Positions 1 to 64,000 of a stretch of DNA of 64,000 nt are shown here, piece after piece. Numbering within the stretch: the first letter of the stretch is position 1; each line of letters opens with the position of its first letter. The stretch spans positions 637,301 to 701,300 of the forward strand of contig JAEPQD010000001.1 of assembly GCA_017642695.1 (NCBI GenBank), given 5' to 3'. Under the pieces are notes generated by a model that saw only the letters and a list, made by a program, of their open reading frames with translations, was not told the DNA's origin and did not search any database. The stretch is from Parvibaculum sp. GTDB lineage: Bacteria; Pseudomonadota; Alphaproteobacteria; Parvibaculales; Parvibaculaceae. The position numbers were made by a program, and so were the translations under genes.

Positions 1-11
1 GAGGCGATGAC

Positions 12-638
12 ATGCATGGAACGGCGAAATCGTCCGGCGGAGGCATTCGATACCCCCGGCTTTATGATTTCCTGATCTTTCTTCTCACGCGCGGCCGCGA
101 ATCCGCCTACCGGGAAAACCTGCTCGACATTGCCGATATTGTTCCGGGCCAGAGCTTTCTCGACATCGGTTGCGGTACCGGAACATTGGCCCTGGCGGCG
201 TCGCGCCGCGTGGGCCCCGGCGGCGCCGTCACCGGAGTGGACGTGTCGGAGAAGATGGTTTCCCTGGCCCGCCGCAAGACGCGCCGCGCCCGCGCCGACA
301 TTCCCTTCCATGTTGCCGGAGCGTCCCGGCTTCCCTTCGCCGATTCCGGTTTCGACGCCGCCGCGATGACGACGGTGCTCCACATGATACCGGATGGCGA
401 AAGACAGTCGGCTTTGGCTGAGGCGCGGCGGGTGCTGCGCTCGGGCGGCCGGTTGGTGCTCGTCGACTATGCGGGAGGCCTTGAGAGTCGCCGCCACCTG
501 TCGGCACGGCATGGTCCTCACGGTGCTTTCGATCTTCACGCATGCCGCGAGACGCTCCGCGAACTTGGCTTCCGTGCCATAAGCGAAGGTCCTCTCGGCT
601 GGCTCGATCTCCATTTCATGGCGGCGGAGAAGGCCTGA
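12..638 (+). CDS. Class I SAM-dependent methyltransferase
   Basis: A 208-residue soluble methyltransferase of the UbiE/Methyltransf_11 type. The SAM-binding glycine loop FLDIGCGTGT is at residues 49-58, the acidic ribose-binding region GVDVSEKM at about 75-82, and the end of the Rossmann core (TTVLHMIP, then VLRSGGRLVLVDY) follows. A GAGG Shine-Dalgarno sits just upstream of the ATG at the left edge of the window. The substrate cannot be read from sequence; members act on quinones, lipids or small molecules. It is not the ubiquinone UbiE, since a canonical ubiE lies at 16132-16920. It converges with the SH3 gene, with only 9 bases between the stops. Confidence 0.85.
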   Translation: MHGTAKSSGGGIRYPRLYDFLIFLLTRGRESAYRENLLDIADIVPGQSFLDIGCGTGTLALAASRRVGPGGAVTGVDVSEKMVSLARRKTRRARADIPFHVAGASRLPFADSGFDAAAMTTVLHMIPDGERQSALAEARRVLRSGGRLVLVDYAGGLESRRHLSARHGPHGAFDLHACRETLRELGFRAISEGPLGWLDLHFMAAEKA

Positions 639-647
639 GACGCTTCA

Positions 648-1244
648 TTACTCGAATTCCTCGCCGGGATAAACGCCCCAGAGCAGGTCTTGCGGCAGCC
701 AGCCTTCATGGCCGCGCACTTCGAGATGGCACCAGCCCGCCTTGCAGGTGGTGACACGCGCGACGAGCCCCTTCTCCGCATAGGCGACGATTTCGGATGT
801 GACATCCGGCAGCGATAGCATCGCTGCCGGTTCACCGTCTGCCGCCGATCCTTCCACGATCGCACTGCGCTCGCCGGCCAGCATCGTATGCCAGATCCAG
901 CCGCCGTCGCTTTCGTGATCGCGGATACGCCGCCAGTTGCCGGATTCCGCAATCACTTCCAGCGGCACGCCGCTTTTCCGGTAAACCCAGTCGATGGGAA
1001 AATCGGTGCCGGGTCCCCGCCGCACATTCGCGCGCCCGGATTTCAGGCTGACGAAGCGCGGCACCGGCAGCCCCGTCGATTGGCCAGGCTCCCGTTCGGG
1101 CATGGCCTGAGGCGCGGCGGTTACGGCGGCCTGCCCCGCCTCTCCGGGCACAAGCATCAGCGCAGCAACCATCGCTGCCGCGAGTACGGCTCGAGCGCTC
1201 CGCTTCGCCCCGCTGCCTCTTGTCAGTCTTGGCCTCTCCCGCAT
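648..1244 (-). CDS. Exported SH3-domain protein
   Basis: A 198-residue protein with an N-terminal basic stretch and hydrophobic helix (about residues 17-35, ending in an Ala-rich cleavage-like site), so probably periplasmic. The mature part carries two bacterial SH3-like segments. The first holds the ANVRRGPGTDFPIDWVY signature typical of SH3_3/COG3807 proteins, and the second ends GHEGWLPQDLLWG. Such domains bind peptidoglycan or peptides and occur in cell-wall-associated proteins; no catalytic motif is visible. The open frame continues upstream to 1739, but that part overlaps the divergent dehydrogenase gene, and the ATG at 1244 gives a proper signal peptide. Confidence 0.8.
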   Translation of the reverse strand: MRERPRLTRGSGAKRSARAVLAAAMVAALMLVPGEAGQAAVTAAPQAMPEREPGQSTGLPVPRFVSLKSGRANVRRGPGTDFPIDWVYRKSGVPLEVIAESGNWRRIRDHESDGGWIWHTMLAGERSAIVEGSAADGEPAAMLSLPDVTSEIVAYAEKGLVARVTTCKAGWCHLEVRGHEGWLPQDLLWGVYPGEEFE

Positions 1245-1407
1245 CTTCTTGTTCTGTCCGCCGGCGCCCCCGGGCCCCCAACGTAAACCCGGCAAGCCCG
1301 GGCGACTCACCCGATTTTGCCAGAAAATGGCGCAAACAACCGGATAAAACCTGATAATAAGGGCGGATCGCCGCCTGACATCCGCCGCAGTCCCCCCGGA
1401 GTACGCA

Positions 1408-2400
1408 ATGACCGCCAGAAAACCGCTCGTCATCGTCACCCGCAAGCTGCCCGCGCCCATCGAGGCGCGCATGGGCGAGCTCTTCGATGTCCGGCTGAAC
1501 GAGGACGATCGTCCCTTTTCCCAGGCCGAACTCGCCGCGGCGATCCGCGAGGCGGAAGTGCTGGTTCCGACGGTAACGGACCGCATAGATGCGAAGCTTC
1601 TGGCGCAGGCAGGCGAAAATCTCCGGCTCATCGCGCAGTTCGGGACCGGCGTCGACAATATCGATGTCGAGTCGGCGCGCCGCCGCGGCATCACCGTAAC
1701 GAACACACCCGGTGTGCTCACGGAAGACACGGCCGACATGACGATGGGTCTCCTCCTCGCCGTGCCGCGCCGCCTCTCCGAGGGCGCGCGCTATCTGCGC
1801 GAACACGAGGGTCAGTGGCCCGGCTGGTCGCCGACCTGGATGCTCGGCCGCCGCCTCACCGGCAAGCGCCTCGGCATCATCGGCATGGGCCGCATCGGCC
1901 AGGCGGTGGCGCGCCGTGCGCGCCCCTTCGGTCTCGAAATCCACTATCACAACAGGAAGCCCGCCAACGCCGTCATCGAGCAGGAGCTCGAGGCGCGCTT
2001 CTGGGAAAATCTCGACGACATGCTGCCGAAGGTCGACATCGTCTCGGTCAACTGCCCGCTGACGACCCAGACCTTCCATCTCCTCGACACGCGCCGCCTG
2101 AAGCTGCTGCGGCCCGAGGCCTATATCGTCAATACCGCGCGCGGCGAAATCATCGACGAGAACGCGCTGATCCGCGCGCTGGAAGCGGGTGAACTCGCAG
2201 GTGCCGGCCTCGACGTTTTCGAGCATGAGCCCTCGGTCAATCCACGCCTGCTGAAACTGCCCAACGTCGTGACGCTGCCGCACATGGGCTCCGCCACCAT
2301 CGAGGGTCGCGTCGAGATGGGCGGCAAGGTCATCGTCAACATCAAGACCTTCATGGACGGCCACCGCCCGCCGGATCGAGTGATCCCGGCGATCATGTAA
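1408..2400 (+). CDS. D-2-hydroxyacid dehydrogenase (glyoxylate/hydroxypyruvate reductase type)
   Basis: A 330-residue NAD(P)-dependent D-isomer-specific 2-hydroxyacid dehydrogenase. The nucleotide-binding GMGRIG motif is at residues 159-164. The catalytic Arg is in NTARGE (about 245), the Glu in DVFEHEP (about 270-275) and the His in LPHMGSAT (292), so the full catalytic triad is present. The length is normal for the family. Likely substrates are glyoxylate, hydroxypyruvate or related 2-keto acids; specificity cannot be assigned. It is divergent from the SH3 gene across 163 bases that contain a short TTGCCA...TGGC-type inverted repeat at about 1317-1335. Confidence 0.88.
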   Translation: MTARKPLVIVTRKLPAPIEARMGELFDVRLNEDDRPFSQAELAAAIREAEVLVPTVTDRIDAKLLAQAGENLRLIAQFGTGVDNIDVESARRRGITVTNTPGVLTEDTADMTMGLLLAVPRRLSEGARYLREHEGQWPGWSPTWMLGRRLTGKRLGIIGMGRIGQAVARRARPFGLEIHYHNRKPANAVIEQELEARFWENLDDMLPKVDIVSVNCPLTTQTFHLLDTRRLKLLRPEAYIVNTARGEIIDENALIRALEAGELAGAGLDVFEHEPSVNPRLLKLPNVVTLPHMGSATIEGRVEMGGKVIVNIKTFMDGHRPPDRVIPAIM

Positions 2401-2410
2401 AGCGGCTCAA

Positions 2411-2566
2411 ATGCGCCGGAGATGGTTGCTCCTGCTTTTTCCCGCTCTTCTTCTCGCACTGTTTCTCTTTGTCCGCTTCTCTCCGTTCGTCGCCCGGGAC
2501 GTTTGTCTCGATGGCGGCGGCATGTGGCTGGACGGAGAATGTATCGGCCGTCGCCCTAGCGGATGA
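2411..2566 (+). CDS. Small single-pass membrane/exported protein, 51 aa
   Basis: A short open frame starting 10 bases after the dehydrogenase stop. It begins with a basic MRRRW head followed by a Leu/Phe-rich hydrophobic helix (residues 5-21). A short soluble tail carries two cysteines in the arrangement CLDGGGMWLDGEC (residues 32-44). I recall many alphaproteobacterial microproteins with a membrane anchor and a 'CLD-GG-W...C' tail, which is why I accept it; the function is unknown. The two Cys could form a periplasmic disulfide. The last 11 bases overlap the end of the convergent Rieske gene. No strong Shine-Dalgarno is seen, so translation may be coupled to the upstream gene. Confidence 0.55.
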   Translation: MRRRWLLLLFPALLLALFLFVRFSPFVARDVCLDGGGMWLDGECIGRRPSG

Positions 2567-3599
2567 ACGGCGCCGACGGATGCGCCCGCGGATATTCCCT
2601 GAGAAACTTGAGATAGCGGCTGAGCGTCCTGTCGCCGTCGGTCAGCGTGCCCTGCCGGTAGTGGATCGTGTTGAGGATGTCCGTGTCCTCTCCCACGGTG
2701 CGTGCGAGCAGCATGTCGGTGATTTCGCAACGCTGCTTGTAGAGCGCTTCCGCCTCCGGCGAGCCGTCGCCTTTCACAAGCCCTACCGCCGCAAACACCT
2801 CATGCTTGCCCGGCTCCGGCAGTCCGAAGCCGACAAGCCCGCCGATCCAGAAATCGTCGTAGGGTCCTTCCTGCCAGAAGATGCTGGTGCCGCGAATGCC
2901 GAGCGTCCATTCGATGGGAATGCCCTGCTGATGCGCCGCGATGATCTTGTAGCGGAAGCCCCAGTCCTCCCAGTCGACCGCGTCATGCGGATCTTCGACA
3001 TTGAACTGGATGTTGTGCACTGCCTTCAGGTGCTGCATGTCCGGCGTGTTTGCCGCGAACACCCACGGGTCGCAATTGAAGAGCGCGGGCAGGCGGAAGG
3101 TACGAAAGACAATCTCGTCGTCGTCATATTCGAAATCCGGCAGGTCCCAAAGAGGTTCGTTGCCGTTGAACGCCCAGACGAGACCGTAGCGCTCCTGGCT
3201 CGGAAACTTGAAGAGCTGTGCTGTGTGCGGAGGCCGATCCCCGATCCCCGTCTTCGCGCAGTCGCCGTCCGTGTCGAACTCCCATTTGTGGAAGGCGCAT
3301 TGCAGCCGGTTCTCGACCACGCAGCCTATGGAAAGATCGGCGCCGAGATGCGGGCAATAGGCGCTCATCACACGGACGATGCCATCCTCCCCGCGATAGA
3401 CGACGACCTTGCCGTCGAGAAATTTCTCTGCGCGCAACTCGCCGGGCCCGACTTCGCTCGACATGCAGACCGGAAACCAGCTCTGCGTGAAAAGCCCGTC
3501 CGCGCCTTCGGCCGGCATGAGTTGCCCGGGCCGCGCGCGCGGATTGTTCTTCGGCATTTCGATGTGCCGGGTCGCCTTCGGTGCCGTGTCGTGTGCCAT
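2556..3599 (-). CDS. Rieske-type aromatic ring-hydroxylating oxygenase, alpha-subunit-like
   Basis: A 347-residue oxygenase component. The Rieske [2Fe-2S] ligands are C82-x-H84 and C101-x2-H104. A downstream NTPDMQHLKAVH segment has the Asp/His spacing of the mononuclear iron site, so it should activate O2 for hydroxylation, demethylation or a related oxidation. It resembles the single-subunit (KSH/VanA/PobA-like) class more than two-subunit dioxygenases, as no beta subunit is adjacent. The ATG at 3599 is chosen because GGAGAG lies at good spacing; a longer frame to 3629 would overlap the upstream SRPBCC gene. It forms an operon with the SRPBCC gene and TetR gene upstream. No reductase or ferredoxin is adjacent. 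Confidence 0.85.
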   Translation of the reverse strand: MAHDTAPKATRHIEMPKNNPRARPGQLMPAEGADGLFTQSWFPVCMSSEVGPGELRAEKFLDGKVVVYRGEDGIVRVMSAYCPHLGADLSIGCVVENRLQCAFHKWEFDTDGDCAKTGIGDRPPHTAQLFKFPSQERYGLVWAFNGNEPLWDLPDFEYDDDEIVFRTFRLPALFNCDPWVFAANTPDMQHLKAVHNIQFNVEDPHDAVDWEDWGFRYKIIAAHQQGIPIEWTLGIRGTSIFWQEGPYDDFWIGGLVGFGLPEPGKHEVFAAVGLVKGDGSPEAEALYKQRCEITDMLLARTVGEDTDILNTIHYRQGTLTDGDRTLSRYLKFLREYPRAHPSAPFIR

Positions 3600-3625
3600 G
3601 AGTTCTCTCCTGCAGGCAGAGGCCG

Positions 3626-4084
3626 TCAACCGGTGCTCGTCGCGAGCATCCGCGTCAGGTTGCGTTCAAGGATGTCGAGTGTTTCGAGCGATTGCGCGCG
3701 CATGGCATCCACGGGCGCGCCGTCCGTCACGTAGCGGTTCGTCCAGACGAGGCGGGAGGCAGTCGCCGACACCGCGATCACCTGCGCCGTGCCGTAATAG
3801 TCGCGCACGGGCATCGGGCCCCGGTCGGCAAGCTCATAGGCGTAATACATGCCGCGCTCGTCGCGGGCGGTCTGACGCTCGACGACGGTGCCACCGCCGC
3901 GCTCTGGAAGGAGATGCAGGGTGCGGAGCGCTCCCACGCCCGCACCCTGCACTTCCACCCCCGTGATGAACCCGCGTCCGAACTCGCCCGACGTGTCGCC
4001 ATAGTCCCCGACGACGGACCAGACCCGTTCCGCGGATGCGTCGAATTCCATCACCCTCATGATGTCGACGCGTTCATCGCCCAT
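3626..4084 (-). CDS. SRPBCC (START-like) ligand-binding protein
   Basis: A 152-residue polyketide-cyclase/START-superfamily protein. The opening RVMEFDASAERVWSVVGDYG and the C-terminal helix with LERNLTRML are characteristic. The fold encloses a hydrophobic pocket for aromatic or lipid ligands; some members are cyclases or hydrolases, but no catalytic residue can be named here. A GGAGGG Shine-Dalgarno 6-7 bases upstream supports the ATG at 4084. It ends 26 bases before the start of the Rieske oxygenase, so the two are probably co-transcribed and may act on the same aromatic substrate. A good promoter with an operator-like inverted repeat lies directly upstream. Confidence 0.75.
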   Translation of the reverse strand: MGDERVDIMRVMEFDASAERVWSVVGDYGDTSGEFGRGFITGVEVQGAGVGALRTLHLLPERGGGTVVERQTARDERGMYYAYELADRGPMPVRDYYGTAQVIAVSATASRLVWTNRYVTDGAPVDAMRAQSLETLDILERNLTRMLATSTG

Positions 4085-4119
4085 ATCGCCCCTCCGGCGG
4101 TCTCGATTGAGCCGCGAGA

Positions 4120-4148
4120 AGCATATTATTTTATAATTTAGTAGGCAA
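4120..4148 (-). promoter_or_regulatory. Promoter of SRPBCC-Rieske operon
   Basis: On the minus strand a -35 TTGCCT (4143-4148) and a -10 TATGCT (4120-4125) are separated by exactly 17 bases, in a locally AT-rich stretch upstream of the gene starting at 4084. One arm of an inverted repeat (4130-4137) lies inside the spacer. Confidence 0.6.
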
Positions 4149-4157
4149 GATTATAAA
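4130..4157. promoter_or_regulatory. Inverted repeat, candidate TetR operator
   Basis: The arms TTTATAAT (4130-4137) and ATTATAAA (4150-4157) form a perfect 8-bp inverted repeat with a 12-base gap. It spans the -35 and spacer of the promoter at 4120-4148, a position suited to repression. The TetR gene immediately upstream is the obvious candidate regulator; this is inference. Confidence 0.45.
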
Positions 4158-4195
4158 TTCTGGAGAGTGAGGTGCCGGCCCGCTGAAGCCTCCGG

Positions 4196-4825
4196 TCATG
4201 CCTCCCAGCCGATCACCACGGCCCGCAGCCGCCGCTGCATGTCCACCATCATCGCCTCGTAGGGGAGCGCGCCCCTTGCCTGCACATAACTGAAGAAATG
4301 CATCAGCATCACGCGGTAGAGAATGAAGGCCGCGTCGTCGATATCGAGTTCGTGGCGGAGCTTTCCGCGCGCGGCGAAACCGGCGAGAAGACGGCGGAAG
4401 GCGTCCGTGATGAAGCGCTCGTAATCTTCATGCACACGGGCGACATGGGCGTCCCGCGCCGAGTTGCCCGTGTCGAACGCCTGCAGCATTTGCAGGCTTT
4501 TCCAGTCATCGTCGAACCGGAACGCTTCGAAGAGCGCGGAAACCGCGTCGGCGAGCCTTGCCGGCGGATTGGCGATGATCGCATCGCCGCGCGCCTGCAT
4601 CCGCGTCGTCATGGGCGCGATCAGCGCTTCCATGATGCCGCCCTTCGACCCGAAGTAATTGTAGATCGTGCCGAGACTCACGCCGGATTGCTCGGCAATG
4701 TCCTCGATCCGTGCCGCGTCGTATCCGGCCGAGCGGAACAGCCGGTCGGCAGCGGAGAGCACCGCATCCCGGCGCTTCTGCTGCGACTTCGCCTTCCGGC
4801 TTTCCGGTGCCTCCACTTCGCTCAT
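4196..4825 (-). CDS. TetR/AcrR family transcriptional regulator
   Basis: A 209-residue repressor-type protein. The N-terminal TetR helix-turn-helix spans about residues 18-63 (RRDAVLSAADRLFRSAGYDA, then SGVSLGTIYNYFGSKGG), followed by an all-helical ligand-binding domain. It is divergent from the RidA gene (84-base gap) and lies upstream of the SRPBCC and Rieske genes on the same strand. It therefore probably controls this small catabolic cluster and itself, with the pathway substrate or an acyl/aromatic derivative as the inducer. The ligand is unknown. Confidence 0.85.
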   Translation of the reverse strand: MSEVEAPESRKAKSQQKRRDAVLSAADRLFRSAGYDAARIEDIAEQSGVSLGTIYNYFGSKGGIMEALIAPMTTRMQARGDAIIANPPARLADAVSALFEAFRFDDDWKSLQMLQAFDTGNSARDAHVARVHEDYERFITDAFRRLLAGFAARGKLRHELDIDDAAFILYRVMLMHFFSYVQARGALPYEAMMVDMQRRLRAVVIGWEA

Positions 4826-4846
4826 GCGCCCCGCCGCTCCCCGGTT

Positions 4847-4887
4847 TTGACTCGTTCACACATCGAATTTATAAGACATGGAACCAT
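4847..4887 (+). promoter_or_regulatory. Promoter and operator-like palindrome of the RidA gene
   Basis: A -35 TTGACT (4847-4852) and a -10 TATAAG (4870-4875) have a 17-base spacer. The short palindrome ATGGAACCAT (4878-4887) straddles the expected transcription start. With the TetR gene divergent from here, it is a plausible operator for both directions. Confidence 0.55.
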
Positions 4888-4909
4888 TTTACAAAAACGG
4901 GAGGACGGC

Positions 4910-5314
4910 ATGGCGCGCGAGAAGGATTGCAGGCATTTCTTCGGCGACACGGAAAAGGCGATCGGCTTCTCGCAGGTCGTGAAAGCGGGCAATGTCCTCT
5001 ACGTGTCGGGCGTCCTCGCCGTCGACGAGAATCTCCAGGTGGTGGGCGAGGGCGATATGACGGCGCAGGTCGCGCAGGTCTATGCCAATCTCGGCCGCAT
5101 TCTTTCCGCCAACGGGGCGAGCTTTCAGGATGTCGTGAAGGAAACGGTCTTCGCAACGGATCTCGCCGCGCTCGCCGGTGCGCTCGCACCCCGAAAGGCG
5201 GCCTTCGATGCCGACGGCGCCTATGTCCCCGCCTCCACCATGGTGCAGATCACGGGTCTCTTCCTGCCCGGCGCCATGATCGAGGTGGAAATGATCGCAC
5301 ATCTCGAGGGCTGA
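4910..5314 (+). CDS. RidA/YjgF/UK114 family protein
   Basis: A 134-residue RidA-superfamily protein. These are small trimeric enzymes that hydrolyse reactive enamine/imine intermediates or act on related catabolic intermediates. Typical segments are visible: VVKAGNVLYVSGVLAVDENLQ near the N-terminus and the C-terminal VEMIAHLEG. The usual catalytic Arg region is replaced by ASTMVQITGLFLPGAMIEVEM, which lacks an obvious Arg. It may therefore belong to a non-archetypal Rid subgroup linked to aromatic catabolism. The ATG at 4910 follows GGGAGGACGGC. Its placement divergent from TetR and next to the Rieske operon suggests a role in that pathway. Confidence 0.8.
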   Translation: MAREKDCRHFFGDTEKAIGFSQVVKAGNVLYVSGVLAVDENLQVVGEGDMTAQVAQVYANLGRILSANGASFQDVVKETVFATDLAALAGALAPRKAAFDADGAYVPASTMVQITGLFLPGAMIEVEMIAHLEG

Positions 5315-5318
5315 GCGC

Positions 5319-6125
5319 TCACGCCGCATGGGCCGACAGGTCCGTGATCGTCGGCTTGTCGCCGGTCAGCGGGTTCTTCGGGTCCCATTTGAGCTTCACG
5401 GTGCGGAAGCGCGTGTCGAGCGCATCGTAGATGAGGAGCTTTCCTGCGAGGCTCGTCCCCGCGCCGGTGATTTCCTTGATGACTTCCAGCGCCTGCAGCG
5501 AGCCGACAACGCCCGTCAGCGCGCCGATCACGCCCGCTTCCTCGCAGGTCGGCACCGAACCGGGCGCGGGCGTCTCGCCGATAAAGTCCCGGTAGTTCGG
5601 CATCGGTTTGCCCTCCGCATCGCGCTCGAAGGCGCGGAACGTCGCGACCTGCCCCTCGAACTGGCCGACCGCCGCGGAGACGAGCGGCACGCGAGCGAAA
5701 TAGCAGGCATCGTTGACGAGAAACCGCGTCGCGAAATTATCGCAGCCATCCGCCACCACATCGTATTGCGACACGATGCCGAGCGCGTTCTCCGCGTTCA
5801 GCCGTTCCTGGTGTTGAACGATCTTTACGTCCGGGTTGATGCGGTGCGCGGCGTCCGCCGCGCTTTCCGTCTTCATCCGGCCGAGATCCTGCGTACCATG
5901 CGCCACCTGCCGCTGGAGGTTGGACAGGGACACCGTGTCGTCGTCGATAATCCCGATGGTACCGACGCCCGCCGCAGCGAGATAGATGAGGCAGGGGGAT
6001 CCGAGCCCGCCAGCCCCCACGATCAGCACGCGCGCCTTCAGGAGTTTCTGCTGGCCGGGCCCGCCGATCTCCTTCAGCACGATGTGCCGCGCATAGCGCT
6101 CCAGCTGTTCGTCGCTCAGTGCCAT
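5319..6125 (-). CDS. MoeB/ThiF-like E1 adenylyltransferase lacking the zinc cysteines
   Basis: A 268-residue E1-like enzyme that should adenylate the C-terminal Gly-Gly of a ubiquitin-fold sulfur carrier (MoaD or ThiS) for molybdopterin or thiamine synthesis. The ATP loop GAGGLGSP is at 37-44, with Arg in NLQRQ (72), Lys86, Asp in DGCDN (129) and the Cys in VPTCEEAG (194). The two CxxC zinc pairs of E. coli MoeB are absent: the matching places read NYRD (177-180) and NPLT (251-254). ATG 6125 follows GGAGAACGAC; a GTG at 6155 would add 10 residues. It converges with the RidA gene, with 4 bases between the stops. Confidence 0.85.
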   Translation of the reverse strand: MALSDEQLERYARHIVLKEIGGPGQQKLLKARVLIVGAGGLGSPCLIYLAAAGVGTIGIIDDDTVSLSNLQRQVAHGTQDLGRMKTESAADAAHRINPDVKIVQHQERLNAENALGIVSQYDVVADGCDNFATRFLVNDACYFARVPLVSAAVGQFEGQVATFRAFERDAEGKPMPNYRDFIGETPAPGSVPTCEEAGVIGALTGVVGSLQALEVIKEITGAGTSLAGKLLIYDALDTRFRTVKLKWDPKNPLTGDKPTITDLSAHAA

Positions 6126-6257
6126 GTCGTTCTCCGTAAGGCTCCTTTGCGCCACTCTCCGGCAATCTTGTCAATGGAGCACTGGAACCCTTGTATCGCG
6201 GACCGGACTGACCAAATACTCATTTTCGGTCAGTTTGGGAAATCGGGAGGGCAGGTC

Positions 6258-7253
6258 ATGACGAAAATGAAGTATGTGCGGCTTGGAAACAGCGGGCTCC
6301 GGGTCTCGCGTCTTTGCCTCGGCACCATGACCTATGGGTCGAAGACATGGCGCGAATGGGTGCTTGAGGAAGCGGAGGCACGTCCCTTCTTCGAGAAAGC
6401 TCTTGAGGCCGGCATCAATTTCTTCGACACGGCGGACGTCTATTCGGGTGGCGTCTCGGAGGAGATCGTCGGCCGCGCCCTCAAGGACATGGGCGGCGAT
6501 CGCGAGGATGTCGTCGTCGCCACCAAGTGCTTCTTCGGCACCGGCGCGCGGGGCGTGAACCGCTCGGGCCTCTCGCGCAAATCCATCATGGCGGCCTGCG
6601 ACGCCTCGTTGAAGCGCCTCGGCATGGACTATATCGACCTCTACCAGATTCATCGTTTCGACCGGAATGTGCCGATGGAGGAAACGCTGGAAGCGCTTTC
6701 CGATCTCGTCCGCGCCGGCAAGGTCCGCTATATCGGCGCTTCTTCCATGTATGGCTGGCAGTTCCAGAAATATCTCGACCTCGCGGAGAAGCACGGCTTC
6801 GTCCGCTTCATCTCCATGCAGAACCACTACAACCTCGTCTATCGCGAGGAAGAGCGCGAAATGATGCCGCTCTGCGCGGCGGAAGGCATCGGCGTCATTC
6901 CATGGTCGCCGCAGGCGCGCGGCTTTCTCGCGGGCAATCGTCATCGTCAGGGCGGCGGCGACACCTCACGCGCGAAGACGGACGAGCAGGCGGCGGGCTG
7001 GTATTACGACGACAGCGATTTCGCCGTCGCCGACCGGAATGTCGAAATCGCGAAGAAGCTCGGCGTCAGCCCCGCCCAGACGGCGCTTGCCTGGGTACTG
7101 GCGAACCCCGTCGTCACAGCGCCCATTGTCGGTGTTTCCAAACTCCCCCAATTCGACGAGGCGCTCGCCGCCCTCGACATCGAACTCTCCGCGGAAGACA
7201 GGGCCGCCCTCGAGGAGCCCTACCGGCCTCACCGGGTTCTCGGCCATCTCTGA
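6258..7253 (+). CDS. Aldo/keto reductase
   Basis: A 331-residue NADPH-dependent TIM-barrel oxidoreductase of the Tas/YajO-like AKR group. It opens with YVRLGNSGLRVSRLCLGTMTYG. The catalytic Asp and Tyr are in FFDTADVYSGG, the Lys in VVATKCFF, and the His in DLYQIHRFD. The C-terminal NADP-binding region TAPIVGVSKLPQFDEAL is present. GGGAGG upstream supports the ATG at 6258. The substrate is probably an aldehyde or ketone and cannot be specified further. The start is divergent from the MoeB-like gene (132-base gap). Confidence 0.88.
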   Translation: MTKMKYVRLGNSGLRVSRLCLGTMTYGSKTWREWVLEEAEARPFFEKALEAGINFFDTADVYSGGVSEEIVGRALKDMGGDREDVVVATKCFFGTGARGVNRSGLSRKSIMAACDASLKRLGMDYIDLYQIHRFDRNVPMEETLEALSDLVRAGKVRYIGASSMYGWQFQKYLDLAEKHGFVRFISMQNHYNLVYREEEREMMPLCAAEGIGVIPWSPQARGFLAGNRHRQGGGDTSRAKTDEQAAGWYYDDSDFAVADRNVEIAKKLGVSPAQTALAWVLANPVVTAPIVGVSKLPQFDEALAALDIELSAEDRAALEEPYRPHRVLGHL

Positions 7254-7296
7254 TCGGCGCGTGTGCGAACGAGGAATATTGCAGTGCGTCATATAA

Positions 7297-7316
7297 ATGC
7301 CCCGTTCCGGGGGCAT
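7297..7316. repeat. Hairpin downstream of aldo/keto reductase
   Basis: The perfect arms ATGCCCC (7297-7303) and GGGGCAT (7310-7316) have a 6-base loop. There is no T-run after it, so it is at best a Rho-independent-like pause or an RNA 3' end stabiliser. A second GC hairpin (AGCGGG/CCCGCT) follows at about 7348-7364. Both lie in the gap between the reductase and phasin genes. Confidence 0.35.
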
Positions 7317-7413
7317 CATCCATCCGGTGTGCGGGAGCGGGTCGCCGCCCGCTTTCCGCGCCTCGGGGCCGGCGCTTGGCCGGAGGGTGTCCTGCAATGG
7401 ATGAGGTAATCTG

Positions 7414-7716
7414 ATGAACGATATCTCGAAGGAAATGTTCGACGCTTTTGCCGCATCGGCGAAGGCAGCAGCGGACAACGCCGTGCTTCTCAACAAGGAG
7501 CTTCTCGAGTTCGGCAAGACCCGCATAGAGATCGATGCCTCGACCGCCGAAGCCATGCTCGGCGCGAAAAGCATGTCCGATCTTCTTGCTCTCCAGCGCG
7601 ATTTCATGGTCGCGGCCTTTGAGGCCTATGCCGAGGAGTCCGGCAAGCTTCGCGAGATGACGATGGACATGACGAACCAGATGGTTGGCCGCATCTCGAA
7701 GCCGCTCGCGGCTTGA
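7414..7716 (+). CDS. Phasin family protein
   Basis: A 100-residue, mostly helical, Ala-rich amphipathic protein. It matches the Phasin_2 pattern: an N-terminal helix KEMFDAFAASAKAAADNAVLL, a central SMSDLLALQRDFM motif, and a following helix. Phasins coat polyhydroxyalkanoate granules and control their size. A PHA depolymerase at 33445-34683 supports PHA storage in this organism. GAGG lies at good spacing before the ATG. The protein is shorter than many phasins (about 110-150 aa) but looks intact. Confidence 0.75.
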   Translation: MNDISKEMFDAFAASAKAAADNAVLLNKELLEFGKTRIEIDASTAEAMLGAKSMSDLLALQRDFMVAAFEAYAEESGKLREMTMDMTNQMVGRISKPLAA

Positions 7717-7723
7717 TGCCGGT

Positions 7724-8527
7724 TCAGGCCGGCGGTGGCAGCAGCACCACGCTCTGGCACGACCGGCCGATCCGTCCATAGGCGTCGAAGATTTCCGCTT
7801 CCGTCAGGCCGCGCCCGTCGCCATGCCAGGAGCCCCGCTGCGCCGTGCCGATCCATTCCCCCCTTGGCGCGCGGGAAAGATGCAGCGAAAGGTCGGCATT
7901 TGGCCAGCCGGCCGCATTCGGCCGTGCGCCCGCATCCGTCACCGTGAAGAGTGTCGACACATCGGCAACCGCCATCACGGCGGAAAAGGGCGTCGGCGTT
8001 TCGTGGAAGCTCCGCTTCAGGCGGAACCATTTCGCGTGCGTCCCATCTTCATGCGTGGTGTCGCGAATGTCGCAAAGGTCGAGAAAGCCCTGATTGGTGC
8101 TGGCCGACTTGAAGAATTCAGGCCTTTCCCATCGCGCGAAGTTCTCGGGATGGAAGACGGGCTCTTCCGGTGTGCCTGGCAGGCCCTCGACGGCGGCCGG
8201 CTGCTGAAAACAGGCGCTCGCCTTCGCCTGCAGTTTCCCGCCCGCCCATAATTCATTCTCGAACACCGCCACGCGGCCGCCCTCGCGCACGGCCGTCACC
8301 TTGCTCGAAATGCCGGTAAGCGGCAGCGGCCTGAGCAGATAGAGATTGGCCGAGACGAGCGCGCCAAGACCCTTCGCCGCGCCCGTCGCCTCCATCTCGC
8401 CGACGGCCAGCGCCGACACCGCCCCGCCATGCATCCCGCCAAAGGGGCCTTGTGCCTGGGGCAAGGCCTGCCAGATGTCGCCGTCGCGGCGAAAGACGGG
8501 ACCGAGGTCTTGTACCGTTGCGTTCAT
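7724..8527 (-). CDS. Acyl-CoA thioesterase family protein (TesB-like double hot-dog)
   Basis: A 267-residue protein of the thioesterase-like 4HBT_3/TesB type. The first hot-dog half has GPFGGMHGGAVSALAVGEMEA and the second half has WPNADLSLHLSRAPRGEWIGTA, the usual substrate-lining strand of this family. It would hydrolyse an acyl-CoA thioester, chain length unknown. ATG 8527 is selected from family length; the open frame extends to 8689 inside the next gene. The gene is the last of four minus-strand genes (SDR, DsbA-type isomerase, SDR, thioesterase) that look like one catabolic operon reading from 10593. Confidence 0.75.
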   Translation of the reverse strand: MNATVQDLGPVFRRDGDIWQALPQAQGPFGGMHGGAVSALAVGEMEATGAAKGLGALVSANLYLLRPLPLTGISSKVTAVREGGRVAVFENELWAGGKLQAKASACFQQPAAVEGLPGTPEEPVFHPENFARWERPEFFKSASTNQGFLDLCDIRDTTHEDGTHAKWFRLKRSFHETPTPFSAVMAVADVSTLFTVTDAGARPNAAGWPNADLSLHLSRAPRGEWIGTAQRGSWHGDGRGLTEAEIFDAYGRIGRSCQSVVLLPPPA

Positions 8528-8541
8528 CTCGACTCTCACAC

Positions 8542-9246
8542 TCACCAGTTTTCGCCGAAGGGGCGTATCTCGACATTGAAGGACCAGGCGGATTTGTCCT
8601 GATGCGCAACATGCCAGGCTTCGTCGGCGATCGCCGCCGGCTTGATGAAGAAGTCGCCGGGTGCGTCCTTGAAGCGCTCGCGCGTCCACGGCACGTCGAT
8701 CACCGCATCGATCGTGACATAGGCGACGTGAACGCCCTTCGGACCGAGATCGCGCGCCATTGCTTCCGCCAGAATCCGCTGTGCCGCCTTGGTCGGCGCG
8801 AAGCCCGCGAAATAGGCCTTGCCGCGATGTGCCGACGTATTGCCCGTCACGATGATCGCGCCTCTACCCGCCTCGATCATCTTCGGAGCGAGCGCCTGCG
8901 CGAAATGCAGCAGCGCCATCGTGTTGACCTGAAAATTCATCGCGAGTGTCTTCGGATCGATCTCGAGAAAGCTGCCCCAGGCGCCGCCGACCGCGTTGTG
9001 CACGAAGACCTCCACCGCACCCATCGTCTCCGTCACCTGGTTCACGGTCGCGGCGATCTCGTCTTCCTTCGATACGTCGCAGACGAAGGCTCTGGCGTCG
9101 GGCAATTCGCTCTCGAGCGCTGACAGCCTCTCTCCGTCGCGCGCCAGCATCGCAACCGCATAGCCGCCTTTCGCGAAACGCCGCGCCAGTGCCGAACCGG
9201 TGCCCGGTCCGACGCCGGTGATGAGGGCGACGGGTTTTCCGGTCAT
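8542..9246 (-). CDS. SDR family protein, catalytic Tyr replaced by Phe
   Basis: A 234-residue short-chain dehydrogenase/reductase fold. The N-terminal nucleotide-binding motif is GVGPGTGSALA (incomplete relative to TGxxxGxG). The Ser region is VTGNTSAHRG. The place of the catalytic YxxxK is FAPTK, so Lys is kept and Tyr is Phe. This matches the SDR_c10-like subgroup as I recall it, which lacks the active Tyr. The start overlaps the stop of the upstream DsbA-type gene by 4 bases, indicating translational coupling. The reaction is unknown; catalysis by a different mechanism or a non-redox role is possible. Confidence 0.8.
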   Translation of the reverse strand: MTGKPVALITGVGPGTGSALARRFAKGGYAVAMLARDGERLSALESELPDARAFVCDVSKEDEIAATVNQVTETMGAVEVFVHNAVGGAWGSFLEIDPKTLAMNFQVNTMALLHFAQALAPKMIEAGRGAIIVTGNTSAHRGKAYFAGFAPTKAAQRILAEAMARDLGPKGVHVAYVTIDAVIDVPWTRERFKDAPGDFFIKPAAIADEAWHVAHQDKSAWSFNVEIRPFGENW

Positions 9247-9845
9247 GCCGCGATCGCCTCTTCCACGTCGCGGAGCCGGTCCTTGCCGAAATAGATCTCG
9301 CCATCGACGAAGAAGGTCGGAATGCCGAAGGCGCCGCGGTTCACCGCATCTTCGGTGTTCGCGGCAAGTTTCGCCTTCACATCGGGTTCCTGGATGCGCG
9401 CGAGAACATGCGCGCCGTCGACGCCTCCCGCATCGAGCACGGACTTGATGACCTCGGGATCGTCCATCTTCTGCGATGTTTCCCACATCGCCGGCATCAC
9501 GACTTCGAGATATTTCGGCAGTATGCCGTCCATCTCGGCCGCCACGGCGCCGCGCATGATCTGCAGCGTGTTCACCGGGAAGTACGAATTGAAATTGAAC
9601 TTCGTCAGCCCGTGCTTCTTCACGAAGCGTTCGATCTCCAGGAACTGGTACTCGCCCTTGTTCTTGATGCCCTGGTTCGCAATCACCGGCGAGACATTGT
9701 TCGTTGCCTTGAAGATGCCGCCAAGCAGCACCGGCACATAGGTGAATGTCGTACCCGTGCGCTTTTCGATCTCCGGCACGACCTTCCAGGAGAGATAGGC
9801 GTTTGGGCTGCCGAAATCGAAAAGGAATTCAACTTGTCTGCTCAT
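9243..9845 (-). CDS. DsbA-family 2-hydroxychromene-2-carboxylate isomerase-like protein
   Basis: A 200-residue thioredoxin-fold protein of the kappa-GST/HCCA-isomerase branch. The start VEFLFDFGSPNAYLSW carries Ser where DsbA has its CxxC, as in the isomerase group. It ends with GAFGIPTFFVDGEIYFGKDRL, the cis-Pro loop region. These enzymes are glutathione-dependent isomerases in aromatic degradation (naphthalene pathway). It sits between two unusual SDR genes, overlapping the downstream one by 4 bases, and the set probably acts on one aromatic or acyl substrate. Confidence 0.82.
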   Translation of the reverse strand: MSRQVEFLFDFGSPNAYLSWKVVPEIEKRTGTTFTYVPVLLGGIFKATNNVSPVIANQGIKNKGEYQFLEIERFVKKHGLTKFNFNSYFPVNTLQIMRGAVAAEMDGILPKYLEVVMPAMWETSQKMDDPEVIKSVLDAGGVDGAHVLARIQEPDVKAKLAANTEDAVNRGAFGIPTFFVDGEIYFGKDRLRDVEEAIAA

Positions 9846-9864
9846 CTGAACGTCCCCTCAATTG

Positions 9865-10593
9865 TCAGAATGTTTCCATCCATGGGCGCAGGTCGAGCTC
9901 ATGCGTCCAGGCGTCGCGCGGCTGGCAATGAAGTTGCCAGTAGCTCTCCGCGATGTGATCGGGCTGCAGGATGCCGTCCTCGTCCTTCAGCTTGTAGCGC
10001 TCGGGAAAAGTGTCGCGGATGAAGGCGGTGTCGATCGCCCCGTCGATGATCGGATGCGCGACGTGAATGCCTTGCGGTCCGAGTTCGCGCGCCATGCTCT
10101 GCGCCAATGCGCGGAGCGCGAATTTCGCGCCGGCGAAGGCCGCGAAGCCCCGCCCGCCCCGAAGGCTCGCCGTCGCGCCGGTGAAGATCATCGTGCCCTT
10201 GCCCCGCGGCACCATCACGCGCGCCGCCTCGCGGCCCGTGAGGAAGCCCGCATAGGCCGCCATCTCCCAGACCTTGCGATAGACGCGCTCGGTCATCTCG
10301 AGAATCGGGAAGTTCACATTCGCGCCGATGTTGAAGACGAAGACTTCGACGGGCCCCACCTCGCGCTCGACAGTTTCGAAGAGGGCGACGACTTCCTCTT
10401 CCTTCCGGGCGTCCGAGCCGAAGCCGCGCGCTTCGCCGCCCGCGGTCTCGATCTCCTCGACAAGCGGCGCGAGCTTGTCTGCGTTCCGCCTTGTCACGCA
10501 GGCGACATAGCCTTCCTTTGCGAAGCGCTTCGCGATGGCGCCGCCCGTCGCGTCGCCGGCGCCGATGATGACGGCCGCTTTCTTGTCGCCCAT
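9865..10593 (-). CDS. SDR family protein, catalytic Tyr replaced by Phe
   Basis: A 242-residue SDR-fold protein, first gene of the minus-strand operon. It carries the nucleotide-binding GAGDATGGAIA and IFTGATASLRGG segments. The YxxxK position reads FAGAK, so it shares the Tyr-to-Phe change of its downstream paralogue at 8542-9246. ATG 10593 is preceded by GAGGAG at 6 bases. Its promoter has a TTGACA box and a palindrome that exactly fills the spacer; the divergent HxlR gene is the likely regulator. Confidence 0.8.
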   Translation of the reverse strand: MGDKKAAVIIGAGDATGGAIAKRFAKEGYVACVTRRNADKLAPLVEEIETAGGEARGFGSDARKEEEVVALFETVEREVGPVEVFVFNIGANVNFPILEMTERVYRKVWEMAAYAGFLTGREAARVMVPRGKGTMIFTGATASLRGGRGFAAFAGAKFALRALAQSMARELGPQGIHVAHPIIDGAIDTAFIRDTFPERYKLKDEDGILQPDHIAESYWQLHCQPRDAWTHELDLRPWMETF

Positions 10594-10620
10594 GGCGCGC
10601 TCCTCTCTCTCTCGCCAGTA

Positions 10621-10637
10621 AGTTCTTTTTCTGAACT
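10621..10637. promoter_or_regulatory. Second operator-like palindrome of the HxlR/SDR region
   Basis: The inverted repeat AGTTC-N7-GAACT covers 17 bases. Its centre is 32 bases from that of the neighbouring palindrome at 10653-10669, about three helix turns, so both would lie on one face of the DNA. It lies around and just after the expected transcription start of the SDR operon. Confidence 0.5.
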
Positions 10638-10646
10638 TATGTCCAT

Positions 10647-10675
10647 ACAATGGGTTCCGAAACGGAACCTGTCAA
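10647..10675 (-). promoter_or_regulatory. SDR-operon promoter with palindrome filling the spacer
   Basis: On the minus strand a -35 TTGACA (10670-10675) and a -10 CATTGT (10647-10652) are separated by 17 bases. Those 17 bases are exactly the palindrome GGTTCCG-AAA-CGGAACC (plus strand 10653-10669). On the plus strand a -10 TATACT (10678-10683), with a weak -35 TTCCGA (10655-10660) inside the same palindrome, would serve the HxlR gene. One bound protein could therefore control both directions. Confidence 0.6.
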
Positions 10676-10703
10676 GCTATACTGATCGGGAAAAGGAGCT
10701 TAC

Positions 10704-11189
10704 ATGCGTTGGGAAGAGCTTGATCGCGAGCCCTGCTCGCTTGCCCGGGCCCTGTCCATAGTCGGCGACAGGTGGACGCTGCTTGTGCTGCGCGAGTGTT
10801 TCCTGCGCGTGCGCCGCTTCGAGGAATTCGAGCAACGCCTTGGCATCGCCCGCCACGTGCTGGCCGACCGCCTGAAAAAACTGACCGACGCGGGTGTACT
10901 GGCGAAGGTGCCCTATCAGGAGCGGCCCCGCCGGGAGGAATACCGTCTCACCGAAAAGGGCCTCGACCTCTATCCGGTCATGCTCACGCTGCTCGACTGG
11001 GGTGACAAATGGATGTCGGGCCCGGAAGGTCCGCCCGTTCTCCGGCGCCACAAGACATGCGGCCATGTCGTCCACGCCGTTCACACCTGTTCGGAATGCG
11101 GCGAGCCGCTCGATGCGCGTTCGATGACGGTCGAACGCGGCCCCGGCGCGCCCGCCGCCGTGAAGGCGGAGGGTGGCGCCGGAAGCTGA
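10704..11189 (+). CDS. HxlR family transcriptional regulator
   Basis: A 161-residue winged-helix regulator. The HxlR signature is complete: CSLARALSIVGDRWTLLVLRE at residues 11-31, then the recognition helix region and REEYRLTEKGLDLYPVM. The usual N-terminal Cys (C11) is present; in HxlR/QorR/HypR relatives such a Cys can sense aldehydes or oxidants. A C-terminal extension carries C119, H121, H124, C129 and C132, a zinc-ribbon-like cluster found in several proteobacterial members. It is divergent from the SDR-isomerase-SDR-thioesterase operon and separated from it by two 17-base palindromes. I infer that it regulates that operon and itself. Confidence 0.88.
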   Translation: MRWEELDREPCSLARALSIVGDRWTLLVLRECFLRVRRFEEFEQRLGIARHVLADRLKKLTDAGVLAKVPYQERPRREEYRLTEKGLDLYPVMLTLLDWGDKWMSGPEGPPVLRRHKTCGHVVHAVHTCSECGEPLDARSMTVERGPGAPAAVKAEGGAGS

Positions 11190-11195
11190 GAGGAT

Positions 11196-12155
11196 TCAGA
11201 GCCCGTCGAACAGCGCCGTCGACAGATAACGTTCGGCAAATGACGGGATGATCGCGACGATCGTCTTGCCCTTCATTTCCGGCCGCGCCGCGACTTCGAG
11301 CGCGACCGCGATGGCCGCGCCGGACGAGATGCCGCCCGCGATGCCTTCCATCCGCGCCGCTTTCCGGGAAAACTCGAAGGCCGTCTCGTTGCCGACCGTG
11401 ATGACCTCGTCGATCAGCGACTTGTCGAGATTGCCCGGTGCGAAGCCTGCGCCGATGCCCTGGATCATGTGCGGCCCCGGCTGTCCGCCGGAAAGAACCG
11501 GGCTGTCTTCCGGTTCGATCGCGATCATCTTCACGCTTGGCTTCTTCGCCTTCAGCACGGAGCCGACGCCGGTGAAGGTGCCCGCCGTGCCGATACCCGA
11601 AATAACGACATCGACCTTGCCGTCTGTGTCGTTCCAGATTTCTTCCGCTGTCGTCTTGCGATGGATTTCGGGGTTCGCCGGATTGTCGAACTGCTGCGGC
11701 ATCACGGAGTTCGGATGTTGTGCCAGCAATTCCTCGGCGCGCGCGATGGCGCCCTTCATGCCTTTTTCCTTCGGCGTGAGTTCGAGTTCCGCACCCAGCA
11801 GCGCCAGCATCTTGCGCCGTTCGAGCGACATGCTTTCCGGCATGCAGAGAATGAGGCGGTAGCCCTTTGCCGCGCAGACGAAGGCAAGCGCAATGCCGGT
11901 ATTGCCGGAGGTCGGCTCGATGATGACCGTGTTGTCGGTGATCTTGCCTTGCTGTTCCAGGGCCTCGATCATTGCGACGCCGATGCGATCCTTCACGCTC
12001 GACAGCGGATTGAAGAATTCGAGCTTCAGCAGGATATCGGCGCCGGCGCCTGCTTCCTTCGCCATGCGATTGAGCCGCACCAGCGGCGTATCGCCGATGG
12101 TTTCGGTGATGCTGTTGTAGATGCGTCCGCGTCCTGGTTTCTTGCTCTCGCTCAT
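11196..12155 (-). CDS. cysK: Cysteine synthase A
   Basis: A 319-residue PLP-dependent O-acetylserine sulfhydrylase, making cysteine from O-acetylserine and sulfide. The PLP Lys is in [10 protein letters not shown] (K55), the substrate loop [11 protein letters not shown] follows, and the phosphate-binding [10 protein letters not shown] is present. The ATG at 12155 is preceded by GGGAGG; the longer open frame overlaps the upstream regulator gene. The gene is directly downstream of an Rrf2 regulator on the same strand (59-base gap), in the order dut, rrf2, cysK. Its C-terminus ends LFDGL rather than the usual Ile of CysK, a point relevant to serine acetyltransferase binding. Confidence 0.93.
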
Positions 12156-12214
12156 GCTGGCCTCCCGGACCAAATGTGACGCTTCGCGCCGCGCGTGCCG
12201 AAGCCGGTTCGAAT

Positions 12215-12664
12215 TCAGATAATGAAGTCGGCCGTCGATTTCGAGTTGCCGACCCCGGATTCCTCCGCCTTGCGGCAGAGATCCTCGATGGTGATGCCGT
12301 CGAGCCGTTCCATCAGTTCCTTCTGTACATCCTGCCACAGAGGCGCGATCACGCGTTCGCCGAGTTCCGACGGCGCCGCGTTTGCCGGTTCGTCGGACGC
12401 TTCCATCGCACCGACGACGCGCACCACCTCGCCGACGAGAATGCGCCGCCGCTCACGCGCCAGCGTATAGCCGCCGCGCGGTCCCCGCACGCCTTTCAGG
12501 ATGCCGGCATGCACGAGCTGCTGCATCACCTGTTCGAGATAGCGCTGCGGAATGCCCTGCCGCTTGGTGATCTCCTTTGACTGCACGGGATCGGGCCGCG
12601 CATTGATCGCGACGTCCACAACGGCCTCGAGAGCCAGCCAGGTTTTCTTGGAAAGTCTCAGCAT
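12215..12664 (-). CDS. Rrf2 family regulator lacking cluster cysteines (CymR-like)
   Basis: A 149-residue winged-helix protein. It has the Rrf2 features [52 protein letters not shown] and a dimerisation helix. IscR-type members hold an Fe-S cluster with three Cys between about residues 90 and 110; here that segment has none. The only Cys is in [10 protein letters not shown] near the C-terminus. It may therefore be a CymR-like sulfur or cysteine sensor; CymR is known to work with CysK in Bacillus, and cysK is the next gene. It is 7 bases downstream of dut. Confidence 0.85.
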
Positions 12665-12671
12665 CCCTTGC

Positions 12672-13136
12672 TCACCCCTTCGTTCCGGTTGAGCCGAAGC
12701 CCCCCGCGCCCCTTGCCGTATCGTCCAGTGTCTGCGTCTCCGTGAGCCGCGCCCGCGTCACCGGCGCAACGACCATCTGCGCGACCCGCGTCCCGCGTTC
12801 GACGGTGAAGGGCTCCTGCCCCAGATTGATGAGAATGACCTTCACTTCGCCGCGATAGTCGCAATCGACCGTCCCCGGCGAGTTGAGCACCGTGACGCCG
12901 TTCTTCGCCGCAAGGCCGGAGCGCGGACGCACCTGCGCCTCGAAGCCTTCCGGCAACGCTATTGCAAGCCCCGTCGGCACCATCGCGCGCTCGCCCGGCG
13001 CCAGCACCAGCGTTTCACCGTCGGGAATGGCGGCGATGAGGTCCATGCCCGCCGCGCCGGATGTTTCGTAGCGGGGAAGCGCAAGTCCGTTTGCGTGCGG
13101 CAGCCGCTGAACGCGGACGTCGATTTCGGGATTCAT
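12672..13136 (-). CDS. dut: Deoxyuridine 5'-triphosphate nucleotidohydrolase
   Basis: A 154-residue trimeric dUTPase that converts dUTP to dUMP and pyrophosphate, keeping uracil out of DNA and feeding dTMP synthesis. All five motifs are visible: [37 protein letters not shown] and the Gly-rich C-terminal GAGGFGSTG. The start overlaps the coaBC stop by 4 bases; a coaBC-dut pair is common in proteobacteria. The length is normal. Confidence 0.95.
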
Positions 13137-14377
13137 TCGGCGGCCTTCGATGTAACGAAATGATCTGCGATGCGGCGCGCAAGGCGTTCGGCGACGGCCT
13201 GCTTCGGCAGCAGCGGCCAGTCCTCCTGTCCCTCGCGCGTGATGAGATGCACGGTATTGAGGTCGCCGCCCATCACGCCCGTCGCGGGCGAGACGTCGTT
13301 CGCGACGATCCAGTCGCAGCCCTTGCGCTGGCGTTTCGCGGTGGCGTGCTCGATCACCTTCTCGGTTTCGGCGGCGAATCCGACGACAAGCTGAGGGCGC
13401 TTGCCCTTCAACTGCGACAGCGTGGCGAGAATGTCGGGGTTCTCGACAAGCGCCAGCGCGGGCGCCTGTTCGCCGGGCGCCTTCTTGAGTTTCTGTTCGG
13501 CGTCGCTCGCCACGCGCCAGTCGGCAACGGCGGCGGCGCAGATCGCGATGTCGGCGGGCAGCGCCGCTTCGCAGGCGGCGAGCATCTCGCGCGCCGTCTC
13601 CACGCGCTTGACCGTCACGCCGGGCGGATCGGGCAGGGTGGTCGGACCCGAAACGAGAACGGTCTCCGCGCCGAGCCGCGCGACCGCCTGCGCAATCGCA
13701 TATCCCTGCTTGCCTGAAGAACGGTTCGCGAGATAACGCACCGGATCGATCGGCTCATGCGTCGGCCCGGAAGTGATGAGCACGCGCTTGCCCGTCAGCG
13801 GCCCGCCGCCCGGATAGGCGAGTTCGGAGAAATGCGCCTCGATGGCGGCAAGGATTTCGGCGGGTTCGGCCATCCGCCCCGGCCCGTATTCGCCGCAGGC
13901 CATGTCGCCTTCGTTGGGCCCCACGAAGTCGACGCCGTCGGCGAGAAGTGTCTCGAAATTCCGCTGCGTCGCGCGATGCGTCCACATGCGGACATTCATC
14001 GCGGGTGCGATCAGCACCTTCTTGTCGGTCGCGAGCAGCGCCGTGCTCGCGAGATCGTTCGCCAAACCGTTTGCCATCTTCGCCATGATGTCGGCGGTCG
14101 CGGGCGCGACGACGAGGAGGTCCGCATCGCGCGACAGCTCGATATGGCCCATCTCCGCCTCGTCGGTGAGGTCGAAGAGGTCGGTATAGACCTTGTCGCC
14201 GGTCAGGCTTGAGACCGAGAGCGGCGTCACGAACTCGTGCGCTGCTTCCGTCATGATGGCGCGCACGGAGGCGCCGCGCTCCTTCAGGCGGCGGATCAGC
14301 TCCAGGCATTTGTAGGCCGCGATGCCGCCGCCGATGATCAGCAGCACGCGCCGGTCTTTGAGGATGTTCTCGCTCAA
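13133..14377 (-). CDS. coaBC: Bifunctional phosphopantothenoylcysteine decarboxylase/phosphopantothenate-cysteine ligase
   Basis: A 414-residue enzyme for two steps of coenzyme A synthesis. The N-terminal FMN-dependent CoaC domain (about 1-190) has [18 protein letters not shown], the active His region EAAHEFV, and PAMNVRMW. The C-terminal CoaB domain (about 200-400) has [25 protein letters not shown]-type features and the CTP-binding region. No ATG fits; a TTG at 14377 with AGGAG 6 bases upstream gives the normal N-terminus, so I call a TTG start. It overlaps dut by 4 bases at its end. Its upstream gap (146 bases) shows nothing clear. Confidence 0.93.
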
Positions 14378-14523
14378 GCCTGTCTCCTGCGTCCACGTCC
14401 GCGCGAGAACCGTTGAGAAGGTTCTGCCGGTAATTCTGTGCAAATATAAATATTCACGATGTGGATTTGTAGATCAAATCGCACATTGGCGATACGCCGG
14501 ATTTGAGGCGGAAAACTCTTTAT

Positions 14524-16131
14524 TCAGAAGAGGTTGGCAAGAAGAAGCGCGCCGACGGCCCCAATGGCGAGCCAGATAAGCGGCTGCCGTCTGGAAAAAC
14601 GCGCCTCCTGTGCCCGCGCGATGGCGTCGGCGGAAGAGGGGTGAATGCGCACGCCCTCTTCGTCGACGCTCTCGGCGAGCAGCCTGGCCGTGCGCTCCGC
14701 CCGGTCCAGCACTTCCGGCAGATGGCTCATCACGCGGCCGAGCTGCATCGCCCCCGCTGCCGCTTCTTCTATGCGCGCTTCCGGGCCCATCTTGTCCATC
14801 ATCCAGGACTTCAGCACCGGCTCCGCGCTCTCCCAGATGTTGTGATCGGGGTCGAAATGCCGCGCGACGCCCTCGACGACGACCATCGTCTTCTGGAGGA
14901 GAATGAGTTCGGGCCGCGTCCGCATGTCGAATTGTTCGGTCACCTGGAAAAGCTGCGCCAGCAGCTTGCCCATCGAGACCTCGCGCGCCGGCCGTCCGAA
15001 GATCGGCTCGGCGACGGATCTGAGCGCCTGCGCGAAGGCATGGACGCTTTTCGAATGCGGCACATATCCGGCTTCAAAATGAACTTCCGCCACGCGCACA
15101 TAATTGCGTGTCACGAGCCCGTAGAGAATTTCCGCCATGAAGCGGCGCTCGTTCGGATCGATCCGCCCCATGATGCCGAAATCGACAGCGGTAAGCCGCC
15201 CGTCGGTATCGATGAAGAGATTGCCCTGATGCATGTCGGCATGGAAGAAGCCGTCGCGCATCGCATGCAGCAGGAAGGATTGGATGACCTGGCGTCCGAG
15301 CCGCGCCATGTCGTGTCCGGCGGCGACAAGCGCCGCGCGGTCGGACGCCGGGATGCCGTCGATCCACTCCATTGTCATGGCGCGGCGCGATGTTCTCTCC
15401 CAGTCGATCTGCGGCACGCGGAAGCCTGAATCCTTCGCGGTGTTCTCCGCCATCTCCGACATCGCCGCCGCTTCGAGCCTGAGATCCATTTCGAGCTTCA
15501 CGCTGTCCGCCAGCGTCTCGACGATCTCGATCGGACGGAGCCGGCGCGCGGGCGCATAATTGCGTTCGATCCGCTCCGCCGCCCAGAAGAAGCTCTCAAG
15601 GTCGCCCGCGAAGCGTTGTTCGATACCGGGGCGCAGCACCTTCACCGCGACATCGCGTTCTTCCTCGCCCTCGCGCACCGCTTTCGTCCGTGCCTTGTGA
15701 ACCTGTGCGATGGAGGCAGCGGCAATGGGCTCGCTCAAGCTGCTGAACAGGTCCTCCACCGGCTTGCCGATGCTTTCCTCGATGATCGCGCGTGCTTCCG
15801 CCATCGGGAAGGGCGGCAGCTTGTCCTGCAGCGAGGAGAGATCGCTCGCGAGGTCGGTGCCGATGATGTCGGGGCGCGTTGCGAGAAATTGTCCGAGCTT
15901 GATGTAGGCGGGGCCAAGCGCCGCCAGCGCGGTCGCGAGCCGCTCGCCCGCATCGCCGCTTCGCATCTCGGGTTCGGCTTCCCAGGGAAAGCGGATTTTC
16001 GCAAGCGGCATCAGCGCGAGAAGGATCGCCGGCATCTCCGCGCGCAGTTCCAGCGGAAACAGCGCATCGTGTTTGCCGAGCACGCGCGCGGCGCGTGTCA
16101 GCCGGACAAGGGAGCGGGCGGCTCTCAGCAT
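14524..16131 (-). CDS. ubiB: Ubiquinone biosynthesis regulatory kinase UbiB
   Basis: A 535-residue ABC1/ADCK-family atypical kinase-like protein needed for ubiquinone synthesis. The KxGQ motif is in [17 protein letters not shown], the Ala-rich nucleotide loop in [14 protein letters not shown], and the catalytic-loop and metal-binding regions in [13 protein letters not shown] and [10 protein letters not shown]. The extreme C-terminus is a hydrophobic helix ([18 protein letters not shown]) that anchors it to the inner membrane. The start codon directly follows the ubiE stop codon, so the pair is translationally linked. Confidence 0.95.
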
Positions 16132-16920
16132 CTAGAGACGCCAGCCGGAATGAAGCGCCGCGACGCCGCCGGTAAGGTTGCGGTAGCTCACATTGCCGAA
16201 GCCCGCCTGCACGATCATGCGCTTGAATGTTTCCTGGTCGGGAAAACGGCGAATGCTTTCGACAAGATACTGGTAGGGCGCGCCGTCGCCCGTCACCCAT
16301 TTGCCCATGCGCGGAATCGCCGCGAAGGAATAGGTCTCATAGATCTCGTCGATGCCCGGCACCGCGACATGGCTGAATTCGAGGCAGAGAAAACGCCCGC
16401 CCGGCTTCAGAACGCGATAGGCATCCGCGAGCGCCTTCTCGATATGCGTCACATTGCGGATGCCGAACGCGATCGTGTAGGCGTCGAACGAACGGTCGGG
16501 AAAGGGCAGCGTCTCCGCATCGCCGCAGGCGAACTCGACGCGCCCCTCGAAGGCCTTCGCCTCCGCGCGCGTCTGGCCGACGCCGAGCATGTGCCGGTTG
16601 ATGTCGCAGACCGTCACCTGCGCGCCTGTTCCCGCGCGTTCCAGGAACCGGAAGGCGATGTCGCCCGTGCCGCCTGCCACGTCGATCAGATGGAAGGGGC
16701 GTTCGTTTCGCGGCGGGTTCAGCCAGTCGATCATCGACTGTTTCCACGCGCGGTGAAGGCCGCCCGACATCAGGTCGTTCATCAGGTCGTAGCGTTCCGC
16801 CACCTGCTCGAACACCTCGTGGACGAGCCCGGCCTTTTCCGCCTCCGCGACCGTGCGGAAGCCGAAATGGGTCTCGCCCGCGCCGCCGCCGGTTCCCTGC
16901 TTTTTCGCATCTGCGTTCAT
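16132..16920 (-). CDS. ubiE: Demethylmenaquinone/2-methoxy-6-polyprenylbenzoquinol C-methyltransferase
   Basis: A 262-residue SAM-dependent C-methyltransferase of ubiquinone (and menaquinone) synthesis. UbiE signatures are present: [25 protein letters not shown], the SAM loop [14 protein letters not shown], the region [13 protein letters not shown], and the C-terminal [16 protein letters not shown]. An ATG at 16932 in frame would add four residues; MNADAKK (16920) is preferred. It is upstream of and abuts ubiB, and divergent from mutM. A large nested hairpin lies just upstream. Confidence 0.95.
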
Positions 16921-16933
16921 GCGGCGGACCATA

Positions 16934-16981
16934 GACCGTTTTCCAGGCAGGCGGAACTGCCTGCCGGTTCGGGAAACGGTC
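16934..16981. repeat. Nested inverted repeat between ubiE and mutM
   Basis: The outer arms GACCGTTT (16934-16941) and AAACGGTC (16974-16981) enclose inner arms GGCAGGC (16946-16952) and GCCTGCC (16959-16965) with a 6-base loop. Together they form one long interrupted hairpin immediately before ubiE, either in its 5' leader or as a cruciform in the divergent promoter region. Confidence 0.5.
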
Positions 16982-17085
16982 CAGACAAGACCGGCCAAGA
17001 GCAATCTCTGACAAGGATTAGCTCGTGGCGCGGCGCTGCGGGGGGCGCTACTTTCATCCCCGCTTTCCAGGGAACCAGCGACCTC

Positions 17086-17967
17086 ATGCCCGAACTGCCC
17101 GAAGTCGAAACCGTCCGCCGCGGCCTTGCGCCCGCGCTGGAAGGCCGTGTCATCGCGCATGTGACGCAGCGCCGTCCGGATCTGCGCTTCCCCCTGCCGG
17201 AACGTTTCGCCGAGCGCCTCACGGGCCGCCGCGTCTCCCGCCTCGCCCGCCGCGCCAAATACATTCTCGTTCATCTGGACGCGGCATCGGGCGGCGAGGA
17301 AGAAGTCCTCATCATGCATCTCGGCATGTCGGGCCGTTTCACCATCCACGGCCCCAATGGCAAGAGCGCCCCCGGCCTCTTCCATCTCGGCATGCCGGGC
17401 GGCGACACCCACGATCACATCGTTTTCGACATGGAGGACGGCACCCGCATCGTCTATGCCGACCATCGCCGCTTCGGCTTCATGGACCTCGTGCCGGCCG
17501 CGGACCTGGCCGTCAGCAAACACATCGCCGCCCTCGGTCCCGAGCCGCTCGGCAACGAATTCTCCGCCGCGACGCTTGGTGAGCGCTTCAAGGGCCGCCG
17601 CACGCCGGTCAAGGCGGCGCTGCTCGACCAGCGCAATGTGGCCGGTCTCGGCAATATTTATGTCTGCGAGGCGCTCTGGCGCGCGGGGCTCTCGCCGAAG
17701 CGCAGCGCCGCTTCCGTGGCGGGGCCCGTCAGGACGGCGCGCCTTGCCGCCGCCATCCGCGCGGTTCTGACCGATGCGATAGCGGCCGGCGGCTCGACGC
17801 TGCGCGATTACGCGCATACTGACGGCGAACTCGGCTATTTCCAGCATTCCTTCGCCGTTTACGACCGCGAAGGCGAAGCCTGTTCAAAGCCGGATTGTCC
17901 CGGTACCGTGAGACGCATCGTGCAGTCGGCACGTTCGACTTTCTATTGTCCCGCCTGCCAGCGGTGA
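17086..17967 (+). CDS. mutM: Formamidopyrimidine-DNA glycosylase (Fpg)
   Basis: A 293-residue bifunctional glycosylase/AP lyase that removes 8-oxoguanine and formamidopyrimidines. The catalytic N-terminal Pro2-Glu3 and Glu6 are in [14 protein letters not shown], the conserved Lys in ARRAKYIL, and the H2TH region in [20 protein letters not shown]. The C-terminal zinc finger has Cys pairs in CSKPDC and CPAC, followed by the terminal QR. It is divergent from ubiE and followed 20 bases later by a small exported protein. Confidence 0.95.
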
Positions 17968-17987
17968 AACGCCAGAGGAATCCCGGC

Positions 17988-18368
17988 ATGGCACTTTTCC
18001 TCCGCGCAGCTCTGTTCTGTTGCGCTCTTCTTCTCGCGGCCGTACCCGCCCATGCGGAAGGCTTTCTCGATGCGGTCGAGGACATGCCGTTGATGGAAGG
18101 GCTCGCGGAAACCGGCGATGGCGGCATCGTCTTCGACAAGCCCGCTGGCCGCATCGTCAGGAGCGTCGCCGAAGGTGACGTCGCGCCCCCCGCCGTGCGC
18201 GCCTTCTACATAGAGACGCTGCCGCAGCTTGGCTGGACGCGCGCCGCGGAATATGAACTTATCGGCGAACTTCTGCTCTTCCGCCGCGAAGGCGAGCAGC
18301 TTGAAATCCAGATCGTTCCGGTGTCGCAATCGCATACCGAGGTGCGTTTCTCCATCGAACCCCAGTAG
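17988..18368 (+). CDS. Exported protein of unknown function, 126 aa
   Basis: The N-terminal signal peptide MALFLRAALFCCALLLAAVPAHA ends in a good AHA/E cleavage site, so the product is periplasmic (mature about 103 aa). The mature part FDKPAGRIVRSVAEGDV...VRAFYIETLPQLGW...EGEQLEIQI reads like a small alpha/beta fold seen in alphaproteobacterial proteins encoded near mutM and enoyl-CoA hydratase. I recognise no catalytic motif. AGAGGAA at proper spacing supports ATG 17988. It is probably co-transcribed with mutM. Confidence 0.7.
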   Translation: MALFLRAALFCCALLLAAVPAHAEGFLDAVEDMPLMEGLAETGDGGIVFDKPAGRIVRSVAEGDVAPPAVRAFYIETLPQLGWTRAAEYELIGELLLFRREGEQLEIQIVPVSQSHTEVRFSIEPQ

Positions 18369-18443
18369 CAATCACATATGAACGGCGCCGCGCCACGAAT
18401 GGCTGCGCTGCAAGAATTCTCGCATCAGAACAGGGAGTACGTC

Positions 18444-19220
18444 ATGGCCTACCAGAACCTTCTGGTTGAAAAGAAAGGCGCGGTCGCAATCGTCACGCTG
18501 AACCGCCCGGATGCGCTGAATGCGCTCAACAAGGCTCTGATGGACGAGCTCACATCGGCGCTCGACGATTGTGAGGCGGACGACGCGGTCCACTGCATTG
18601 TCATCACCGGCTCGCAGAAGGCCTTCGCCGCCGGCGCCGACATCAAGGAGATGCAGCCGAAATCCTACATGGACGTCTACAGGGAAGACTTCATCACCGC
18701 GAACTGGGAGCGCGCCACGCGCTGCCGCAAGCCGGTCATTGCCGCCGTCGCGGGCTATGCGCTTGGTGGCGGCTGCGAACTTGCCATGATGTGCGACTTC
18801 ATCATCGCCGCCGACAATGCGAAGTTCGGCCAGCCCGAGATCAAGCTCGGTGTGATGCCGGGCGCGGGCGGCTCGCAGCGCCTCACCCGTTTCGTCGGCA
18901 AGTCGAAGGCGATGGAAATGTGCCTCACCGGTCGCATGATGGATGCGGAGGAGGCGGAGCGCTCCGGTCTGGTCAGCCGCGTCGTGCCCGCCGAGACGCT
19001 CCTCGACGATGCGCTGAAGACCGCCCAGACGATTGCCGAGATGTCGCTCCCCATCGCCATGATGACCAAGGAAAGCGTCAACCGGTCCTACGAAACCACC
19101 CTTTCGGAAGGGGTCCGGTTCGAGCGGCGGCTGTTCCATTCCATGTTCGCGACCGAGGATCAGACCGAAGGCATGGCCGCTTTCGTCGAAAAGCGGAAAC
19201 CGCAGTTCCGCAACAAGTAG
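18444..19220 (+). CDS. Enoyl-CoA hydratase
   Basis: A 258-residue crotonase-fold enzyme that hydrates 2-trans-enoyl-CoA in beta-oxidation. The oxyanion-hole segment [11 protein letters not shown] is present. The two catalytic acidic residues are in [13 protein letters not shown] and [17 protein letters not shown], as in mitochondrial ECHS1/FadB-type hydratases. GGGAG before ATG 18444 is acceptable; the frame is open 22 codons further upstream. It is a stand-alone hydratase with no thiolase or dehydrogenase next to it. It precedes rpsT, which has its own promoter. Confidence 0.92.
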
Positions 19221-19275
19221 GAAAAACCCCGGAAAACGGGCCGCTTTGCCGCAGTTTTTCGGGCCTTTTCGCCGG

Positions 19276-19304
19276 TTGACGAAAGCCGGGGCGGCGCGTA
19301 TAAC
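19276..19304 (+). promoter_or_regulatory. rpsT promoter
   Basis: A near-consensus sigma-70 promoter: -35 TTGACG (19276-19281), a 17-base spacer, and -10 TATAAC (19299-19304). It gives a leader of about 110 bases before rpsT. Confidence 0.75.
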
Positions 19305-19421
19305 GCCCGCTTTCGAGGGGTCGGCTCGCGTTTTTGCGCGGGCCGCCTTTTCTTCAAACAGATTTCTGCTGGCGCGTCCGGATACTGTCCGTGCGCCACG
19401 CTGACAAAGGTCCGTAGATCG

Positions 19422-19685
19422 ATGGCGAACACGAAGTCCGCAAAGAAGGCAATCCGGGTGATTGCGAAGAAGACGGAGGTCAACAAGGACCGCCGCAGCC
19501 GCATGCGCACCTTCGTCCGCAAGGTCGAGGAAGCGATCGCGAGCGGCGACAAGTCGGCCGCCGAAAGCGCGCTTCGTGACGCGCAGCCCGAGATCATGCG
19601 CGCCGCGCAGAAGGGCGTGATCCACAAGAACACCGCCTCGCGCAAGGTGTCGCGTTTCGCACAGCGTGTGAAAGCGCTTGCCTGA
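19422..19685 (+). CDS. rpsT: 30S ribosomal protein S20
   Basis: An 87-residue, very basic ribosomal protein that binds the 5' domain of 16S rRNA. It begins [30 protein letters not shown] and ends [20 protein letters not shown], typical of bS20. It is monocistronic, with a strong promoter upstream and a strong terminator downstream. Its position near dnaA is common in alphaproteobacteria. Confidence 0.97.
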
Positions 19686-19745
19686 CAGGCACTTCTCCGC
19701 CGCACCTGGCGTCTGAACGCAGAGCGCATCGACACGCGCTTATCG

Positions 19746-19776
19746 AGCCCGCGAAATTTCTTCGCGGGCTTTTTCT
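19746..19776 (+). terminator. rpsT intrinsic terminator
   Basis: A perfect 10-bp stem, AGCCCGCGAA (19746-19755) and TTCGCGGGCT (19761-19770), with a 5-base loop is followed by a T-rich tail. Confidence 0.9.
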
Positions 19777-20222
19777 TTTCGCGTGCAACCGTTTTTTTTC
19801 GTGCCGCGTCGCAAACATGTCTCGTAATGAACGCGCCACGCGCAAATAAAAGTGTCTATCGTGTCGGCACTTGCGCGCGCGTGTGTATGTTTGCGTTGCG
19901 GCCGCCACATCATCTTGCGGTGCGCATCATGCGTCACACCGGACAAAAATTTTGTGACACAGGCGATTCTTCCGCTTGCTTGTGACAGCCCCAGCCGGTA
20001 TGTTTAACAACCTCAGCGGGGCCAATGAATACTGTGTTTTTTGAGTAAAATTCGTTCGAATACAGTATTCACTCTCTCCCGCCCGGGGAAAAACAAAGTA
20101 TCCAGACAGAACATGAGTGACGAGCGAGGGTAATTTCGCTATTACCCCGGGTGCGCAATATGTGCTGTGACCGGCGTCGGGGTGCCGGTGGGTGTGAGAC
20201 GCGAACGAGCGGCGGGGTGTCC
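19777..20222. other. Long intergenic region between rpsT and the rhodanese gene
   Basis: About 450 bases without a credible gene, and locally richer in A/T than the rest. It holds a distant inverted repeat CGCAAACAT (19810-19818)/ATGTTTGCG (19887-19895), a 13-base palindrome GAATACAGTATTC (20058-20070), and an upstream partner GAATACTGT (20027-20035). A 7-bp hairpin GGGTAAT/ATTACCC lies at 20128-20147. I saw no TTATCCACA-type DnaA boxes, so I do not call it oriC despite dnaA lying close by. Confidence 0.5.
20027..20070. repeat. Inverted repeat / palindrome upstream of rhodanese gene
   Basis: GAATACTGT (20027-20035) and ACAGTATTC (20062-20070) are perfect 9-bp inverted arms 26 bases apart. 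The right arm is itself half of the 13-base palindrome GAATAC-A-GTATTC. This layout, a full site plus an extra copy, suggests a regulator-binding region. Confidence 0.5.
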
Positions 20223-20723
20223 ATGTCGGACAAGCAGTCAGACGGAAAGTCGAGTGGTGCGGAAGGCGATGCCGTTCCGGAGATCGTCGGTGTCCGGCCC
20301 GAGAACTATGCGGGCGACGTCACGCCGTCGGAAGCCTGGCGCGTCCTCGAGGCAAACCCGCAGGCGGTTCTGGTCGATGTGCGCACCCGTGCGGAGTGGT
20401 CCTTTGTCGGCATGCCGGATCTCTCCGGCCTCGGCAAGGAGCCGGTCCTGATGGAGTGGCAGCAGTTCCCGACCATGGCGGTCAATGCGGGCTTCGCGGC
20501 CGACCTGTCTTCGGCGCTGGGTGCGGCGCGCAAGGATGCGCCGGTTCTGTTTCTGTGCCGCTCCGGCGCGCGCAGCAAGGCCGCGGCCATCGCGATGACG
20601 GCGGTCGGCTTCGGCAACTGCTTCAACATCGCGGGGGGATTCGAGGGCGACCTCGATGGCGAGCGCCATCGCGGGCGGCATAACGGGTGGAAAGCGGCAG
20701 CGCTTCCCTGGGTTCAGTCCTGA
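20223..20723 (+). CDS. Rhodanese-like domain protein
   Basis: A 166-residue single-domain rhodanese. The N-terminal 30 residues are polar and probably disordered. The domain starts VTPSEAWRVLEANPQAVLVDVRTRAEW, and the active loop is CRSGARS with the persulfide-forming Cys at 112. It would transfer sulfane sulfur to an acceptor or act in sulfide or thiol handling; the partner is unknown. A GTG start at 20151 is possible, but ATG 20223 fits the family better. It lies about 100 bases upstream of dnaA and may share its transcript. Confidence 0.87.
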   Translation: MSDKQSDGKSSGAEGDAVPEIVGVRPENYAGDVTPSEAWRVLEANPQAVLVDVRTRAEWSFVGMPDLSGLGKEPVLMEWQQFPTMAVNAGFAADLSSALGAARKDAPVLFLCRSGARSKAAAIAMTAVGFGNCFNIAGGFEGDLDGERHRGRHNGWKAAALPWVQS

Positions 20724-20819
20724 AACGGTGATGCGGTCGGGACGTGCAAGGGTAGGCGGCGGCGGGGCCGTACCGGGGGCCTCCGAGAGGACCCGGACGA
20801 AAGTCAAAGAGGCACGAGG

Positions 20820-22367
20820 TTGAACGAGGAAAACATGGGGCCGTCACAGGCAGAAAGGCAGTCGCGGAATGTTTCGGACATGCCTCTTCCTTCGCAGGAC
20901 GAAACGCGCGGCGCGCGAGATGTGCGCATGTCGTCCATGAATCTCGGTGATCAGTGGCGGCGCGTGCGCGCCCGCCTGCATGCCGAGCTCGGCGAGGCAA
21001 CCTTCAACAGCTGGTTCAAGCAGATCGACCTGATCGGCGTCGATGATGGCCGTGTCATGCTCTCCGTGCCGACGCGCTTCATCCGCAACTGGGTCGTTTC
21101 GCATTATGCCGACCGTCTCGCGAAGCTCTGGGCCGATGAGGATGCGGGCTTTTCGCGCGTCGATGTCGTTGTGCATTCGGAAGGCCGTCCCGATCCGGCT
21201 CCTTGCGCGGATGCCGTGCCCGAAAGACAGGAACGCGCCGCCGCGCCGGCCGCTCAGCCGCGCGAGGACGTGGTGCTGGCGAACGCCGTGCCGCAGGGCT
21301 TCGAGGATGCGGGCGTCGGTGCGCCGCTCGATCCGCGCTTCACTTTCGAGGCCTTCGTCGTCGGCAAGTCGAACGAGCTTGCCCATGCGGCCGCGCGCCG
21401 CGTCGCCGAGGCGACCGACGTCACCTTCAATCCGCTCTTCCTCTATGGCGGCGTCGGCCTCGGCAAGACGCATCTCATGCACGCCATCGCCTGGGAGATC
21501 CGCACGCGCCATCCCGAGCGCAAGGTGCTTTATCTCTCGGCCGAGAAATTCATGTATCAGTTCGTCCGTGCCTTGCGCTTCAAGGACACGATGGCCTTCA
21601 AGCAGCAGTTCCGTTCGGTGGACGTGCTGATGATCGACGACGTGCAGTTCATTTCCGGCAAGGATTCGACGCAGGAAGAGTTCTTCCACACCTTCAATGC
21701 GCTGATCGATCACAATCGCCAGGTCATCATTTCCGCCGACCGGTCGCCCTCCGACCTCGAAGGCATCGAGGAGCGCATCCGCTCGCGTCTCGGCTGGGGT
21801 CTCGCCGCCGACATTCATCCGACGGATTACGAGCTTCGCCTCGGCATTCTTCAGGCCAAGGCCGACGACATGATGTCGAAGAACGGTCCGATCTCCATTC
21901 CCCCGGGCGTGCTCGAATTTCTTGCGCACCGGATCGTCTCCAATGTGCGCGAGCTTGAAGGCGCCCTGAAGCGCGTCGTCGCCTATGCCTCGCTGGTGGG
22001 CCGCCCGATCACGCTCGACATGGCGCAGGAAGTCCTCCGCGATCTGCTGCGCTCCAACGACCGCAAGATCACCATCGAGGAGATCCAGCGCCGCGTCGCC
22101 GAATACTACAATGTGCGCCTTGCCGACATGCTCTCGGCCCGCCGGGCCCGTGCCGTCGCGCGTCCGCGCCAGGTCGCGATGTATCTCTCCAAGCAGCTCA
22201 CCACGCGCTCGCTGCCCGAGATCGGCCGCAAGTTCGGCGGCCGCGACCACACCACGGTCATCCATGCGGTCCGCAAGATCGACGAGCTTTGCTCGCTTGA
22301 TTCTGGCATCGAGGAAGACGTCGATCTGCTGCGCCGCATGCTGGAAGGCGGCCACGGCGCGGGCTGA
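20820..22367 (+). CDS. dnaA: Chromosomal replication initiator protein DnaA
   Basis: About 515 residues. Domain I ([23 protein letters not shown]) mediates DnaB and DnaA contacts, followed by a variable linker. The AAA+ domain III has Walker [14 protein letters not shown] (about residue 210) and Walker [10 protein letters not shown]. Domain IV has the DnaA-box-binding signature [15 protein letters not shown] near the C-terminus. It opens replication origins by binding DnaA boxes. The start is uncertain: TTG 20820 (AGAGG 7 bases upstream) or ATG 20835 (GAGG 5 bases upstream). A weak hairpin at 22381-22401 follows the stop. Confidence 0.97.
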
Positions 22368-22802
22368 GCGCCGCTGCCGGAGGGGCTCTCTGAAAGCCCT
22401 TTGAAATCAGAAGGTTATACGCCTTCCGGTCGCAGGCGGATTCGCCCCTGAATCCGCTGAAAAACGTGCATGATTCCCGCGATCTGATATACTTCCCGGG
22501 CGAATTTCTGCGGAAATCCGGCAACCGCCGGAGCCTGTCCGGCAGGGAGGCCCGATCGGCGGATCGGGGCTTCGTTCCGGGTGGCGATCCGACCCCCTGT
22601 TCGCAGTTGTCTCGAGGCAAGAGCGCGTCTTCCATTGGCCGCGCGATGCCCCCGGACACTCTGCAGCACAGCCATTATGGGGAAGGGTTCCGTCCGAAAT
22701 CGCCGGACGCGGTGCCATGTGTGGGTCGCGCCGAGGGAGTCACAAGCGAGCTCAACCAGCGAGCCCACCAAGCGAGCCCAAACGGGGGACTGAAGAGAGA
22801 CC
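22368..22802. other. dnaA-dnaN intergenic region
   Basis: 435 bases with no credible gene; the small frames here lack family features and Shine-Dalgarno sites. It contains several GC-rich partial inverted repeats (for example around 22432-22465 and 22510-22570) and ends in a three-copy 13-base tandem repeat just before dnaN. It presumably carries the dnaN promoter, but no convincing -35/-10 pair stands out. Confidence 0.5.
22745..22783 (+). repeat. Three tandem 13-base repeats before dnaN
   Basis: The copies are AGCGAGCTCAACC (22745-22757), AGCGAGCCCACCA (22758-22770) and AGCGAGCCCAAAC (22771-22783). They share the AGCGAGCYCA core and end 19 bases before the dnaN ATG, so they would be in its leader or promoter. 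Confidence 0.6.
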
Positions 22803-23921
22803 ATGAAGATCACGATCGAACGGGGCGCGCTGCTCAAGTCTCTCAACCATGTGCAGTCGGTCGTCGAACGCCGTAATACCATTCCCATTCTGTCGAATGT
22901 GCTCATCAAGGCCGGAGAGGGCCAGTTGAGCCTCACCGCCACCGATCTCGACATCGAGGTCGTCGAGGCGATCGATGCCGACGTGGCGCAGGCCGGTGCC
23001 ACCACCGCCTCCGCGCACACGCTCTACGACATCGTGCGCAAGCTGCCGGACGGCGCGCAGGTCGAACTGTCGACCGGCGCCGATGAAGGCCGCCTGCAAC
23101 TGACGGCGGGCCGCTCGCGCTTCGCGCTGCAGTCGCTCCCGCAGGAAGATTTCCCGGTCATGGCGGCCGGCTCGCTCCCGCACCGCTTCGAGCTTCCTGC
23201 CGAAGCCATGCGCCGCCTGATCGACAAGACGCGTTTCGCGATCTCGACGGAAGAAACGCGCTATTACCTCAACGGCATCTATGTCCACGCGGTCGAAAGC
23301 GGCAAGCAGAAGGCGCTGCGCGCCGTCGCGACCGATGGCCACCGTCTTGCCCAGGTCGATCACGACCTGCCGGACGGCGCGGCGGGCATGCCGGGCGTCA
23401 TCGTGCCGCGCAAGACCGTGCTCGAACTGCAGAAGCTTCTCGAGGGCGGCACCGGCGCGCTTTCCGTCGGCGTTTCGGAAACCAAGATCCGCTTCGAGTT
23501 CGACGGCATCGTGCTCACCTCGAAGCTCATCGACGGCACCTTCCCGGATTACGGACGCGTTATCCCCTCCGGCAACGACAAGGTGATGGAAGTCGACGGC
23601 AAGCGTTTCGCCGAAGCCGTCGACCGCGTCTCCACCATCTCGACGGAAAAGTCGCGCGCGGTGAAGCTCAACCTCGAGGATGGCAAGCTCACCCTCTCCG
23701 TCACCAACCCGGACTCGGGCAGCGCCACGGAAGAACTGTCGGTTTCCTATTCGAGCACGCCGCTCGAAATCGGTTTCAACGCACGCTATCTGCTCGACAT
23801 CACGGGCCAGCTCGACGGCGCGGAGGCGAGTTTCTCCTTCGCCGATTCCGGCTCGCCCACGCTCGTGCGCGACAGCGAGGACGGTCTCGCGATCTACGTG
23901 CTGATGCCGATGCGGGTATGA
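22803..23921 (+). CDS. dnaN: DNA polymerase III beta sliding clamp
   Basis: A 372-residue clamp with the usual three repeated domains. It begins MKITIERGALLKSLNHVQSVVERRNTIPILSNVLI and ends GLAIYVLMPMRV, the family's conserved C-terminal strand. The dimer encircles DNA and binds polymerases and other factors through a hydrophobic cleft. It is part of the dnaA-dnaN-recF-gyrB order. Confidence 0.97.
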   Translation: MKITIERGALLKSLNHVQSVVERRNTIPILSNVLIKAGEGQLSLTATDLDIEVVEAIDADVAQAGATTASAHTLYDIVRKLPDGAQVELSTGADEGRLQLTAGRSRFALQSLPQEDFPVMAAGSLPHRFELPAEAMRRLIDKTRFAISTEETRYYLNGIYVHAVESGKQKALRAVATDGHRLAQVDHDLPDGAAGMPGVIVPRKTVLELQKLLEGGTGALSVGVSETKIRFEFDGIVLTSKLIDGTFPDYGRVIPSGNDKVMEVDGKRFAEAVDRVSTISTEKSRAVKLNLEDGKLTLSVTNPDSGSATEELSVSYSSTPLEIGFNARYLLDITGQLDGAEASFSFADSGSPTLVRDSEDGLAIYVLMPMRV

Positions 23922-24073
23922 GGCGCGAAGCTGCGTCATGGCATTGCCGGGCGAGATGCCCTTTTCAAACTTGAAGGGGGCGGTTCGCCGTCCGGCAACG
24001 CGACACACAAAGACCCGGAGCAATTGAGCTGTTCGAAGATAAGCGAAACTGCTCCAGAAATTGAGGACAGGGA

Positions 24074-25302
24074 GTGTCTCGAACGGGTGAGTTGCGCGCG
24101 GTCGGCCGCTCGGCGGCATCGCCGGATGACTCCGGTGCAGGCATGATTGCGTCCGCGCACCGCGCGCGCCTCAGCCGTCTCGTCATGACCGACTTCCGCT
24201 CCTATGCCCGCGCGGAACTGCATCTCGACGGACGTCCCGTCGTGCTGACGGGCGAGAACGGGGCGGGCAAGACCAACCTGCTCGAAGCCGTGTCGCTTCT
24301 CTCGCCGGGGCGCGGGCTTCGCGGCGCCGCCTATGCCGAGGTCGCGCGCGATGGCGGCGCGGGCGGCTGGGCTGTCGCCGCGACGCTCGAAACGGCGGAC
24401 GGTCCCGTCCGGATCGGCACCGGCATCGAGCCGGGTGCGGAGATCGGCTCCCGCAGCCGCATGGTGCGGATCGAGGGCGAACAGCAGGGCCCGTCGGCGC
24501 TCGCCGAACTCGTTTCGATGGTCTGGCTGACGCCCGCCATGGACCGGCTCTTCGTCGAGGGTGCGAGCGAACGCCGCCGTTTTCTCGACCGGCTGGTGAT
24601 GGGTTTCGATCCGGCGCATGGCACGCGCGCCGGCGCTTACGACAGGGCGCTGCGCGAACGCAACAGGCTGCTCGCCGACGACGTCTTCGACGATGCCTGG
24701 CTGTCGGGGCTCGAGGAGCAGATGGCCGAACACGGCGTCGCGCTTGCGGCAGCGCGGACGGAAACGCTGGCGCGGTTGCGCGGCGCGCTCGAGGCGGCGC
24801 AGGAAGGTCCCTTCCCGCGCGCCGTGGTGGCGCTCGAAGGCGCCCTCGAAGCCGCGCTCGCTTCGCAACCCGCCGTCGATGTCGAGGATGGATTCCGGCG
24901 GCTGCTGAAGGACATGCGCGGCCGCGATGCCGCGGCGGGCCGCGCACTCGACGGGCCGCACCGGAGCGATCTCCTGGTGCGCCATGCGGGCAAGGATCGC
25001 GAGGCGCGTCAGTGTTCGACGGGCGAGCAGAAGGCGCTCCTCATCGGCATCGTGCTCGCCAATGCGCGGCTCATGGCGGCGCGGGGCCGTCCGCCGCTGC
25101 TGTTGCTCGATGAAGTCGCCGCGCATCTTGATGCCGAGCGCCGCGCGGCGCTCTTCGATGAAATTGTCGGTCTGAACCTTCAGGCCTTCATGACGGGCAC
25201 CGACCCGTCGCTGTTCGATACAATGGGCGCGCGGGCGCAGAACCTGCACGTCGAGCGCGGCGCCATTGAGAGCGCCCCGCTGAAACCCGAAGGAAGAGTG
25301 TC

Positions 25303-25306
<4 letters not shown>
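24074..25306 (+). CDS. recF: DNA replication and repair protein RecF
   Basis: About 387-410 residues, an SMC-like ATPase that loads RecA at gaps with RecO and RecR. Walker A is GENGAGKTNLLEAVSLLSPGRGLR. The ABC-type signature lies in the DGPHRSDL/STGEQKALL region, and Walker B is PPLLLLDEVAAHLDAERR. Two starts are possible: GTG 24074 (with GAGG 7 bases upstream) or ATG 24143, which better matches the usual N-terminus. The stop overlaps the downstream ClpP-like gene by 4 bases. Confidence 0.95.
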
Positions 25307-28380
<3,074 letters not shown>

Positions 28381-28381
<1 letters not shown>

Positions 28382-28402
28382 TGGCTTTCCGCCATTTTTT
28401 CG
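28381..28402 (+). terminator. Possible gyrB terminator
   Basis: A short ATGGC/GCCAT stem with a 5-base loop begins at the stop codon and is followed by six T residues. The stem is weak (5 bp), so this is tentative. Confidence 0.4.
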
Positions 28403-28438
28403 AGGTTTCTGCGGTGGTCCGTCGCCGTTCAGCAATCG

Positions 28439-28453
28439 TTAACAACGCATTAA
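28439..28453. promoter_or_regulatory. CtrA-type box (TTAA-N7-TTAA)
   Basis: TTAA (28439-28442), seven bases, TTAA (28450-28453) is an exact match to the gapped CtrA motif of alphaproteobacteria. It lies 78 bases upstream of the PBP1A start. TTAA tetramers are uncommon in this GC-rich sequence, which makes the spacing more notable. Binding is inferred. Confidence 0.5.
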
Positions 28454-28530
28454 CTATCCGTGTCTAGCTTCGGCACAGGCCGCTCCGCAGTGCGGGGGCC
28501 AGGGGGCCATAGCGCAAGGCGTCGGGTGTC

Positions 28531-30903
28531 ATGTCGTCCCGCAAGGCGAGAAATTACGGCCGCAAGGGCAACTCCGGAGACGGGGACTGGACGATCGTCC
28601 ACCGGGCGGGTCTCAGCCCCGTGCGGCTTGCCGTCGGCGCCAACGAGAACGGCCCCGAAGACCTCGAAGACGATGAGTATGGCGAGGATATGAGCCGCTG
28701 GGACGAAGACGAGCGCGAGGAACGGGGCTGGCGCCGCATCGAGCCGACCTTCTCGGACGGCCGCGGCCGAAAACCCGCCGCGAAGAAGCCGTCGGCCAAG
28801 AAGCCTGCGAAAAAATCATCGAAGAAATCTCCCGCGAAGCTCCGCGCGCCCGCCGCCGACGAGCGCGTCGGCGGCACGCGCCGGCCCGCCGCGAAGAAGA
28901 AGTCCGCTGCGCGCGGGCCCCGGTCCGGCACACAGTCCCGCAAGCGGTCCGCGAGGCACGGCCGCACGCTTCTCGGCAGCATCGCCTATGGCGGCGCCGT
29001 TCTCGGCCTCTGGGGCCTCATCGCCTTTGGCGGGCTGCTCTTCTGGTACGGGCTCAACCTGCCGGACACGTCGGGCCTCTACAACGTCAAGCACACGCCG
29101 TCGCTTTCCATCCTTGCCACCAACGGCGAGGTGCTGAGCCATCGCGGCGACCTGATGGGCGGCTATGCCTCCATTGCCGATCTCCCGCCCCATGTCGTTC
29201 AGGCCGTGCTGGCGACCGAGGACCAGCGTTTCTACTGGCATTTCGGCATCGACCCCATCGGTCTCGCCCGCGCCATGGTCGTCAACTACAAGGCCGGTGC
29301 CTATGTGCAGGGCGGCTCCACCATCACGCAGCAGCTCGCGAAGAACGTCTTCCTGAAGCCGGACCGCACCATCTCCCGCAAGATCGAGGAGATGATCCTC
29401 GCCGTCTGGCTGGAGCTTCGCTTCACCAAGGAAGAAATCCTGACGCTGTATCTGAACCGCGTCTATTTCGGCGGCGGCGCCTATGGCCTCGAAGCCGCCT
29501 CGGAGCGCTACTTCCGCAAGCCCGCCCGCGCGCTCACGCTTCCCGAAGCCGCGATGCTCGCCGGTCTCCTGAAAGCGCCGTCGCGCTACTCGCCGACCAA
29601 CGACATCGACCTCGCGCGCCAGCGCGCCGCCATCGTGCTGCAGAACATGGTCAATGCGGGCTATATCAGCCAGGACGAGGCGCATGTCGCCAATGTCGCG
29701 CCCGCCGCGCTTGAAGGCTACGCCGCGCGCGGCTCGATCAACTACTTCGTCGACTGGGTCGCGGAAGCGCTTCCCGACTATGCCGGCAAACCCGACACCG
29801 ACGTCAACGTCATGACGACCATCGACCCCGCGCTTCAGCGCGAGGCCGAAGCGATCGTCGCCGCTGTTCTCGCCGGTGAGGGCGCGGCGTTGAATGCCGG
29901 CCAGGCGGCGCTCGTCGCGATGACGCCGGACGGCGCGGTTCGCGCCATGGTCGGCGGCCGCTCCTATGCGCAGAGCCAGTTCAACCGCGCCGTGCAGGCC
30001 AAGCGCCAACCCGGTTCCGCCTTCAAGCCCATCGTCTACCTGACCGCTATGGAACGCGGCCTCACGCCCGACACGCTTCGCATCGACCGTCCGGTGACCT
30101 ATGGCGGCTGGTCGCCCTCCAACTATTCGGGCCGTTTCGAGGGCGAGATGACGCTGCGCACCGCGCTCGCGAAATCGGTCAACACCGTTGCCGTGCAGGT
30201 CGCGAACGAAGTCGGCATCCGCAATGTCGTCTCCACCGCGCGCCGTCTCGGGCTTCAGGAAGACCTGCCCTCCAATCTCTCGCTTGCGCTCGGTTCCGGC
30301 AGCGTCAGTCTGCTCGAACTCACCGCCGCCTACGCGACCTTCGCCAATGGCGGTTACGGCGTCCTTCCGCACGGCATCGAGGAAGTCCGCGCGGAAGCGG
30401 GCGATGAACTCTACCGCCGTCAGGGTTCGGGCATCGGCCGCGTCGCCGATCCCCATGCCATCGCCGAGATGAACAACATGCTGAAGGCCGTCATGATCTA
30501 TGGCACCGGCCGCAGCGCCGCGCTCGAGGATCGTCCGACCGGCGGCAAGACGGGCACCAGCCAGGATTTCCGCGACGCCTGGTTCGTCGGCTATTCGGCG
30601 GATCTCGTCGTCGGCGTCTGGGTCGGCAACGACAATGGTGCGCCGATGGAAAAGGTCACCGGCGGTTCGCTCCCCGCGCGCATCTGGCACGATTTCATGG
30701 AGCGCACGCAGGCGGGCGTTCCGATCGCCCAGCTTCCCGACACCGCGCCCGTCGAAACCGCGTCGGCGGCGGCCCCCGCCATGCCCGCGGCGCATGAGGC
30801 TGCGCCTTACGAATACGAATGGGAAGAACCCGGCTTCTTCGAACGCCTCTTCGGCATTGGCGGCGGCAGTGAACGCCCCGGCCTCCGCGCCGGCGGCCGG
30901 TGA
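28531..30903 (+). CDS. Penicillin-binding protein 1A family (bifunctional transglycosylase/transpeptidase)
   Basis: A 790-residue class A PBP. A long cytoplasmic N-terminal tail (about 150 aa) is first acidic and then a Lys/Ala/Pro-rich basic stretch (about 75-145). It is followed by one membrane helix (about 150-172). The GT51 glycosyltransferase has ATEDQRFYWHFGID with the catalytic Glu near 229 and QGGSTITQQLAKNVFL. The transpeptidase has SxxK in RQPGSAFKP (Ser about 495), SVN in AKSVNTVAVQ, and KTGTS at about 672. It polymerises and crosslinks peptidoglycan. The extended basic tail is unusual in length and may bind membrane or DNA; a CtrA-type box upstream suggests cell-cycle control. Confidence 0.93.
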   Translation: MSSRKARNYGRKGNSGDGDWTIVHRAGLSPVRLAVGANENGPEDLEDDEYGEDMSRWDEDEREERGWRRIEPTFSDGRGRKPAAKKPSAKKPAKKSSKKSPAKLRAPAADERVGGTRRPAAKKKSAARGPRSGTQSRKRSARHGRTLLGSIAYGGAVLGLWGLIAFGGLLFWYGLNLPDTSGLYNVKHTPSLSILATNGEVLSHRGDLMGGYASIADLPPHVVQAVLATEDQRFYWHFGIDPIGLARAMVVNYKAGAYVQGGSTITQQLAKNVFLKPDRTISRKIEEMILAVWLELRFTKEEILTLYLNRVYFGGGAYGLEAASERYFRKPARALTLPEAAMLAGLLKAPSRYSPTNDIDLARQRAAIVLQNMVNAGYISQDEAHVANVAPAALEGYAARGSINYFVDWVAEALPDYAGKPDTDVNVMTTIDPALQREAEAIVAAVLAGEGAALNAGQAALVAMTPDGAVRAMVGGRSYAQSQFNRAVQAKRQPGSAFKPIVYLTAMERGLTPDTLRIDRPVTYGGWSPSNYSGRFEGEMTLRTALAKSVNTVAVQVANEVGIRNVVSTARRLGLQEDLPSNLSLALGSGSVSLLELTAAYATFANGGYGVLPHGIEEVRAEAGDELYRRQGSGIGRVADPHAIAEMNNMLKAVMIYGTGRSAALEDRPTGGKTGTSQDFRDAWFVGYSADLVVGVWVGNDNGAPMEKVTGGSLPARIWHDFMERTQAGVPIAQLPDTAPVETASAAAPAMPAAHEAAPYEYEWEEPGFFERLFGIGGGSERPGLRAGGR

Positions 30904-30912
30904 GGAAGCGCC

Positions 30913-32094
30913 CTAGACCTTCCGCCGCGGCGCATTCGTGATGATGAAACTCGCCAATCCCATCGCCGCGATGGTGCCGACCATCGGCATCGCACCCGCA
31001 TCGACTCCGTGTCCGACATAGATGCCGGCGGCGGCACCCGCCATCGCCTGCAGAAAGCCGAGCAAGGACGACGCGGTGCCCGCCATTTCCGGAAACGGCG
31101 TCAGCGCCCCTGCCATTGCCTGCGGCATGGTGAGTCCGACCGCGAAGCCGTAGATCACGATGGGCATGACGATCGCGAGCGCCGACGTCGAACTCATCAG
31201 CCCGGTCAGCATCAGCAATCCGCCAAGCGCCGCCGCGAAGCCGCCCAGCTTCAGCGTTCCGTCGATGCCGAAGCGCTGCACCAGCCTGCTCCCGCTGAGC
31301 GATCCCACGACATAGCCGCCCGCCATCGCCCCGAAGCAGAGGCCGTAGACGACCGGCGAAAGCCCGTAGCGTCCCTGCAGCACGAAGGACGAACCGGAAA
31401 TGAAGGCGAAGAGCCCGGAAAAACAGAAGCAGGCAATCGCGAGATATTTCAGGAACCGGAGGTCCACGAGGAGCCGCCGGTAGTTGCGCAGGATCGCGAG
31501 CGGCGCCGCGCTCTGCCGCCGCGCGGGTGGCAGCGTTTCGCCGAGGCTCGTCGCCACGATGCAGACAAGCACCACGCCGAACAGCGCCATCGCGATGAAG
31601 TTCGCCTTCCAGCCGTAAAGGTCCTGCACCACGCCGCCCAGCATCGGCGCGAGCGCCGGCACGAGCCCCATGATCGCCGCCATCTTGGCGAGCATCTGTC
31701 CCGCCTCCGCGCCTTCGAAAAGGTCGCGCACGATGGCGCGCGCAAGCACCACCGACGCGCCGCCGCCGACCGCCTGCAGCAGCCGCGCGAGAATGAGCTG
31801 CTCGATCGACATCACGAAAAGCGAAACGACCGAACCCACGATGTAGAGAAGAAAGCCGCCGATCAGCACCGGCCGCCGTCCGAAACGGTCGGAAAGCGGC
31901 CCGTAGAAGAGTTGCGAGCCGGCGAAGCCGATCAGATGCGTCGACAGCGTGAGCTGCGTCGCACCCGTATCCGCGCCGAAATCGGCCGCAATGGCGGGCA
32001 GCGACGGCAGGTACATGTCGGTCGAAAGCGGGCCGACCGCGGTCAGCGAAGCCAGGAACACGGTGAAGACCGCCGTGCCGGGTGTCAGCTTCAT
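30913..32094 (-). CDS. Bcr/CflA-type MFS drug-efflux transporter
   Basis: A 393-residue major facilitator protein with about 12 membrane helices. Family marks are the N-terminal GPLSTDMYLPSLPAIAADF, motif A GPLSDRFGRRPVLIGGF in the TM2-3 loop, and ARLLQAVGGGASVVLARAIVRDLF in TM4-5. It would export drugs or metabolites (bicyclomycin, sulfonamide or cysteine in known members) using the proton gradient. Its start overlaps the stop of the YgjP-like gene by 4 bases. It converges with the PBP1A gene. Confidence 0.9.
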   Translation of the reverse strand: MKLTPGTAVFTVFLASLTAVGPLSTDMYLPSLPAIAADFGADTGATQLTLSTHLIGFAGSQLFYGPLSDRFGRRPVLIGGFLLYIVGSVVSLFVMSIEQLILARLLQAVGGGASVVLARAIVRDLFEGAEAGQMLAKMAAIMGLVPALAPMLGGVVQDLYGWKANFIAMALFGVVLVCIVATSLGETLPPARRQSAAPLAILRNYRRLLVDLRFLKYLAIACFCFSGLFAFISGSSFVLQGRYGLSPVVYGLCFGAMAGGYVVGSLSGSRLVQRFGIDGTLKLGGFAAALGGLLMLTGLMSSTSALAIVMPIVIYGFAVGLTMPQAMAGALTPFPEMAGTASSLLGFLQAMAGAAAGIYVGHGVDAGAMPMVGTIAAMGLASFIITNAPRRKV

Positions 32095-32903
32095 CGGGCC
32101 GGGTGATGTCCGCGGTAGCCGCCCGCGAATATGCCGACCGGGTCCGCGCCGAAGCGGTGCAGGCCCGGGCCGTTGATTTCGAGCCAGCGCTTGGCGGGCT
32201 CGTAGTTGGGGATCGCGTCTTCGACAAGAGCCCAGAAGCGCGGCCCGTGATTCATGTGGCGGATATGGGCCACCTCATGTGCCGCCACATAGTCGAGCAC
32301 ATAGGAAGGCGCGAGAATGAGCCGCCACGAGAAGGACAGCGCGCGGCTCGGAGAACACGAGCCCCAGCGCGTCGTCGTATCGCGCACGGTGATGCGGGAC
32401 GGGCGCACATCGAACATGTCGGCATAATAGAGCGCGCGCTCGTTCAGCTCGTCGCGCGCCTTCATTTTCAGCCAGTCGGTCACGCGCCGCTGCACGAAGT
32501 CGGGATGACCCGTCACGCGGATTTCGGGAAGGCCTCCGGTATCCACGCTGCGCACGCGCCAGACCGGCCCCTTGGCCATCGCGTCCTCGCGGCGAACGCC
32601 GACATAGCGGATGACGTTTTCCTTGCCGCGATAGGGAATATGCGCGCCGTTCCTGAACGGCACGGGCGGCGGCACCTGGTGCAGCCGCTCGGCGATCCAT
32701 TCGCGTTGCTCCCGCGCGAACAGCAGCGCCTTGCCGAGATTGCGCTTCGAGGGTGTCGTCACCTGCACGGACCCGGCCGCGAGATCGACGCGTACGATCA
32801 CGCGCTTTGCCCTCGGGTTGTGGCGCACGGTCACGGGCACGGTCCGCCCGCCGATCTGGAGATAGTCTAAATGCAGCGAAGCAGGCTTCACGGGTTTGTT
32901 CAT
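32091..32903 (-). CDS. YgjP-like M48-type metal-dependent hydrolase
   Basis: A 270-residue protein of the DUF45/YgjP family with the zinc-binding HEVAHIRHMNHGPRFW motif (HExxH plus a downstream His), preceded by the typical TRWGSCS element. YgjP is annotated as a UTP pyrophosphatase or putative metallopeptidase in various sources, so the reaction is uncertain. It is translationally coupled to the transporter gene downstream. The N-terminal half is the basic strand-rich region usual for the family. Confidence 0.85.
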   Translation of the reverse strand: MNKPVKPASLHLDYLQIGGRTVPVTVRHNPRAKRVIVRVDLAAGSVQVTTPSKRNLGKALLFAREQREWIAERLHQVPPPVPFRNGAHIPYRGKENVIRYVGVRREDAMAKGPVWRVRSVDTGGLPEIRVTGHPDFVQRRVTDWLKMKARDELNERALYYADMFDVRPSRITVRDTTTRWGSCSPSRALSFSWRLILAPSYVLDYVAAHEVAHIRHMNHGPRFWALVEDAIPNYEPAKRWLEINGPGLHRFGADPVGIFAGGYRGHHPAR

Positions 32904-33000
32904 AATGCGGTCGAGCCCAATGCCCCCCTTGGATCACTGGCGGGGCGATGACGACGGTGCGGTCATTCCTGTCCGAAGGCAAAAGAGATAGGGTCGAATC

Positions 33001-33441
33001 ATGTCAAGGATGCCACGATTCCATTTCGCTTTCGCGGTCGATGATCTGTCTGGCGCCCGGGAATTCTACGGCGGCTTGCTCGGCTGTCCCGAGGGCCGTT
33101 CGGATGAACGCTGGGTGGACTTCGATCTCTTCGGACACCAGATTGTCGCTCATCTGGGGACGCCGCGCGAGCGCGGCAATGCCGCAGCCGGAAAAATCTC
33201 GAACGAGGTCGATGGCGACCATGTGCCGGTTCCCCATTTCGGCCTCATCCTCGACTGGGACGACTGGCATGCGCTGGCGGACCGGCTCCGGGTGGCGGGC
33301 GTCGCCTTCGTGATCGAGCCTCACATCCGCTTTCGAGGGGAGCCCGGCGAGCAGGCGACCATGTTCTTCCTCGACCCCTCGGGCAACGCCCTCGAGTTCA
33401 AGGCCTTCCAGGACGAGGCGCGGATTTTCGCCCGCGACTAG
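33001..33441 (+). CDS. VOC (glyoxalase/bleomycin-resistance) family protein
   Basis: A 146-residue protein with two beta-alpha-beta-beta-beta modules: [23 protein letters not shown] and the second half ending [17 protein letters not shown], which carries a metal-binding Glu. Members are dioxygenases, lyases or binding proteins for small organics. The first metal His is in HFAFAV. The substrate is unknown. It is divergent from the YgjP-like gene and converges, with a 3-base gap, on the PHA depolymerase gene. Confidence 0.83.
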
Positions 33442-33444
33442 GCG

Positions 33445-34683
33445 TCAGCGCTTCGAATGCTTCGCCATGAAGTCGCGCACGCGCGGCGCGATCTCGCTCT
33501 TCCAGCGCGACCCGTTGAAGACGCCATAATGGCCGACGCCCGGCTGTTCCCAATGGGTCTTCATCGCGTCCGGCAGGTGTGTGCAGAGCTTGTGGGCCGC
33601 CTTGGTCTGGCCGACGCCCGAAATGTCGTCCTTCTCGCCCTCGACGGTCATCAGCGCGGTCTTCGTGATGGCCTCGGGCCGGACGAGCTTGCCGCGATGG
33701 GAAAACGCGCCCTTCGGCAGCGAGTGCTTCACGAACACTTCGTCGACCGTCTGCAGGTAGAACTCCGCCGTCATGTCCATGACGGAGAGATATTCGTCGT
33801 AGAACTCGCGGTGCTTCTCGGCGCTGTCGCCGTCGCCTTCCACCATGTGGTCGAAATAGTTCCAGTGCGCGTCCATGTGACGGTCGAGGTTCATCGCCAT
33901 GAAACCCGAAAGCTGGACGAAGCCCGGATAGACCCGGCGCATCACGCCGGGATGCGGCCAGGGAACGCTCATCACGACATTGCGCTCGTACCATTCGGTG
34001 CCGCGCTCGGTCGCGAGATTGTTCACTTCCGTCGGGCTTTCGCGCGTGTCGATCGGTCCGCCCATCAGCGTCATGCTGAGCGGAATGTAGGGATCGTCAT
34101 TGTCGTGCATCACCGCCACGGCGGCGAAGACCGGCACCGACGGCTGGCAGACGGCAAGCAGATGCACGTCCGGCCCGAGCTCGTGGCACATGTCGATCAC
34201 GTAGTCGATATAGTCGTCGAGGTCGAAGCCGCCTTCGGTCAGCGGCACCTTCCGCGCGTCTTCCCAGTCGGTGATGTAGACCTCGTTGTGAGGCAGCATC
34301 GCTTCCACCGTGCCGCGCAGAAGCGTCGCGTAATGGCCGGAGAGCGGCGCGACGATCAGCAGCTTCTGCTGGGGCTTCACGCCCTTCATCGCGGACGGCT
34401 CGCGCTCGAAATGGATCAGCTTGCAGAACGGCCGCTCCCACACGATCCTCTCGGTGACCGGAACGGGCTTGCCGTCGATCTCCGTCTCGTGCAGTCCGAA
34501 CTCGGGCTTGCCGTAGCGCCGCGTCGTCGTTTCGAAAACGTCGATCGCCGCCGCCATGGTCTTGTGGGTGACGCTCTCCGCGAAAGGATTGAGCGGATGC
34601 CGGAGCGCCCAGAGGCTCACCTCGGCGGCCGCGCGAAAGGGTGCCACCGCGGCATGGTTCAGTTCATACAGATGATACAGCAC
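33445..34683 (-). CDS. phaZ: Intracellular polyhydroxyalkanoate depolymerase
   Basis: A 412-residue alpha/beta-hydrolase that mobilises stored PHB/PHA granules. The N-terminus MLYHLYELNHAAVAPFRAAAE is typical of the PhaZ1-type intracellular enzyme. The nucleophile elbow reads AVCQPSVP, with Cys179 in place of Ser as in that family; the later DISGVGQT and GVGHYGVFNGSRW segments carry the likely Asp and His. No signal peptide is present, consistent with a cytoplasmic role. The phasin at 7414-7716 is the partner on the granule. The upstream 258-base gap is AT-richer and may hold its promoter. Confidence 0.9.
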   Translation of the reverse strand: MLYHLYELNHAAVAPFRAAAEVSLWALRHPLNPFAESVTHKTMAAAIDVFETTTRRYGKPEFGLHETEIDGKPVPVTERIVWERPFCKLIHFEREPSAMKGVKPQQKLLIVAPLSGHYATLLRGTVEAMLPHNEVYITDWEDARKVPLTEGGFDLDDYIDYVIDMCHELGPDVHLLAVCQPSVPVFAAVAVMHDNDDPYIPLSMTLMGGPIDTRESPTEVNNLATERGTEWYERNVVMSVPWPHPGVMRRVYPGFVQLSGFMAMNLDRHMDAHWNYFDHMVEGDGDSAEKHREFYDEYLSVMDMTAEFYLQTVDEVFVKHSLPKGAFSHRGKLVRPEAITKTALMTVEGEKDDISGVGQTKAAHKLCTHLPDAMKTHWEQPGVGHYGVFNGSRWKSEIAPRVRDFMAKHSKR

Positions 34684-34870
34684 GCTTCACCTCGTTCCGG
34701 CCGTAGCTCCAAACCCCCGTCGGAGCCCGATCCTCCCCCGCGCTCTTCATGTTGCGGCGCAGCATTTAATGTAGGCTTCGACCGCTTCCGGTCCAAGACA
34801 TTTTTGCCGGCAATATTACGGAGAATATAACGCGGGCTCCGCGGCGCCGGGGCGGGCCGGCGAGGCAGGG

Positions 34871-34896
34871 TCATGGAGCGGCTTCCCGCTCCATGA
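34871..34896. repeat. 11-bp perfect hairpin downstream of leuA
   Basis: TCATGGAGCGG (34871-34881) and CCGCTCCATGA (34886-34896) form a perfect stem with a CTTC loop, in the gap after the leuA stop codon. No T-run follows on the minus strand, so it may be a non-canonical terminator or an mRNA 3'-end hairpin. Confidence 0.55.
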
Positions 34897-34941
34897 CGGT
34901 TTCATGACAGTTCAGTGACAGTCGGGCCGAAACAGGCCGGT

Positions 34942-36633
34942 TTATCCCTCACCGCCGCAAAGCCGCGCCCGGTCCGCGCGCGGCAGGCGGGCCGCCGCGC
35001 GGTTCGCCGCCGAGATCATCGCCTTGTAGGAAGCGGTGATGATGTTCGCATCGATGCCGACGCCGAAGAGGTCGCCCGCATGCTCCGGGTCGGCCACTTC
35101 CATGAAGGCGACGGCCCGGGCGTCGGTGCCCGAACCGATCGAATGCTCCTCGTAATGACGAAGTTCGATTCCGAGTTTCAGCGCGTCCATCGCGGCGTCG
35201 ATGGGTCCGTTGCCGAATCCTTCGAGCTGCTCGTCCTTGCCGAAGCGGCGTACACGGATTTTCACGCCCTGTTTTCCGCCCTCGTCGAACAGCGTGTGCG
35301 TGACATATTCGATGGGCTCCTTGCGGGCGATATACTCCTTCTCGAAGATCTCCCAGATGTCGGCGGCGCGCACTTCCTTGCCGCTGTCATCCGTCACCTT
35401 CTGGACGGCGGAGCTGAACTCGACCTGCAGCCGGCGCGGCAGTCGAAGGTCGTACTCCGTTTCGAGCAGATACGACACGCCTCCCTTGCCGGACTGGCTG
35501 TTGACGCGAATGATCGATTCATACGTGCGCCCCAGATCCTTCGGATCGAGCGGCAGATAGGGCACCTGCCAGATATCGCCCGCCTTGTAATGGGCGAGCC
35601 CCTTCTTGATCGCGTCCTGATGCGAACCGGAAAACGCCGTGAACACGAGGTCACCCACGTAAGGGTGACGTGGATGGATCGGCAACTGCGTGCAGTATTC
35701 CGCCGTCCGCGCGATCTCGTTGATCTGCGAAAAGTCGAGTCCCGGATCGATGCCCTGGCTGTAGAGATTGAGCGCCAGCGTAACGAGGTCGACATTGCCC
35801 GTCCGCTCGCCATTGCCGAAGAGACAGCCTTCCACGCGATCGGCGCCCGCCATCACGGCAAGCTCCGCGGCCGCCACCGCCGTTCCACGGTCGTTATGCG
35901 GGTGTACGGACAATATGATGCCGTCGCGCCGCTCGAGGTTCCGGTGCATCCATTCGATCTGGTCGGCATAGATGTTGGGTGTCGCCATCTCGACCGTGGC
36001 GGGCAAGTTGATGACGACCTTCTTCTCCGGTCCCGCTTCCCAGATTTCGGTGACGGCGTCGACGACTTCCTTGGCGAAATCGAGTTCCGTCCCCGAAAAG
36101 ACTTCCGGGCTGTACTGGAAGGTCCAGTTCGTCTCCGGCATGGTTGCCGCGATTTCCTTGATCTGGCGCGCACTCTCCGTCGCGATCGCCTTCACGCCCT
36201 GCCGTCCCTGCTGGAACACGACCTCCCGGAAATTCGGCGCCGTTGCGTTGTAGACATGCACGATGGCGTTCTTCGCGCCGCGCAGGGACTCCATCGTCCG
36301 CGAGATCAGTTCCGGCCGAGCCTGCGTCAGCACTTCCACATGCACGTCGTCCGGCACCCGGCCCTCCTCCACGAGCTTGCGGATGAAACCGAAATCCGTA
36401 TCCGACGCCGAGGGGAAGCCCGCTTCGATTTCCTTGAAGCCGATCTTCACGAGGAGCTCGAACATGCGGAGTTTCCGTTCCGCATTCATCGGTTCGAAAA
36501 GCGCCTGGTTGCCGTCGCGGAGATCGGTGCTCATCCAGATCGGCGGTTTTGTGATCGCCTTCGTGGGCCATTGCCGGTCGGACAAGGGCACCTGCGGAAA
36601 GGCGCGGTATTTCACGGACGGATTCTTCAACAT
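34942..36633 (-). CDS. leuA: 2-isopropylmalate synthase
   Basis: A 563-residue long-form enzyme (the LeuA type 2 branch, also seen in fungi). It condenses 2-ketoisovalerate with acetyl-CoA, the first committed step of leucine synthesis. The catalytic barrel begins [20 protein letters not shown] with the metal-binding Asp, and [15 protein letters not shown] supplies the metal His region. The C-terminal regulatory domain (about 430-555) is present for leucine feedback. ATG 36633 starts [13 protein letters not shown] leucine-rich mini-ORF with a strong promoter is found upstream, suggesting attenuation. It stands alone without leuBCD. Confidence 0.95.
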
Positions 36634-36742
36634 GACGTATCTCGCATCTTCAGCGGATGGACTGCGCGGCTCGCGGACCTTCGTGGCGGCCACGCGGCGC
36701 AAGGATTAATCGGAAAATGTCGGAAGATAAATGTTTTCTGCG

Positions 36743-36826
36743 CTAGGCGCAGAGAAGCGCGCCCCGAAGCAGGGCGGTGTCGAGGCCGAGAATCTGGCCC
36801 AGGGCGATATGCCGGTCGCTTTCCAT
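36743..36826 (-). CDS. Leucine-rich leader peptide of leuA (leaderless)
   Basis: A 27-residue frame, MESDRHIALGQILGLDTALL then RGALLCA, with seven Leu including two Leu-Leu pairs. It lies 109 bases upstream of leuA. Its ATG falls at the predicted transcription start (7 bases after the -10), so it would be translated from a leaderless mRNA. A TCTGCGC-CTA-GCGCAGA hairpin covers its stop codon (36737-36753). This is what a leucine attenuator would look like, but the terminator-like stem lacks a clean T-run. Confidence 0.5.
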   Translation of the reverse strand: MESDRHIALGQILGLDTALLRGALLCA

Positions 36827-36833
36827 GCGGGCG

Positions 36834-36862
36834 ACCATAGGCCCGTGCCGAGAACCCGTCAA
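36834..36862 (-). promoter_or_regulatory. leuA leader promoter
   Basis: A minus-strand -35 TTGACG (36857-36862), a 17-base spacer, and -10 TATGGT (36834-36839). The predicted start is at or one base before the leader-peptide ATG. Confidence 0.65.
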
Positions 36863-36916
36863 GACACGGACGATCGGAGGCAACCCGTTAATAGGACAGC
36901 GTTTCTCACCTGTCGG

Positions 36917-37531
36917 TTACTCGATATGGGTCGAGATCGTCTCCGCCATCTTGTCGGGCGATGTCTGCGGGGGGAAGAGCTTCAGGTAGTCGCCATTCGG
37001 GCCCATCAGGAAAACGATCGAGGAATGATCCATCGTGTAGTCCTCCGAGGAGCTCTCGTCCGTCACCTTGCGATAGAAGACGTGATAGGCCTTCGCCACC
37101 TTGTCGATCTGTTCGGGTGTGCCGGTCAGGCCTACGAGCCGCGGATGGAAGAGCTCCACGTAGCGCGCCATCACGTCCGGCGTGTCGCGCTCGGGATCGA
37201 CGGTTATGAAGATCGGCTGCACCTTTTCCGCCTCGTCCCCAAGTGCGTTAACGGCCGACGACATGACACCCAGTTCGGTCGGGCAGACGTCCGGGCAGAA
37301 GGTGAAGCCGAAATAGATCAGCATGTACTTGCCCCGGAAGTCCTCGTCCGTGACCGTCTCTCCGTCATGGTTGACGAGGGTAAAGGGCCCGCCCACGCTC
37401 GCCGCCGCCGGCGTGGAGCCGCCGGGATTGCGGTCCTCTGTCGTGCCCACCAGAAGCTCCGACAGGCCGATTCCCACGGCCACAGCCAGAAGAATGCCTG
37501 CCACGAGGGCGATCATGCCGTTGCGCGTCAT
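36917..37531 (-). CDS. SCO1/SenC family copper chaperone
   Basis: A 204-residue membrane-anchored thioredoxin-fold protein that delivers copper to the CuA site of cytochrome c oxidase or acts as a thiol reductase. One N-terminal helix (about 6-27) faces the domain to the periplasm. The copper ligands are visible: C79 and C83 in FCPDVCP, and His169 in MDHSS. The length is normal. It sits upstream of the leuA leader on the same strand, apparently unrelated. Confidence 0.92.
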   Translation of the reverse strand: MTRNGMIALVAGILLAVAVGIGLSELLVGTTEDRNPGGSTPAAASVGGPFTLVNHDGETVTDEDFRGKYMLIYFGFTFCPDVCPTELGVMSSAVNALGDEAEKVQPIFITVDPERDTPDVMARYVELFHPRLVGLTGTPEQIDKVAKAYHVFYRKVTDESSSEDYTMDHSSIVFLMGPNGDYLKLFPPQTSPDKMAETISTHIE

Positions 37532-37714
37532 GGGTTTTCTCTCCTTGGTAACCTTCTTCTTCCGTTCGCCATTCGGCTCATTGGCGGACGGGAGCGGATC
37601 GATGGTCTATACTGTCTCGGAGGGGGCCGCCCGAGACCCGTCCCATGCCTGTCTATCGTCAAAAGAGCTTCGAGAACAATGTTACGATCCACGAGAATCC
37701 GTTCAGGCGGCAAT

Positions 37715-38302
37715 ATGACACGCGAGGCCTTCCGGTCGTGGTTCGCTTCCGCGCTCGTTCTGGTGGCTGTCTCCTGGGCCTTTTCACCCGCAATGGCGAT
37801 CCAGCCCGGCGGTCCGACCAACTACATGGTGGACAATGAAACGGTCCAGGCCGCACGCACCGGCGACAACGAAACCCTCCGCGCCGATCTCATCAAAGGC
37901 GTATCGCCGAACGAAAGTGGGCGCGACCGCATCCCCATGCTCATTCTTGCGACAGGCAGCGGCCATCTCTCCACCGTGAAGCTTCTGCTCGAGCATGGCG
38001 CCGACCCGGACAAGCGCGCGCCGGACGGTACCACCGCGCTTTCGATTGTGGCTCTGTCGGGCAGGGTGGATATTGCCGAGGCACTGCTTCTTGCCGGCGC
38101 CGATCCCGACAGGCCGGGTGCGAACCGCGAGGTGCCGCTCCTGATCGCGACGCGCGCACGTCAGGCAGGCATCGTCGAGGTATTGATCCGCCATGGGGTC
38201 GACACGAGCGAGACTGATGTGACGGGCCGCTCCGCTCTCGATCTGGCGGAGGAAAACCACTATCGCGAAATCGCCGCGCTTCTGCGCGATGCCGGAACCT
38301 GA
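37715..38302 (+). CDS. Exported ankyrin-repeat protein
   Basis: A 195-residue protein with a signal peptide (basic start, hydrophobic helix about 12-25, ending SPAMA). It is followed by about four ankyrin repeats: RTGDNETLRADLIKGVSPN, ATGSGHLSTVKLLLEHGADPD, ALSGRVDIAEALLLAGADPD and ARQAGIVEVLIRHGVDTSE, plus a capping repeat. It probably mediates periplasmic protein-protein contacts. The ATG at 37715 has AGGCGG upstream; an ATG at 37679 would add 12 residues before the signal. It is divergent from the SCO gene. Confidence 0.82.
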   Translation: MTREAFRSWFASALVLVAVSWAFSPAMAIQPGGPTNYMVDNETVQAARTGDNETLRADLIKGVSPNESGRDRIPMLILATGSGHLSTVKLLLEHGADPDKRAPDGTTALSIVALSGRVDIAEALLLAGADPDRPGANREVPLLIATRARQAGIVEVLIRHGVDTSETDVTGRSALDLAEENHYREIAALLRDAGT

Positions 38303-38368
38303 AAGCCGGCTTGCTCCGGCGCCTGGGCGACCTATCTATATGGAACCGACATTCTTGCCAAAGGCGCA

Positions 38369-39451
38369 ATGACAGACCGTAGCGCGTCATCGAAAGGAAG
38401 TTCAGCGGAGGCGGACGAAACGCCGCCTGACGAGGAATTGCGCGGCGGGGGGCGACCTTGGCACCACATGCCGGACGGCACCTTTCGCAATCCGAAAGGC
38501 TGCGCGAGCCGCGGTCAGGGCCGCATGAAGCATGCCGGCCCCTTCTTTCTTGAAATGCTGAAGATGGGCGCGCGCAAGGTCGATGTGCCCGAAGGCCATG
38601 TCGTGCCGCGCGCCGAGGCGGTGCGCGATCTGGTTGCGCATGAGAAGGGCAAGGATGACTTCCTCACCTGGCTAGGACACGCTTCCTTTCTGATCCGGAT
38701 CGGCGGCCTCACGGTTCTGACCGATCCCTATCTCACCACGTTTGCCGGTCCGGCGGGTCTCGGGCCTCGCCGCTATGTGAAGTCCGGCGTGCCGATTTCG
38801 GCGCTGCCGAAGATCGATCTTCTTGTGGTGAGCCACAATCACTACGACCATCTCGACGAGCGGGCGCTGGCGCGCCTGCCCGGCAAGGACCGCATGACGG
38901 TTGTCGTGCCGCTTAAGCTCGGGCGCTTCTTCCGCGAACGCGGTTTTCCGAACGTGATTGAACTCGACTGGCACGAGCGTCACGAGATTCGAGGCGTGTC
39001 CGTCACCGCGCTTCCCGTGGTGCACTGGTCGCGCCGTTCGGGCTTCGATACCAACCGCACGCTCTGGGCCGGATTCGCGCTCAAGAGCGACACGCACCAT
39101 CTCTTCTTCGGCGGTGACAGCGGTTATGGCCCCATTTTTAGCGAGATCGGCGAAGCATACGGCCCCTTCGATACGGCACTGCTCGGCATCGGCGCCTACG
39201 AACCGCGCGCGATGATGAAGGCCTCGCATGCGACGCCGGAAGAAGCCGTTCAGATGGGGCGGGATTTGAAGGCGAAGCGGATTGTCGGCATGCATTGGGG
39301 CACGGTACTCCTGACCGTCGAACCGCCTTTCGAACCGCCGGAACGCTTTCGCAAGGCCGCTGACGCGCAGGGTTATGGTCCGGAAGACAGCTGGATCATG
39401 CGGATCGGTGAGACCAGGCTACTCGGCGGTGCCTGGCCTTCGAACGCCTGA
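38369..39451 (+). CDS. Metallo-beta-lactamase-fold hydrolase (NAPE-PLD/UlaG-like)
   Basis: A 360-residue cytoplasmic protein. The MBL core starts WLGHASFLIRIGGLTVLTDPYL, and the metal motif SHNHYDHLD gives HxHxDH. Further metal-binding His and Asp residues lie in ALPVVHWS, FFGGDSGY and VGMHWGTV. This is the COG2220 type related to N-acyl-phosphatidylethanolamine phospholipase D, so a lipid-like or phosphodiester substrate is possible. The polar N-terminal 90 residues (RNPKG, GRMKHAGPFFLEML) are also typical of the NAPE-PLD-like branch. Confidence 0.87.
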   Translation: MTDRSASSKGSSAEADETPPDEELRGGGRPWHHMPDGTFRNPKGCASRGQGRMKHAGPFFLEMLKMGARKVDVPEGHVVPRAEAVRDLVAHEKGKDDFLTWLGHASFLIRIGGLTVLTDPYLTTFAGPAGLGPRRYVKSGVPISALPKIDLLVVSHNHYDHLDERALARLPGKDRMTVVVPLKLGRFFRERGFPNVIELDWHERHEIRGVSVTALPVVHWSRRSGFDTNRTLWAGFALKSDTHHLFFGGDSGYGPIFSEIGEAYGPFDTALLGIGAYEPRAMMKASHATPEEAVQMGRDLKAKRIVGMHWGTVLLTVEPPFEPPERFRKAADAQGYGPEDSWIMRIGETRLLGGAWPSNA

Positions 39452-39481
39452 TGCGGCGTTCGGCTCCTCGCGCGATGCATG

Positions 39482-39499
39482 ACGTCAGGCGCCTGACGT
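39482..39499. promoter_or_regulatory. 18-bp perfect palindrome upstream of regB
   Basis: ACGTCAGGC-GCCTGACGT is a perfect palindrome with no loop, located 37 bases before the regB ATG. Without a loop and T-run it is more likely a dimer-protein site than a terminator of the upstream gene. Confidence 0.5.
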
Positions 39500-39535
39500 T
39501 CTAAACTCCGCCCGAAACGGTGGCGGAGATACCCC

Positions 39536-40945
39536 ATGACCACGATAGACGACCGCGTCGCCATGCGCTGGCTGCGCCGCAACTTTCTTGCCGGACGCGT
39601 CATGCCGGGCGATCCGAGCGGACAGGTGCGGCTTCAGACGCTCGTGATCCTGCGCTGGCTTGCGATTGCCGGTCAGCTCGTCGCCGTGCTTCTCGTGCAT
39701 TTCATGCTGGGATTTCCGCTTCCGCTGGGCCTGTGCCTCGCCGTTATCGCGGCCTCGGCCTGGCTCAATGTGTTCCTCACGCTCCGGTATCGTTCGGCGA
39801 CGCGGCTTCCGGACTGGCAGGCAGCGGTCTATCTCGCCATCGATCTCGCGCAGCTCGCCGTGCTCCTCTTTCTGACCGGTGGTCTGCAGAATCCCTTCGC
39901 ACTTCTCTTCATGGCGCCGGTAACGATCTCCGCCACGACGCTGTCGCTCGCGAGTACCGGGCTCCTGCTGGTGCAGGCCTTGACCTATGTAACGCTTCTC
40001 GCGTGGTTCCACATGCCGCTGCCGTGGCGGCCGGGCGAGACGCCCGAGCTCCCTTCGCTGTATGTGACGGGTCACTGGCTGGCTTTGATGCTTGGCCTCG
40101 GCTTCATGGCCGCCTATGCCTGGCGCGTCTCGCAGGAATCGCGGCGCATGTCTGCAGCGCTCTCCGCGACGCAGCTGGTACTCGCACGCGCTCAACGCCT
40201 CTCCGCACTGGACGGGCTTGCCGCCGCCGCCGCGCACGAACTCGGTACGCCGCTCGGCACGATCTCTCTTGTTTCCAAGGAACTCCTGCGCGGCAAGATG
40301 AGCGACGAGGAAATGAAGGAAGATCTCGTGCTGCTTAACAGCCAGGCCGAGCGCTGCAAGGACATTCTCTCGCGCCTCTCTCGCCAGCCGGACGGCACCG
40401 ACGCCATCTATTCACGGCTTCCGCTGCATGGGTTGCTGGACGAGGTTGTTGCGCCGCATCGCGACATGGATGTCACCTTTCTCATTGAAACGACGACAGA
40501 CGATGATGACGCCGCAGAACCCGAAATCTGGCGCCGTCCGGAAATGCTCTACGGGCTCGGCAATTTCATCGAGAATGCTGCCGACTTCGCGCGCGACGAG
40601 GTTTCGGTCGCCGCCCACTACGGAAAGACTCACGTTACCGTAACCATCATCGACGACGGGCCGGGTTTCTCGCCCGACGTGCTCGAAAAGCTGGGTGAGC
40701 CCTACGTTACGACGCGGCCGCGCAGCAAGCGGGCAAGCGCTGACTCCGACAGCGGCCACGAGGGAATGGGACTCGGTTTCTTCATCGGCAAGACATTGCT
40801 GGAGCGCACGGGCGCAAACGTGTCTATTGCGAATCGGGCTGATGGCAAGGCAGGGGCGCAGATCACCGTTCGCTGGCCGCGCCGTGCCATTGAGGCCGAT
40901 CCGGCCTTCCCGCCCGAACCGCTGACGGCGCCGGCGGCGGAATGA
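39536..40945 (+). CDS. regB: Redox-sensing histidine kinase RegB/PrrB/ActS
   Basis: A 469-residue sensor kinase with about six membrane helices (residues 35-195). The ubiquinone-binding signature GGLQNPF is at 115-121. The phospho-accepting His234 is in AAAHELGTPLG, and the redox-active Cys274 is in QAERCKDIL; spacing matches Rhodobacter RegB (H225, C265). The HATPase domain has NFIENAADFA and GMGLGFFIGKTLLERTGA. It senses quinone redox state and phosphorylates RegA, controlling respiration, carbon and nitrogen metabolism. It is followed by regA. Confidence 0.94.
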   Translation: MTTIDDRVAMRWLRRNFLAGRVMPGDPSGQVRLQTLVILRWLAIAGQLVAVLLVHFMLGFPLPLGLCLAVIAASAWLNVFLTLRYRSATRLPDWQAAVYLAIDLAQLAVLLFLTGGLQNPFALLFMAPVTISATTLSLASTGLLLVQALTYVTLLAWFHMPLPWRPGETPELPSLYVTGHWLALMLGLGFMAAYAWRVSQESRRMSAALSATQLVLARAQRLSALDGLAAAAAHELGTPLGTISLVSKELLRGKMSDEEMKEDLVLLNSQAERCKDILSRLSRQPDGTDAIYSRLPLHGLLDEVVAPHRDMDVTFLIETTTDDDDAAEPEIWRRPEMLYGLGNFIENAADFARDEVSVAAHYGKTHVTVTIIDDGPGFSPDVLEKLGEPYVTTRPRSKRASADSDSGHEGMGLGFFIGKTLLERTGANVSIANRADGKAGAQITVRWPRRAIEADPAFPPEPLTAPAAE

Positions 40946-41014
40946 CGAGACGCTGCTTGGCTTTGAAGGAGGCTTCGGCCTAAAATTGCGCAATTCCGAC
41001 GGAGATTGGATCAC

Positions 41015-41587
41015 GTGACCAGAACTGCCGACATGCCAGAGGGTGAAAGCCCTGCCATTCCCGAGGACCGCACGCTTCTCCTCGTCGATGACGATGTCCC
41101 GTTCCTGACGCGACTCGCGCGCGCGATGGAGGGCCGTGGTTTCGACGTGACGACGGCGAACACGGTGAAGGACGGCAAGGATCTTGCTCGGGCGAAGAAG
41201 CCGGGTTTCGCGGTCGTCGATATGCGCCTTGAGGACGGAAACGGCCTCGATGTTGTGGCGACGCTGGAAGAAGTGCGTCCCGATGCGCGCATCGTGGTGC
41301 TGACCGGCTATGGCAACATCGCCACCGCCGTGACGGCCGTAAAGCTCGGCGCGGTCGATTATCTCGCCAAGCCTTCCGATGCCGATCAGATCGAGGCGGC
41401 GCTTCTCGCGACCGGCGGCGACAAGGCCGGTCCACCGGAAAATCCGATGTCGGCGGACCGTGTGCGCTGGGAGCACATTCAGCGAGTCTACGAGCTTTGT
41501 GATCGCAACGTCTCGGAAACGGCGCGTCGTCTCAACATGCACCGCCGTACGCTTCAGCGCATTCTCGCGAAACGCGCGCCGAAATAA
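41015..41587 (+). CDS. regA: Response regulator RegA/PrrA/ActR
   Basis: About 190 residues. The receiver domain has LLLVDDDVPF and phospho-Asp69 in VVDMRLEDGNGL. A Pro-containing linker leads to the C-terminal Fis-type helix-turn-helix VRWEHIQRVYELCDRNVSETARRLNMHRRTLQRIL, which is very conserved in this family. The start is uncertain: GTG 41015, TTG 41006 and ATG 41033 are in frame; GGAG lies 10 bases before the GTG. It forms a two-gene operon with regB and converges with mmcB, 1 base between the stops. Confidence 0.94.
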   Translation: MTRTADMPEGESPAIPEDRTLLLVDDDVPFLTRLARAMEGRGFDVTTANTVKDGKDLARAKKPGFAVVDMRLEDGNGLDVVATLEEVRPDARIVVLTGYGNIATAVTAVKLGAVDYLAKPSDADQIEAALLATGGDKAGPPENPMSADRVRWEHIQRVYELCDRNVSETARRLNMHRRTLQRILAKRAPK

Positions 41588-41588
41588 T

Positions 41589-42077
41589 TCAATCCGGTTC
41601 GAGGAAACGATGCACACGCCGCGCCGAGACGCGTGCGGCGTGGAGCGTGAGCTTCTTGCGCCGCGCCGGCGGCAGCGGCGTCACAGGACCCTCACGGAGA
41701 ATTTCCGCGCCGTAGCGGTCGGCCACGACAAGCCCGACTTCTTCCGGGATGACCTCGCGCGGAAATTCCGGCGGCACCGCGAAATAGAAACGGTCGCAGA
41801 AGTCGAGATACTCCTCCCACTTCGCATCCGTTCTGTAGTCGATGAGGCTCGACTTGATCTCGATCACGGCGATTTCGTTCCTGGGGCCGAGCGCGAGAAT
41901 GTCGACGCGCCGTCCCGTCGCGAGCGTGAGTTCGGTAACGGACGCATAACCCATCTGCGCCAGAAGGCGGCAGACGCCGCGCTGCACGCTGGCGGCGGTT
42001 GCGGATTGCCGGCCATCGAAGAGACGGAACTCGTCCATCTCCATGTCCGGCATATCGGGAAGATCGTCTTTTGCCAT
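41589..42077 (-). CDS. mmcB: MmcB family DNA repair protein (putative endonuclease)
   Basis: A 162-residue PD-(D/E)xK-like nuclease of the alphaproteobacterial MmcB family. The core RRVDILALGPRNEIAVIEIKSS gives the Asp, Glu-x-Lys arrangement, and DAKWEEYLDFCDRFYFAVPPEFP is highly characteristic. In Caulobacter, mmcB is a damage-induced gene needed for resistance to mitomycin-type lesions. No alphaproteobacterial LexA box (GTTC-N7-GTTC) is seen nearby. It follows the phosphotransferase gene by 8 bases, so it is likely expressed from that gene's promoter. Confidence 0.87.
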   Translation of the reverse strand: MAKDDLPDMPDMEMDEFRLFDGRQSATAASVQRGVCRLLAQMGYASVTELTLATGRRVDILALGPRNEIAVIEIKSSLIDYRTDAKWEEYLDFCDRFYFAVPPEFPREVIPEEVGLVVADRYGAEILREGPVTPLPPARRKKLTLHAARVSARRVHRFLEPD

Positions 42078-42085
42078 GGAAGAAG

Positions 42086-42976
42086 CTAAGCCTCGATCCC
42101 TGCGGCCCGCAACGCCTCGTCCAGAAAGCTCACACGGCGCATGCCTTCGCGCGGATGGCCCGCATTGCTGCCGATGGCCAGCGTGCAGGCGGCGTTGACC
42201 GCGATCGCCATGCGGACGCGTTGCATGTCGATCGCGCGGCCCGATATGGCGGCATAGGTGCGGAAGATCGCGTCGCGCAGCGGTCCCGGATTTTCGAAGT
42301 GCCGGAAATCCTCCTCCGGCAGGCCGGTGCCCGCCTCTGCGAAGTCGATGAAGCCGGGCCGCTCGCCCCGAGCGACGAGGATGTTCGAGAAGTTGAGATC
42401 GCCATGAAGGAGCACGCGTTCGCCCTCCTCCGCCGCAATCATCTCCTTCAGCCGTTCGAGGCGCGCGCGCTGTTCCGGCGCACTGATCCGTGCCATCGCC
42501 TCATCGATGCTTCTGAGGTTCGGATTGCCGAGTTTTCCCGCATCGCCCGCGAGCGCCCTGCCCCTGTCGTGAAAATCGGCAAGCGCCGCACCGATCTCTT
42601 CGCCGAGTCGCTCGCGTTCTTGCGTCTTGAGCGCGTAGAGCCCGCCCTCGTCCGCGGGCCGGCCTGCGAGTTTTTCGAGCCGGAGCCAGCCCGCGAGAGG
42701 CGGCCCGGAAAATCCATAGGCATTCTCGAACCGTCCTGCATCGACGAGCTGAGGAAGCCGGAGACCGGTCATGTTCCCAAGGAGGCGCAGCGCCGATGCT
42801 TCGCGGAAATGTTTGCTCGCGCCCGTGCCGAGGCCGCCATTCTGGCGGACGAGTTTCAGCACGGTGCCGTCACCGAGATCGTGGACAGTGCCCCAGACGC
42901 CTTCGCCGAGAAGCGGCCAGGGCCCGGCGGGAAGGTCCGGAATTTCGCTCGCGAGACTGTCGTGAAGATCGTTCAT
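42086..42976 (-). CDS. APH-family phosphotransferase
   Basis: A 296-residue kinase-fold protein of the aminoglycoside/choline phosphotransferase superfamily. The Brenner-type catalytic loop is LLHGDLNFSNILV, and the metal Asp is in GFIDFAEAGTG. The N-terminal lobe has WGTVHDLGDGTVLKLVRQ, including the ATP-binding Lys. The natural substrate is unknown; most chromosomal members phosphorylate sugars, amino alcohols or related metabolites rather than antibiotics. It is upstream of mmcB in an apparent two-gene unit. Confidence 0.8.
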   Translation of the reverse strand: MNDLHDSLASEIPDLPAGPWPLLGEGVWGTVHDLGDGTVLKLVRQNGGLGTGASKHFREASALRLLGNMTGLRLPQLVDAGRFENAYGFSGPPLAGWLRLEKLAGRPADEGGLYALKTQERERLGEEIGAALADFHDRGRALAGDAGKLGNPNLRSIDEAMARISAPEQRARLERLKEMIAAEEGERVLLHGDLNFSNILVARGERPGFIDFAEAGTGLPEEDFRHFENPGPLRDAIFRTYAAISGRAIDMQRVRMAIAVNAACTLAIGSNAGHPREGMRRVSFLDEALRAAGIEA

Positions 42977-43014
42977 GGGGCGGCACTCTATCAGCGCGCG
43001 CCGCCGCCGGAACG

Positions 43015-43046
43015 AAAAAAGGGGCGGCTCCGATGGAAGCCGCCCC
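43015..43046 (-). terminator. Terminator of first diiron gene
   Basis: A perfect 9-bp stem, GGGGCGGCT (43021-43029) with AGCCGCCCC (43038-43046), is followed on the minus strand by six T residues (43015-43020). It is placed 37 bases after the stop of the diiron gene. Confidence 0.88.
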
Positions 43047-43082
43047 AGTCATTCCCTTCTGGTGAGGACCCGTCGGGAAAAC

Positions 43083-44204
43083 CTATTCCGCCGCCACGCT
43101 TTGCATCGGATTCTTCTTGGCGAAGTTTACCGTCTTCAGGAATTCGATTCCCTGTTCGGCGATGTCGTCGCCGACCATGCGATCGTCTTCGTTCTTCAGT
43201 TCTTCCATATCGACATAGGTCGCATAGAAGGCACGGGTGCGTTCCGTGATGATGCCGGCCTTGAGCAGCGTCTTCACCAGCACGCGGAAGACGTTCGCCG
43301 CGTCCTTCATGCCCTCGCGCCGGTCTTCGTCCGTCACGGCTTCCAGCATCTCGGCTTGCACTTTCTGCCAGTCGAGGCCGAAATCGGCATAGATCAGTTT
43401 CTTCTGTTCCGGGTTCACGAGATTGAAGAGCAGGGTCTGGAAAACGGCAGCCGCCCAGTCCTCGATGATGTCGCGTTCTTCCTGGGAGAGTTTCGGGATC
43501 GTGCGGTCGGCCCAGATCTTTCCGAACTTGTGGTGGAACGCCTCGTCCGTCATCGCGAGCTGGCAGAGCTTCACGAGCAGCGGATCGCGCGCCGTATTGA
43601 AGAAGGTCGCGAAAGTCCCCATCGCAAGTCCTTCGACGAGCAGCTGCATGCCGACGATCTTCTTGTAGACCTCCTTGGCGTTGACCATTTCGGAGAGGAG
43701 GTTCGCCAGCGTCTCGCCGCAGGGCAGCGGCTTGCCGAAGCGCGATTGCACGTATTTCGCGAAAGCCGTCACGTGGCGGGCCTCTTCGCGCGCCTGGTTC
43801 GCGGCATATTCCTGTGCGCCGGGATCGAGCAGGATGTGGCAGAGCGAGGCCGAAAGATTGAGCGCACCCTGCTCGCCATGCAGGATCGCCGACATCATCC
43901 AGCGCGCCGTCTCGTTGACGAAGCGGACCTTCTCCTTTTCGGAAAGCTTTTCGAAGCTGGGGAGCTTCAGTTCCGGCACGAGCTCCGGATCGATCATCAT
44001 CTCGTTTTCTCTGTCGAAGGGCTCGGAGAAATCGATATAGCGCTTGTCGAGCGGGTCCCAGAAATGGTCGTGGGTCGCGGAAATGATCTTGTCGAATGCC
44101 GATGAGCGCCGGTTATAGCGCTCGGTATTCATCATCGCCTGGAAGTCGTCCGGTGCGACGGCGTCATAGGCATTGTCCTTGGTGATCTGGCGTGTGGCCG
44201 TCAT
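43083..44204 (-). CDS. Diiron ferritin-like protein, copy 1
   Basis: A 373-residue soluble all-helical protein. It carries the full carboxylate-bridged diiron ligand set: E111 (LHGEQGALN), E141-x-x-H144 (REEARHVTA), E191 (LLVEGLAMG) and E221-x-x-H224 (TDEAFHH). This is the ferritin/ribonucleotide-reductase-like fold used for O2 activation (RNR R2, AurF, hydroxylases). I recognise the fold, not a named enzyme. The starting segment RQITKDNAYDAVAPDDF is shared with its paralogue at 47416-48549 across the CYP153 gene. GGAG supports ATG 44204. A TGACG-N4-CGTCA operator lies upstream, and a strong terminator downstream. Confidence 0.8.
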   Translation of the reverse strand: MTATRQITKDNAYDAVAPDDFQAMMNTERYNRRSSAFDKIISATHDHFWDPLDKRYIDFSEPFDRENEMMIDPELVPELKLPSFEKLSEKEKVRFVNETARWMMSAILHGEQGALNLSASLCHILLDPGAQEYAANQAREEARHVTAFAKYVQSRFGKPLPCGETLANLLSEMVNAKEVYKKIVGMQLLVEGLAMGTFATFFNTARDPLLVKLCQLAMTDEAFHHKFGKIWADRTIPKLSQEERDIIEDWAAAVFQTLLFNLVNPEQKKLIYADFGLDWQKVQAEMLEAVTDEDRREGMKDAANVFRVLVKTLLKAGIITERTRAFYATYVDMEELKNEDDRMVGDDIAEQGIEFLKTVNFAKKNPMQSVAAE

Positions 44205-44267
44205 CTGTTTCTCCACTCTCAATCGGCGGGCGGGTCCCGTCTATTTCCTTATTGCAAATGTGGGTAT

Positions 44268-44282
44268 TTGTGCGGCGCACAA
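44268..44282. promoter_or_regulatory. 15-base palindrome next to operator site A
   Basis: TTGTGC-GGC-GCACAA is a perfect palindrome 8 bases from operator A, in the position where the spacer of the diiron-gene promoter is expected. Confidence 0.4.
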
Positions 44283-44290
44283 GCAATGTA

Positions 44291-44312
44291 AAAGTGACGC
44301 CTGCGTCATTTT
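44291..44312. promoter_or_regulatory. Operator site A (TGACG-N4-CGTCA)
   Basis: The core TGACG-CCTG-CGTCA has AAAG on the left and TTTT on the right, one mismatch in the flanks. It lies between the first diiron gene (minus) and the Hsp70-like gene (plus). On the minus strand a TTGCTT follows at the same distance as the -35 boxes at sites C and D. Confidence 0.65.
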
Positions 44313-44496
44313 GCGCAGGGCGCTGGAAATCGCCGGAAATGGGGCCCCGGACTCGACAAGAGGGCCGTTCGCCTGTATTTCTCGCCGCCCTTTCGCCCCG
44401 GGATCCGCGTATCCGGCTCCCGGATTTCCTCACATGTATTGCTGTGACCGGCGCTTCGGTTCGCGTGCCGGTCAGACGGATACGAGGTGCTATCCC

Positions 44497-45810
44497 ATGT
44501 TTATCGGTCTCGACTTCGGGACGACCAACAGCGCGCTGGCGGTCGCCTCCCCGGAAGGCGCGTCCCGGCTTGTCCCGGTGCGTCACGGTAGCGAAACGCT
44601 TTCGACCTTTCGCTCCATTCTCTATTTCGACGATGATGAGCGCGACGCGAACGGGCGTCCGCACGCCTTCGCCGGTCCCGCGGCGATGGACGCCTATCTG
44701 GAACGGGGCGCCGAAGGCCGTCTCATCCAGTCGGTGAAGTCCTATCTCGCCAACCCGAACTTTACCTCGACCAGCATCTTCAACAGCCGCTTCACGCTCG
44801 AAAATCTTGTCGGCTTCATCGTTGCGCGCATGATCGATGCGAGCGAGGAAGCGGACACGCTGACGGCTGAAATGCTGAAAAGCCCTGTCGTCGTCGGCCG
44901 TCCCGCGCGTTTCGTGCGCAACAGCCTCGGCACGCCGGACAGCGAACATGACGAACTCGCCGTGTCGCGGCTTAGCGCGGCGCTTCACGGCATTCGCATT
45001 CCCGATGTGCATTTCGAGTTCGAGCCTGTCGCCGCCGCCCATGCCTACGAAACGTCGCTCGACCGCGACGAGCTCGTGCTGATCGGCGATTTCGGTGGCG
45101 GCACCTCCGACTTCTGCCTGCTTCATGTCGGTCCCGGCATGCGCAAGCTGAGGGCGCGCGGCGAAACGATTGTCGGCGTGTCGGGCGTCGGGCTCGCGGG
45201 TGATGCGTTCGATGCGCGCCTCATTGAGCATTGTGTGGCGCCGCGCCTCGGCAAGGGCACGAATTACCGCAGCGGCACCAAGGTGCTCCCCGTTCCCTCC
45301 TGGCCTTACGACACGATGAAGCGCCGGCATGAATTGAGCCTCATCAACACGCGCAGGACCCGCCGCATGCTCGAGGAAATTCGTCAGACGGCGGAAGCGG
45401 CGGACGAGGTGGAAGGCCTGGCGCATCTGATCGGGGAGGAGCGCGGCTTCGCGCTTTATCGTGCCGTCGAGGCGGCGAAGGTGGACCTCTCCGCCTCGGA
45501 GGCCGCGCGGCTGCGCTTCGAGGTCGGCCCGGTGGCTATCGATGCACCGGTGAGACGCGCGGACTTCGAGCAGTGGATCGCGCCGGAACTTGCCGAAATC
45601 TCGGCCTGCGTGGAAGGCCTTCTGGAAGAAACCGGAACCGCGCCGGAGACGGTAGACAAGGTATTCCTCACCGGCGGCTCCTCCTTCATTCCCGCTGTTC
45701 GCGGGATATTCGCCTCTCGTTTCGGACACGAAAAGATATCGGGCGGCGGCGAGCTGACCTCCGTGGCGACCGGTCTTGCCCTGGCCGCCAGGCAGCGTTT
45801 CGGCGACTGA
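44497..45810 (+). CDS. Hsp70-like ATPase (YegD type)
   Basis: A 437-residue protein with an actin/Hsp70 nucleotide-binding domain but no separate substrate-binding domain, like E. coli YegD. The phosphate-1 loop is GLDFGTTNSALAV (4-16), phosphate-2 GDFGGGTSDF (197-206), and the adenosine motif VFLTGGSSFIPAVRGIF near the C-terminus. It may be a specialised chaperone. Its position between the first diiron gene and the CYP153 gene suggests a role in folding or assembly of these metalloenzymes, but this is inference. ATG 44497 gives the standard N-terminus; the long upstream frame is not used. Confidence 0.85.
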   Translation: MFIGLDFGTTNSALAVASPEGASRLVPVRHGSETLSTFRSILYFDDDERDANGRPHAFAGPAAMDAYLERGAEGRLIQSVKSYLANPNFTSTSIFNSRFTLENLVGFIVARMIDASEEADTLTAEMLKSPVVVGRPARFVRNSLGTPDSEHDELAVSRLSAALHGIRIPDVHFEFEPVAAAHAYETSLDRDELVLIGDFGGGTSDFCLLHVGPGMRKLRARGETIVGVSGVGLAGDAFDARLIEHCVAPRLGKGTNYRSGTKVLPVPSWPYDTMKRRHELSLINTRRTRRMLEEIRQTAEAADEVEGLAHLIGEERGFALYRAVEAAKVDLSASEAARLRFEVGPVAIDAPVRRADFEQWIAPELAEISACVEGLLEETGTAPETVDKVFLTGGSSFIPAVRGIFASRFGHEKISGGGELTSVATGLALAARQRFGD

Positions 45811-45841
45811 CCGGGGGTCGGGGGAGGCAAATTGCCGCCTA

Positions 45842-45863
45842 AAAATGACGCCTCCGTCATTTT
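45842..45863. promoter_or_regulatory. Operator site B (TGACG-N4-CGTCA)
   Basis: AAAATGACG-CCTC-CGTCATTTT is a perfect 22-base interrupted palindrome 31 bases after the Hsp70-like stop and 57 bases upstream of site C. A TTGCCA follows 11 bases after its end arm, but the matching -10 is poor, so it is probably an auxiliary site for the CYP153 promoter. Confidence 0.75.
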
Positions 45864-45898
45864 CAAACGATTGCCATGGTGCTAAGCTCGGTCACATA

Positions 45899-45920
45899 AA
45901 AATGACGCGGCCGTCATTTT
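45899..45920. promoter_or_regulatory. Operator site C (TGACG-N4-CGTCA)
   Basis: AAAATGACG-CGGC-CGTCATTTT is a perfect 22-base interrupted palindrome. It ends 5 bases before the TGACG of the CYP153 -35 element, the same arrangement as site D at the second diiron gene. Confidence 0.8.
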
Positions 45921-45924
45921 ACGT

Positions 45925-45952
45925 ATGACGGCTCCGTGTTTTCCGGTATGCT
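45925..45952 (+). promoter_or_regulatory. CYP153 promoter
   Basis: A -35 ATGACG (45925-45930), a 16-base spacer, and -10 TATGCT (45947-45952). The predicted transcript starts near 45959, leaving a leader of about 28 bases with GGAGG before ATG 45987. The operator lies directly upstream of the -35, a typical activator position. Confidence 0.65.
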
Positions 45953-45986
45953 TGACGCAACGGAATCTCAGAACCGGAGGAAACCC

Positions 45987-47258
45987 ATGAGCGACGCAGC
46001 GGTAAAATATGAAGCCGACGAAGCGCGCGACGCAGCCTACTCGACTCCACTGGAGGAGATCGATGTCGCCGATCCGCTTCTCTTCAAGAACAACACGATG
46101 TGGCCCTACTTCGAGCGGCTCCGCAGCGAAGCGCCCGTGCATTACTGCACGAAGAACGAGGAAGCCGGTCCCTACTGGTCGGTGACGCGCTACAAGGACA
46201 TCATGGCGGTCGATACCAACCACCAGGTGTTTTCGTCCGAGGGCGGAATAACGCTCCGCGATCAGGACGAGGACTTCAAGCTGCCGATGTTCATCGCGAT
46301 GGATCCGCCGAAGCATGACGAGCAGCGCAAGACCGTGAGCCCCATCGTGGCGCCGGCGAACCTCGCCAAGCTCGAAGGCACGATCCGCGAGCGTGCGGGC
46401 AACATTCTCGACAGCCTGCCCGAAGGCAAGCCCTTCAACTGGGTCGACAAGGTGTCGATCGAATTGACGACGCAGATGCTTGCGACGCTGTTCGACTTCC
46501 CCTTCGAGGAACGCCGCAAGCTGACGCGCTGGTCCGACGTTGCGACCGCGTCGGAAGATTCCGGCATCATCGAGTCGGAAGAAGCGCGGCGCGCCGAACT
46601 TCTCGAATGCGCCGACTACTTCATCGGCCTCTGGAACGAACGTGTGAATGCGAAGGAGCCGGGCAACGACCTGATCTCCATGCTCGCGCATGGCGAGTCG
46701 ACGCGGAACATGGACAAGATGGAGTATCTCGGAAACCTGATCCTCCTCATCGTCGGCGGCAACGACACCACCCGCAACTCGATCTCGGGCGGTCTGCTGG
46801 CGCTCAACCAGTTCCCGGACCAGTACGCGAAGCTGCAGGCGAACCCCTCCGTCATTCCGAACATGGTGGCGGAAATCATCCGCTGGCAGACGCCGCTGGC
46901 TTACATGCGCCGGACTGCCCTGGAAGACACGGAGATTTCGGGCACGAAGATCGCCAAGGGCGACAAGGTTGCGATGTGGTACGTCTCGGGCAACCGCGAT
47001 GAGACGGTCATCGAGAACCCGAACGAACTCGTGATCGACCGCGACCGCGCGCGCCAGCATCTCTCCTTCGGCTTCGGCATCCACCGCTGCGTGGGCAACC
47101 GTCTCGCCGAGATGCAGCTCCGCATCATCTGGGAAGAGATACTGAAGCGCTGGCCCGACAAGCAGATCAAGGTTCTCTCCGAGCCGCGCCGCGTTCACTC
47201 GTCCTTCGTGAAGGGCTATGAGGAACTCATGGTCGAAGTGCCGAAGCGCTCGCACTGA
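45987..47258 (+). CDS. CYP153-family cytochrome P450 (alkane/fatty acid terminal hydroxylase)
   Basis: A 423-residue soluble bacterial P450. The I-helix oxygen motif is GGNDTT (257-262), ExxR is EIIR (296-299), and the heme-thiolate loop FGFGIHRCVGNR has Cys368. Segments such as MFIAMDPPKHDEQRKTVSPIV and PLAYMRRTALEDTEI match what I know of CYP153, which hydroxylates the terminal methyl of medium-chain alkanes and related molecules. It needs a ferredoxin and a reductase, neither of which is encoded nearby. ATG 45987 follows GGAGG and the promoter; an open frame to 45936 runs into the promoter. It has its own terminator. Confidence 0.92.
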   Translation: MSDAAVKYEADEARDAAYSTPLEEIDVADPLLFKNNTMWPYFERLRSEAPVHYCTKNEEAGPYWSVTRYKDIMAVDTNHQVFSSEGGITLRDQDEDFKLPMFIAMDPPKHDEQRKTVSPIVAPANLAKLEGTIRERAGNILDSLPEGKPFNWVDKVSIELTTQMLATLFDFPFEERRKLTRWSDVATASEDSGIIESEEARRAELLECADYFIGLWNERVNAKEPGNDLISMLAHGESTRNMDKMEYLGNLILLIVGGNDTTRNSISGGLLALNQFPDQYAKLQANPSVIPNMVAEIIRWQTPLAYMRRTALEDTEISGTKIAKGDKVAMWYVSGNRDETVIENPNELVIDRDRARQHLSFGFGIHRCVGNRLAEMQLRIIWEEILKRWPDKQIKVLSEPRRVHSSFVKGYEELMVEVPKRSH

Positions 47259-47282
47259 GAACGCAAAGATCGCAAACGATTT

Positions 47283-47325
47283 GAGGCCGGGCTGGAGAAA
47301 TCCACGCCCGGCCTCGATCTTTTCG
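47283..47325 (+). terminator. CYP153 terminator
   Basis: The stem GAGGCCGGGC (47283-47292) and GCCCGGCCTC (47306-47315) has a 13-base loop and is followed by GATCTTTT. Confidence 0.8.
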
Positions 47326-47332
47326 TGACGAG

Positions 47333-47362
47333 AAAAAAGGGCGGCACCCGAAGGTGCCGCCC
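47333..47362 (-). terminator. Terminator of second diiron gene
   Basis: A perfect 10-bp stem, GGGCGGCACC (47339-47348) and GGTGCCGCCC (47353-47362), with a CGAA loop. Six T residues follow on the minus strand (47333-47338). It may also back up termination from the CYP153 side. Confidence 0.88.
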
Positions 47363-47415
47363 AATTTGTTCGAGGATCGAGTTGAGGGAACTCTGCTCCT
47401 GACGCGTTACGCTAC

Positions 47416-48549
47416 TTACTCCGCCGCTGAGACGCTGACATCCTTCAGCGCGTCGACATTGGTGCCGAAATTGATCTTCTGCAGATAGCGGATGCCGTCT
47501 TCGGCGATGTCGTCGCCGACCATGCGGTCGCCTTCGCTCTTCAGCTCTTCCATGTCGACATAGGTCGCATAGAAGGCCTTGGTGCGGTCGGTGATGATGC
47601 CGGCTTTGAGAAGCGTCTTGATGAGCACGCGGAAGATGTTCGTGCCTTCCTTCATCGCTTCGCGGCGGTCGTCGTCACCAAAGGCTTCGAGCATCTCGAG
47701 CTGAACCTGCTGCCAGTCGAGGCCGAACTCGCCATAGATGACCTGCTTCTGCTCGGGATTCACGAGGTTGAACAGCAGCGTCTGGAAGCACTCGGCCGCC
47801 CAGTCTTCGATGATGTTCTGCTCTTCTTCCGAGAGGTTCGGGATCGTGCGGTCCGCCCAGATCTTGCCGAACTTGTGATGGAAGGCTTCGTCCGTCATGA
47901 CGAGCTGCGTGAGCTTCACCAGCAGCGGATCGTTCGACTTCGCATAAAGCGTTGCGAAGGCGCCCATCGCGAGACCTTCGACCAGCATCTGCATGCCGAC
48001 GATCTTCTTGTAGACCTCCGGCGCGCCGACGATGTTGGTCAGCAGGCCGCCCAGCGTCGTGCCGACGGCGAGGGGCTTGCCCCAGCGCGCCTGCACATAC
48101 TTCGCGAAGGCGGTGACGTGACGCGCTTCTTCGCGGGTCTGGTTCGCCGCATATTCCTGGGCGCCCGGATCGCGGAGAATGTGGCAGAGCGAGGCCGAGA
48201 GGTTCAGCGCACCCTGTTCGCCATGGAGGATCGAGGAGAGCGCCCAGCGCGCGCTCTCATTCGCGAGCTTCACCTGGGCCTTCTTGTCGAGAGCCTGCAC
48301 GCAGGGGAGCTTCAGTTCCGGAACCATCTCTTCCGGCATGATCATCTGGTTTTCGAGATCGAAGGGCTCGGTGAAGTCGATGTACTTCTTGTCCAGCGGA
48401 TCCCAGAAATGGTCGTGGGTCGCGGAGATGATCTTGTCGAAGGCGGTGGAGCGCGCATTGTAGCGGTCCACTTCCATCATCGCGGGAAAATCGTCCGGCG
48501 CGACGGCGTCATAGGCATTGTCTTTGGTGATCTGCCGAATCTCGGTCAT
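47416..48549 (-). CDS. Diiron ferritin-like protein, copy 2
   Basis: A 377-residue paralogue of the protein at 43083-44204, alike over its whole length (by eye about three quarters of residues identical). It has the same diiron ligands at identical positions: E111, E141-x-x-H144, E191 and E221-x-x-H224. They differ mostly at residues 66-100 and 161-176 and at the C-terminus. Diiron O2-activating chemistry is expected; the substrate is unknown. It has a strong terminator, and a promoter with operator site D that is built exactly like the CYP153 promoter, so co-induction with the P450 is likely. Confidence 0.8.
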   Translation of the reverse strand: MTEIRQITKDNAYDAVAPDDFPAMMEVDRYNARSTAFDKIISATHDHFWDPLDKKYIDFTEPFDLENQMIMPEEMVPELKLPCVQALDKKAQVKLANESARWALSSILHGEQGALNLSASLCHILRDPGAQEYAANQTREEARHVTAFAKYVQARWGKPLAVGTTLGGLLTNIVGAPEVYKKIVGMQMLVEGLAMGAFATLYAKSNDPLLVKLTQLVMTDEAFHHKFGKIWADRTIPNLSEEEQNIIEDWAAECFQTLLFNLVNPEQKQVIYGEFGLDWQQVQLEMLEAFGDDDRREAMKEGTNIFRVLIKTLLKAGIITDRTKAFYATYVDMEELKSEGDRMVGDDIAEDGIRYLQKINFGTNVDALKDVSVSAAE

Positions 48550-48651
48550 CGGGTCCTCCAGAATGTCGGGCCGGCGCGGCTGCCGGAACTCGCGGGGCGC
48601 CGGTCTTCGAGAGGCAATGTGCCTCCCTGCCGGTCTGTCTGTTTGGCGTCG

Positions 48652-48679
48652 AGAATAGGGGGCGCCCCCGCAGCGTCAA
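48652..48679 (-). promoter_or_regulatory. Promoter of second diiron gene
   Basis: A minus-strand -35 TTGACG (48674-48679), a 16-base spacer, and -10 TATTCT (48652-48657). Transcription should start near 48645. Confidence 0.7.
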
Positions 48680-48682
48680 GAG

Positions 48683-48706
48683 AAAAATGACGACCCCGTC
48701 ATTTTT
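48683..48706. promoter_or_regulatory. Operator site D (TGACG-N4-CGTCA)
   Basis: AAAAATGACG-ACCC-CGTCATTTTT is a perfect 24-base interrupted palindrome. It covers about -38 to -61 of the second diiron gene's promoter. Nine bases separate its CGTCA arm from the TGACG of the -35, identical to site C. Confidence 0.82.
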
Positions 48707-49134
48707 ATGGCGCCCCGGGTGGTACCTCCCCAACTTCGCGGATTCACGCTACGCAACTGTTACAAATCGCCCCCGAATGTGGTAGGTGAGATTGTGTGAA
48801 GATGACCGGTCCGTCCCGGTCGCGCGGGGAAGCGCGGCAGGCCGGGGACCAATGAGAGAGCGGCATCTTGGGAGGGGGCAACAAACCCCGACGAATATTG
48901 AAGGGCGCGTCATCGCCGAAAAGGCGGAAAGCGCTCGCGACGATCGGGGAGAAGCGGCTCGCAAGGCCGTATCCGTCATCAAGACGGACAATCCTCCGGA
49001 AGCCATAGGCCGGTCGTGGCCGCAGATTGATCGACAGCACGCCGCTGTCCCGTCTGCGTCCCCGGCGGAACTGCGATCTGCAACGGTGCCGCGGTCCCTG
49101 GGGAGCCCGGCAAGGGGAATGATGGGTACAGTCG

Positions 49135-51489
49135 ATGATTAAGTTTCTCGAGAATGTCGTATTCCGGCTCCGCGCGATAATTCTTCTGGGTTTGCTCGCG
49201 TTCACCATCGCCACCGCCTTCTACGCATTTCAGCTGCGCATGACGGCCGGCTTCGACAAGCAGCTCCCTGTCGGACACGAATACATCCAGACCTTCACCG
49301 AATACCGCGAACAGCTCTTCGGATCGAACCGCATCATTGTCGTGCTGGAGCCGAACGAAGGCGATGTCTGGACCAAGGAATTCTTCAAGGTCTACAAGGA
49401 TCTGACCGACGACATCTTCTTCCTTCCCGGCGTCTCACGTCACACGGTGACGTCGCTCTGGACACCGAACACCCGCTACATCGAAATCACCGAAGACGGC
49501 ATCTCCGCCGACGACGTCATATCGGGCCGCGTCACCGCGGACAGCATGACACCGGCGAACCTGCAGAAAATTCAGAGCAACGTGATCCGGGGCGGCTTCG
49601 TCGGCCGCCTGGTCGCGGACGATTTCAGCTCCGCCATGGTCGTTGCCGAACTGCAGGACTACGACCCGTCGACAGGCGAGCGCCTCGATTATTTCGATCT
49701 TGCTGACAAGCTTGAAGGGCAGATCCGCGACAAGTACGAGAATGAGGACTACACCGTCCGCATCATCGGCTTCGCAAAACTCGTCGGCGACATCGCCGAC
49801 GGTGCCGAAACGGTCGTGACGTTCTTCTTCTATGCCTTCGTGCTGACGGCGATCGCACTTTATCTCTACGCGCGCTCGATCGTGCTCACCGCGGCGACGC
49901 TCTTTGCCTCGCTCACCTCCGTCGTCTGGCAATTCGGCCTTCTGACGTTCCTGGGTTACGGTCTCGACCCGCTCGCCGTTCTCGTGCCTTTCCTCATTTT
50001 CGCAATCGGCGTCAGTCATGGCGTTCAGCAGATCAATGTCGTCACGGCCGAGATCGCTGAGGGGGCCGACGCAGAAACGGCGGCACGCTCCGCCTTCTCG
50101 CGTCTTTTCGTGCCGGGATCGATGGCGCTGGTCACCACGCTGGTGAGCTTCGCGACGCTCTATCTCATTCCCGTGCCGATGATCCGGGAGCTCTCCATCA
50201 CGGCCTCCATCGGTGTCATTCTGAAGGTCGTGACGAACCTCATCATGCTGCCGCTTCTGGTGAGCTATCTGAAGTTCGGCGAGGATTTCCGCGAGCGTGT
50301 GCACAGCTCGCGCGACTTCCGCCTCAAGATCATGCGGTCGCTGGGCTTCGTGGCCAATCCGAAGATATCGCCCATCGTGCTCATCGTCGCGACAGTGCTT
50401 TTCGGTATCGCGGTCAATGAGGCGACCCATCGTCACGTCGGCGCGCTGCACGCCGGTGCGCCGGAGCTTCGCCCCGAAGCGCGCTACAATCTCGACTCGA
50501 CCGAGATCGCCAGCGACTACGCACTCGGTCTCAACGTGCTGATCGCCGTCGTCGAGACGCCGGCTGACAGCTGCGTCACCTATTCCTACATGAAATATCT
50601 GAACCAGTTCTCCTGGCACATGCAGAACGTGCCTGACGTGACGCTTGTCGGTTCGCTGCCCTTCGCCATCAAGGGATCGGCCGCCGGCTGGAACGAGGGC
50701 AACCTGAAATGGAAGGATATTCCGCGCAACCGTCCGGCACTGGCGCAGGCGGCCAACACCGTCCCGGGCTCAAGCTCCCTCTATAACCAGACCTGCACCA
50801 TCCTGCCGCACAGCTTCTATCTGCGGGACTCGAAGGCGACCACGATCAAGGCTGCCGTCGATGCCGTGAAGGAGTGGCGGGAGAACAACCCGATGGAGGG
50901 CGTCAACATCCGTCTTGCCTCGGGCAACATGGGGGTACAGGCGGCGGTGAACGAAGAGATCACCGAGACCGAGCTGCCCATGATGATGTGGGTCTACGCG
51001 GTGATCGTCGCCCTCGTCATGCTCACCTATCGTGACTGGCGAGCCGTCGTCGCCTGCTGTCTGCCGCTCACCTTCGGTACCTTCTTCGGCTACTGGTTCA
51101 TGGAGGTGCTGCAGATCGGCCTCACCGTGGCGACCTTGCCGGTGATGGTGCTCGCCGTCGGCATCGGCGTCGACTACGCCTACTACATCTACAATCGCGT
51201 CCCCTACTATATGGGCGAGGGACTGACGATCAGCGATGCTTTCCGGCAGTCGTTGCAGGAGGCGGGCATGGCCACCTTCTTCACGGCGCTGACGCTCGCG
51301 GTCGGTGTCTCGACATGGGCCCTCTCCGACCTCAAGTTCCAGGCGGATATGGGGCTGCTGCTCTCCTTCATGTTCATGGTCAACATGATCATGGCTGTAA
51401 GCGTGCTGCCCGCCCTTGCCGTGGTGCTGGACATGCTCTTCCCCCGCAAAAGGCCCGTCGCGAAGCACAAGAGCGCTCCGGTTCACTAG
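49135..51489 (+). CDS. MMPL/RND superfamily exporter
   Basis: A 784-residue inner-membrane protein with two similar halves, each an N-terminal helix, a large periplasmic loop and about five further helices. Visible features include the first helix near residues 15-32, helices from about 225 to 385 (with FLIFAIGVSHGVQQINVVTAEIAEGADA), and the second membrane block from about 620. That block has VMVLAVGIGVDYAYYIYNRV, the RND proton-relay-like Asp region. Such proteins export lipids, hopanoids or hydrophobic compounds. It is isolated, without MFP or OMP partners, and lies next to the hydrocarbon-oxidation genes. A strong terminator follows. Confidence 0.88.
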   Translation: MIKFLENVVFRLRAIILLGLLAFTIATAFYAFQLRMTAGFDKQLPVGHEYIQTFTEYREQLFGSNRIIVVLEPNEGDVWTKEFFKVYKDLTDDIFFLPGVSRHTVTSLWTPNTRYIEITEDGISADDVISGRVTADSMTPANLQKIQSNVIRGGFVGRLVADDFSSAMVVAELQDYDPSTGERLDYFDLADKLEGQIRDKYENEDYTVRIIGFAKLVGDIADGAETVVTFFFYAFVLTAIALYLYARSIVLTAATLFASLTSVVWQFGLLTFLGYGLDPLAVLVPFLIFAIGVSHGVQQINVVTAEIAEGADAETAARSAFSRLFVPGSMALVTTLVSFATLYLIPVPMIRELSITASIGVILKVVTNLIMLPLLVSYLKFGEDFRERVHSSRDFRLKIMRSLGFVANPKISPIVLIVATVLFGIAVNEATHRHVGALHAGAPELRPEARYNLDSTEIASDYALGLNVLIAVVETPADSCVTYSYMKYLNQFSWHMQNVPDVTLVGSLPFAIKGSAAGWNEGNLKWKDIPRNRPALAQAANTVPGSSSLYNQTCTILPHSFYLRDSKATTIKAAVDAVKEWRENNPMEGVNIRLASGNMGVQAAVNEEITETELPMMMWVYAVIVALVMLTYRDWRAVVACCLPLTFGTFFGYWFMEVLQIGLTVATLPVMVLAVGIGVDYAYYIYNRVPYYMGEGLTISDAFRQSLQEAGMATFFTALTLAVGVSTWALSDLKFQADMGLLLSFMFMVNMIMAVSVLPALAVVLDMLFPRKRPVAKHKSAPVH

Positions 51490-51513
51490 CCGGGCGGTCC
51501 CGGAAAAGACCTG

Positions 51514-51547
51514 AAGGCCGCCGGTGTCTCCGGCGGCCTTTTCTTTT
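51514..51547 (+). terminator. MMPL gene terminator
   Basis: A perfect 11-bp stem, AAGGCCGCCGG (51514-51524) and CCGGCGGCCTT (51530-51540), with a 5-base loop is followed by TTCTTTT. Confidence 0.92.
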
Positions 51548-51633
51548 GTGCGCGCTCACGTCTGGCGCTACTCTGCGCTGCAAATCGGAAGAGGCTGCGC
51601 CTCAAGGCAGTCGTGAGTAGGAGAGAAGACGAA

Positions 51634-52092
51634 ATGCTCGACAAGATCCGGAACGCTCTGAAAAAGGGCCTGAGCACAGGCGGCAGCGAGCCCATGAGCC
51701 CGGCGGCGAAGCAGCTTGCGGCGGCGGCCCTGCTCGTCGAGGCGGCCCGCAGGGACAACGAGTTCACGGAAGGCGAAAGGGACGCGATCAAGCGCGTCGT
51801 GACCGAGCATTTCTCGCTTTCCGGCGAGGAAGCGGCGGACCTTCTTGCGCTTGCCGAGGAGCGTCAGAAGGTGCCCATGGGCGAATCCATCTTCACGCGT
51901 GAAGTCGCGCAGGGCTTCGGGCAGAAGGAAAAAGAGCAAGTCGTTGAGATGCTTTGGGAAATCGCGCTCGGCGACGGACATCTCCACCGCCTCGAAAGCA
52001 CGATGATCGCCATTCTCGCCGAGGAAGTCGGCGTTGACGCAGAGCAGTCCGCTGCCGCGAAGGAACGTGCGGCCGCCCGCCTCGGGCATTAG
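51634..52092 (+). CDS. TerB-like (DjlA-type) helical protein
   Basis: A 152-residue, all-helical acidic protein of the TerB/DUF533-like superfamily. Typical parts are AAALLVEAARRDNEFTEGERDAIKRVV and the repeated-motif half VVEMLWEIALGDGHLHRLESTMIAILAEEVG, whose Asp/Glu residues bind metal in TerB. Chromosomal versions are not tied to tellurite resistance, and the function is unclear. ATG 51634 has GGAGAG upstream; a GTG start at 51613 is also in frame. Confidence 0.83.
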   Translation: MLDKIRNALKKGLSTGGSEPMSPAAKQLAAAALLVEAARRDNEFTEGERDAIKRVVTEHFSLSGEEAADLLALAEERQKVPMGESIFTREVAQGFGQKEKEQVVEMLWEIALGDGHLHRLESTMIAILAEEVGVDAEQSAAAKERAAARLGH

Positions 52093-52181
52093 GACCTTTC
52101 AGCAACACGGATCGGAAGGGCGCCGCGGCGCCCTTCCATCTCCTCGCCCGCTTGCTACACTTGGCCAACGGGGGCGACATC

Positions 52182-53030
52182 ATGCGTTCTGTTCTATCGA
52201 AGTTGCTCTGGCCGGGACTTGCAGTCGGTTCTCTCCTCCCGATTTATCTCGGGATGGAGGCGGGACACGGCGTTCTGGCCTTCAACGTGACCTATCTTTC
52301 ACTGGCGCTGACGATTGCGCTTCTTGAGCGCTTCATGCCACACGAGAAACGGTGGCTCGCCAATGACGGCCAGATGGGACCCGATCTCGCTCATACGGTG
52401 CTCAGCAAGGGTATCGCCCAGGTGATCGTCACCGTGATCGTCTTCATGGGGATCGCCGAGTGGGTGAAGCCTGCGGGCGGCCCGCTCTGGCCGGAAACCT
52501 GGCCGCTTCTCGCGCAGATCGCGATTGGCCTCGTGATCGTGGAGGCCGGGCTCTACTGGAAGCACCGCCTGGCGCATGAATGGCCCTGGCTCTGGCGTTT
52601 CCATGCCGTGCATCACAGTGTGACGCGGCTCTGGTTCTTCAATACCGGCCGCTTCCATGTCGTCGACACGGTGACGGGATTGCTCGTCGGCATTCCGGTG
52701 CTGCTGCTCCTCGGTGCGCCGCAGCCCGTTCTCCTGATGGTGAGCGCGACCACGGCTGTCATCGGCATGCTCACCCATTGCAACATCGAGATGCGCTGCG
52801 GGCCGCTCAACTACGTCTTCAACACTCCTGAGCTGCACCGCTGGCATCATTCGAAGGTGCTCGATGAAGGCAATCGAAATTATGGCGAGAACCTGATGCT
52901 CTTCGACATGATCTTCGGTACCTACATCAACCCGCCGCGTCGCCCGCCCGCCGACATCGGCATCGAGAATCCGATGCCCGAGAACTTTTTCGGCCAGCTG
53001 AAAATTCCTTTCACCCGCGCCCCACTCTGA
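52182..53030 (+). CDS. Sterol desaturase/fatty acid hydroxylase family protein
   Basis: A 282-residue membrane protein with about four to five helices. The histidine clusters of integral-membrane diiron oxygenases are present: HRLAHE (HxxxH), HAVHHS (HxxHH) and HRWHHS (HxxHH), plus an extra His in THCNIE. It would hydroxylate or desaturate a lipid, for example a fatty acyl chain, sterol-like molecule or hopanoid. ATG 52182 follows a G-rich Shine-Dalgarno; an upstream start at 52152 is less likely. Its location fits a region rich in lipid and hydrocarbon oxidation genes. Confidence 0.87.
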   Translation: MRSVLSKLLWPGLAVGSLLPIYLGMEAGHGVLAFNVTYLSLALTIALLERFMPHEKRWLANDGQMGPDLAHTVLSKGIAQVIVTVIVFMGIAEWVKPAGGPLWPETWPLLAQIAIGLVIVEAGLYWKHRLAHEWPWLWRFHAVHHSVTRLWFFNTGRFHVVDTVTGLLVGIPVLLLLGAPQPVLLMVSATTAVIGMLTHCNIEMRCGPLNYVFNTPELHRWHHSKVLDEGNRNYGENLMLFDMIFGTYINPPRRPPADIGIENPMPENFFGQLKIPFTRAPL

Positions 53031-53108
53031 TCGCAGCAAGGGAACGCGCCTGATTTGCGTGCGTTTCTCTCTTCCATCGCAAGGACGGACAGGCGAGAGG
53101 ATGTGGAC

Positions 53109-53426
53109 ATGAAACGGATAACGCTCGGCGCCGCGATGGCTGCCTGTTTCACTGCGGCGCTTGTAACGCAACCTGCTTCGGCGGGGTTTAGCAAGTGGGA
53201 TTCGAATGATGATGTGGGTATCGACAATGAGGAGTTCGATACCGGGTTTCGCGACCGCAGAATCTACGAGACCTGGGACGCCGACAATGACGGGACAATG
53301 TCGGAGCGCGAGTTCAATGAAGGCGTGTACGGCACCTACGACCGCGACAACAACGGGGTCATTGACGAGAACGAATACGACCTTCTCGACGATGACATGG
53401 GCCCGGATGGCCGCTGGGATCTGTGA
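53109..53426 (+). CDS. Exported EF-hand protein
   Basis: A 105-residue protein with a signal peptide (residues 1-22, ending PASA). The mature part contains two canonical EF-hand loops, DADNDGTMSERE and DRDNNGVIDENE, and a degenerate third one, DSNDDVGIDNEE, upstream. Calcium-binding in the periplasm is expected. Total acidity is high. The role is unknown. It converges on the second P450 gene with a gap of 6 bases. Confidence 0.8.
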   Translation: MKRITLGAAMAACFTAALVTQPASAGFSKWDSNDDVGIDNEEFDTGFRDRRIYETWDADNDGTMSEREFNEGVYGTYDRDNNGVIDENEYDLLDDDMGPDGRWDL

Positions 53427-53432
53427 TGTCGT

Positions 53433-54686
53433 CTACGCCTCAGGCGTGTAGCGCACCGGCATCTCCTTGATGCCGTAGATGAAGTTCGACCTGAGCCGCC
53501 GGATCGGTCCCGAGACGTGAATGTCGGGGAAGCGCTTCAGCAGTTCCTCGAAGAGAATGCGGAGCTGCAATTCGGCAAGCCGTGAGCCGAGGCAGAAATG
53601 CTGCCCCGCGCCGAAGCCGAGCTGGGTCGCCGTCTCGGGCGAGACATAGCGCGTCACGTCGAAGCGGTAGGGATCGTCCCATTTCGCCTCGTCGCGGTTC
53701 GCCGACGCGTACCACATCACGATCTTGTCGCCTTGTCTGATCTTCTGTCCGCGAAGCTCGGTGTCTTCCGTCGCGGTCCGGCGCATGTGAAGCACCGGGC
53801 TCACCCAGCGCACGATTTCCTGCACCGCGCTCGGAATGAGCGAGGGGTCGTCGAGAAGCTTCTGCCGCTCTTCCGGATTCTCGCTCAGCGCGAGCAGCCC
53901 GCCCGAAATCGAATTCCGCGTCGTCTCGTTGCCTGCGACGACGAGCAGGATGAAGGTGCCGATATAGGTCGGGAAACTCATCGCTTCGCCGCCGATCTTC
54001 GAATGGGCGAGCATGGAGATGAGATCGTCGCCGGGGTTCTCGAGCCGCTGCTGCCAGAGGCCTGCTGCATAGCCCGCCATCTCGCCGATGCACTGCTGCA
54101 TGTACTCGTCGGAGACGCGGAGTTCCGGATCGTCTTCGCCCACCGTCGCGTTCGACCATTCGAAGAGCTTCGGTCCGTCGCTCTCCGGCACGCCGAAAAG
54201 TTCCGCCAGCACCTCGATCGGGAGTGCAGCGGCAACCGCGGAAATGAACTCCGCCTCGCCCGTCTTCGGCAGATTGTCGAGAAGCCGCGTCACGCGCGCG
54301 CGGATGCGCTCTTCCATGTTGGAGATGCGGCGCGGCACGAAGCCCGGCGTCACCATGCGGCGGTAGCCCGCATGTTCCGGCGGGTCCATCGAGATCATGC
54401 TCGCGTCGGTGTCGTTCCCGTCGATGTCGTTTTCGTTGAAGATGCGGTGGCCGCCATTGTTCTTCGCCGAGGAAAAGAGTTTCGGGTTCTTCGAGATCGC
54501 CTCGATGTCGTCATAGCGCGTCACCGCCCAGAAACCCGAACTATCCGCTTCCGGATTCCAGTAGACGGGTTCTTCCGCGCGCAACCGCCGGAACACCTCG
54601 TGGTGTTCCTCGCGCATGTAGAGATCGGGGTCTTTCAGATCGGGCTTGCCGCCGAGATCGATCGCCTGCGCCTTGGGCCTGAGCAT
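53433..54686 (-). CDS. Cytochrome P450, non-CYP153
   Basis: A 417-residue soluble P450. The I-helix motif is AGNETT (251-256), ExxR EIVR (290-293), and the heme loop FGAGQHFCLGSRLAE has Cys365. Segments such as SMDPPEHAGYRRMVTPGF and the pattern LHMRRTATEDTEL resemble the CYP125/CYP142/CYP124/CYP108 neighbourhood, which oxidise sterol side chains, branched lipids or terpenes. Assignment to one family needs alignment. No redox partner is adjacent. It is 71 bases from the HAD gene start direction and transcribed from near 54700. Confidence 0.9.
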   Translation of the reverse strand: MLRPKAQAIDLGGKPDLKDPDLYMREEHHEVFRRLRAEEPVYWNPEADSSGFWAVTRYDDIEAISKNPKLFSSAKNNGGHRIFNENDIDGNDTDASMISMDPPEHAGYRRMVTPGFVPRRISNMEERIRARVTRLLDNLPKTGEAEFISAVAAALPIEVLAELFGVPESDGPKLFEWSNATVGEDDPELRVSDEYMQQCIGEMAGYAAGLWQQRLENPGDDLISMLAHSKIGGEAMSFPTYIGTFILLVVAGNETTRNSISGGLLALSENPEERQKLLDDPSLIPSAVQEIVRWVSPVLHMRRTATEDTELRGQKIRQGDKIVMWYASANRDEAKWDDPYRFDVTRYVSPETATQLGFGAGQHFCLGSRLAELQLRILFEELLKRFPDIHVSGPIRRLRSNFIYGIKEMPVRYTPEA

Positions 54687-54757
54687 CGTGAACGTCCTCC
54701 CCCCAGAATTCTAAGATGTTCTTTTGGGAAGAGCTTACGGCTCTTTGGCGCTGCGTC

Positions 54758-55399
54758 TCAAGCGACCGGAAAGCCCACCGCCGCTTCCAGTTCCTCAAGC
54801 GCCTGTTCCGGCGAGACGACCTTGATCGTCGTCATGCCGAGTGCACGTGCCGGCTTCAGGTTGATGCCGAGATCGTCGAGATAGACGCTTGCCGCAGGGG
54901 AAACGCCGAGCGCCTCGCAGGCCATCTCGTAGATGCGCGGATCGGGCTTGCGAATGCCGACCTTGGAACTCTCGATCACGTGGTCGAAAAGCCCCATCAC
55001 TTCCTGCACGGCCGCCGCCTTCTCGGCGCTGCGCGCCATGCCGGCGCCTTCGCCTGCCGACACGTTGTTGGTGATGCAGCCCACTTTCGCGCGTTCCTTG
55101 CAGCGTTTCAGCGCCGTCACCATTTCCGGCCGGATGTCGCCGGACAGAAGCTCGATGATGTCGCGGCCCGGAATGCGGTGTCCCTTCGCGTGCGATTCTT
55201 CTGCGAACAGCCGGTCGAAATCGTCGAGCGAACATTCGCTGCGCTCGAACAGCGCCCAGGCGTTGGTGTCGGGATTGGTCGCGTTGATGCCGCGAATGAA
55301 GTCCTTCGCGAGCCCCTTTTCCGCCTCGTAGCGGTTGAACGCCTCGAACGGGCTCGACGTCAGCACGCCGCCGAAATCCCAGATCACTGCCTCGACCAT
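54758..55399 (-). CDS. HAD-superfamily hydrolase (IA-like)
   Basis: A 213-residue HAD phosphatase-fold protein. Motif I is VIWDFGGVLTSS, motif II TNN, motif III KPDPRIYEMAC with Lys, and motif IV VYLDDLGIN. In motif I the second Asp of DxDx is Gly (DFG), as in the ACAD10/epoxide-hydrolase-N-domain group, so general acid catalysis must differ or be weak. Substrates of that group include phosphorylated hydroxy-fatty acids and similar compounds. It lies upstream of the second P450 on the same strand. Confidence 0.83.
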   Translation of the reverse strand: MVEAVIWDFGGVLTSSPFEAFNRYEAEKGLAKDFIRGINATNPDTNAWALFERSECSLDDFDRLFAEESHAKGHRIPGRDIIELLSGDIRPEMVTALKRCKERAKVGCITNNVSAGEGAGMARSAEKAAAVQEVMGLFDHVIESSKVGIRKPDPRIYEMACEALGVSPAASVYLDDLGINLKPARALGMTTIKVVSPEQALEELEAAVGFPVA

Positions 55400-55469
55400 G
55401 TATGTTCCTCGCCTTCAGAAGTTTCGTTTGGCGGGAACCTACACGCTCGAACGGCGAAGTTCTATCCGT

Positions 55470-56435
55470 TCACCGCGCCTTGACGAGGCAGTCCTGGCCG
55501 GCGGATTTGAGGCTCGTACAGGCGGTTTGCGCGGCCGCCTTGGTCTCGAAACCTGCCGCGCGGACGCGATAGAAGGTGCCCTTGTCGCCGAGATCGGCCT
55601 TCTCGACATCGAGGGCGTGGCCGCCGAGGATCGAGGGATGCTTCTTCTGCAGCGCTGCCCAGGCGGTCTTCGCCGCCCCTTCCTCGCGCAGCGCCATGAT
55701 CTGCACCACGTAAGCTCCGCCGCTCGCGGGCGTGGCCGCAGGGGCGGGGGCTGCCGGTTCCGCGGCCGCGGTCTCCTGTGGCGCCGGTGTTGTCTCTTCC
55801 GGTGCGGCGGGCGGCGCAATCGAGGTCGGCGCGTTTTCGCCGGCAGCGGGAACGTCGGCCGCGCTTGCAGGCGGCGCGCTTTCGGGCGTGCTGGCGGTTT
55901 CCGTTTCGCCCGGCACGGTCGCTTCGGGGCTCGCAGGCGCTTCCGCTTCGGTCCCGGGTGTCGTGTCGGCGGGCATTTCCGTCACAGGCGCGGTCGTGGG
56001 CGCTTCGGCGCGCTCGGCCGGGGGCGGTGCTTCTTCCGCCGCCGAAGTCACGTCCGGCGACACCGGGGCGACGCCCGAGCCGCCATCGTTCAGCGACAGG
56101 GCGACGATGACGCCGCCCAGAATGGCGATGCCGACAAAGGCGCCGGCAATCAGCCGCGTGCGTCCGCCGCCATCCTCGTCTTCCGGTGTGTAGATGATTT
56201 CGGGTTCGGGCGGGCTTGGCCGCTCTTCCTCGTCCGTTCCGTACATCTCAGGCCTCTCCGTGGCGGGGGCGGCATAAAGCCCCCGGGAAGGACCTTCATT
56301 TGCGCCGATTCCGCTCAGGTTCTCCTGCCGTCCGGGCGAGAGGGTCACGCGCGAAACCGGGTCCACCGAGGAAGGTCCGGCTTCACCCTTGCGCGCAAGC
56401 AGGTCGCTCGTCAATGAGGCAGGCTTCTTGTTCAT
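55470..56435 (-). CDS. SPOR-domain membrane protein
   Basis: A 321-residue bitopic protein. The cytoplasmic N-terminal part is about 93 aa, followed by one membrane helix (about 94-114) and a long Pro/Ala/Glu-rich periplasmic linker. A C-terminal SPOR domain (about 245-321) is present: YVVQIMALREEGAAKTAWAALQKKHP...FYRVRAAGFETKAAAQTACTSLKSAGQDCLV. SPOR domains bind denuded glycan strands at division septa. Its ATG overlaps the ParA-like stop by one base, so the two are made together, suggesting a link between a septal protein and a ParA-type ATPase. Confidence 0.87.
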   Translation of the reverse strand: MNKKPASLTSDLLARKGEAGPSSVDPVSRVTLSPGRQENLSGIGANEGPSRGLYAAPATERPEMYGTDEEERPSPPEPEIIYTPEDEDGGGRTRLIAGAFVGIAILGGVIVALSLNDGGSGVAPVSPDVTSAAEEAPPPAERAEAPTTAPVTEMPADTTPGTEAEAPASPEATVPGETETASTPESAPPASAADVPAAGENAPTSIAPPAAPEETTPAPQETAAAEPAAPAPAATPASGGAYVVQIMALREEGAAKTAWAALQKKHPSILGGHALDVEKADLGDKGTFYRVRAAGFETKAAAQTACTSLKSAGQDCLVKAR

Positions 56436-57130
56436 CAGGCGGCGCCTCGGAGAATACTGTCGGAAGCCTGGCTGGAGGCGAAGGAACCGGAGGCGAGCGG
56501 CGAGGTTTCGCGGCCCTGCAGCCGGTCGTCGAGGAAACGCCACAGCTCGGCGATTTCGTCGGGCGACTTGGTCGAGGAGCCGATTTCCATGACGGTCCGG
56601 CCATCGATCATGCTGGAGGCGAAATCGATTCGCTGGTGCAGGATCGAGGGGGCGACGGGGCCGTGGTGTGAGAGGGCGATAACGGCTTCCGTGGTGATGC
56701 GCGCCCGGGGAGCGGCCCCGTTGACGGCGAAAACCAGCGGCTTGCCGATTTCCTCGCAGAGCCGGACGGTGGCGCCGGCGGCGCGCAGGTCGTGCGGGCT
56801 CGGCCGGGTCGGGATCACGATCAGGTCCGCCTGGCCGATCACATGGCCGATGGTGGAGGTGATGGCGGGCGGCGTATCGACGATGACGAGGCGCACGCCC
56901 CCGTCCCTGAGCTTGTCGAGATCGGCCTCGAGCCCCTGGTCGGAGGCGCGCACGAAGAAGGGCCGTTCGGCCTCGCGCGCGTTCCACCACTGGGAAAGCG
57001 ACCCCTGCGGGTCCGTATCGATCAGGGCAACGGGCCCTGCGCCGCGGCGCTCCGCTTCCACGGCGATATGGCCGGCAAGCGTGGTTTTCCCGGAGCCACC
57101 CTTCTGGGACGCAAACGCGATGACATGCAT
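56435..57130 (-). CDS. ParA/MinD-family ATPase
   Basis: A 231-residue deviant-Walker ATPase. The N-terminal FASQKGGSGKTTLAGHIA has the signature Lys of ParA-type dimerising ATPases (KGGSGKTT at 9-16). The IDTDPQGSLSQWW and VIVDTPPAITSTIG segments complete the nucleotide site. No N-terminal helix-turn-helix and no parB are nearby, so it is an orphan or positioning ATPase rather than chromosome ParA. The C-terminal tail of about 25 residues is Ser/Ala-rich. It is first in an operon with the SPOR protein. Confidence 0.88.
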   Translation of the reverse strand: MHVIAFASQKGGSGKTTLAGHIAVEAERRGAGPVALIDTDPQGSLSQWWNAREAERPFFVRASDQGLEADLDKLRDGGVRLVIVDTPPAITSTIGHVIGQADLIVIPTRPSPHDLRAAGATVRLCEEIGKPLVFAVNGAAPRARITTEAVIALSHHGPVAPSILHQRIDFASSMIDGRTVMEIGSSTKSPDEIAELWRFLDDRLQGRETSPLASGSFASSQASDSILRGAA

Positions 57131-57352
57131 GGCTTATTCCCGATGACCGGCCGCCGGTTCAACTTCTTTGACTGCGGCCCCAAAAATTGACGCGTTTGCC
57201 GCGACCCGGGAATGAGCTTTCGCGCTCCCGCGACCCGCCAGCATGTGCGTGATCGAATATTCGAAAAGGCCGAATCAGCCCCGGCGCCGAGAGTAATGTG
57301 TGACCCATTCTGGCTCAACATGTGGCGGCGAAAAATGCGCATGCCACCATAA

Positions 57353-57374
57353 AATGTGTTGGCAGCGACACATT
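57353..57374. repeat. Inverted repeat in the bioA-parA gap
   Basis: AATGTGT (57353-57359) and ACACATT (57368-57374) are perfect arms separated by 8 bases. It lies just after the bioA stop and upstream of the ParA-like gene within a 254-base gap; it could be a weak bioA terminator or a regulatory site. No promoter is clear in the rest of the gap. Confidence 0.4.
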
Positions 57375-57384
57375 GTGGATCGGG

Positions 57385-58683
57385 TCAGCCCGCTGCTTCT
57401 GCCGTCACTTTCAGCATCGCGCTTGTCAGACGGGCAAGGTCTGCAGCCTCGATGACGAGCGGCGGCGTCGTGTAGACGATATTGCCGAAGGGCCGGATCC
57501 ACACGCCCTCCTCGACAAAGCGCCGCTTCATCGCGTCGAGATCGCCCATCCGGGCAAGCTCGATGACGCCGATCGCGCCCTTGACCCGCACATCCTTCAC
57601 GCCGGGGAGCTTGCGCGCCGGTTCCAGTTCCTCCGCGAGCTGCTTCGAGATCGCCTTGACCTGCTCGAGCCGGGGTTCCGTCTCGAAAAGGTCGAGCGAG
57701 GCGTTCGCCGCCGCGCAGGCGAGCGGGTTCCCGGTATAGGTCGGCCCGTGCATCAGCGCCTTGCCGGCCTCCTCGCCGAGAAAGGCCTCGTAGACGCGCG
57801 CGGTGGCAACCGTCGCGGCGAGCGCCATGGTGCCGCCGGTGAGTGCCTTCGACAGCGTCACGATGTCGGGCACGATCCCTGCCTGCTCGCAGGCGAACAT
57901 GCTGCCCGTGCGGCCGAAGCCGGTGAAGATTTCGTCGAGGATCAGCAGAACACCGTGCCTGTCGCAAAGCGCGCGCAGCGTCTTCAGCGTTTCCGGCGAA
58001 TGGAAGCGCATCCCGCCCGCGCCCTGCACCAGCGGTTCGGTAACGACCGCCGCCACTTCATGGGCGTGGTCCCGCAGGAAAGCATCGAGCGCGGCTTCCT
58101 TCTCTTCCGTTTCCGGCAGCTCGCAGATGAACTGTTCGGCGATCGCGCCCTTGAAGAGCGTGTGCATGCCCTCGTCGGGGTCGCAGACCGACATGGTGGC
58201 GAGCGTGTCGCCGTGATAGCCGCCCTTGAAGCTGACGAAGCGGGTGCGGCCCTTTTGGCCGTTGTTGATCCAGTACTGCACCGCGATCTTCATCGCGATC
58301 TCGACCGAGACCGATCCCGACTCCGAAAAGAACACATGGCCGAGATCGCCCGGCAGCTTTTCGGAAAGCCGCGTCGCGAGCCGGCAGGCAGGCTCATGCG
58401 CGAGCCCGCCCAGCATCACATGCGGCATCTTTGCGAGCTGCGCGGTGACGGCTTCGCGAATATGCGGATGGTTGTAGCCATGCGCCGCCGTCCACCAGGA
58501 CGAAATCCCGTCCACGAGTTCGCGCCCGTCCGCGAGCGTGAGCCGCACGCCGTCGCTCTTCACCACCGGCAGCGCCATCGGCGTCGTCTGCATCTGCGTA
58601 TAGGGGAGCCACAGATGCGGCGCGCCTTCCGCGAGCCACGCGGGCGGATCGTTGATCAGCGGATTGGGCGGCGGAACGGACAT
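57385..58683 (-). CDS. bioA: Adenosylmethionine-8-amino-7-oxononanoate aminotransferase
   Basis: A 432-residue class III PLP aminotransferase converting KAPA to DAPA in biotin synthesis, with S-adenosylmethionine as amino donor. Marks are the SSWWTAAHGYNHPHI substrate region, the PLP Asp in LILDEIFTGFGRTG, and the PLP Lys in TLSKALTGG. The ATG at 58683 is chosen by family length. It is unlinked by a few kilobases from bioB and bioF. I saw no BioR-type TTATMKATAA box upstream. Confidence 0.94.
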   Translation of the reverse strand: MSVPPPNPLINDPPAWLAEGAPHLWLPYTQMQTTPMALPVVKSDGVRLTLADGRELVDGISSWWTAAHGYNHPHIREAVTAQLAKMPHVMLGGLAHEPACRLATRLSEKLPGDLGHVFFSESGSVSVEIAMKIAVQYWINNGQKGRTRFVSFKGGYHGDTLATMSVCDPDEGMHTLFKGAIAEQFICELPETEEKEAALDAFLRDHAHEVAAVVTEPLVQGAGGMRFHSPETLKTLRALCDRHGVLLILDEIFTGFGRTGSMFACEQAGIVPDIVTLSKALTGGTMALAATVATARVYEAFLGEEAGKALMHGPTYTGNPLACAAANASLDLFETEPRLEQVKAISKQLAEELEPARKLPGVKDVRVKGAIGVIELARMGDLDAMKRRFVEEGVWIRPFGNIVYTTPPLVIEAADLARLTSAMLKVTAEAAG

Positions 58684-58936
58684 GTGCAGCACCTTTCTTC
58701 TGGTTGCCCGCATATAGGCGGATTTTGCCCGCTCATGGCAAGGGCGCAACAGTCGGATCCTTGGCAAGGGGGCGCCGAAGCGTTAGATATGCCGCCCGGT
58801 GCCGCGAAGGGTGCCGCCGTCCGAGAAAGAGGAACTCACCTTCGCCCGATGTGCTGAGACGACGCCTCGCGTTCGCATCGCCTTCATTGTTTGCCGTCGC
58901 TTCGGACCGACGACAGTCAAACAACAGGAGGATTCC

Positions 58937-59530
58937 GTGCGAACGGACCCATCTTCACAAAAACCCATCGACGCGCTCGCCGAATACAAGGTGAGGGCAA
59001 GCAAGCTCCTCAAGGATTTCGCGAGCACCGACAAGCGCCGCGCGTTTCACGCCGCGCATCGCCTCGCCGCGCTCTGGCCGGAAGCCGATGCGAAGTCGCT
59101 GCTCGCCGATCCGTCCCGCATCCAGCGCAAGCACGCGCTCGCCGTCATCGCGCGCGAGATGGGCTTTCGCGACTGGCGGCACCTGACGGAAGAAGCGCAT
59201 GTCGAGCTTCCCGCCTTCGACACGACGCGGCTCTTCCCGGGCAGCGCGAGCTTCTATCTGAATGCCTGGTTCGCAACCTATGAGGAGGCGCGGGAGGCGC
59301 TCGGCTCCCGCAAGGACCGCTTCCTCTTTCCCTATCGCCACCAGTTCGTCGTCTGCGAGGGCGGGCTTCTCGCGAGCCTCGGCATCGACGTGAAGGATCC
59401 GGACTGGCAGGCGATCGGCCGTGACTGGGCAAAGCCGCTCGATGCGGCGGCGCATTACCGCCTGAACCAGAAACTCGCGCGCATCGTGCCGCCGCTGCCC
59501 GAGCGGCGGCGTCCCGGAAGGAGCGGGTGA
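58937..59530 (+). CDS. Protein of unknown function, 197 aa
   Basis: It starts at a GTG with an excellent AGGAGG 5 bases upstream. The N-terminal 90 residues are helical and basic, including AEYKVRASKLLKDFASTDKRRAFHAAHRLA and KHALAVIAREMGFRDWRHLTEEA. That pattern resembles a domain found in small proteins paired with GIY-YIG or toxin-like genes. The C-terminal half (FLFPYRHQFVVCEGGLLASLGIDVKDPDW) is compact and globular, with no motif I can name. The stop TGA overlaps the ATG of the GIY-YIG gene by one base, so the two are translationally coupled. Confidence 0.7.
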   Translation: MRTDPSSQKPIDALAEYKVRASKLLKDFASTDKRRAFHAAHRLAALWPEADAKSLLADPSRIQRKHALAVIAREMGFRDWRHLTEEAHVELPAFDTTRLFPGSASFYLNAWFATYEEAREALGSRKDRFLFPYRHQFVVCEGGLLASLGIDVKDPDWQAIGRDWAKPLDAAAHYRLNQKLARIVPPLPERRRPGRSG

Positions 59531-59874
59531 TGGACAAGTCCCGCAGGCGCCAGATCGTCAAGGACTACAAGGAGCGCGAGGTGGCGCGCGGCATCTTTGC
59601 CGTGCGCTGCCTTGCGAGCGGCGAAGTATGGCTTGGTGTCGGGCGCAGCCTCGACAACATGCGGAACGGCATCTGGTTCACGCTCCGCCTCGGCACGCAT
59701 CCTTGCGTGACCCTGCAGGCCGCGTGGAACGCGCATGGCGAGGAGAGCTTCGTCTATGAAGTCGTGGAAGAAGTCGATGCGAAGGACATGACGCCTTGGA
59801 TGCTGCAATCGCTCCTCAAGGAGCGTTTGCAGCACTGGCAGGCGGAATGGGGCGCGGAAGCGATCCGCACCTGA
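59530..59874 (+). CDS. GIY-YIG nuclease-fold small protein
   Basis: A 114-residue protein. The segment ARGIFAVRCLASGEVWLGVGRSLDNMRNGIWFTLRLG corresponds to the GIY...YIG motif region in degenerate form (GIF, WLG), with the Arg of the catalytic helix. AAWNAHGEESFVYEVVEEV supplies the acidic residue. This is a known chromosomal family of stand-alone GIY-YIG proteins with unclear function; activity is uncertain because the motif tyrosines are altered. It is coupled to the upstream unknown gene. Confidence 0.75.
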   Translation: MDKSRRRQIVKDYKEREVARGIFAVRCLASGEVWLGVGRSLDNMRNGIWFTLRLGTHPCVTLQAAWNAHGEESFVYEVVEEVDAKDMTPWMLQSLLKERLQHWQAEWGAEAIRT

Positions 59875-59880
59875 TCGGGA

Positions 59881-60930
59881 TTATTTCTCCGACGGGCAGC
59901 TATGCGCGGGCATCGGTTCGATACCGAGCTTCGCGAAGAGCTTGCGGTCCTTGTCCTCTTCCGGGTTCTTCGCGGTCAGCAGCTTGTCGCCGACGAAGAC
60001 CGAGTTCGCGCCCGCCATGAAGCAGAGCGCCTGGTGCTCTTCCGACATGAGCTCGCGGCCGGCCGCGATCCGCACCACCGATTTCGGCATCGCGATGCGC
60101 GCCACCGCGATCATGCGCACGAAGTCGAGCGGATCGACCTTCTCGCTGCGGCCGAGCGGCGTGCCTTCCATCGGCATCAGCATGTTGATCGGCACGCTTT
60201 GCGGATGTTCGGGCAGGTTCGCCAGCGTCATCAGCATGCCGATGCGGTCGTCCGCGCTTTCGCCCATGCCGACGATGCCGCCCGAGCAGACATTGATGCC
60301 CGCATTGCGCACGCGTTCCAGCGTGTCGAGGCGGTCCTGATAGGTCCGTGTGCTGATGACGTTCGGATAATATTCTTCCGACGTGTCGACATTGTGGTTG
60401 TAGTAGTCGAGGCCGGTCTGCGCGAGGCGGTGGACCTGCTGGCCGGAAAGCATGCCGAGCGTCATGCAGGTTTCCATGCCCATTTCCTTCACGCCCTCGA
60501 TCATGGCGCAGACCATGTCCATGTCGCGGTCCTTGGGCTCGCGCCAGGCGGCGCCCATGCAGTAGCGGGTCGCGCCCGCTTCCTTCGCCTTGCGCGCTTC
60601 CGCGAGCACCTTTTCCACTTCCATCAGCTTCGAGGCCTTGAGGCCCGTCTCGAACTTCGCGCTCTGCGCGCAGTAACCGCAATCCTCGGGGCAGCCGCCG
60701 GTCTTGATCGAGAGCAGCGTCGACATCTGCACCTGGTTCGCCTTGAACCAGCGGCGATGGACGAGCTGCGCCTCGAACAGGAGGTCGTTGAAGGGCAGGT
60801 CGAAAAGCGCCTGCAGTTCCGCGCGCGTCCAGTCGTGGCGCGTCTCGTCCGGATTGGTGCGCCGGGTAACGCCGGATTGCGGGTCCGATTGCGGATTCTG
60901 GGACTCTTCGATGCGGGTCTGGATGGTCAT
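59881..60930 (-). CDS. bioB: Biotin synthase
   Basis: A 349-residue radical-SAM enzyme inserting sulfur into dethiobiotin. The [4Fe-4S] ligands are C80, C84 and C87 (CPEDCGYC). The [2Fe-2S] cluster region includes conserved Cys in [10 protein letters not shown] and [10 protein letters not shown], Cys in [15 protein letters not shown], and Arg in [10 protein letters not shown]. The N-terminus carries a polar extension of about 30 residues. ATG 60930 lies in a region without a strong Shine-Dalgarno. It converges with the GIY-YIG gene (6-base gap). Confidence 0.96.
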
Positions 60931-61030
60931 GGCCGCCACTTCTCTGGCTGGATAAGGTCGGAATGTTCCGGGCAGCATAGGCGGCCTGAGCCCCAATGCA
61001 ACAATTCGGACGGGCGGGGAGGGCTCTCCC

Positions 61031-61696
61031 CTAATCATCACCCCAACGCCTGAGCAACGCGCCCTGGACCTTGAGAAGGCGGTCCACAAGCGCCCGGTTT
61101 CCCGCCGTTTCCGCCTGACGCAGCGCCAGCGCGACGTCGAACAGCGTCTCGCGCTCCTCCGCGCCCCGCACAAGGCTGCGGACCCAGCCGACGGCCGCCC
61201 GCCGCTCGCCCTTCGTCACCGGCGCCACGCGGTGGAGCGTCGTCGAGGGATAGAGCACGAGCGAGCCCGCCGGGAGCTTCACGAAGCGCTCGCCCGCCGG
61301 TTCCTCGACGATCAGCTCGCCGCCCTCGTAAGCGTCGGGCTCGGCGAGGAACAGCGTGAAGGAGAGATCGACCCTGATCCCGTCCATGAAGGCGTCGTCC
61401 GAATGAAGCCCGTATTCCATGCCTTCCGTATAGCGGGACAGGAGGATGCGGATGAAGTTCCGCGGCCGCGCCGCCGCCCGGAAAACCTCGTTCTTCGTCA
61501 GCCGCTTCTCGACCAGTTCCGTGAAGTCGGCGGCGAGCCCCGTTCGCTTCGCCTGCTCGTTCTTCTTCACGGATTTCGCGATCCGGCCCGCCGTGCGCGC
61601 GCCGTCCTCGAAGCCGTCCTTCTGCTTGAAGACCGTCTCCGCCAGGCGCAGCTCGGAAGCGGTCAGAACATCGGCGATCTGGATAAACAACGTCAT
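61031..61696 (-). CDS. PiuC-type Fe(II)/2-oxoglutarate-dependent dioxygenase (PKHD hydroxylase)
   Basis: A 221-residue protein of the PiuC/YbiX family. The iron triad is H98 and D100 (YGLHSDD) and H155 (TTLHRV), with 2-oxoglutarate-binding Arg in RRAAVGW. These proteins are typically iron-starvation-induced and located with TonB siderophore receptors. The start ATG 61696 is preferred over 61714 from family length. A Fur-like palindrome lies 14 bases upstream of the ATG. Confidence 0.9.
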
Positions 61697-61709
61697 GAAT
61701 CCGTGATAA

Positions 61710-61724
61710 TGCAAAGCGTTTGCA
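61710..61724. promoter_or_regulatory. Fur/Mur-like palindrome
   Basis: TGCAAA-GCG-TTTGCA is a perfect 15-base interrupted palindrome between the PiuC-type gene and the divergent Glu/Gly-rich protein gene. The arms resemble the alphaproteobacterial Fur/Mur consensus, as I recall it (TGCAAAT...TTTGCA-like). Iron or manganese control of one or both genes is inferred. Confidence 0.5.
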
Positions 61725-61832
61725 AACTAATCCGCCGCGCGGTAAAGGTCGAGGCCAGTATTGAAAGCAAGTATCGGTGCCACCGGCCGCCACCGCTACA
61801 GAAACACGCCGAAAAAGCCCAAGGGAGCCATC

Positions 61833-62738
61833 ATGAAATACCGGACCAAACTCTGGACCAGCATCAGCGCTGCCGCCTTGATCGCGGCCTCGGGCGCGGT
61901 TGCCGGCGTGGCGTCGTCCTCCACGGCCGACGGTGCGCAGCATGCCGGCATGCCGCAGGGCAAGGCGGATTCGGGCAGCTTCCTGATGGCCGCTGCCGGT
62001 GAGGGCGAAGGAGAAGGTGGCGAAGGCGGAGAAGCCGGCGAAGGCGGCGAAGGCGGTGAGGGCGGCGAGGGCGGCGAGCGGGGCGTGGACCCGGCCGAGG
62101 CCGCGAAGGACCCTGTCGCCTATCTTTCCGCGCTCGATGTCATCCGCGCCCATTATCTCGCGGGCGAGGCGATGCTCGAGGTCGAGGGCGGCCGTCAGGC
62201 GGGTGGCGAGATGTTCGCCCACCCGATTTCCGAGGTCTATATCGACCTTGAGCCCGTCTTCGAGGAGCGGGGCGCGCCTCTCTTCCTCGACGAGATGACG
62301 GAAGCCGTCGATCTTGCGCTCGGCGATGCGCCGGCCGGCGAGGTGAAGGCCGCGGCCGCCAGGGTCTATGCCGCGATCGACGCCGCCGAGGAAACGGCGC
62401 CCCCGAGCGACAGGAGCGAGGACGCCATCGAGGCCGCCCTCATGGCCGACATGTTCGACCGCGCCGCGAAGCAATACGACACGGCCATGGGCCCGGCAGG
62501 CACCGAGGAAGCCTGGATCGACGGCTACGGCTTCTGGAAGGTCGCCGAAAAGCGTGCGGCGCACCTGAAGCCGCAGCTCGGCGAGGAACATGCCAGCCTC
62601 GCGGAAGAGATCGCCACGGCGGAAGAGCTTTTCGCCAATGCCTATGCGAGCGTCGCGAAGCCGGAGGAAGCGCCGGTCGAAACCGGCACGCTGCTGGCGG
62701 CGAGCTCGCGCATCTCCTTGAAAACAGGCAGCTTTTAA
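61833..62738 (+). CDS. Exported Glu/Gly-rich protein of unknown function
   Basis: A 301-residue protein. A signal-like hydrophobic stretch (about 9-30) suggests export. Residues 56-84 form a GGE/GEG tandem-repeat stretch, very acidic, encoded by 9-base repeats. The rest (90-295) is helical and Ala/Glu-rich: YLSALDVIRAHYLAGEAMLEVEGG, AKQYDTAMGPAGTEEAWIDGYGFWKVAEKR. No named domain is recognised. The acidic segment could bind metal ions, in keeping with the divergent PiuC gene and the Fur-like site. AAGGGAG supports ATG 61833. Confidence 0.65.
   Translation: MKYRTKLWTSISAAALIAASGAVAGVASSSTADGAQHAGMPQGKADSGSFLMAAAGEGEGEGGEGGEAGEGGEGGEGGEGGERGVDPAEAAKDPVAYLSALDVIRAHYLAGEAMLEVEGGRQAGGEMFAHPISEVYIDLEPVFEERGAPLFLDEMTEAVDLALGDAPAGEVKAAAARVYAAIDAAEETAPPSDRSEDAIEAALMADMFDRAAKQYDTAMGPAGTEEAWIDGYGFWKVAEKRAAHLKPQLGEEHASLAEEIATAEELFANAYASVAKPEEAPVETGTLLAASSRISLKTGSF
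61998..62082 (+). repeat. 9-base tandem repeat coding for Gly-Gly-Glu
   Basis: Successive GGCGAAGGC/GGCGAGGGC-type units encode the GEG/GGE run of the exported protein. This type of repeat can expand or contract by slippage without changing frame. Confidence 0.7.
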
Positions 62739-62742
62739 GGAG

Positions 62743-62787
62743 CGTTTCCCGGCAATGCGGAAGCCGGTTCGGCGTCCGGAAACGCGC
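62743..62787. repeat. Interrupted hairpin between the Glu/Gly-rich gene and bioF
   Basis: GCGTTTCC and GGAAACGC arms (about 62743-62750 and 62779-62787) enclose a GC-rich loop. It may end the upstream transcript; there is no T-run. Confidence 0.4.
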
Positions 62788-62868
62788 CCGGACCGGGAGC
62801 CGGTTGACGAAAAGGCTTGCGTGGGGAACCCCGCGCGGCCCATACCTCCTCGCCGAGAGGAGCGAAGG

Positions 62869-64000
62869 ATGGCGAAGTCCCCTAAAGAGACCCTCGACGA
62901 TTTCGCGCGGGCAAAGCTCGATGCGCTCGAAGCGCAGGCATTGCGCCGCCGCCTCATCGAGACCGACAGGCGCGAGGGCGCGATTGCCTTCCGCGACGGC
63001 CGCCGCCTCGTCTCCTTCTGCTGCAACGACTATCTGAACCTCTCGCAGAACGAGACGGTGAAGCGCGCCGCTATCGAGGCGACGGAGAAATACGGTGTCG
63101 GCTCCGGCGCCTCGCGCCTCGTTTCCGGAAATCATCCGCTCTTCCGTGAACTCGAAACGCGCCTCGCCGAATGGAAGCAGGCGGAAGACTGCGTCGTCTT
63201 CGGCTCCGGCTACATGGCGAACATGGGCATCATCCCCACGCTGATGCGTAAGGGCGATCTCATTGTCGCCGACGAACTCGCCCATGCCTGCCTGCTCTCC
63301 GGCTCGAAGCTTTCCGGCGCCCGCGTCGAGATCTTCCGCCACAACGACATGGGCCATCTCGAGGAACTGCTCGCCGCGCACAGAAATGCTGCGCAGCATT
63401 GCCTCATCCTCACCGACGGCATCTTCAGCATGGACGGCGACGCCGCGCCCGTCGAAGCGATGGCGGAAATCGCGAAGCGCCACGACGCCTGGCTGATGAC
63501 CGACGATGCGCATGGCATCGGCGTCGTCGGGCACGAAGGCCGTGGCTCAAGCTTCATGGGAACGGCGAAGGCCGACGTGCCGCTCCAGATGGGCACGCTC
63601 TCGAAAGCGGTCGGCGCCTATGGCGGTTATCTCTGCGCCAGCCGCGCCGTCTGCGACCTGATCCGCACCCGCGCCCGCACGCTCATTTATTCGACGGGGC
63701 TCCCTCCCGCGACGGCCGCCGCCGCCATCGCCGCGCTCGAATTCATGCGCGCGAACCCCGACTACTGCAAACGCCCGGTCGCGAAGGCCCGGGCCTTCAC
63801 CCGCGCGCTCGGGCTTCCCGATCCCGAAAGCCCCATCGTGCCGCTGATCCTCGGCGATGCCGAGTTGACGCTCGCGGCTTCGGCACTCCTCGAAGCCGAA
63901 GGCTACCTCGTCACCGGCATCCGTCCGCCGACGGTGCCCGCCGGCACCGCGCGGCTCCGCTTCACCTTCACGGCCGAACATGACGACGCCGACATCGCGC
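62869..64000 (+). CDS. bioF: 8-amino-7-oxononanoate synthase (partial, cut by window end)
   Basis: The first 377 residues of a PLP-dependent alpha-oxoamine synthase joining pimeloyl thioester and alanine in biotin synthesis. It shows FCCNDYLNLSQNETVKRAA, the GSGASRLVSGNHPLF loop, TDGIFSMDGDAAPV, the Asp-His in TDDAHGIGVVG, and the PLP Lys in TLSKAVGAYGGY (about 246). GAGAGGAG precedes ATG 62869. The frame is still open at base 64000, so only a short C-terminal end is missing. More biotin genes (bioD, bioC) may follow outside the window. Confidence 0.94.
   Translation, partial: MAKSPKETLDDFARAKLDALEAQALRRRLIETDRREGAIAFRDGRRLVSFCCNDYLNLSQNETVKRAAIEATEKYGVGSGASRLVSGNHPLFRELETRLAEWKQAEDCVVFGSGYMANMGIIPTLMRKGDLIVADELAHACLLSGSKLSGARVEIFRHNDMGHLEELLAAHRNAAQHCLILTDGIFSMDGDAAPVEAMAEIAKRHDAWLMTDDAHGIGVVGHEGRGSSFMGTAKADVPLQMGTLSKAVGAYGGYLCASRAVCDLIRTRARTLIYSTGLPPATAAAAIAALEFMRANPDYCKRPVAKARAFTRALGLPDPESPIVPLILGDAELTLAASALLEAEGYLVTGIRPPTVPAGTARLRFTFTAEHDDADIA

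Follow-up and report, generated by a model that had tools for sequence, protein, structure and literature searches.

A conserved palindrome and a candidate TetR-family regulator for a CYP153 P450 and diiron protein genes in Parvibaculum

Enzymes of the CYP153 type are of major importance as alkane hydroxylases and as biocatalysts. In the 64-kb stretch of Parvibaculum DNA analysed here (the window), a CYP153-type gene lies between two genes for diiron proteins, and the same interrupted palindrome recurs in the regions between them, which raises the question of what reads this palindrome and in which direction it acts. The initial annotation of the sequence had proposed that a single regulator, encoded outside the window, activates all three genes from these sites.

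Genes and palindromes of the locus

The P450 gene (45987-47258, plus strand) encodes a protein with full-length similarity to a proven CYP153, CYP153A7 (3rwl; alignment over residues 14-418, E 2e-178); the naming rule for CYP153 is 40% identity. Diiron gene 1 (43083-44204, minus strand) is AurF-like, and diiron gene 2 (47416-48549, minus strand) encodes an R2/AurF-like ferritin-fold carboxylate diiron protein. The two E...ExxH metal-ligand sets and the four-helix core of ferritin-like carboxylate diiron proteins were found. Against the AurF model PF11583 (gathering score 29.6), diiron 1 scored 36.5 bits, whereas diiron 2 and a third paralogue, diiron 3, scored 25.3 and 19.8, and because these two fall under the cutoff we name the group AurF/R2-like and not AurF. 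Fold matches tie among AurF, R2 and R2lox, with none favoured. An Hsp70-like gene (44497-45810, plus strand), at most a candidate member of the regulon, lies between sites A and B, and was not found between diiron gene 1 and the P450 gene at locus L062.

Exact cores of the form TGACG-N4-CGTCA start at 44295, 45846, 45903 and 48688, and the window contains no further exact copy and six copies with one mismatch. When the flanked form AAATGACGN4CGTCATTT was searched with up to three mismatches, the same four places alone were obtained, against a mean expectation of 0.16, and none of 100 shuffles reached four. The four palindromes of the initial annotation are therefore real, and its remark that the window has no others is borne out for the exact and flanked forms. 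Operator A (44292-44311, one mismatch) separates diiron gene 1 from the Hsp70-like gene and is conserved in the genus. Operators B (45843-45862) and C (45900-45919) lie upstream of CYP153, the former being conserved in several relatives and the latter also conserved, and operator D (48685-48704) lies upstream of diiron gene 2. The diiron gene 1 promoter also carries a PhaR-like box at 44268-44282, where TGCGGCGCACAA and TGCGCCGCACAA overlap on both strands; this box, whose consensus was taken from PMC6201568, is present in 12 of the 12 diiron gene 1 promoters examined.

Conservation and targets of the site

The whole genome has 12 exact palindromes, compared with three for the reversed control pattern, and the extended motif with at most one mismatch occurs four times, always at the CYP153/diiron locus. 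In the genome-wide scan that the initial annotation had suggested, copies within one mismatch were therefore not spread over the genome. With the same tolerance, the motif was present in 23 of 27 genus genomes and the reversed control in none of the 27. Comparison of related genomes, also suggested at the outset, found the site conserved beside orthologues, including all 20 diiron gene 2 loci with a complete start. In the alignment of sites the arms are near-invariant and the A/T flanks fixed, and the N4 spacer is free, with 15 different spacers among 20 diiron gene 2 promoters; judged by this pattern of variation, the palindromes behave as operators.

Elsewhere in the genome, the site precedes the third diiron paralogue, a putidaredoxin-reductase-like gene and an alpha/beta hydrolase gene, and it is absent from two of the five close diiron paralogues and from five of the six CYP153-like genes. 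In other alphaproteobacterial families it stands ahead of CYP153, diiron, flavin monooxygenase and ferredoxin-reductase genes. A scan of the genome collection found at least 117 stretches with a site, and among the matches listed a regulon-type gene lay beside it in 27 of 117; of the remaining 90 stretches, some 60 belong to organisms other than Alphaproteobacteria, and their sites are likely due to chance. The matches at L020, L249 and L250 were rejected as coincidence, since they fall inside a coding region that by eye looks like a sortase, at a conserved KNDD codon run. Two other TetR genes adjoin these sortase-region matches, one of them the control TetR used below. At L247 and L253, the sites precede a gene resembling CCA tRNA nucleotidyltransferase.

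A candidate TetR-family regulator

The window has no such regulator next to any of the four sites. A TetR-family candidate is encoded at G000:C1 1203683-1204342, approximately 520 kb away, in agreement with the proposed location outside the window. Its product scored 62.2 bits with TetR_N (PF00440; cutoff 24), and the related protein of Rhizobium sp. AG18 scored 49.0 bits. In the latter strain the TetR gene is divergent from a flavin monooxygenase gene, with two operators in between, and a relative of this TetR occurs as one strong match in 26 of the 27 genus genomes (E of 2.3e-23 or lower; next TetR about 1e-10). In G009 the sites are present and a strong TetR copy is absent (best E 6.9e-10; the assembly is 88% complete). 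In the family f42, operator-like sites with one to three mismatches were found upstream of the TetR gene in all three TetR-bearing genomes. At the 30 TetR loci of the genus no site within three mismatches was found near the gene, and 25 of the 28 TetR loci of other genomes had no nearby site; therefore, adjacency of operator and TetR gene is exceptional. The DNA-binding domain is 59-97% identical across the family and the remainder down to 15%, the value for the Rhizobium and Parvibaculum proteins, and for this reason the former may be a paralogue of the latter.

Co-occurrence was determined in 385 alphaproteobacterial genomes, counting sites with at most one mismatch. The TetR was present in 22 of 34 genomes with the site and 22 of 351 without, and the site in 22 of 44 TetR-positive but 12 of 341 TetR-negative genomes (p 1.5e-15, where genomes within families are non-independent and the TetR profile was built partly from matches of the earlier search). 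The association persisted when the family of Parvibaculum itself was left out (p 1e-12) and when family labels were counted (11/19 versus 11/154, p 4e-7). All 13 genomes with two or more sites were TetR-positive, and the 12 TetR-negative genomes had one site each. Outside its own family, the unrelated control TetR of the genus was accompanied by the motif in one of eight genomes, a small sample, compared with 10 of 26 for the candidate. The 22 TetR-positive genomes lacking a one-mismatch site contained 37 two-mismatch sites versus six control sites, although seven of the 22 had no site within two mismatches; when 15 of these two-mismatch loci were inspected, eight were at a regulon-type gene, which in seven cases was no more than about 140 bp away.

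The motif, its conservation, the downstream genes and the TetR co-occurrence are computed observations. Taken together they make it quite probable that a single TetR-family regulator, here the distant candidate protein, uses the palindromes as its operators and controls this gene set. From the palindrome and the co-occurrence, a TetR dimer is predicted to bind AAATGACG-N4-CGTCATTT. Its putative targets, CYP153, the three diiron oxygenase-like genes, the putidaredoxin-reductase-like gene and the alpha/beta hydrolase gene, would be set jointly by a lipid-like signal, with an alkane, a fatty acid or an acyl-CoA as the putative ligand. The idea of a single shared regulator for CYP153 and both diiron genes holds, as they have a common operator conserved at orthologues.

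Another DNA-binding protein might read the sites and the TetR link might reflect inheritance within lineages, as no regulator gene was seen beside the sites in Parvibaculum, where the TetR links are comparative only, and as a LacI-type gene of Asaia (L105) has its start at a distance of 69 bp from a site and the L135 site falls inside a LysR-type gene. We consider this improbable because the operator adjoins the TetR gene in two separate lineages (Rhizobium and f42), the co-occurrence withstands both family corrections, and the control TetR, in its small sample, behaves otherwise. A regular-expression scan for regulator families near sites returned only the Rhizobium TetR among 59 loci, although such patterns miss many proteins; L105 was omitted from it and the LysR-type gene of L135 escaped it, both being spotted by eye. 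RegB/RegA (ActS/ActR, 39536-41587) was considered for its proximity and rejected, as nothing ties its site type, the consensus of which is degenerate, to the palindrome. Readers of the CRP/FNR type, with the half-site spacing TGA-N6-TCA, were set aside because the spacing here is TGA-N8-TCA. Still less credible, indeed barely so, is a reading of the palindromes as terminator hairpins or as a mobile repeat. Fixed arms with no compensating changes, sites between divergent gene starts (A, D, and those of diiron 3 and the reductase), a conserved spacing to the -35 and the lack of genome-wide spread, with four copies within one mismatch, all speak against it, even though AAAAATGACG-N4-CGTCATTTTT is able to fold, related stems occur in the scan, the region has 12 terminator-like sites versus 5.1 expected, and site B lies 33 bp past the Hsp70-like gene.

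Direction of control and relation to known systems

The promoter-like elements of CYP153 (45925-45952, plus strand; -35 ATGACG, N16, -10 TATGCT; aligned with orthologues) and diiron gene 2 (48652-48679, minus strand; -35 TTGACG, N16, -10 TATTCT; both hexamers conserved) follow the layout of the initial annotation to the base, namely CGTCA, 9 bases, TGACG, 16 bases and TATGCT or TATTCT. At site A, as it also stated, TTGCTT lies at the same distance and no good -10 was seen. That the same TetR activates the oxygenase promoters from a position some 51 bp upstream of the start, the mode first proposed for the regulator, is possible but rather doubtful. Of 20 diiron gene 2 orthologues, 17 have a gap of 8 nt from CGTCA to TTGAC (two read directly from the sequences, the rest by script), two have 7 and one has 9; a TA-rich hexamer begins 29-31 nt on in 18 of them, whereas the distance from operator to start codon ranges from 79 to 146. 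Over 27 promoters in 15 groups, hand-picked with the ferredoxin reductase, hydrolase, TolC and fusion-protein promoters omitted (site too near the start), the -10 signal peaked at offset 29 (permutation p 0.006, for this peak alone); the -35 signal was strongest within the T-rich flank (offset 0) and had a secondary peak at 8, not covered by that p value. The near-exact distance recurs at unrelated oxygenase genes, and diiron gene 1 and Hyphomonas-type diiron promoters have no good -35 or -10, all of which favours activation. However, TetR proteins are repressors in most cases, and only 14-45 bp lie between the end of the operator and the start codon at the ferredoxin reductase (other genera), hydrolase and TolC-like targets, so that repression is the simplest reading there. 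The weak promoters invoked for activation are found at diiron gene 1, whereas diiron gene 2 orthologues keep good TTGACC and TATTCT hexamers; as these are near-consensus, the need for activation is not obvious. The operator-promoter distance fits the activation originally proposed, and the TetR candidate and the sites near start codons fit repression.

At the oxygenase promoters, repression lifted by the ligand is the mode that we somewhat prefer to activation. Slightly more doubtful than activation itself is a scheme in which one TetR works in two modes through one operator: it would activate the oxygenase promoters, where the site has a fixed position some 51 bp upstream of the start, and repress redox-partner, hydrolase and efflux genes, whose sites are near the start codon. 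Its conserved DNA-binding half would be joined to sensor halves that change fast; if true, this would allow Alphaproteobacteria to differ in the lipid-like signals that feed one shared regulon.

Several CYP153 copies occur in Parvibaculum and related bacteria, and the literature searched offers no described regulator for them. The present analysis puts forward a gene for a candidate regulator and a precisely defined operator, along with a set of putative targets that includes one of six CYP153-like genes and three of five close diiron paralogues of this genome. It also connects a P450 and a likely redox partner with R2/AurF-like diiron proteins that are uncharacterised, which permits a guess at the pathway of these diiron proteins, and the operator-regulator pair might be tried out as a biosensor for hydrocarbons or lipids. 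In agreement with the initial view of an undescribed system, no description of this motif, regulon or Parvibaculum TetR system was found in the titles and abstract openings searched (subscription papers were outside the scope), and the part of PMC3281065 covered has nothing on such a regulon.

Among known TetR-type regulators, FadR of Bacillus (NF053878) is the best NCBIfam match, but its 52.3 bits are far under the cutoff of 200. RutR, whose operator is TTGACCA-N2-TGGTCAA, shares the TGAC half-site and the TGA-N8-TCA spacing, but has other targets, and its models NF011584 and TIGR03613 gave 29.8 and 29.5 bits, far below their cutoffs of 230 and 368. FadP and PsrA, TetR regulators of fatty-acid degradation, resemble the present case in controlling lipid catabolism from scattered operators; FadP, however, is presented as unique to Betaproteobacteria among the classes studied, and the sections of that report consulted name no CYP153 or diiron targets for either (PMC5343134). 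CypR and related AraC-type activators of Alcanivorax borkumensis and Dietzia do control CYP153, and in actinobacterial clusters the AraC-type gene is divergent from and adjoins the CYP153 cluster, in contrast to the palindromic TetR-type operator and distant regulator here (PMC8784404). AlkX, the TetR repressor of alkW1 in Dietzia, is similar in that a TetR-family protein controls an alkane hydroxylase with fatty acids as the signal, a type of alkB control that a review regards as apparently unique to Actinobacteria; by its description, AlkX is set apart as actinobacterial and adjoining an alkB-type target, whereas the present candidate regulator is unlinked and has CYP153 and diiron genes as its putative targets (PMC8784404).

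Operator copies and their conservation

The four palindromes reported in the initial annotation agree with the sequence, and the window contains no further exact copy, in line with that annotation, which had noticed none. When the flanked form AAATGACG-N4-CGTCATTT was searched with up to 3 mismatches, the same four places were the sole matches in the window, where 0.16 were expected and 4 were reached in 0 of 100 shuffles. The whole genome (3.62 Mb, 9 contigs) contains 12 exact cores versus 3 for the reversed control, and its four flanked sites with at most 1 mismatch all lie within the window cluster. At the same threshold the flanked motif was found in 23 of the 27 genus genomes and the control motif in none.

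The comparison of orthologous intergenic regions proposed in that annotation was made at loci of the diiron2 type, which encodes one of the AurF/R2-like diiron paralogues. Excluding two cut before the start from 22 such loci (at least 82% identical), a site with at most 3 mismatches was kept upstream in all 20 usable ones. The N4 spacer took 15 forms among these promoters, and in 54 distinct sites the TGACG/CGTCA arms held 1.7-2.0 bits per position and the two central bases 0.05, values biased upward because the set was selected by the motif itself (at most 2 mismatches). The arm sequence is fixed and shows no compensating change, which favors a protein rather than a hairpin; judged from sequence, the palindrome behaves as an operator read by a protein.

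Genes preceded by the operator

The suggested genome-wide scan, at up to 2 mismatches, located sites at three more genes: a third diiron paralogue (C2:412987, L019), with the site upstream; a putidaredoxin-reductase-like gene (C1:791472, L007), whose start is 302 bp from a site in its divergent region; and an alpha/beta hydrolase (C2:225703, L018), with the site 30 bp ahead of its start. Another lies within a coding region resembling sortase (L020). Three of the five close diiron paralogues in this genome (67-100% identical) and one of the six CYP153-like genes (43-100% identical) have a site, and the upstream stretches of the other two diiron and five CYP153-like genes contained none even at 4 mismatches. 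The second P450 of the window (53433-54686), 43% identical to CYP153, is among the genes lacking an upstream operator at that threshold.

In other lineages the site precedes ferredoxin reductase genes of Caulobacter (L061, 46%), Caulobacteraceae (L114, 48%) and Rhodobiaceae (L085, 65%), CYP153 genes (L108; L321-L323, 64-65%), diiron genes in several lineages and the flavin monooxygenase gene of L128. Named by eye only are another flavin monooxygenase (L329), an acyl-CoA-dehydrogenase-like gene (L077, L122, L338) and, in small-genome marine lineages, TolC-like and efflux membrane-fusion-like genes (L073, L083, L098, L139, L332, L335; L102, L131, L133, L333, L334). In two Parvibaculum genomes (L247:1574, L253:2179) a good copy precedes an apparent CCA tRNA nucleotidyltransferase gene; because the same neighbor gene adjoins the operator-bearing CYP153 gene in UBA6963 (L108), this suggests that these copies are relics.

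Several other features were observed near the window operators. A PhaR-type box, TGCRNYGCASMA (consensus as given in an excerpt of PMC6201568), adjoins operator A in the diiron1 promoter (window 44268-44282); it was present in all 12 Parvibaculum diiron1 promoters examined and absent from the three other regulon promoters checked, which hints at a link to polyhydroxybutyrate status. About 1.5 kb separates the end of the diiron1 gene from a RegB/RegA-type (ActS/ActR) redox two-component pair (window 39536-41587). The Hsp70-like gene (window 44497-45810) is located between both oxygenase genes in many relatives and was not found between them in one relative (G014, L062).

A candidate TetR regulator

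A regex scan for regulators at 59 alphaproteobacterial loci returned a sole adjacency, the TetR gene of Rhizobium sp. AG18, which is divergent from a flavin monooxygenase gene; two operators lie between them, an exact copy and a second that departs from the motif at 2 positions. With this protein as query, one strong relative per genome was found in 26 of the 27 genus genomes (E 2.3e-23 or better; none in G009), and the other TetR proteins of the genus were far weaker (about 1e-10). The relative in the window genome, the candidate P0001 (C1:1203683-1204342), carries a TetR_N domain, reaches the cutoff of no named NCBIfam family and matches its best solved structure with E 3e-12.

The TetR and the motif (at most 1 mismatch) were counted in one common set of 385 alphaproteobacterial genomes. 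By the single-sequence search, 31 genomes had the TetR, 34 the motif and 14 both (p 1.1e-8), and a search with the family profile A1, whose 26 rows came partly from hits of the earlier search, found the TetR in 44 and both in 22 (p 1.5e-15), including all 13 genomes with at least two sites. The association gave p 1e-12 with the family of the window genome excluded and p 4e-7 by family label (11/19 vs 11/154). The reversed motif occurred in 6 of the 385 genomes, none of them with the TetR. A control TetR of the genus was present in 13 genomes, five with the motif, four of these from the window genome's own family; outside that family, the motif accompanied it in 1 of 8 genomes, a small sample, whereas the candidate reached 10 of 26 in a like search. 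Twelve TetR-negative genomes had a single site apiece, part of which chance explains, given the six for the control motif.

The 22 TetR-positive genomes without a close site contained 37 two-mismatch sites versus 6 control sites, with at least one site in 15 genomes. Among 15 loci fetched around such sites, BLAST identified a regulon-type gene in eight. Seven of these genes lie no more than about 140 bp from the site and are oriented away from it: diiron (L376, L388), Hyphomonas-type diiron (L378), CYP153-like (L379, L383), hydrolase (L381) and flavin monooxygenase (L389). For the eighth (L386, 34%) the distance is about 400 bp. The TetR is also present in four of the small marine genomes, of family f49, that have the operator before TolC-like or membrane-fusion-like genes.

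Near the regulator gene itself, operator-like sites (1 to 3 mismatches) lie upstream in all three TetR-bearing genomes of family f42 (L317, L308, L318), with a hydrolase-like gene downstream; no flanked site with at most 3 mismatches was near the gene in the remaining 25 of the 28 TetR loci of other genomes or in any of the 30 found by searching the genus. Two cases seen by eye count against the TetR reading: the Asaia site (L105:5767) has the start of a LacI-type gene 69 bp away, and the Hellea site (L135:3104) falls within a LysR-type gene. As for the candidate TetR family, the DNA-binding part is 59-97% identical and the remainder 15-91% (A1), so the operator can be common while signals differ. 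The DNA-binding part contains a highly conserved motif, RDIIRxTGLASGTFYNYF, and identity in the sensor domain falls to 15%.

Promoter geometry, mode of action and known systems

In the diiron2 promoters, CGTCA and TTGAC are 8 nt apart in 17 of 20 (two read directly from sequence, where the script gave an earlier TTGAC), 18 of the 20 have a TA-rich hexamer at 29-31 nt, and the distance from operator to start codon varies from 79 to 146. Across 27 promoters chosen by hand from 15 gene-by-family groups, the -10 signal was maximal at offset 29 (permutation p 0.006), and the -35 score was highest in the T-rich flank (offset 0) and showed a smaller, tentative peak at 8. At site C, before CYP153, an additional inverted repeat, GGCCGTCA-N9-TGACGGCT (window 45909-45933), is made up of the right arm and the -35, and the -35 region resembles a decayed second operator 23 bp further on.

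These spacings would place the operator center of the oxygenase promoters near -51, on a helix face usable for activation. To that extent the activation proposed initially agrees with the geometry, but at the hydrolase, at TolC-like targets and at the ferredoxin reductases of other genera the operator ends 14-45 bp ahead of the start codon, a position most simply read as repression. At 302 bp, the operator of the Parvibaculum reductase matches neither geometry. TetR proteins are mostly repressors. We prefer derepression, in which the candidate TetR would repress its target genes and a lipid-like ligand would lift the repression; dual action, instead of derepression alone, is the bolder alternative.

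The initial annotation had considered the system its best candidate for an undescribed one. TetR regulators with scattered operators are a familiar type of system; in the literature searched, this particular regulator and its regulon seem not to have been described, and text searches returned no paper on the motif and none linking Parvibaculum, a regulon and the TetR family. The CYP153 regulators described in an excerpt of a review (PMC8784404) are AraC-type, whereas the candidate here is a TetR. AlkX, in the same excerpt, is a TetR that controls actinobacterial alkB, whereas the candidate TetR here would have CYP153 and diiron genes as its targets.
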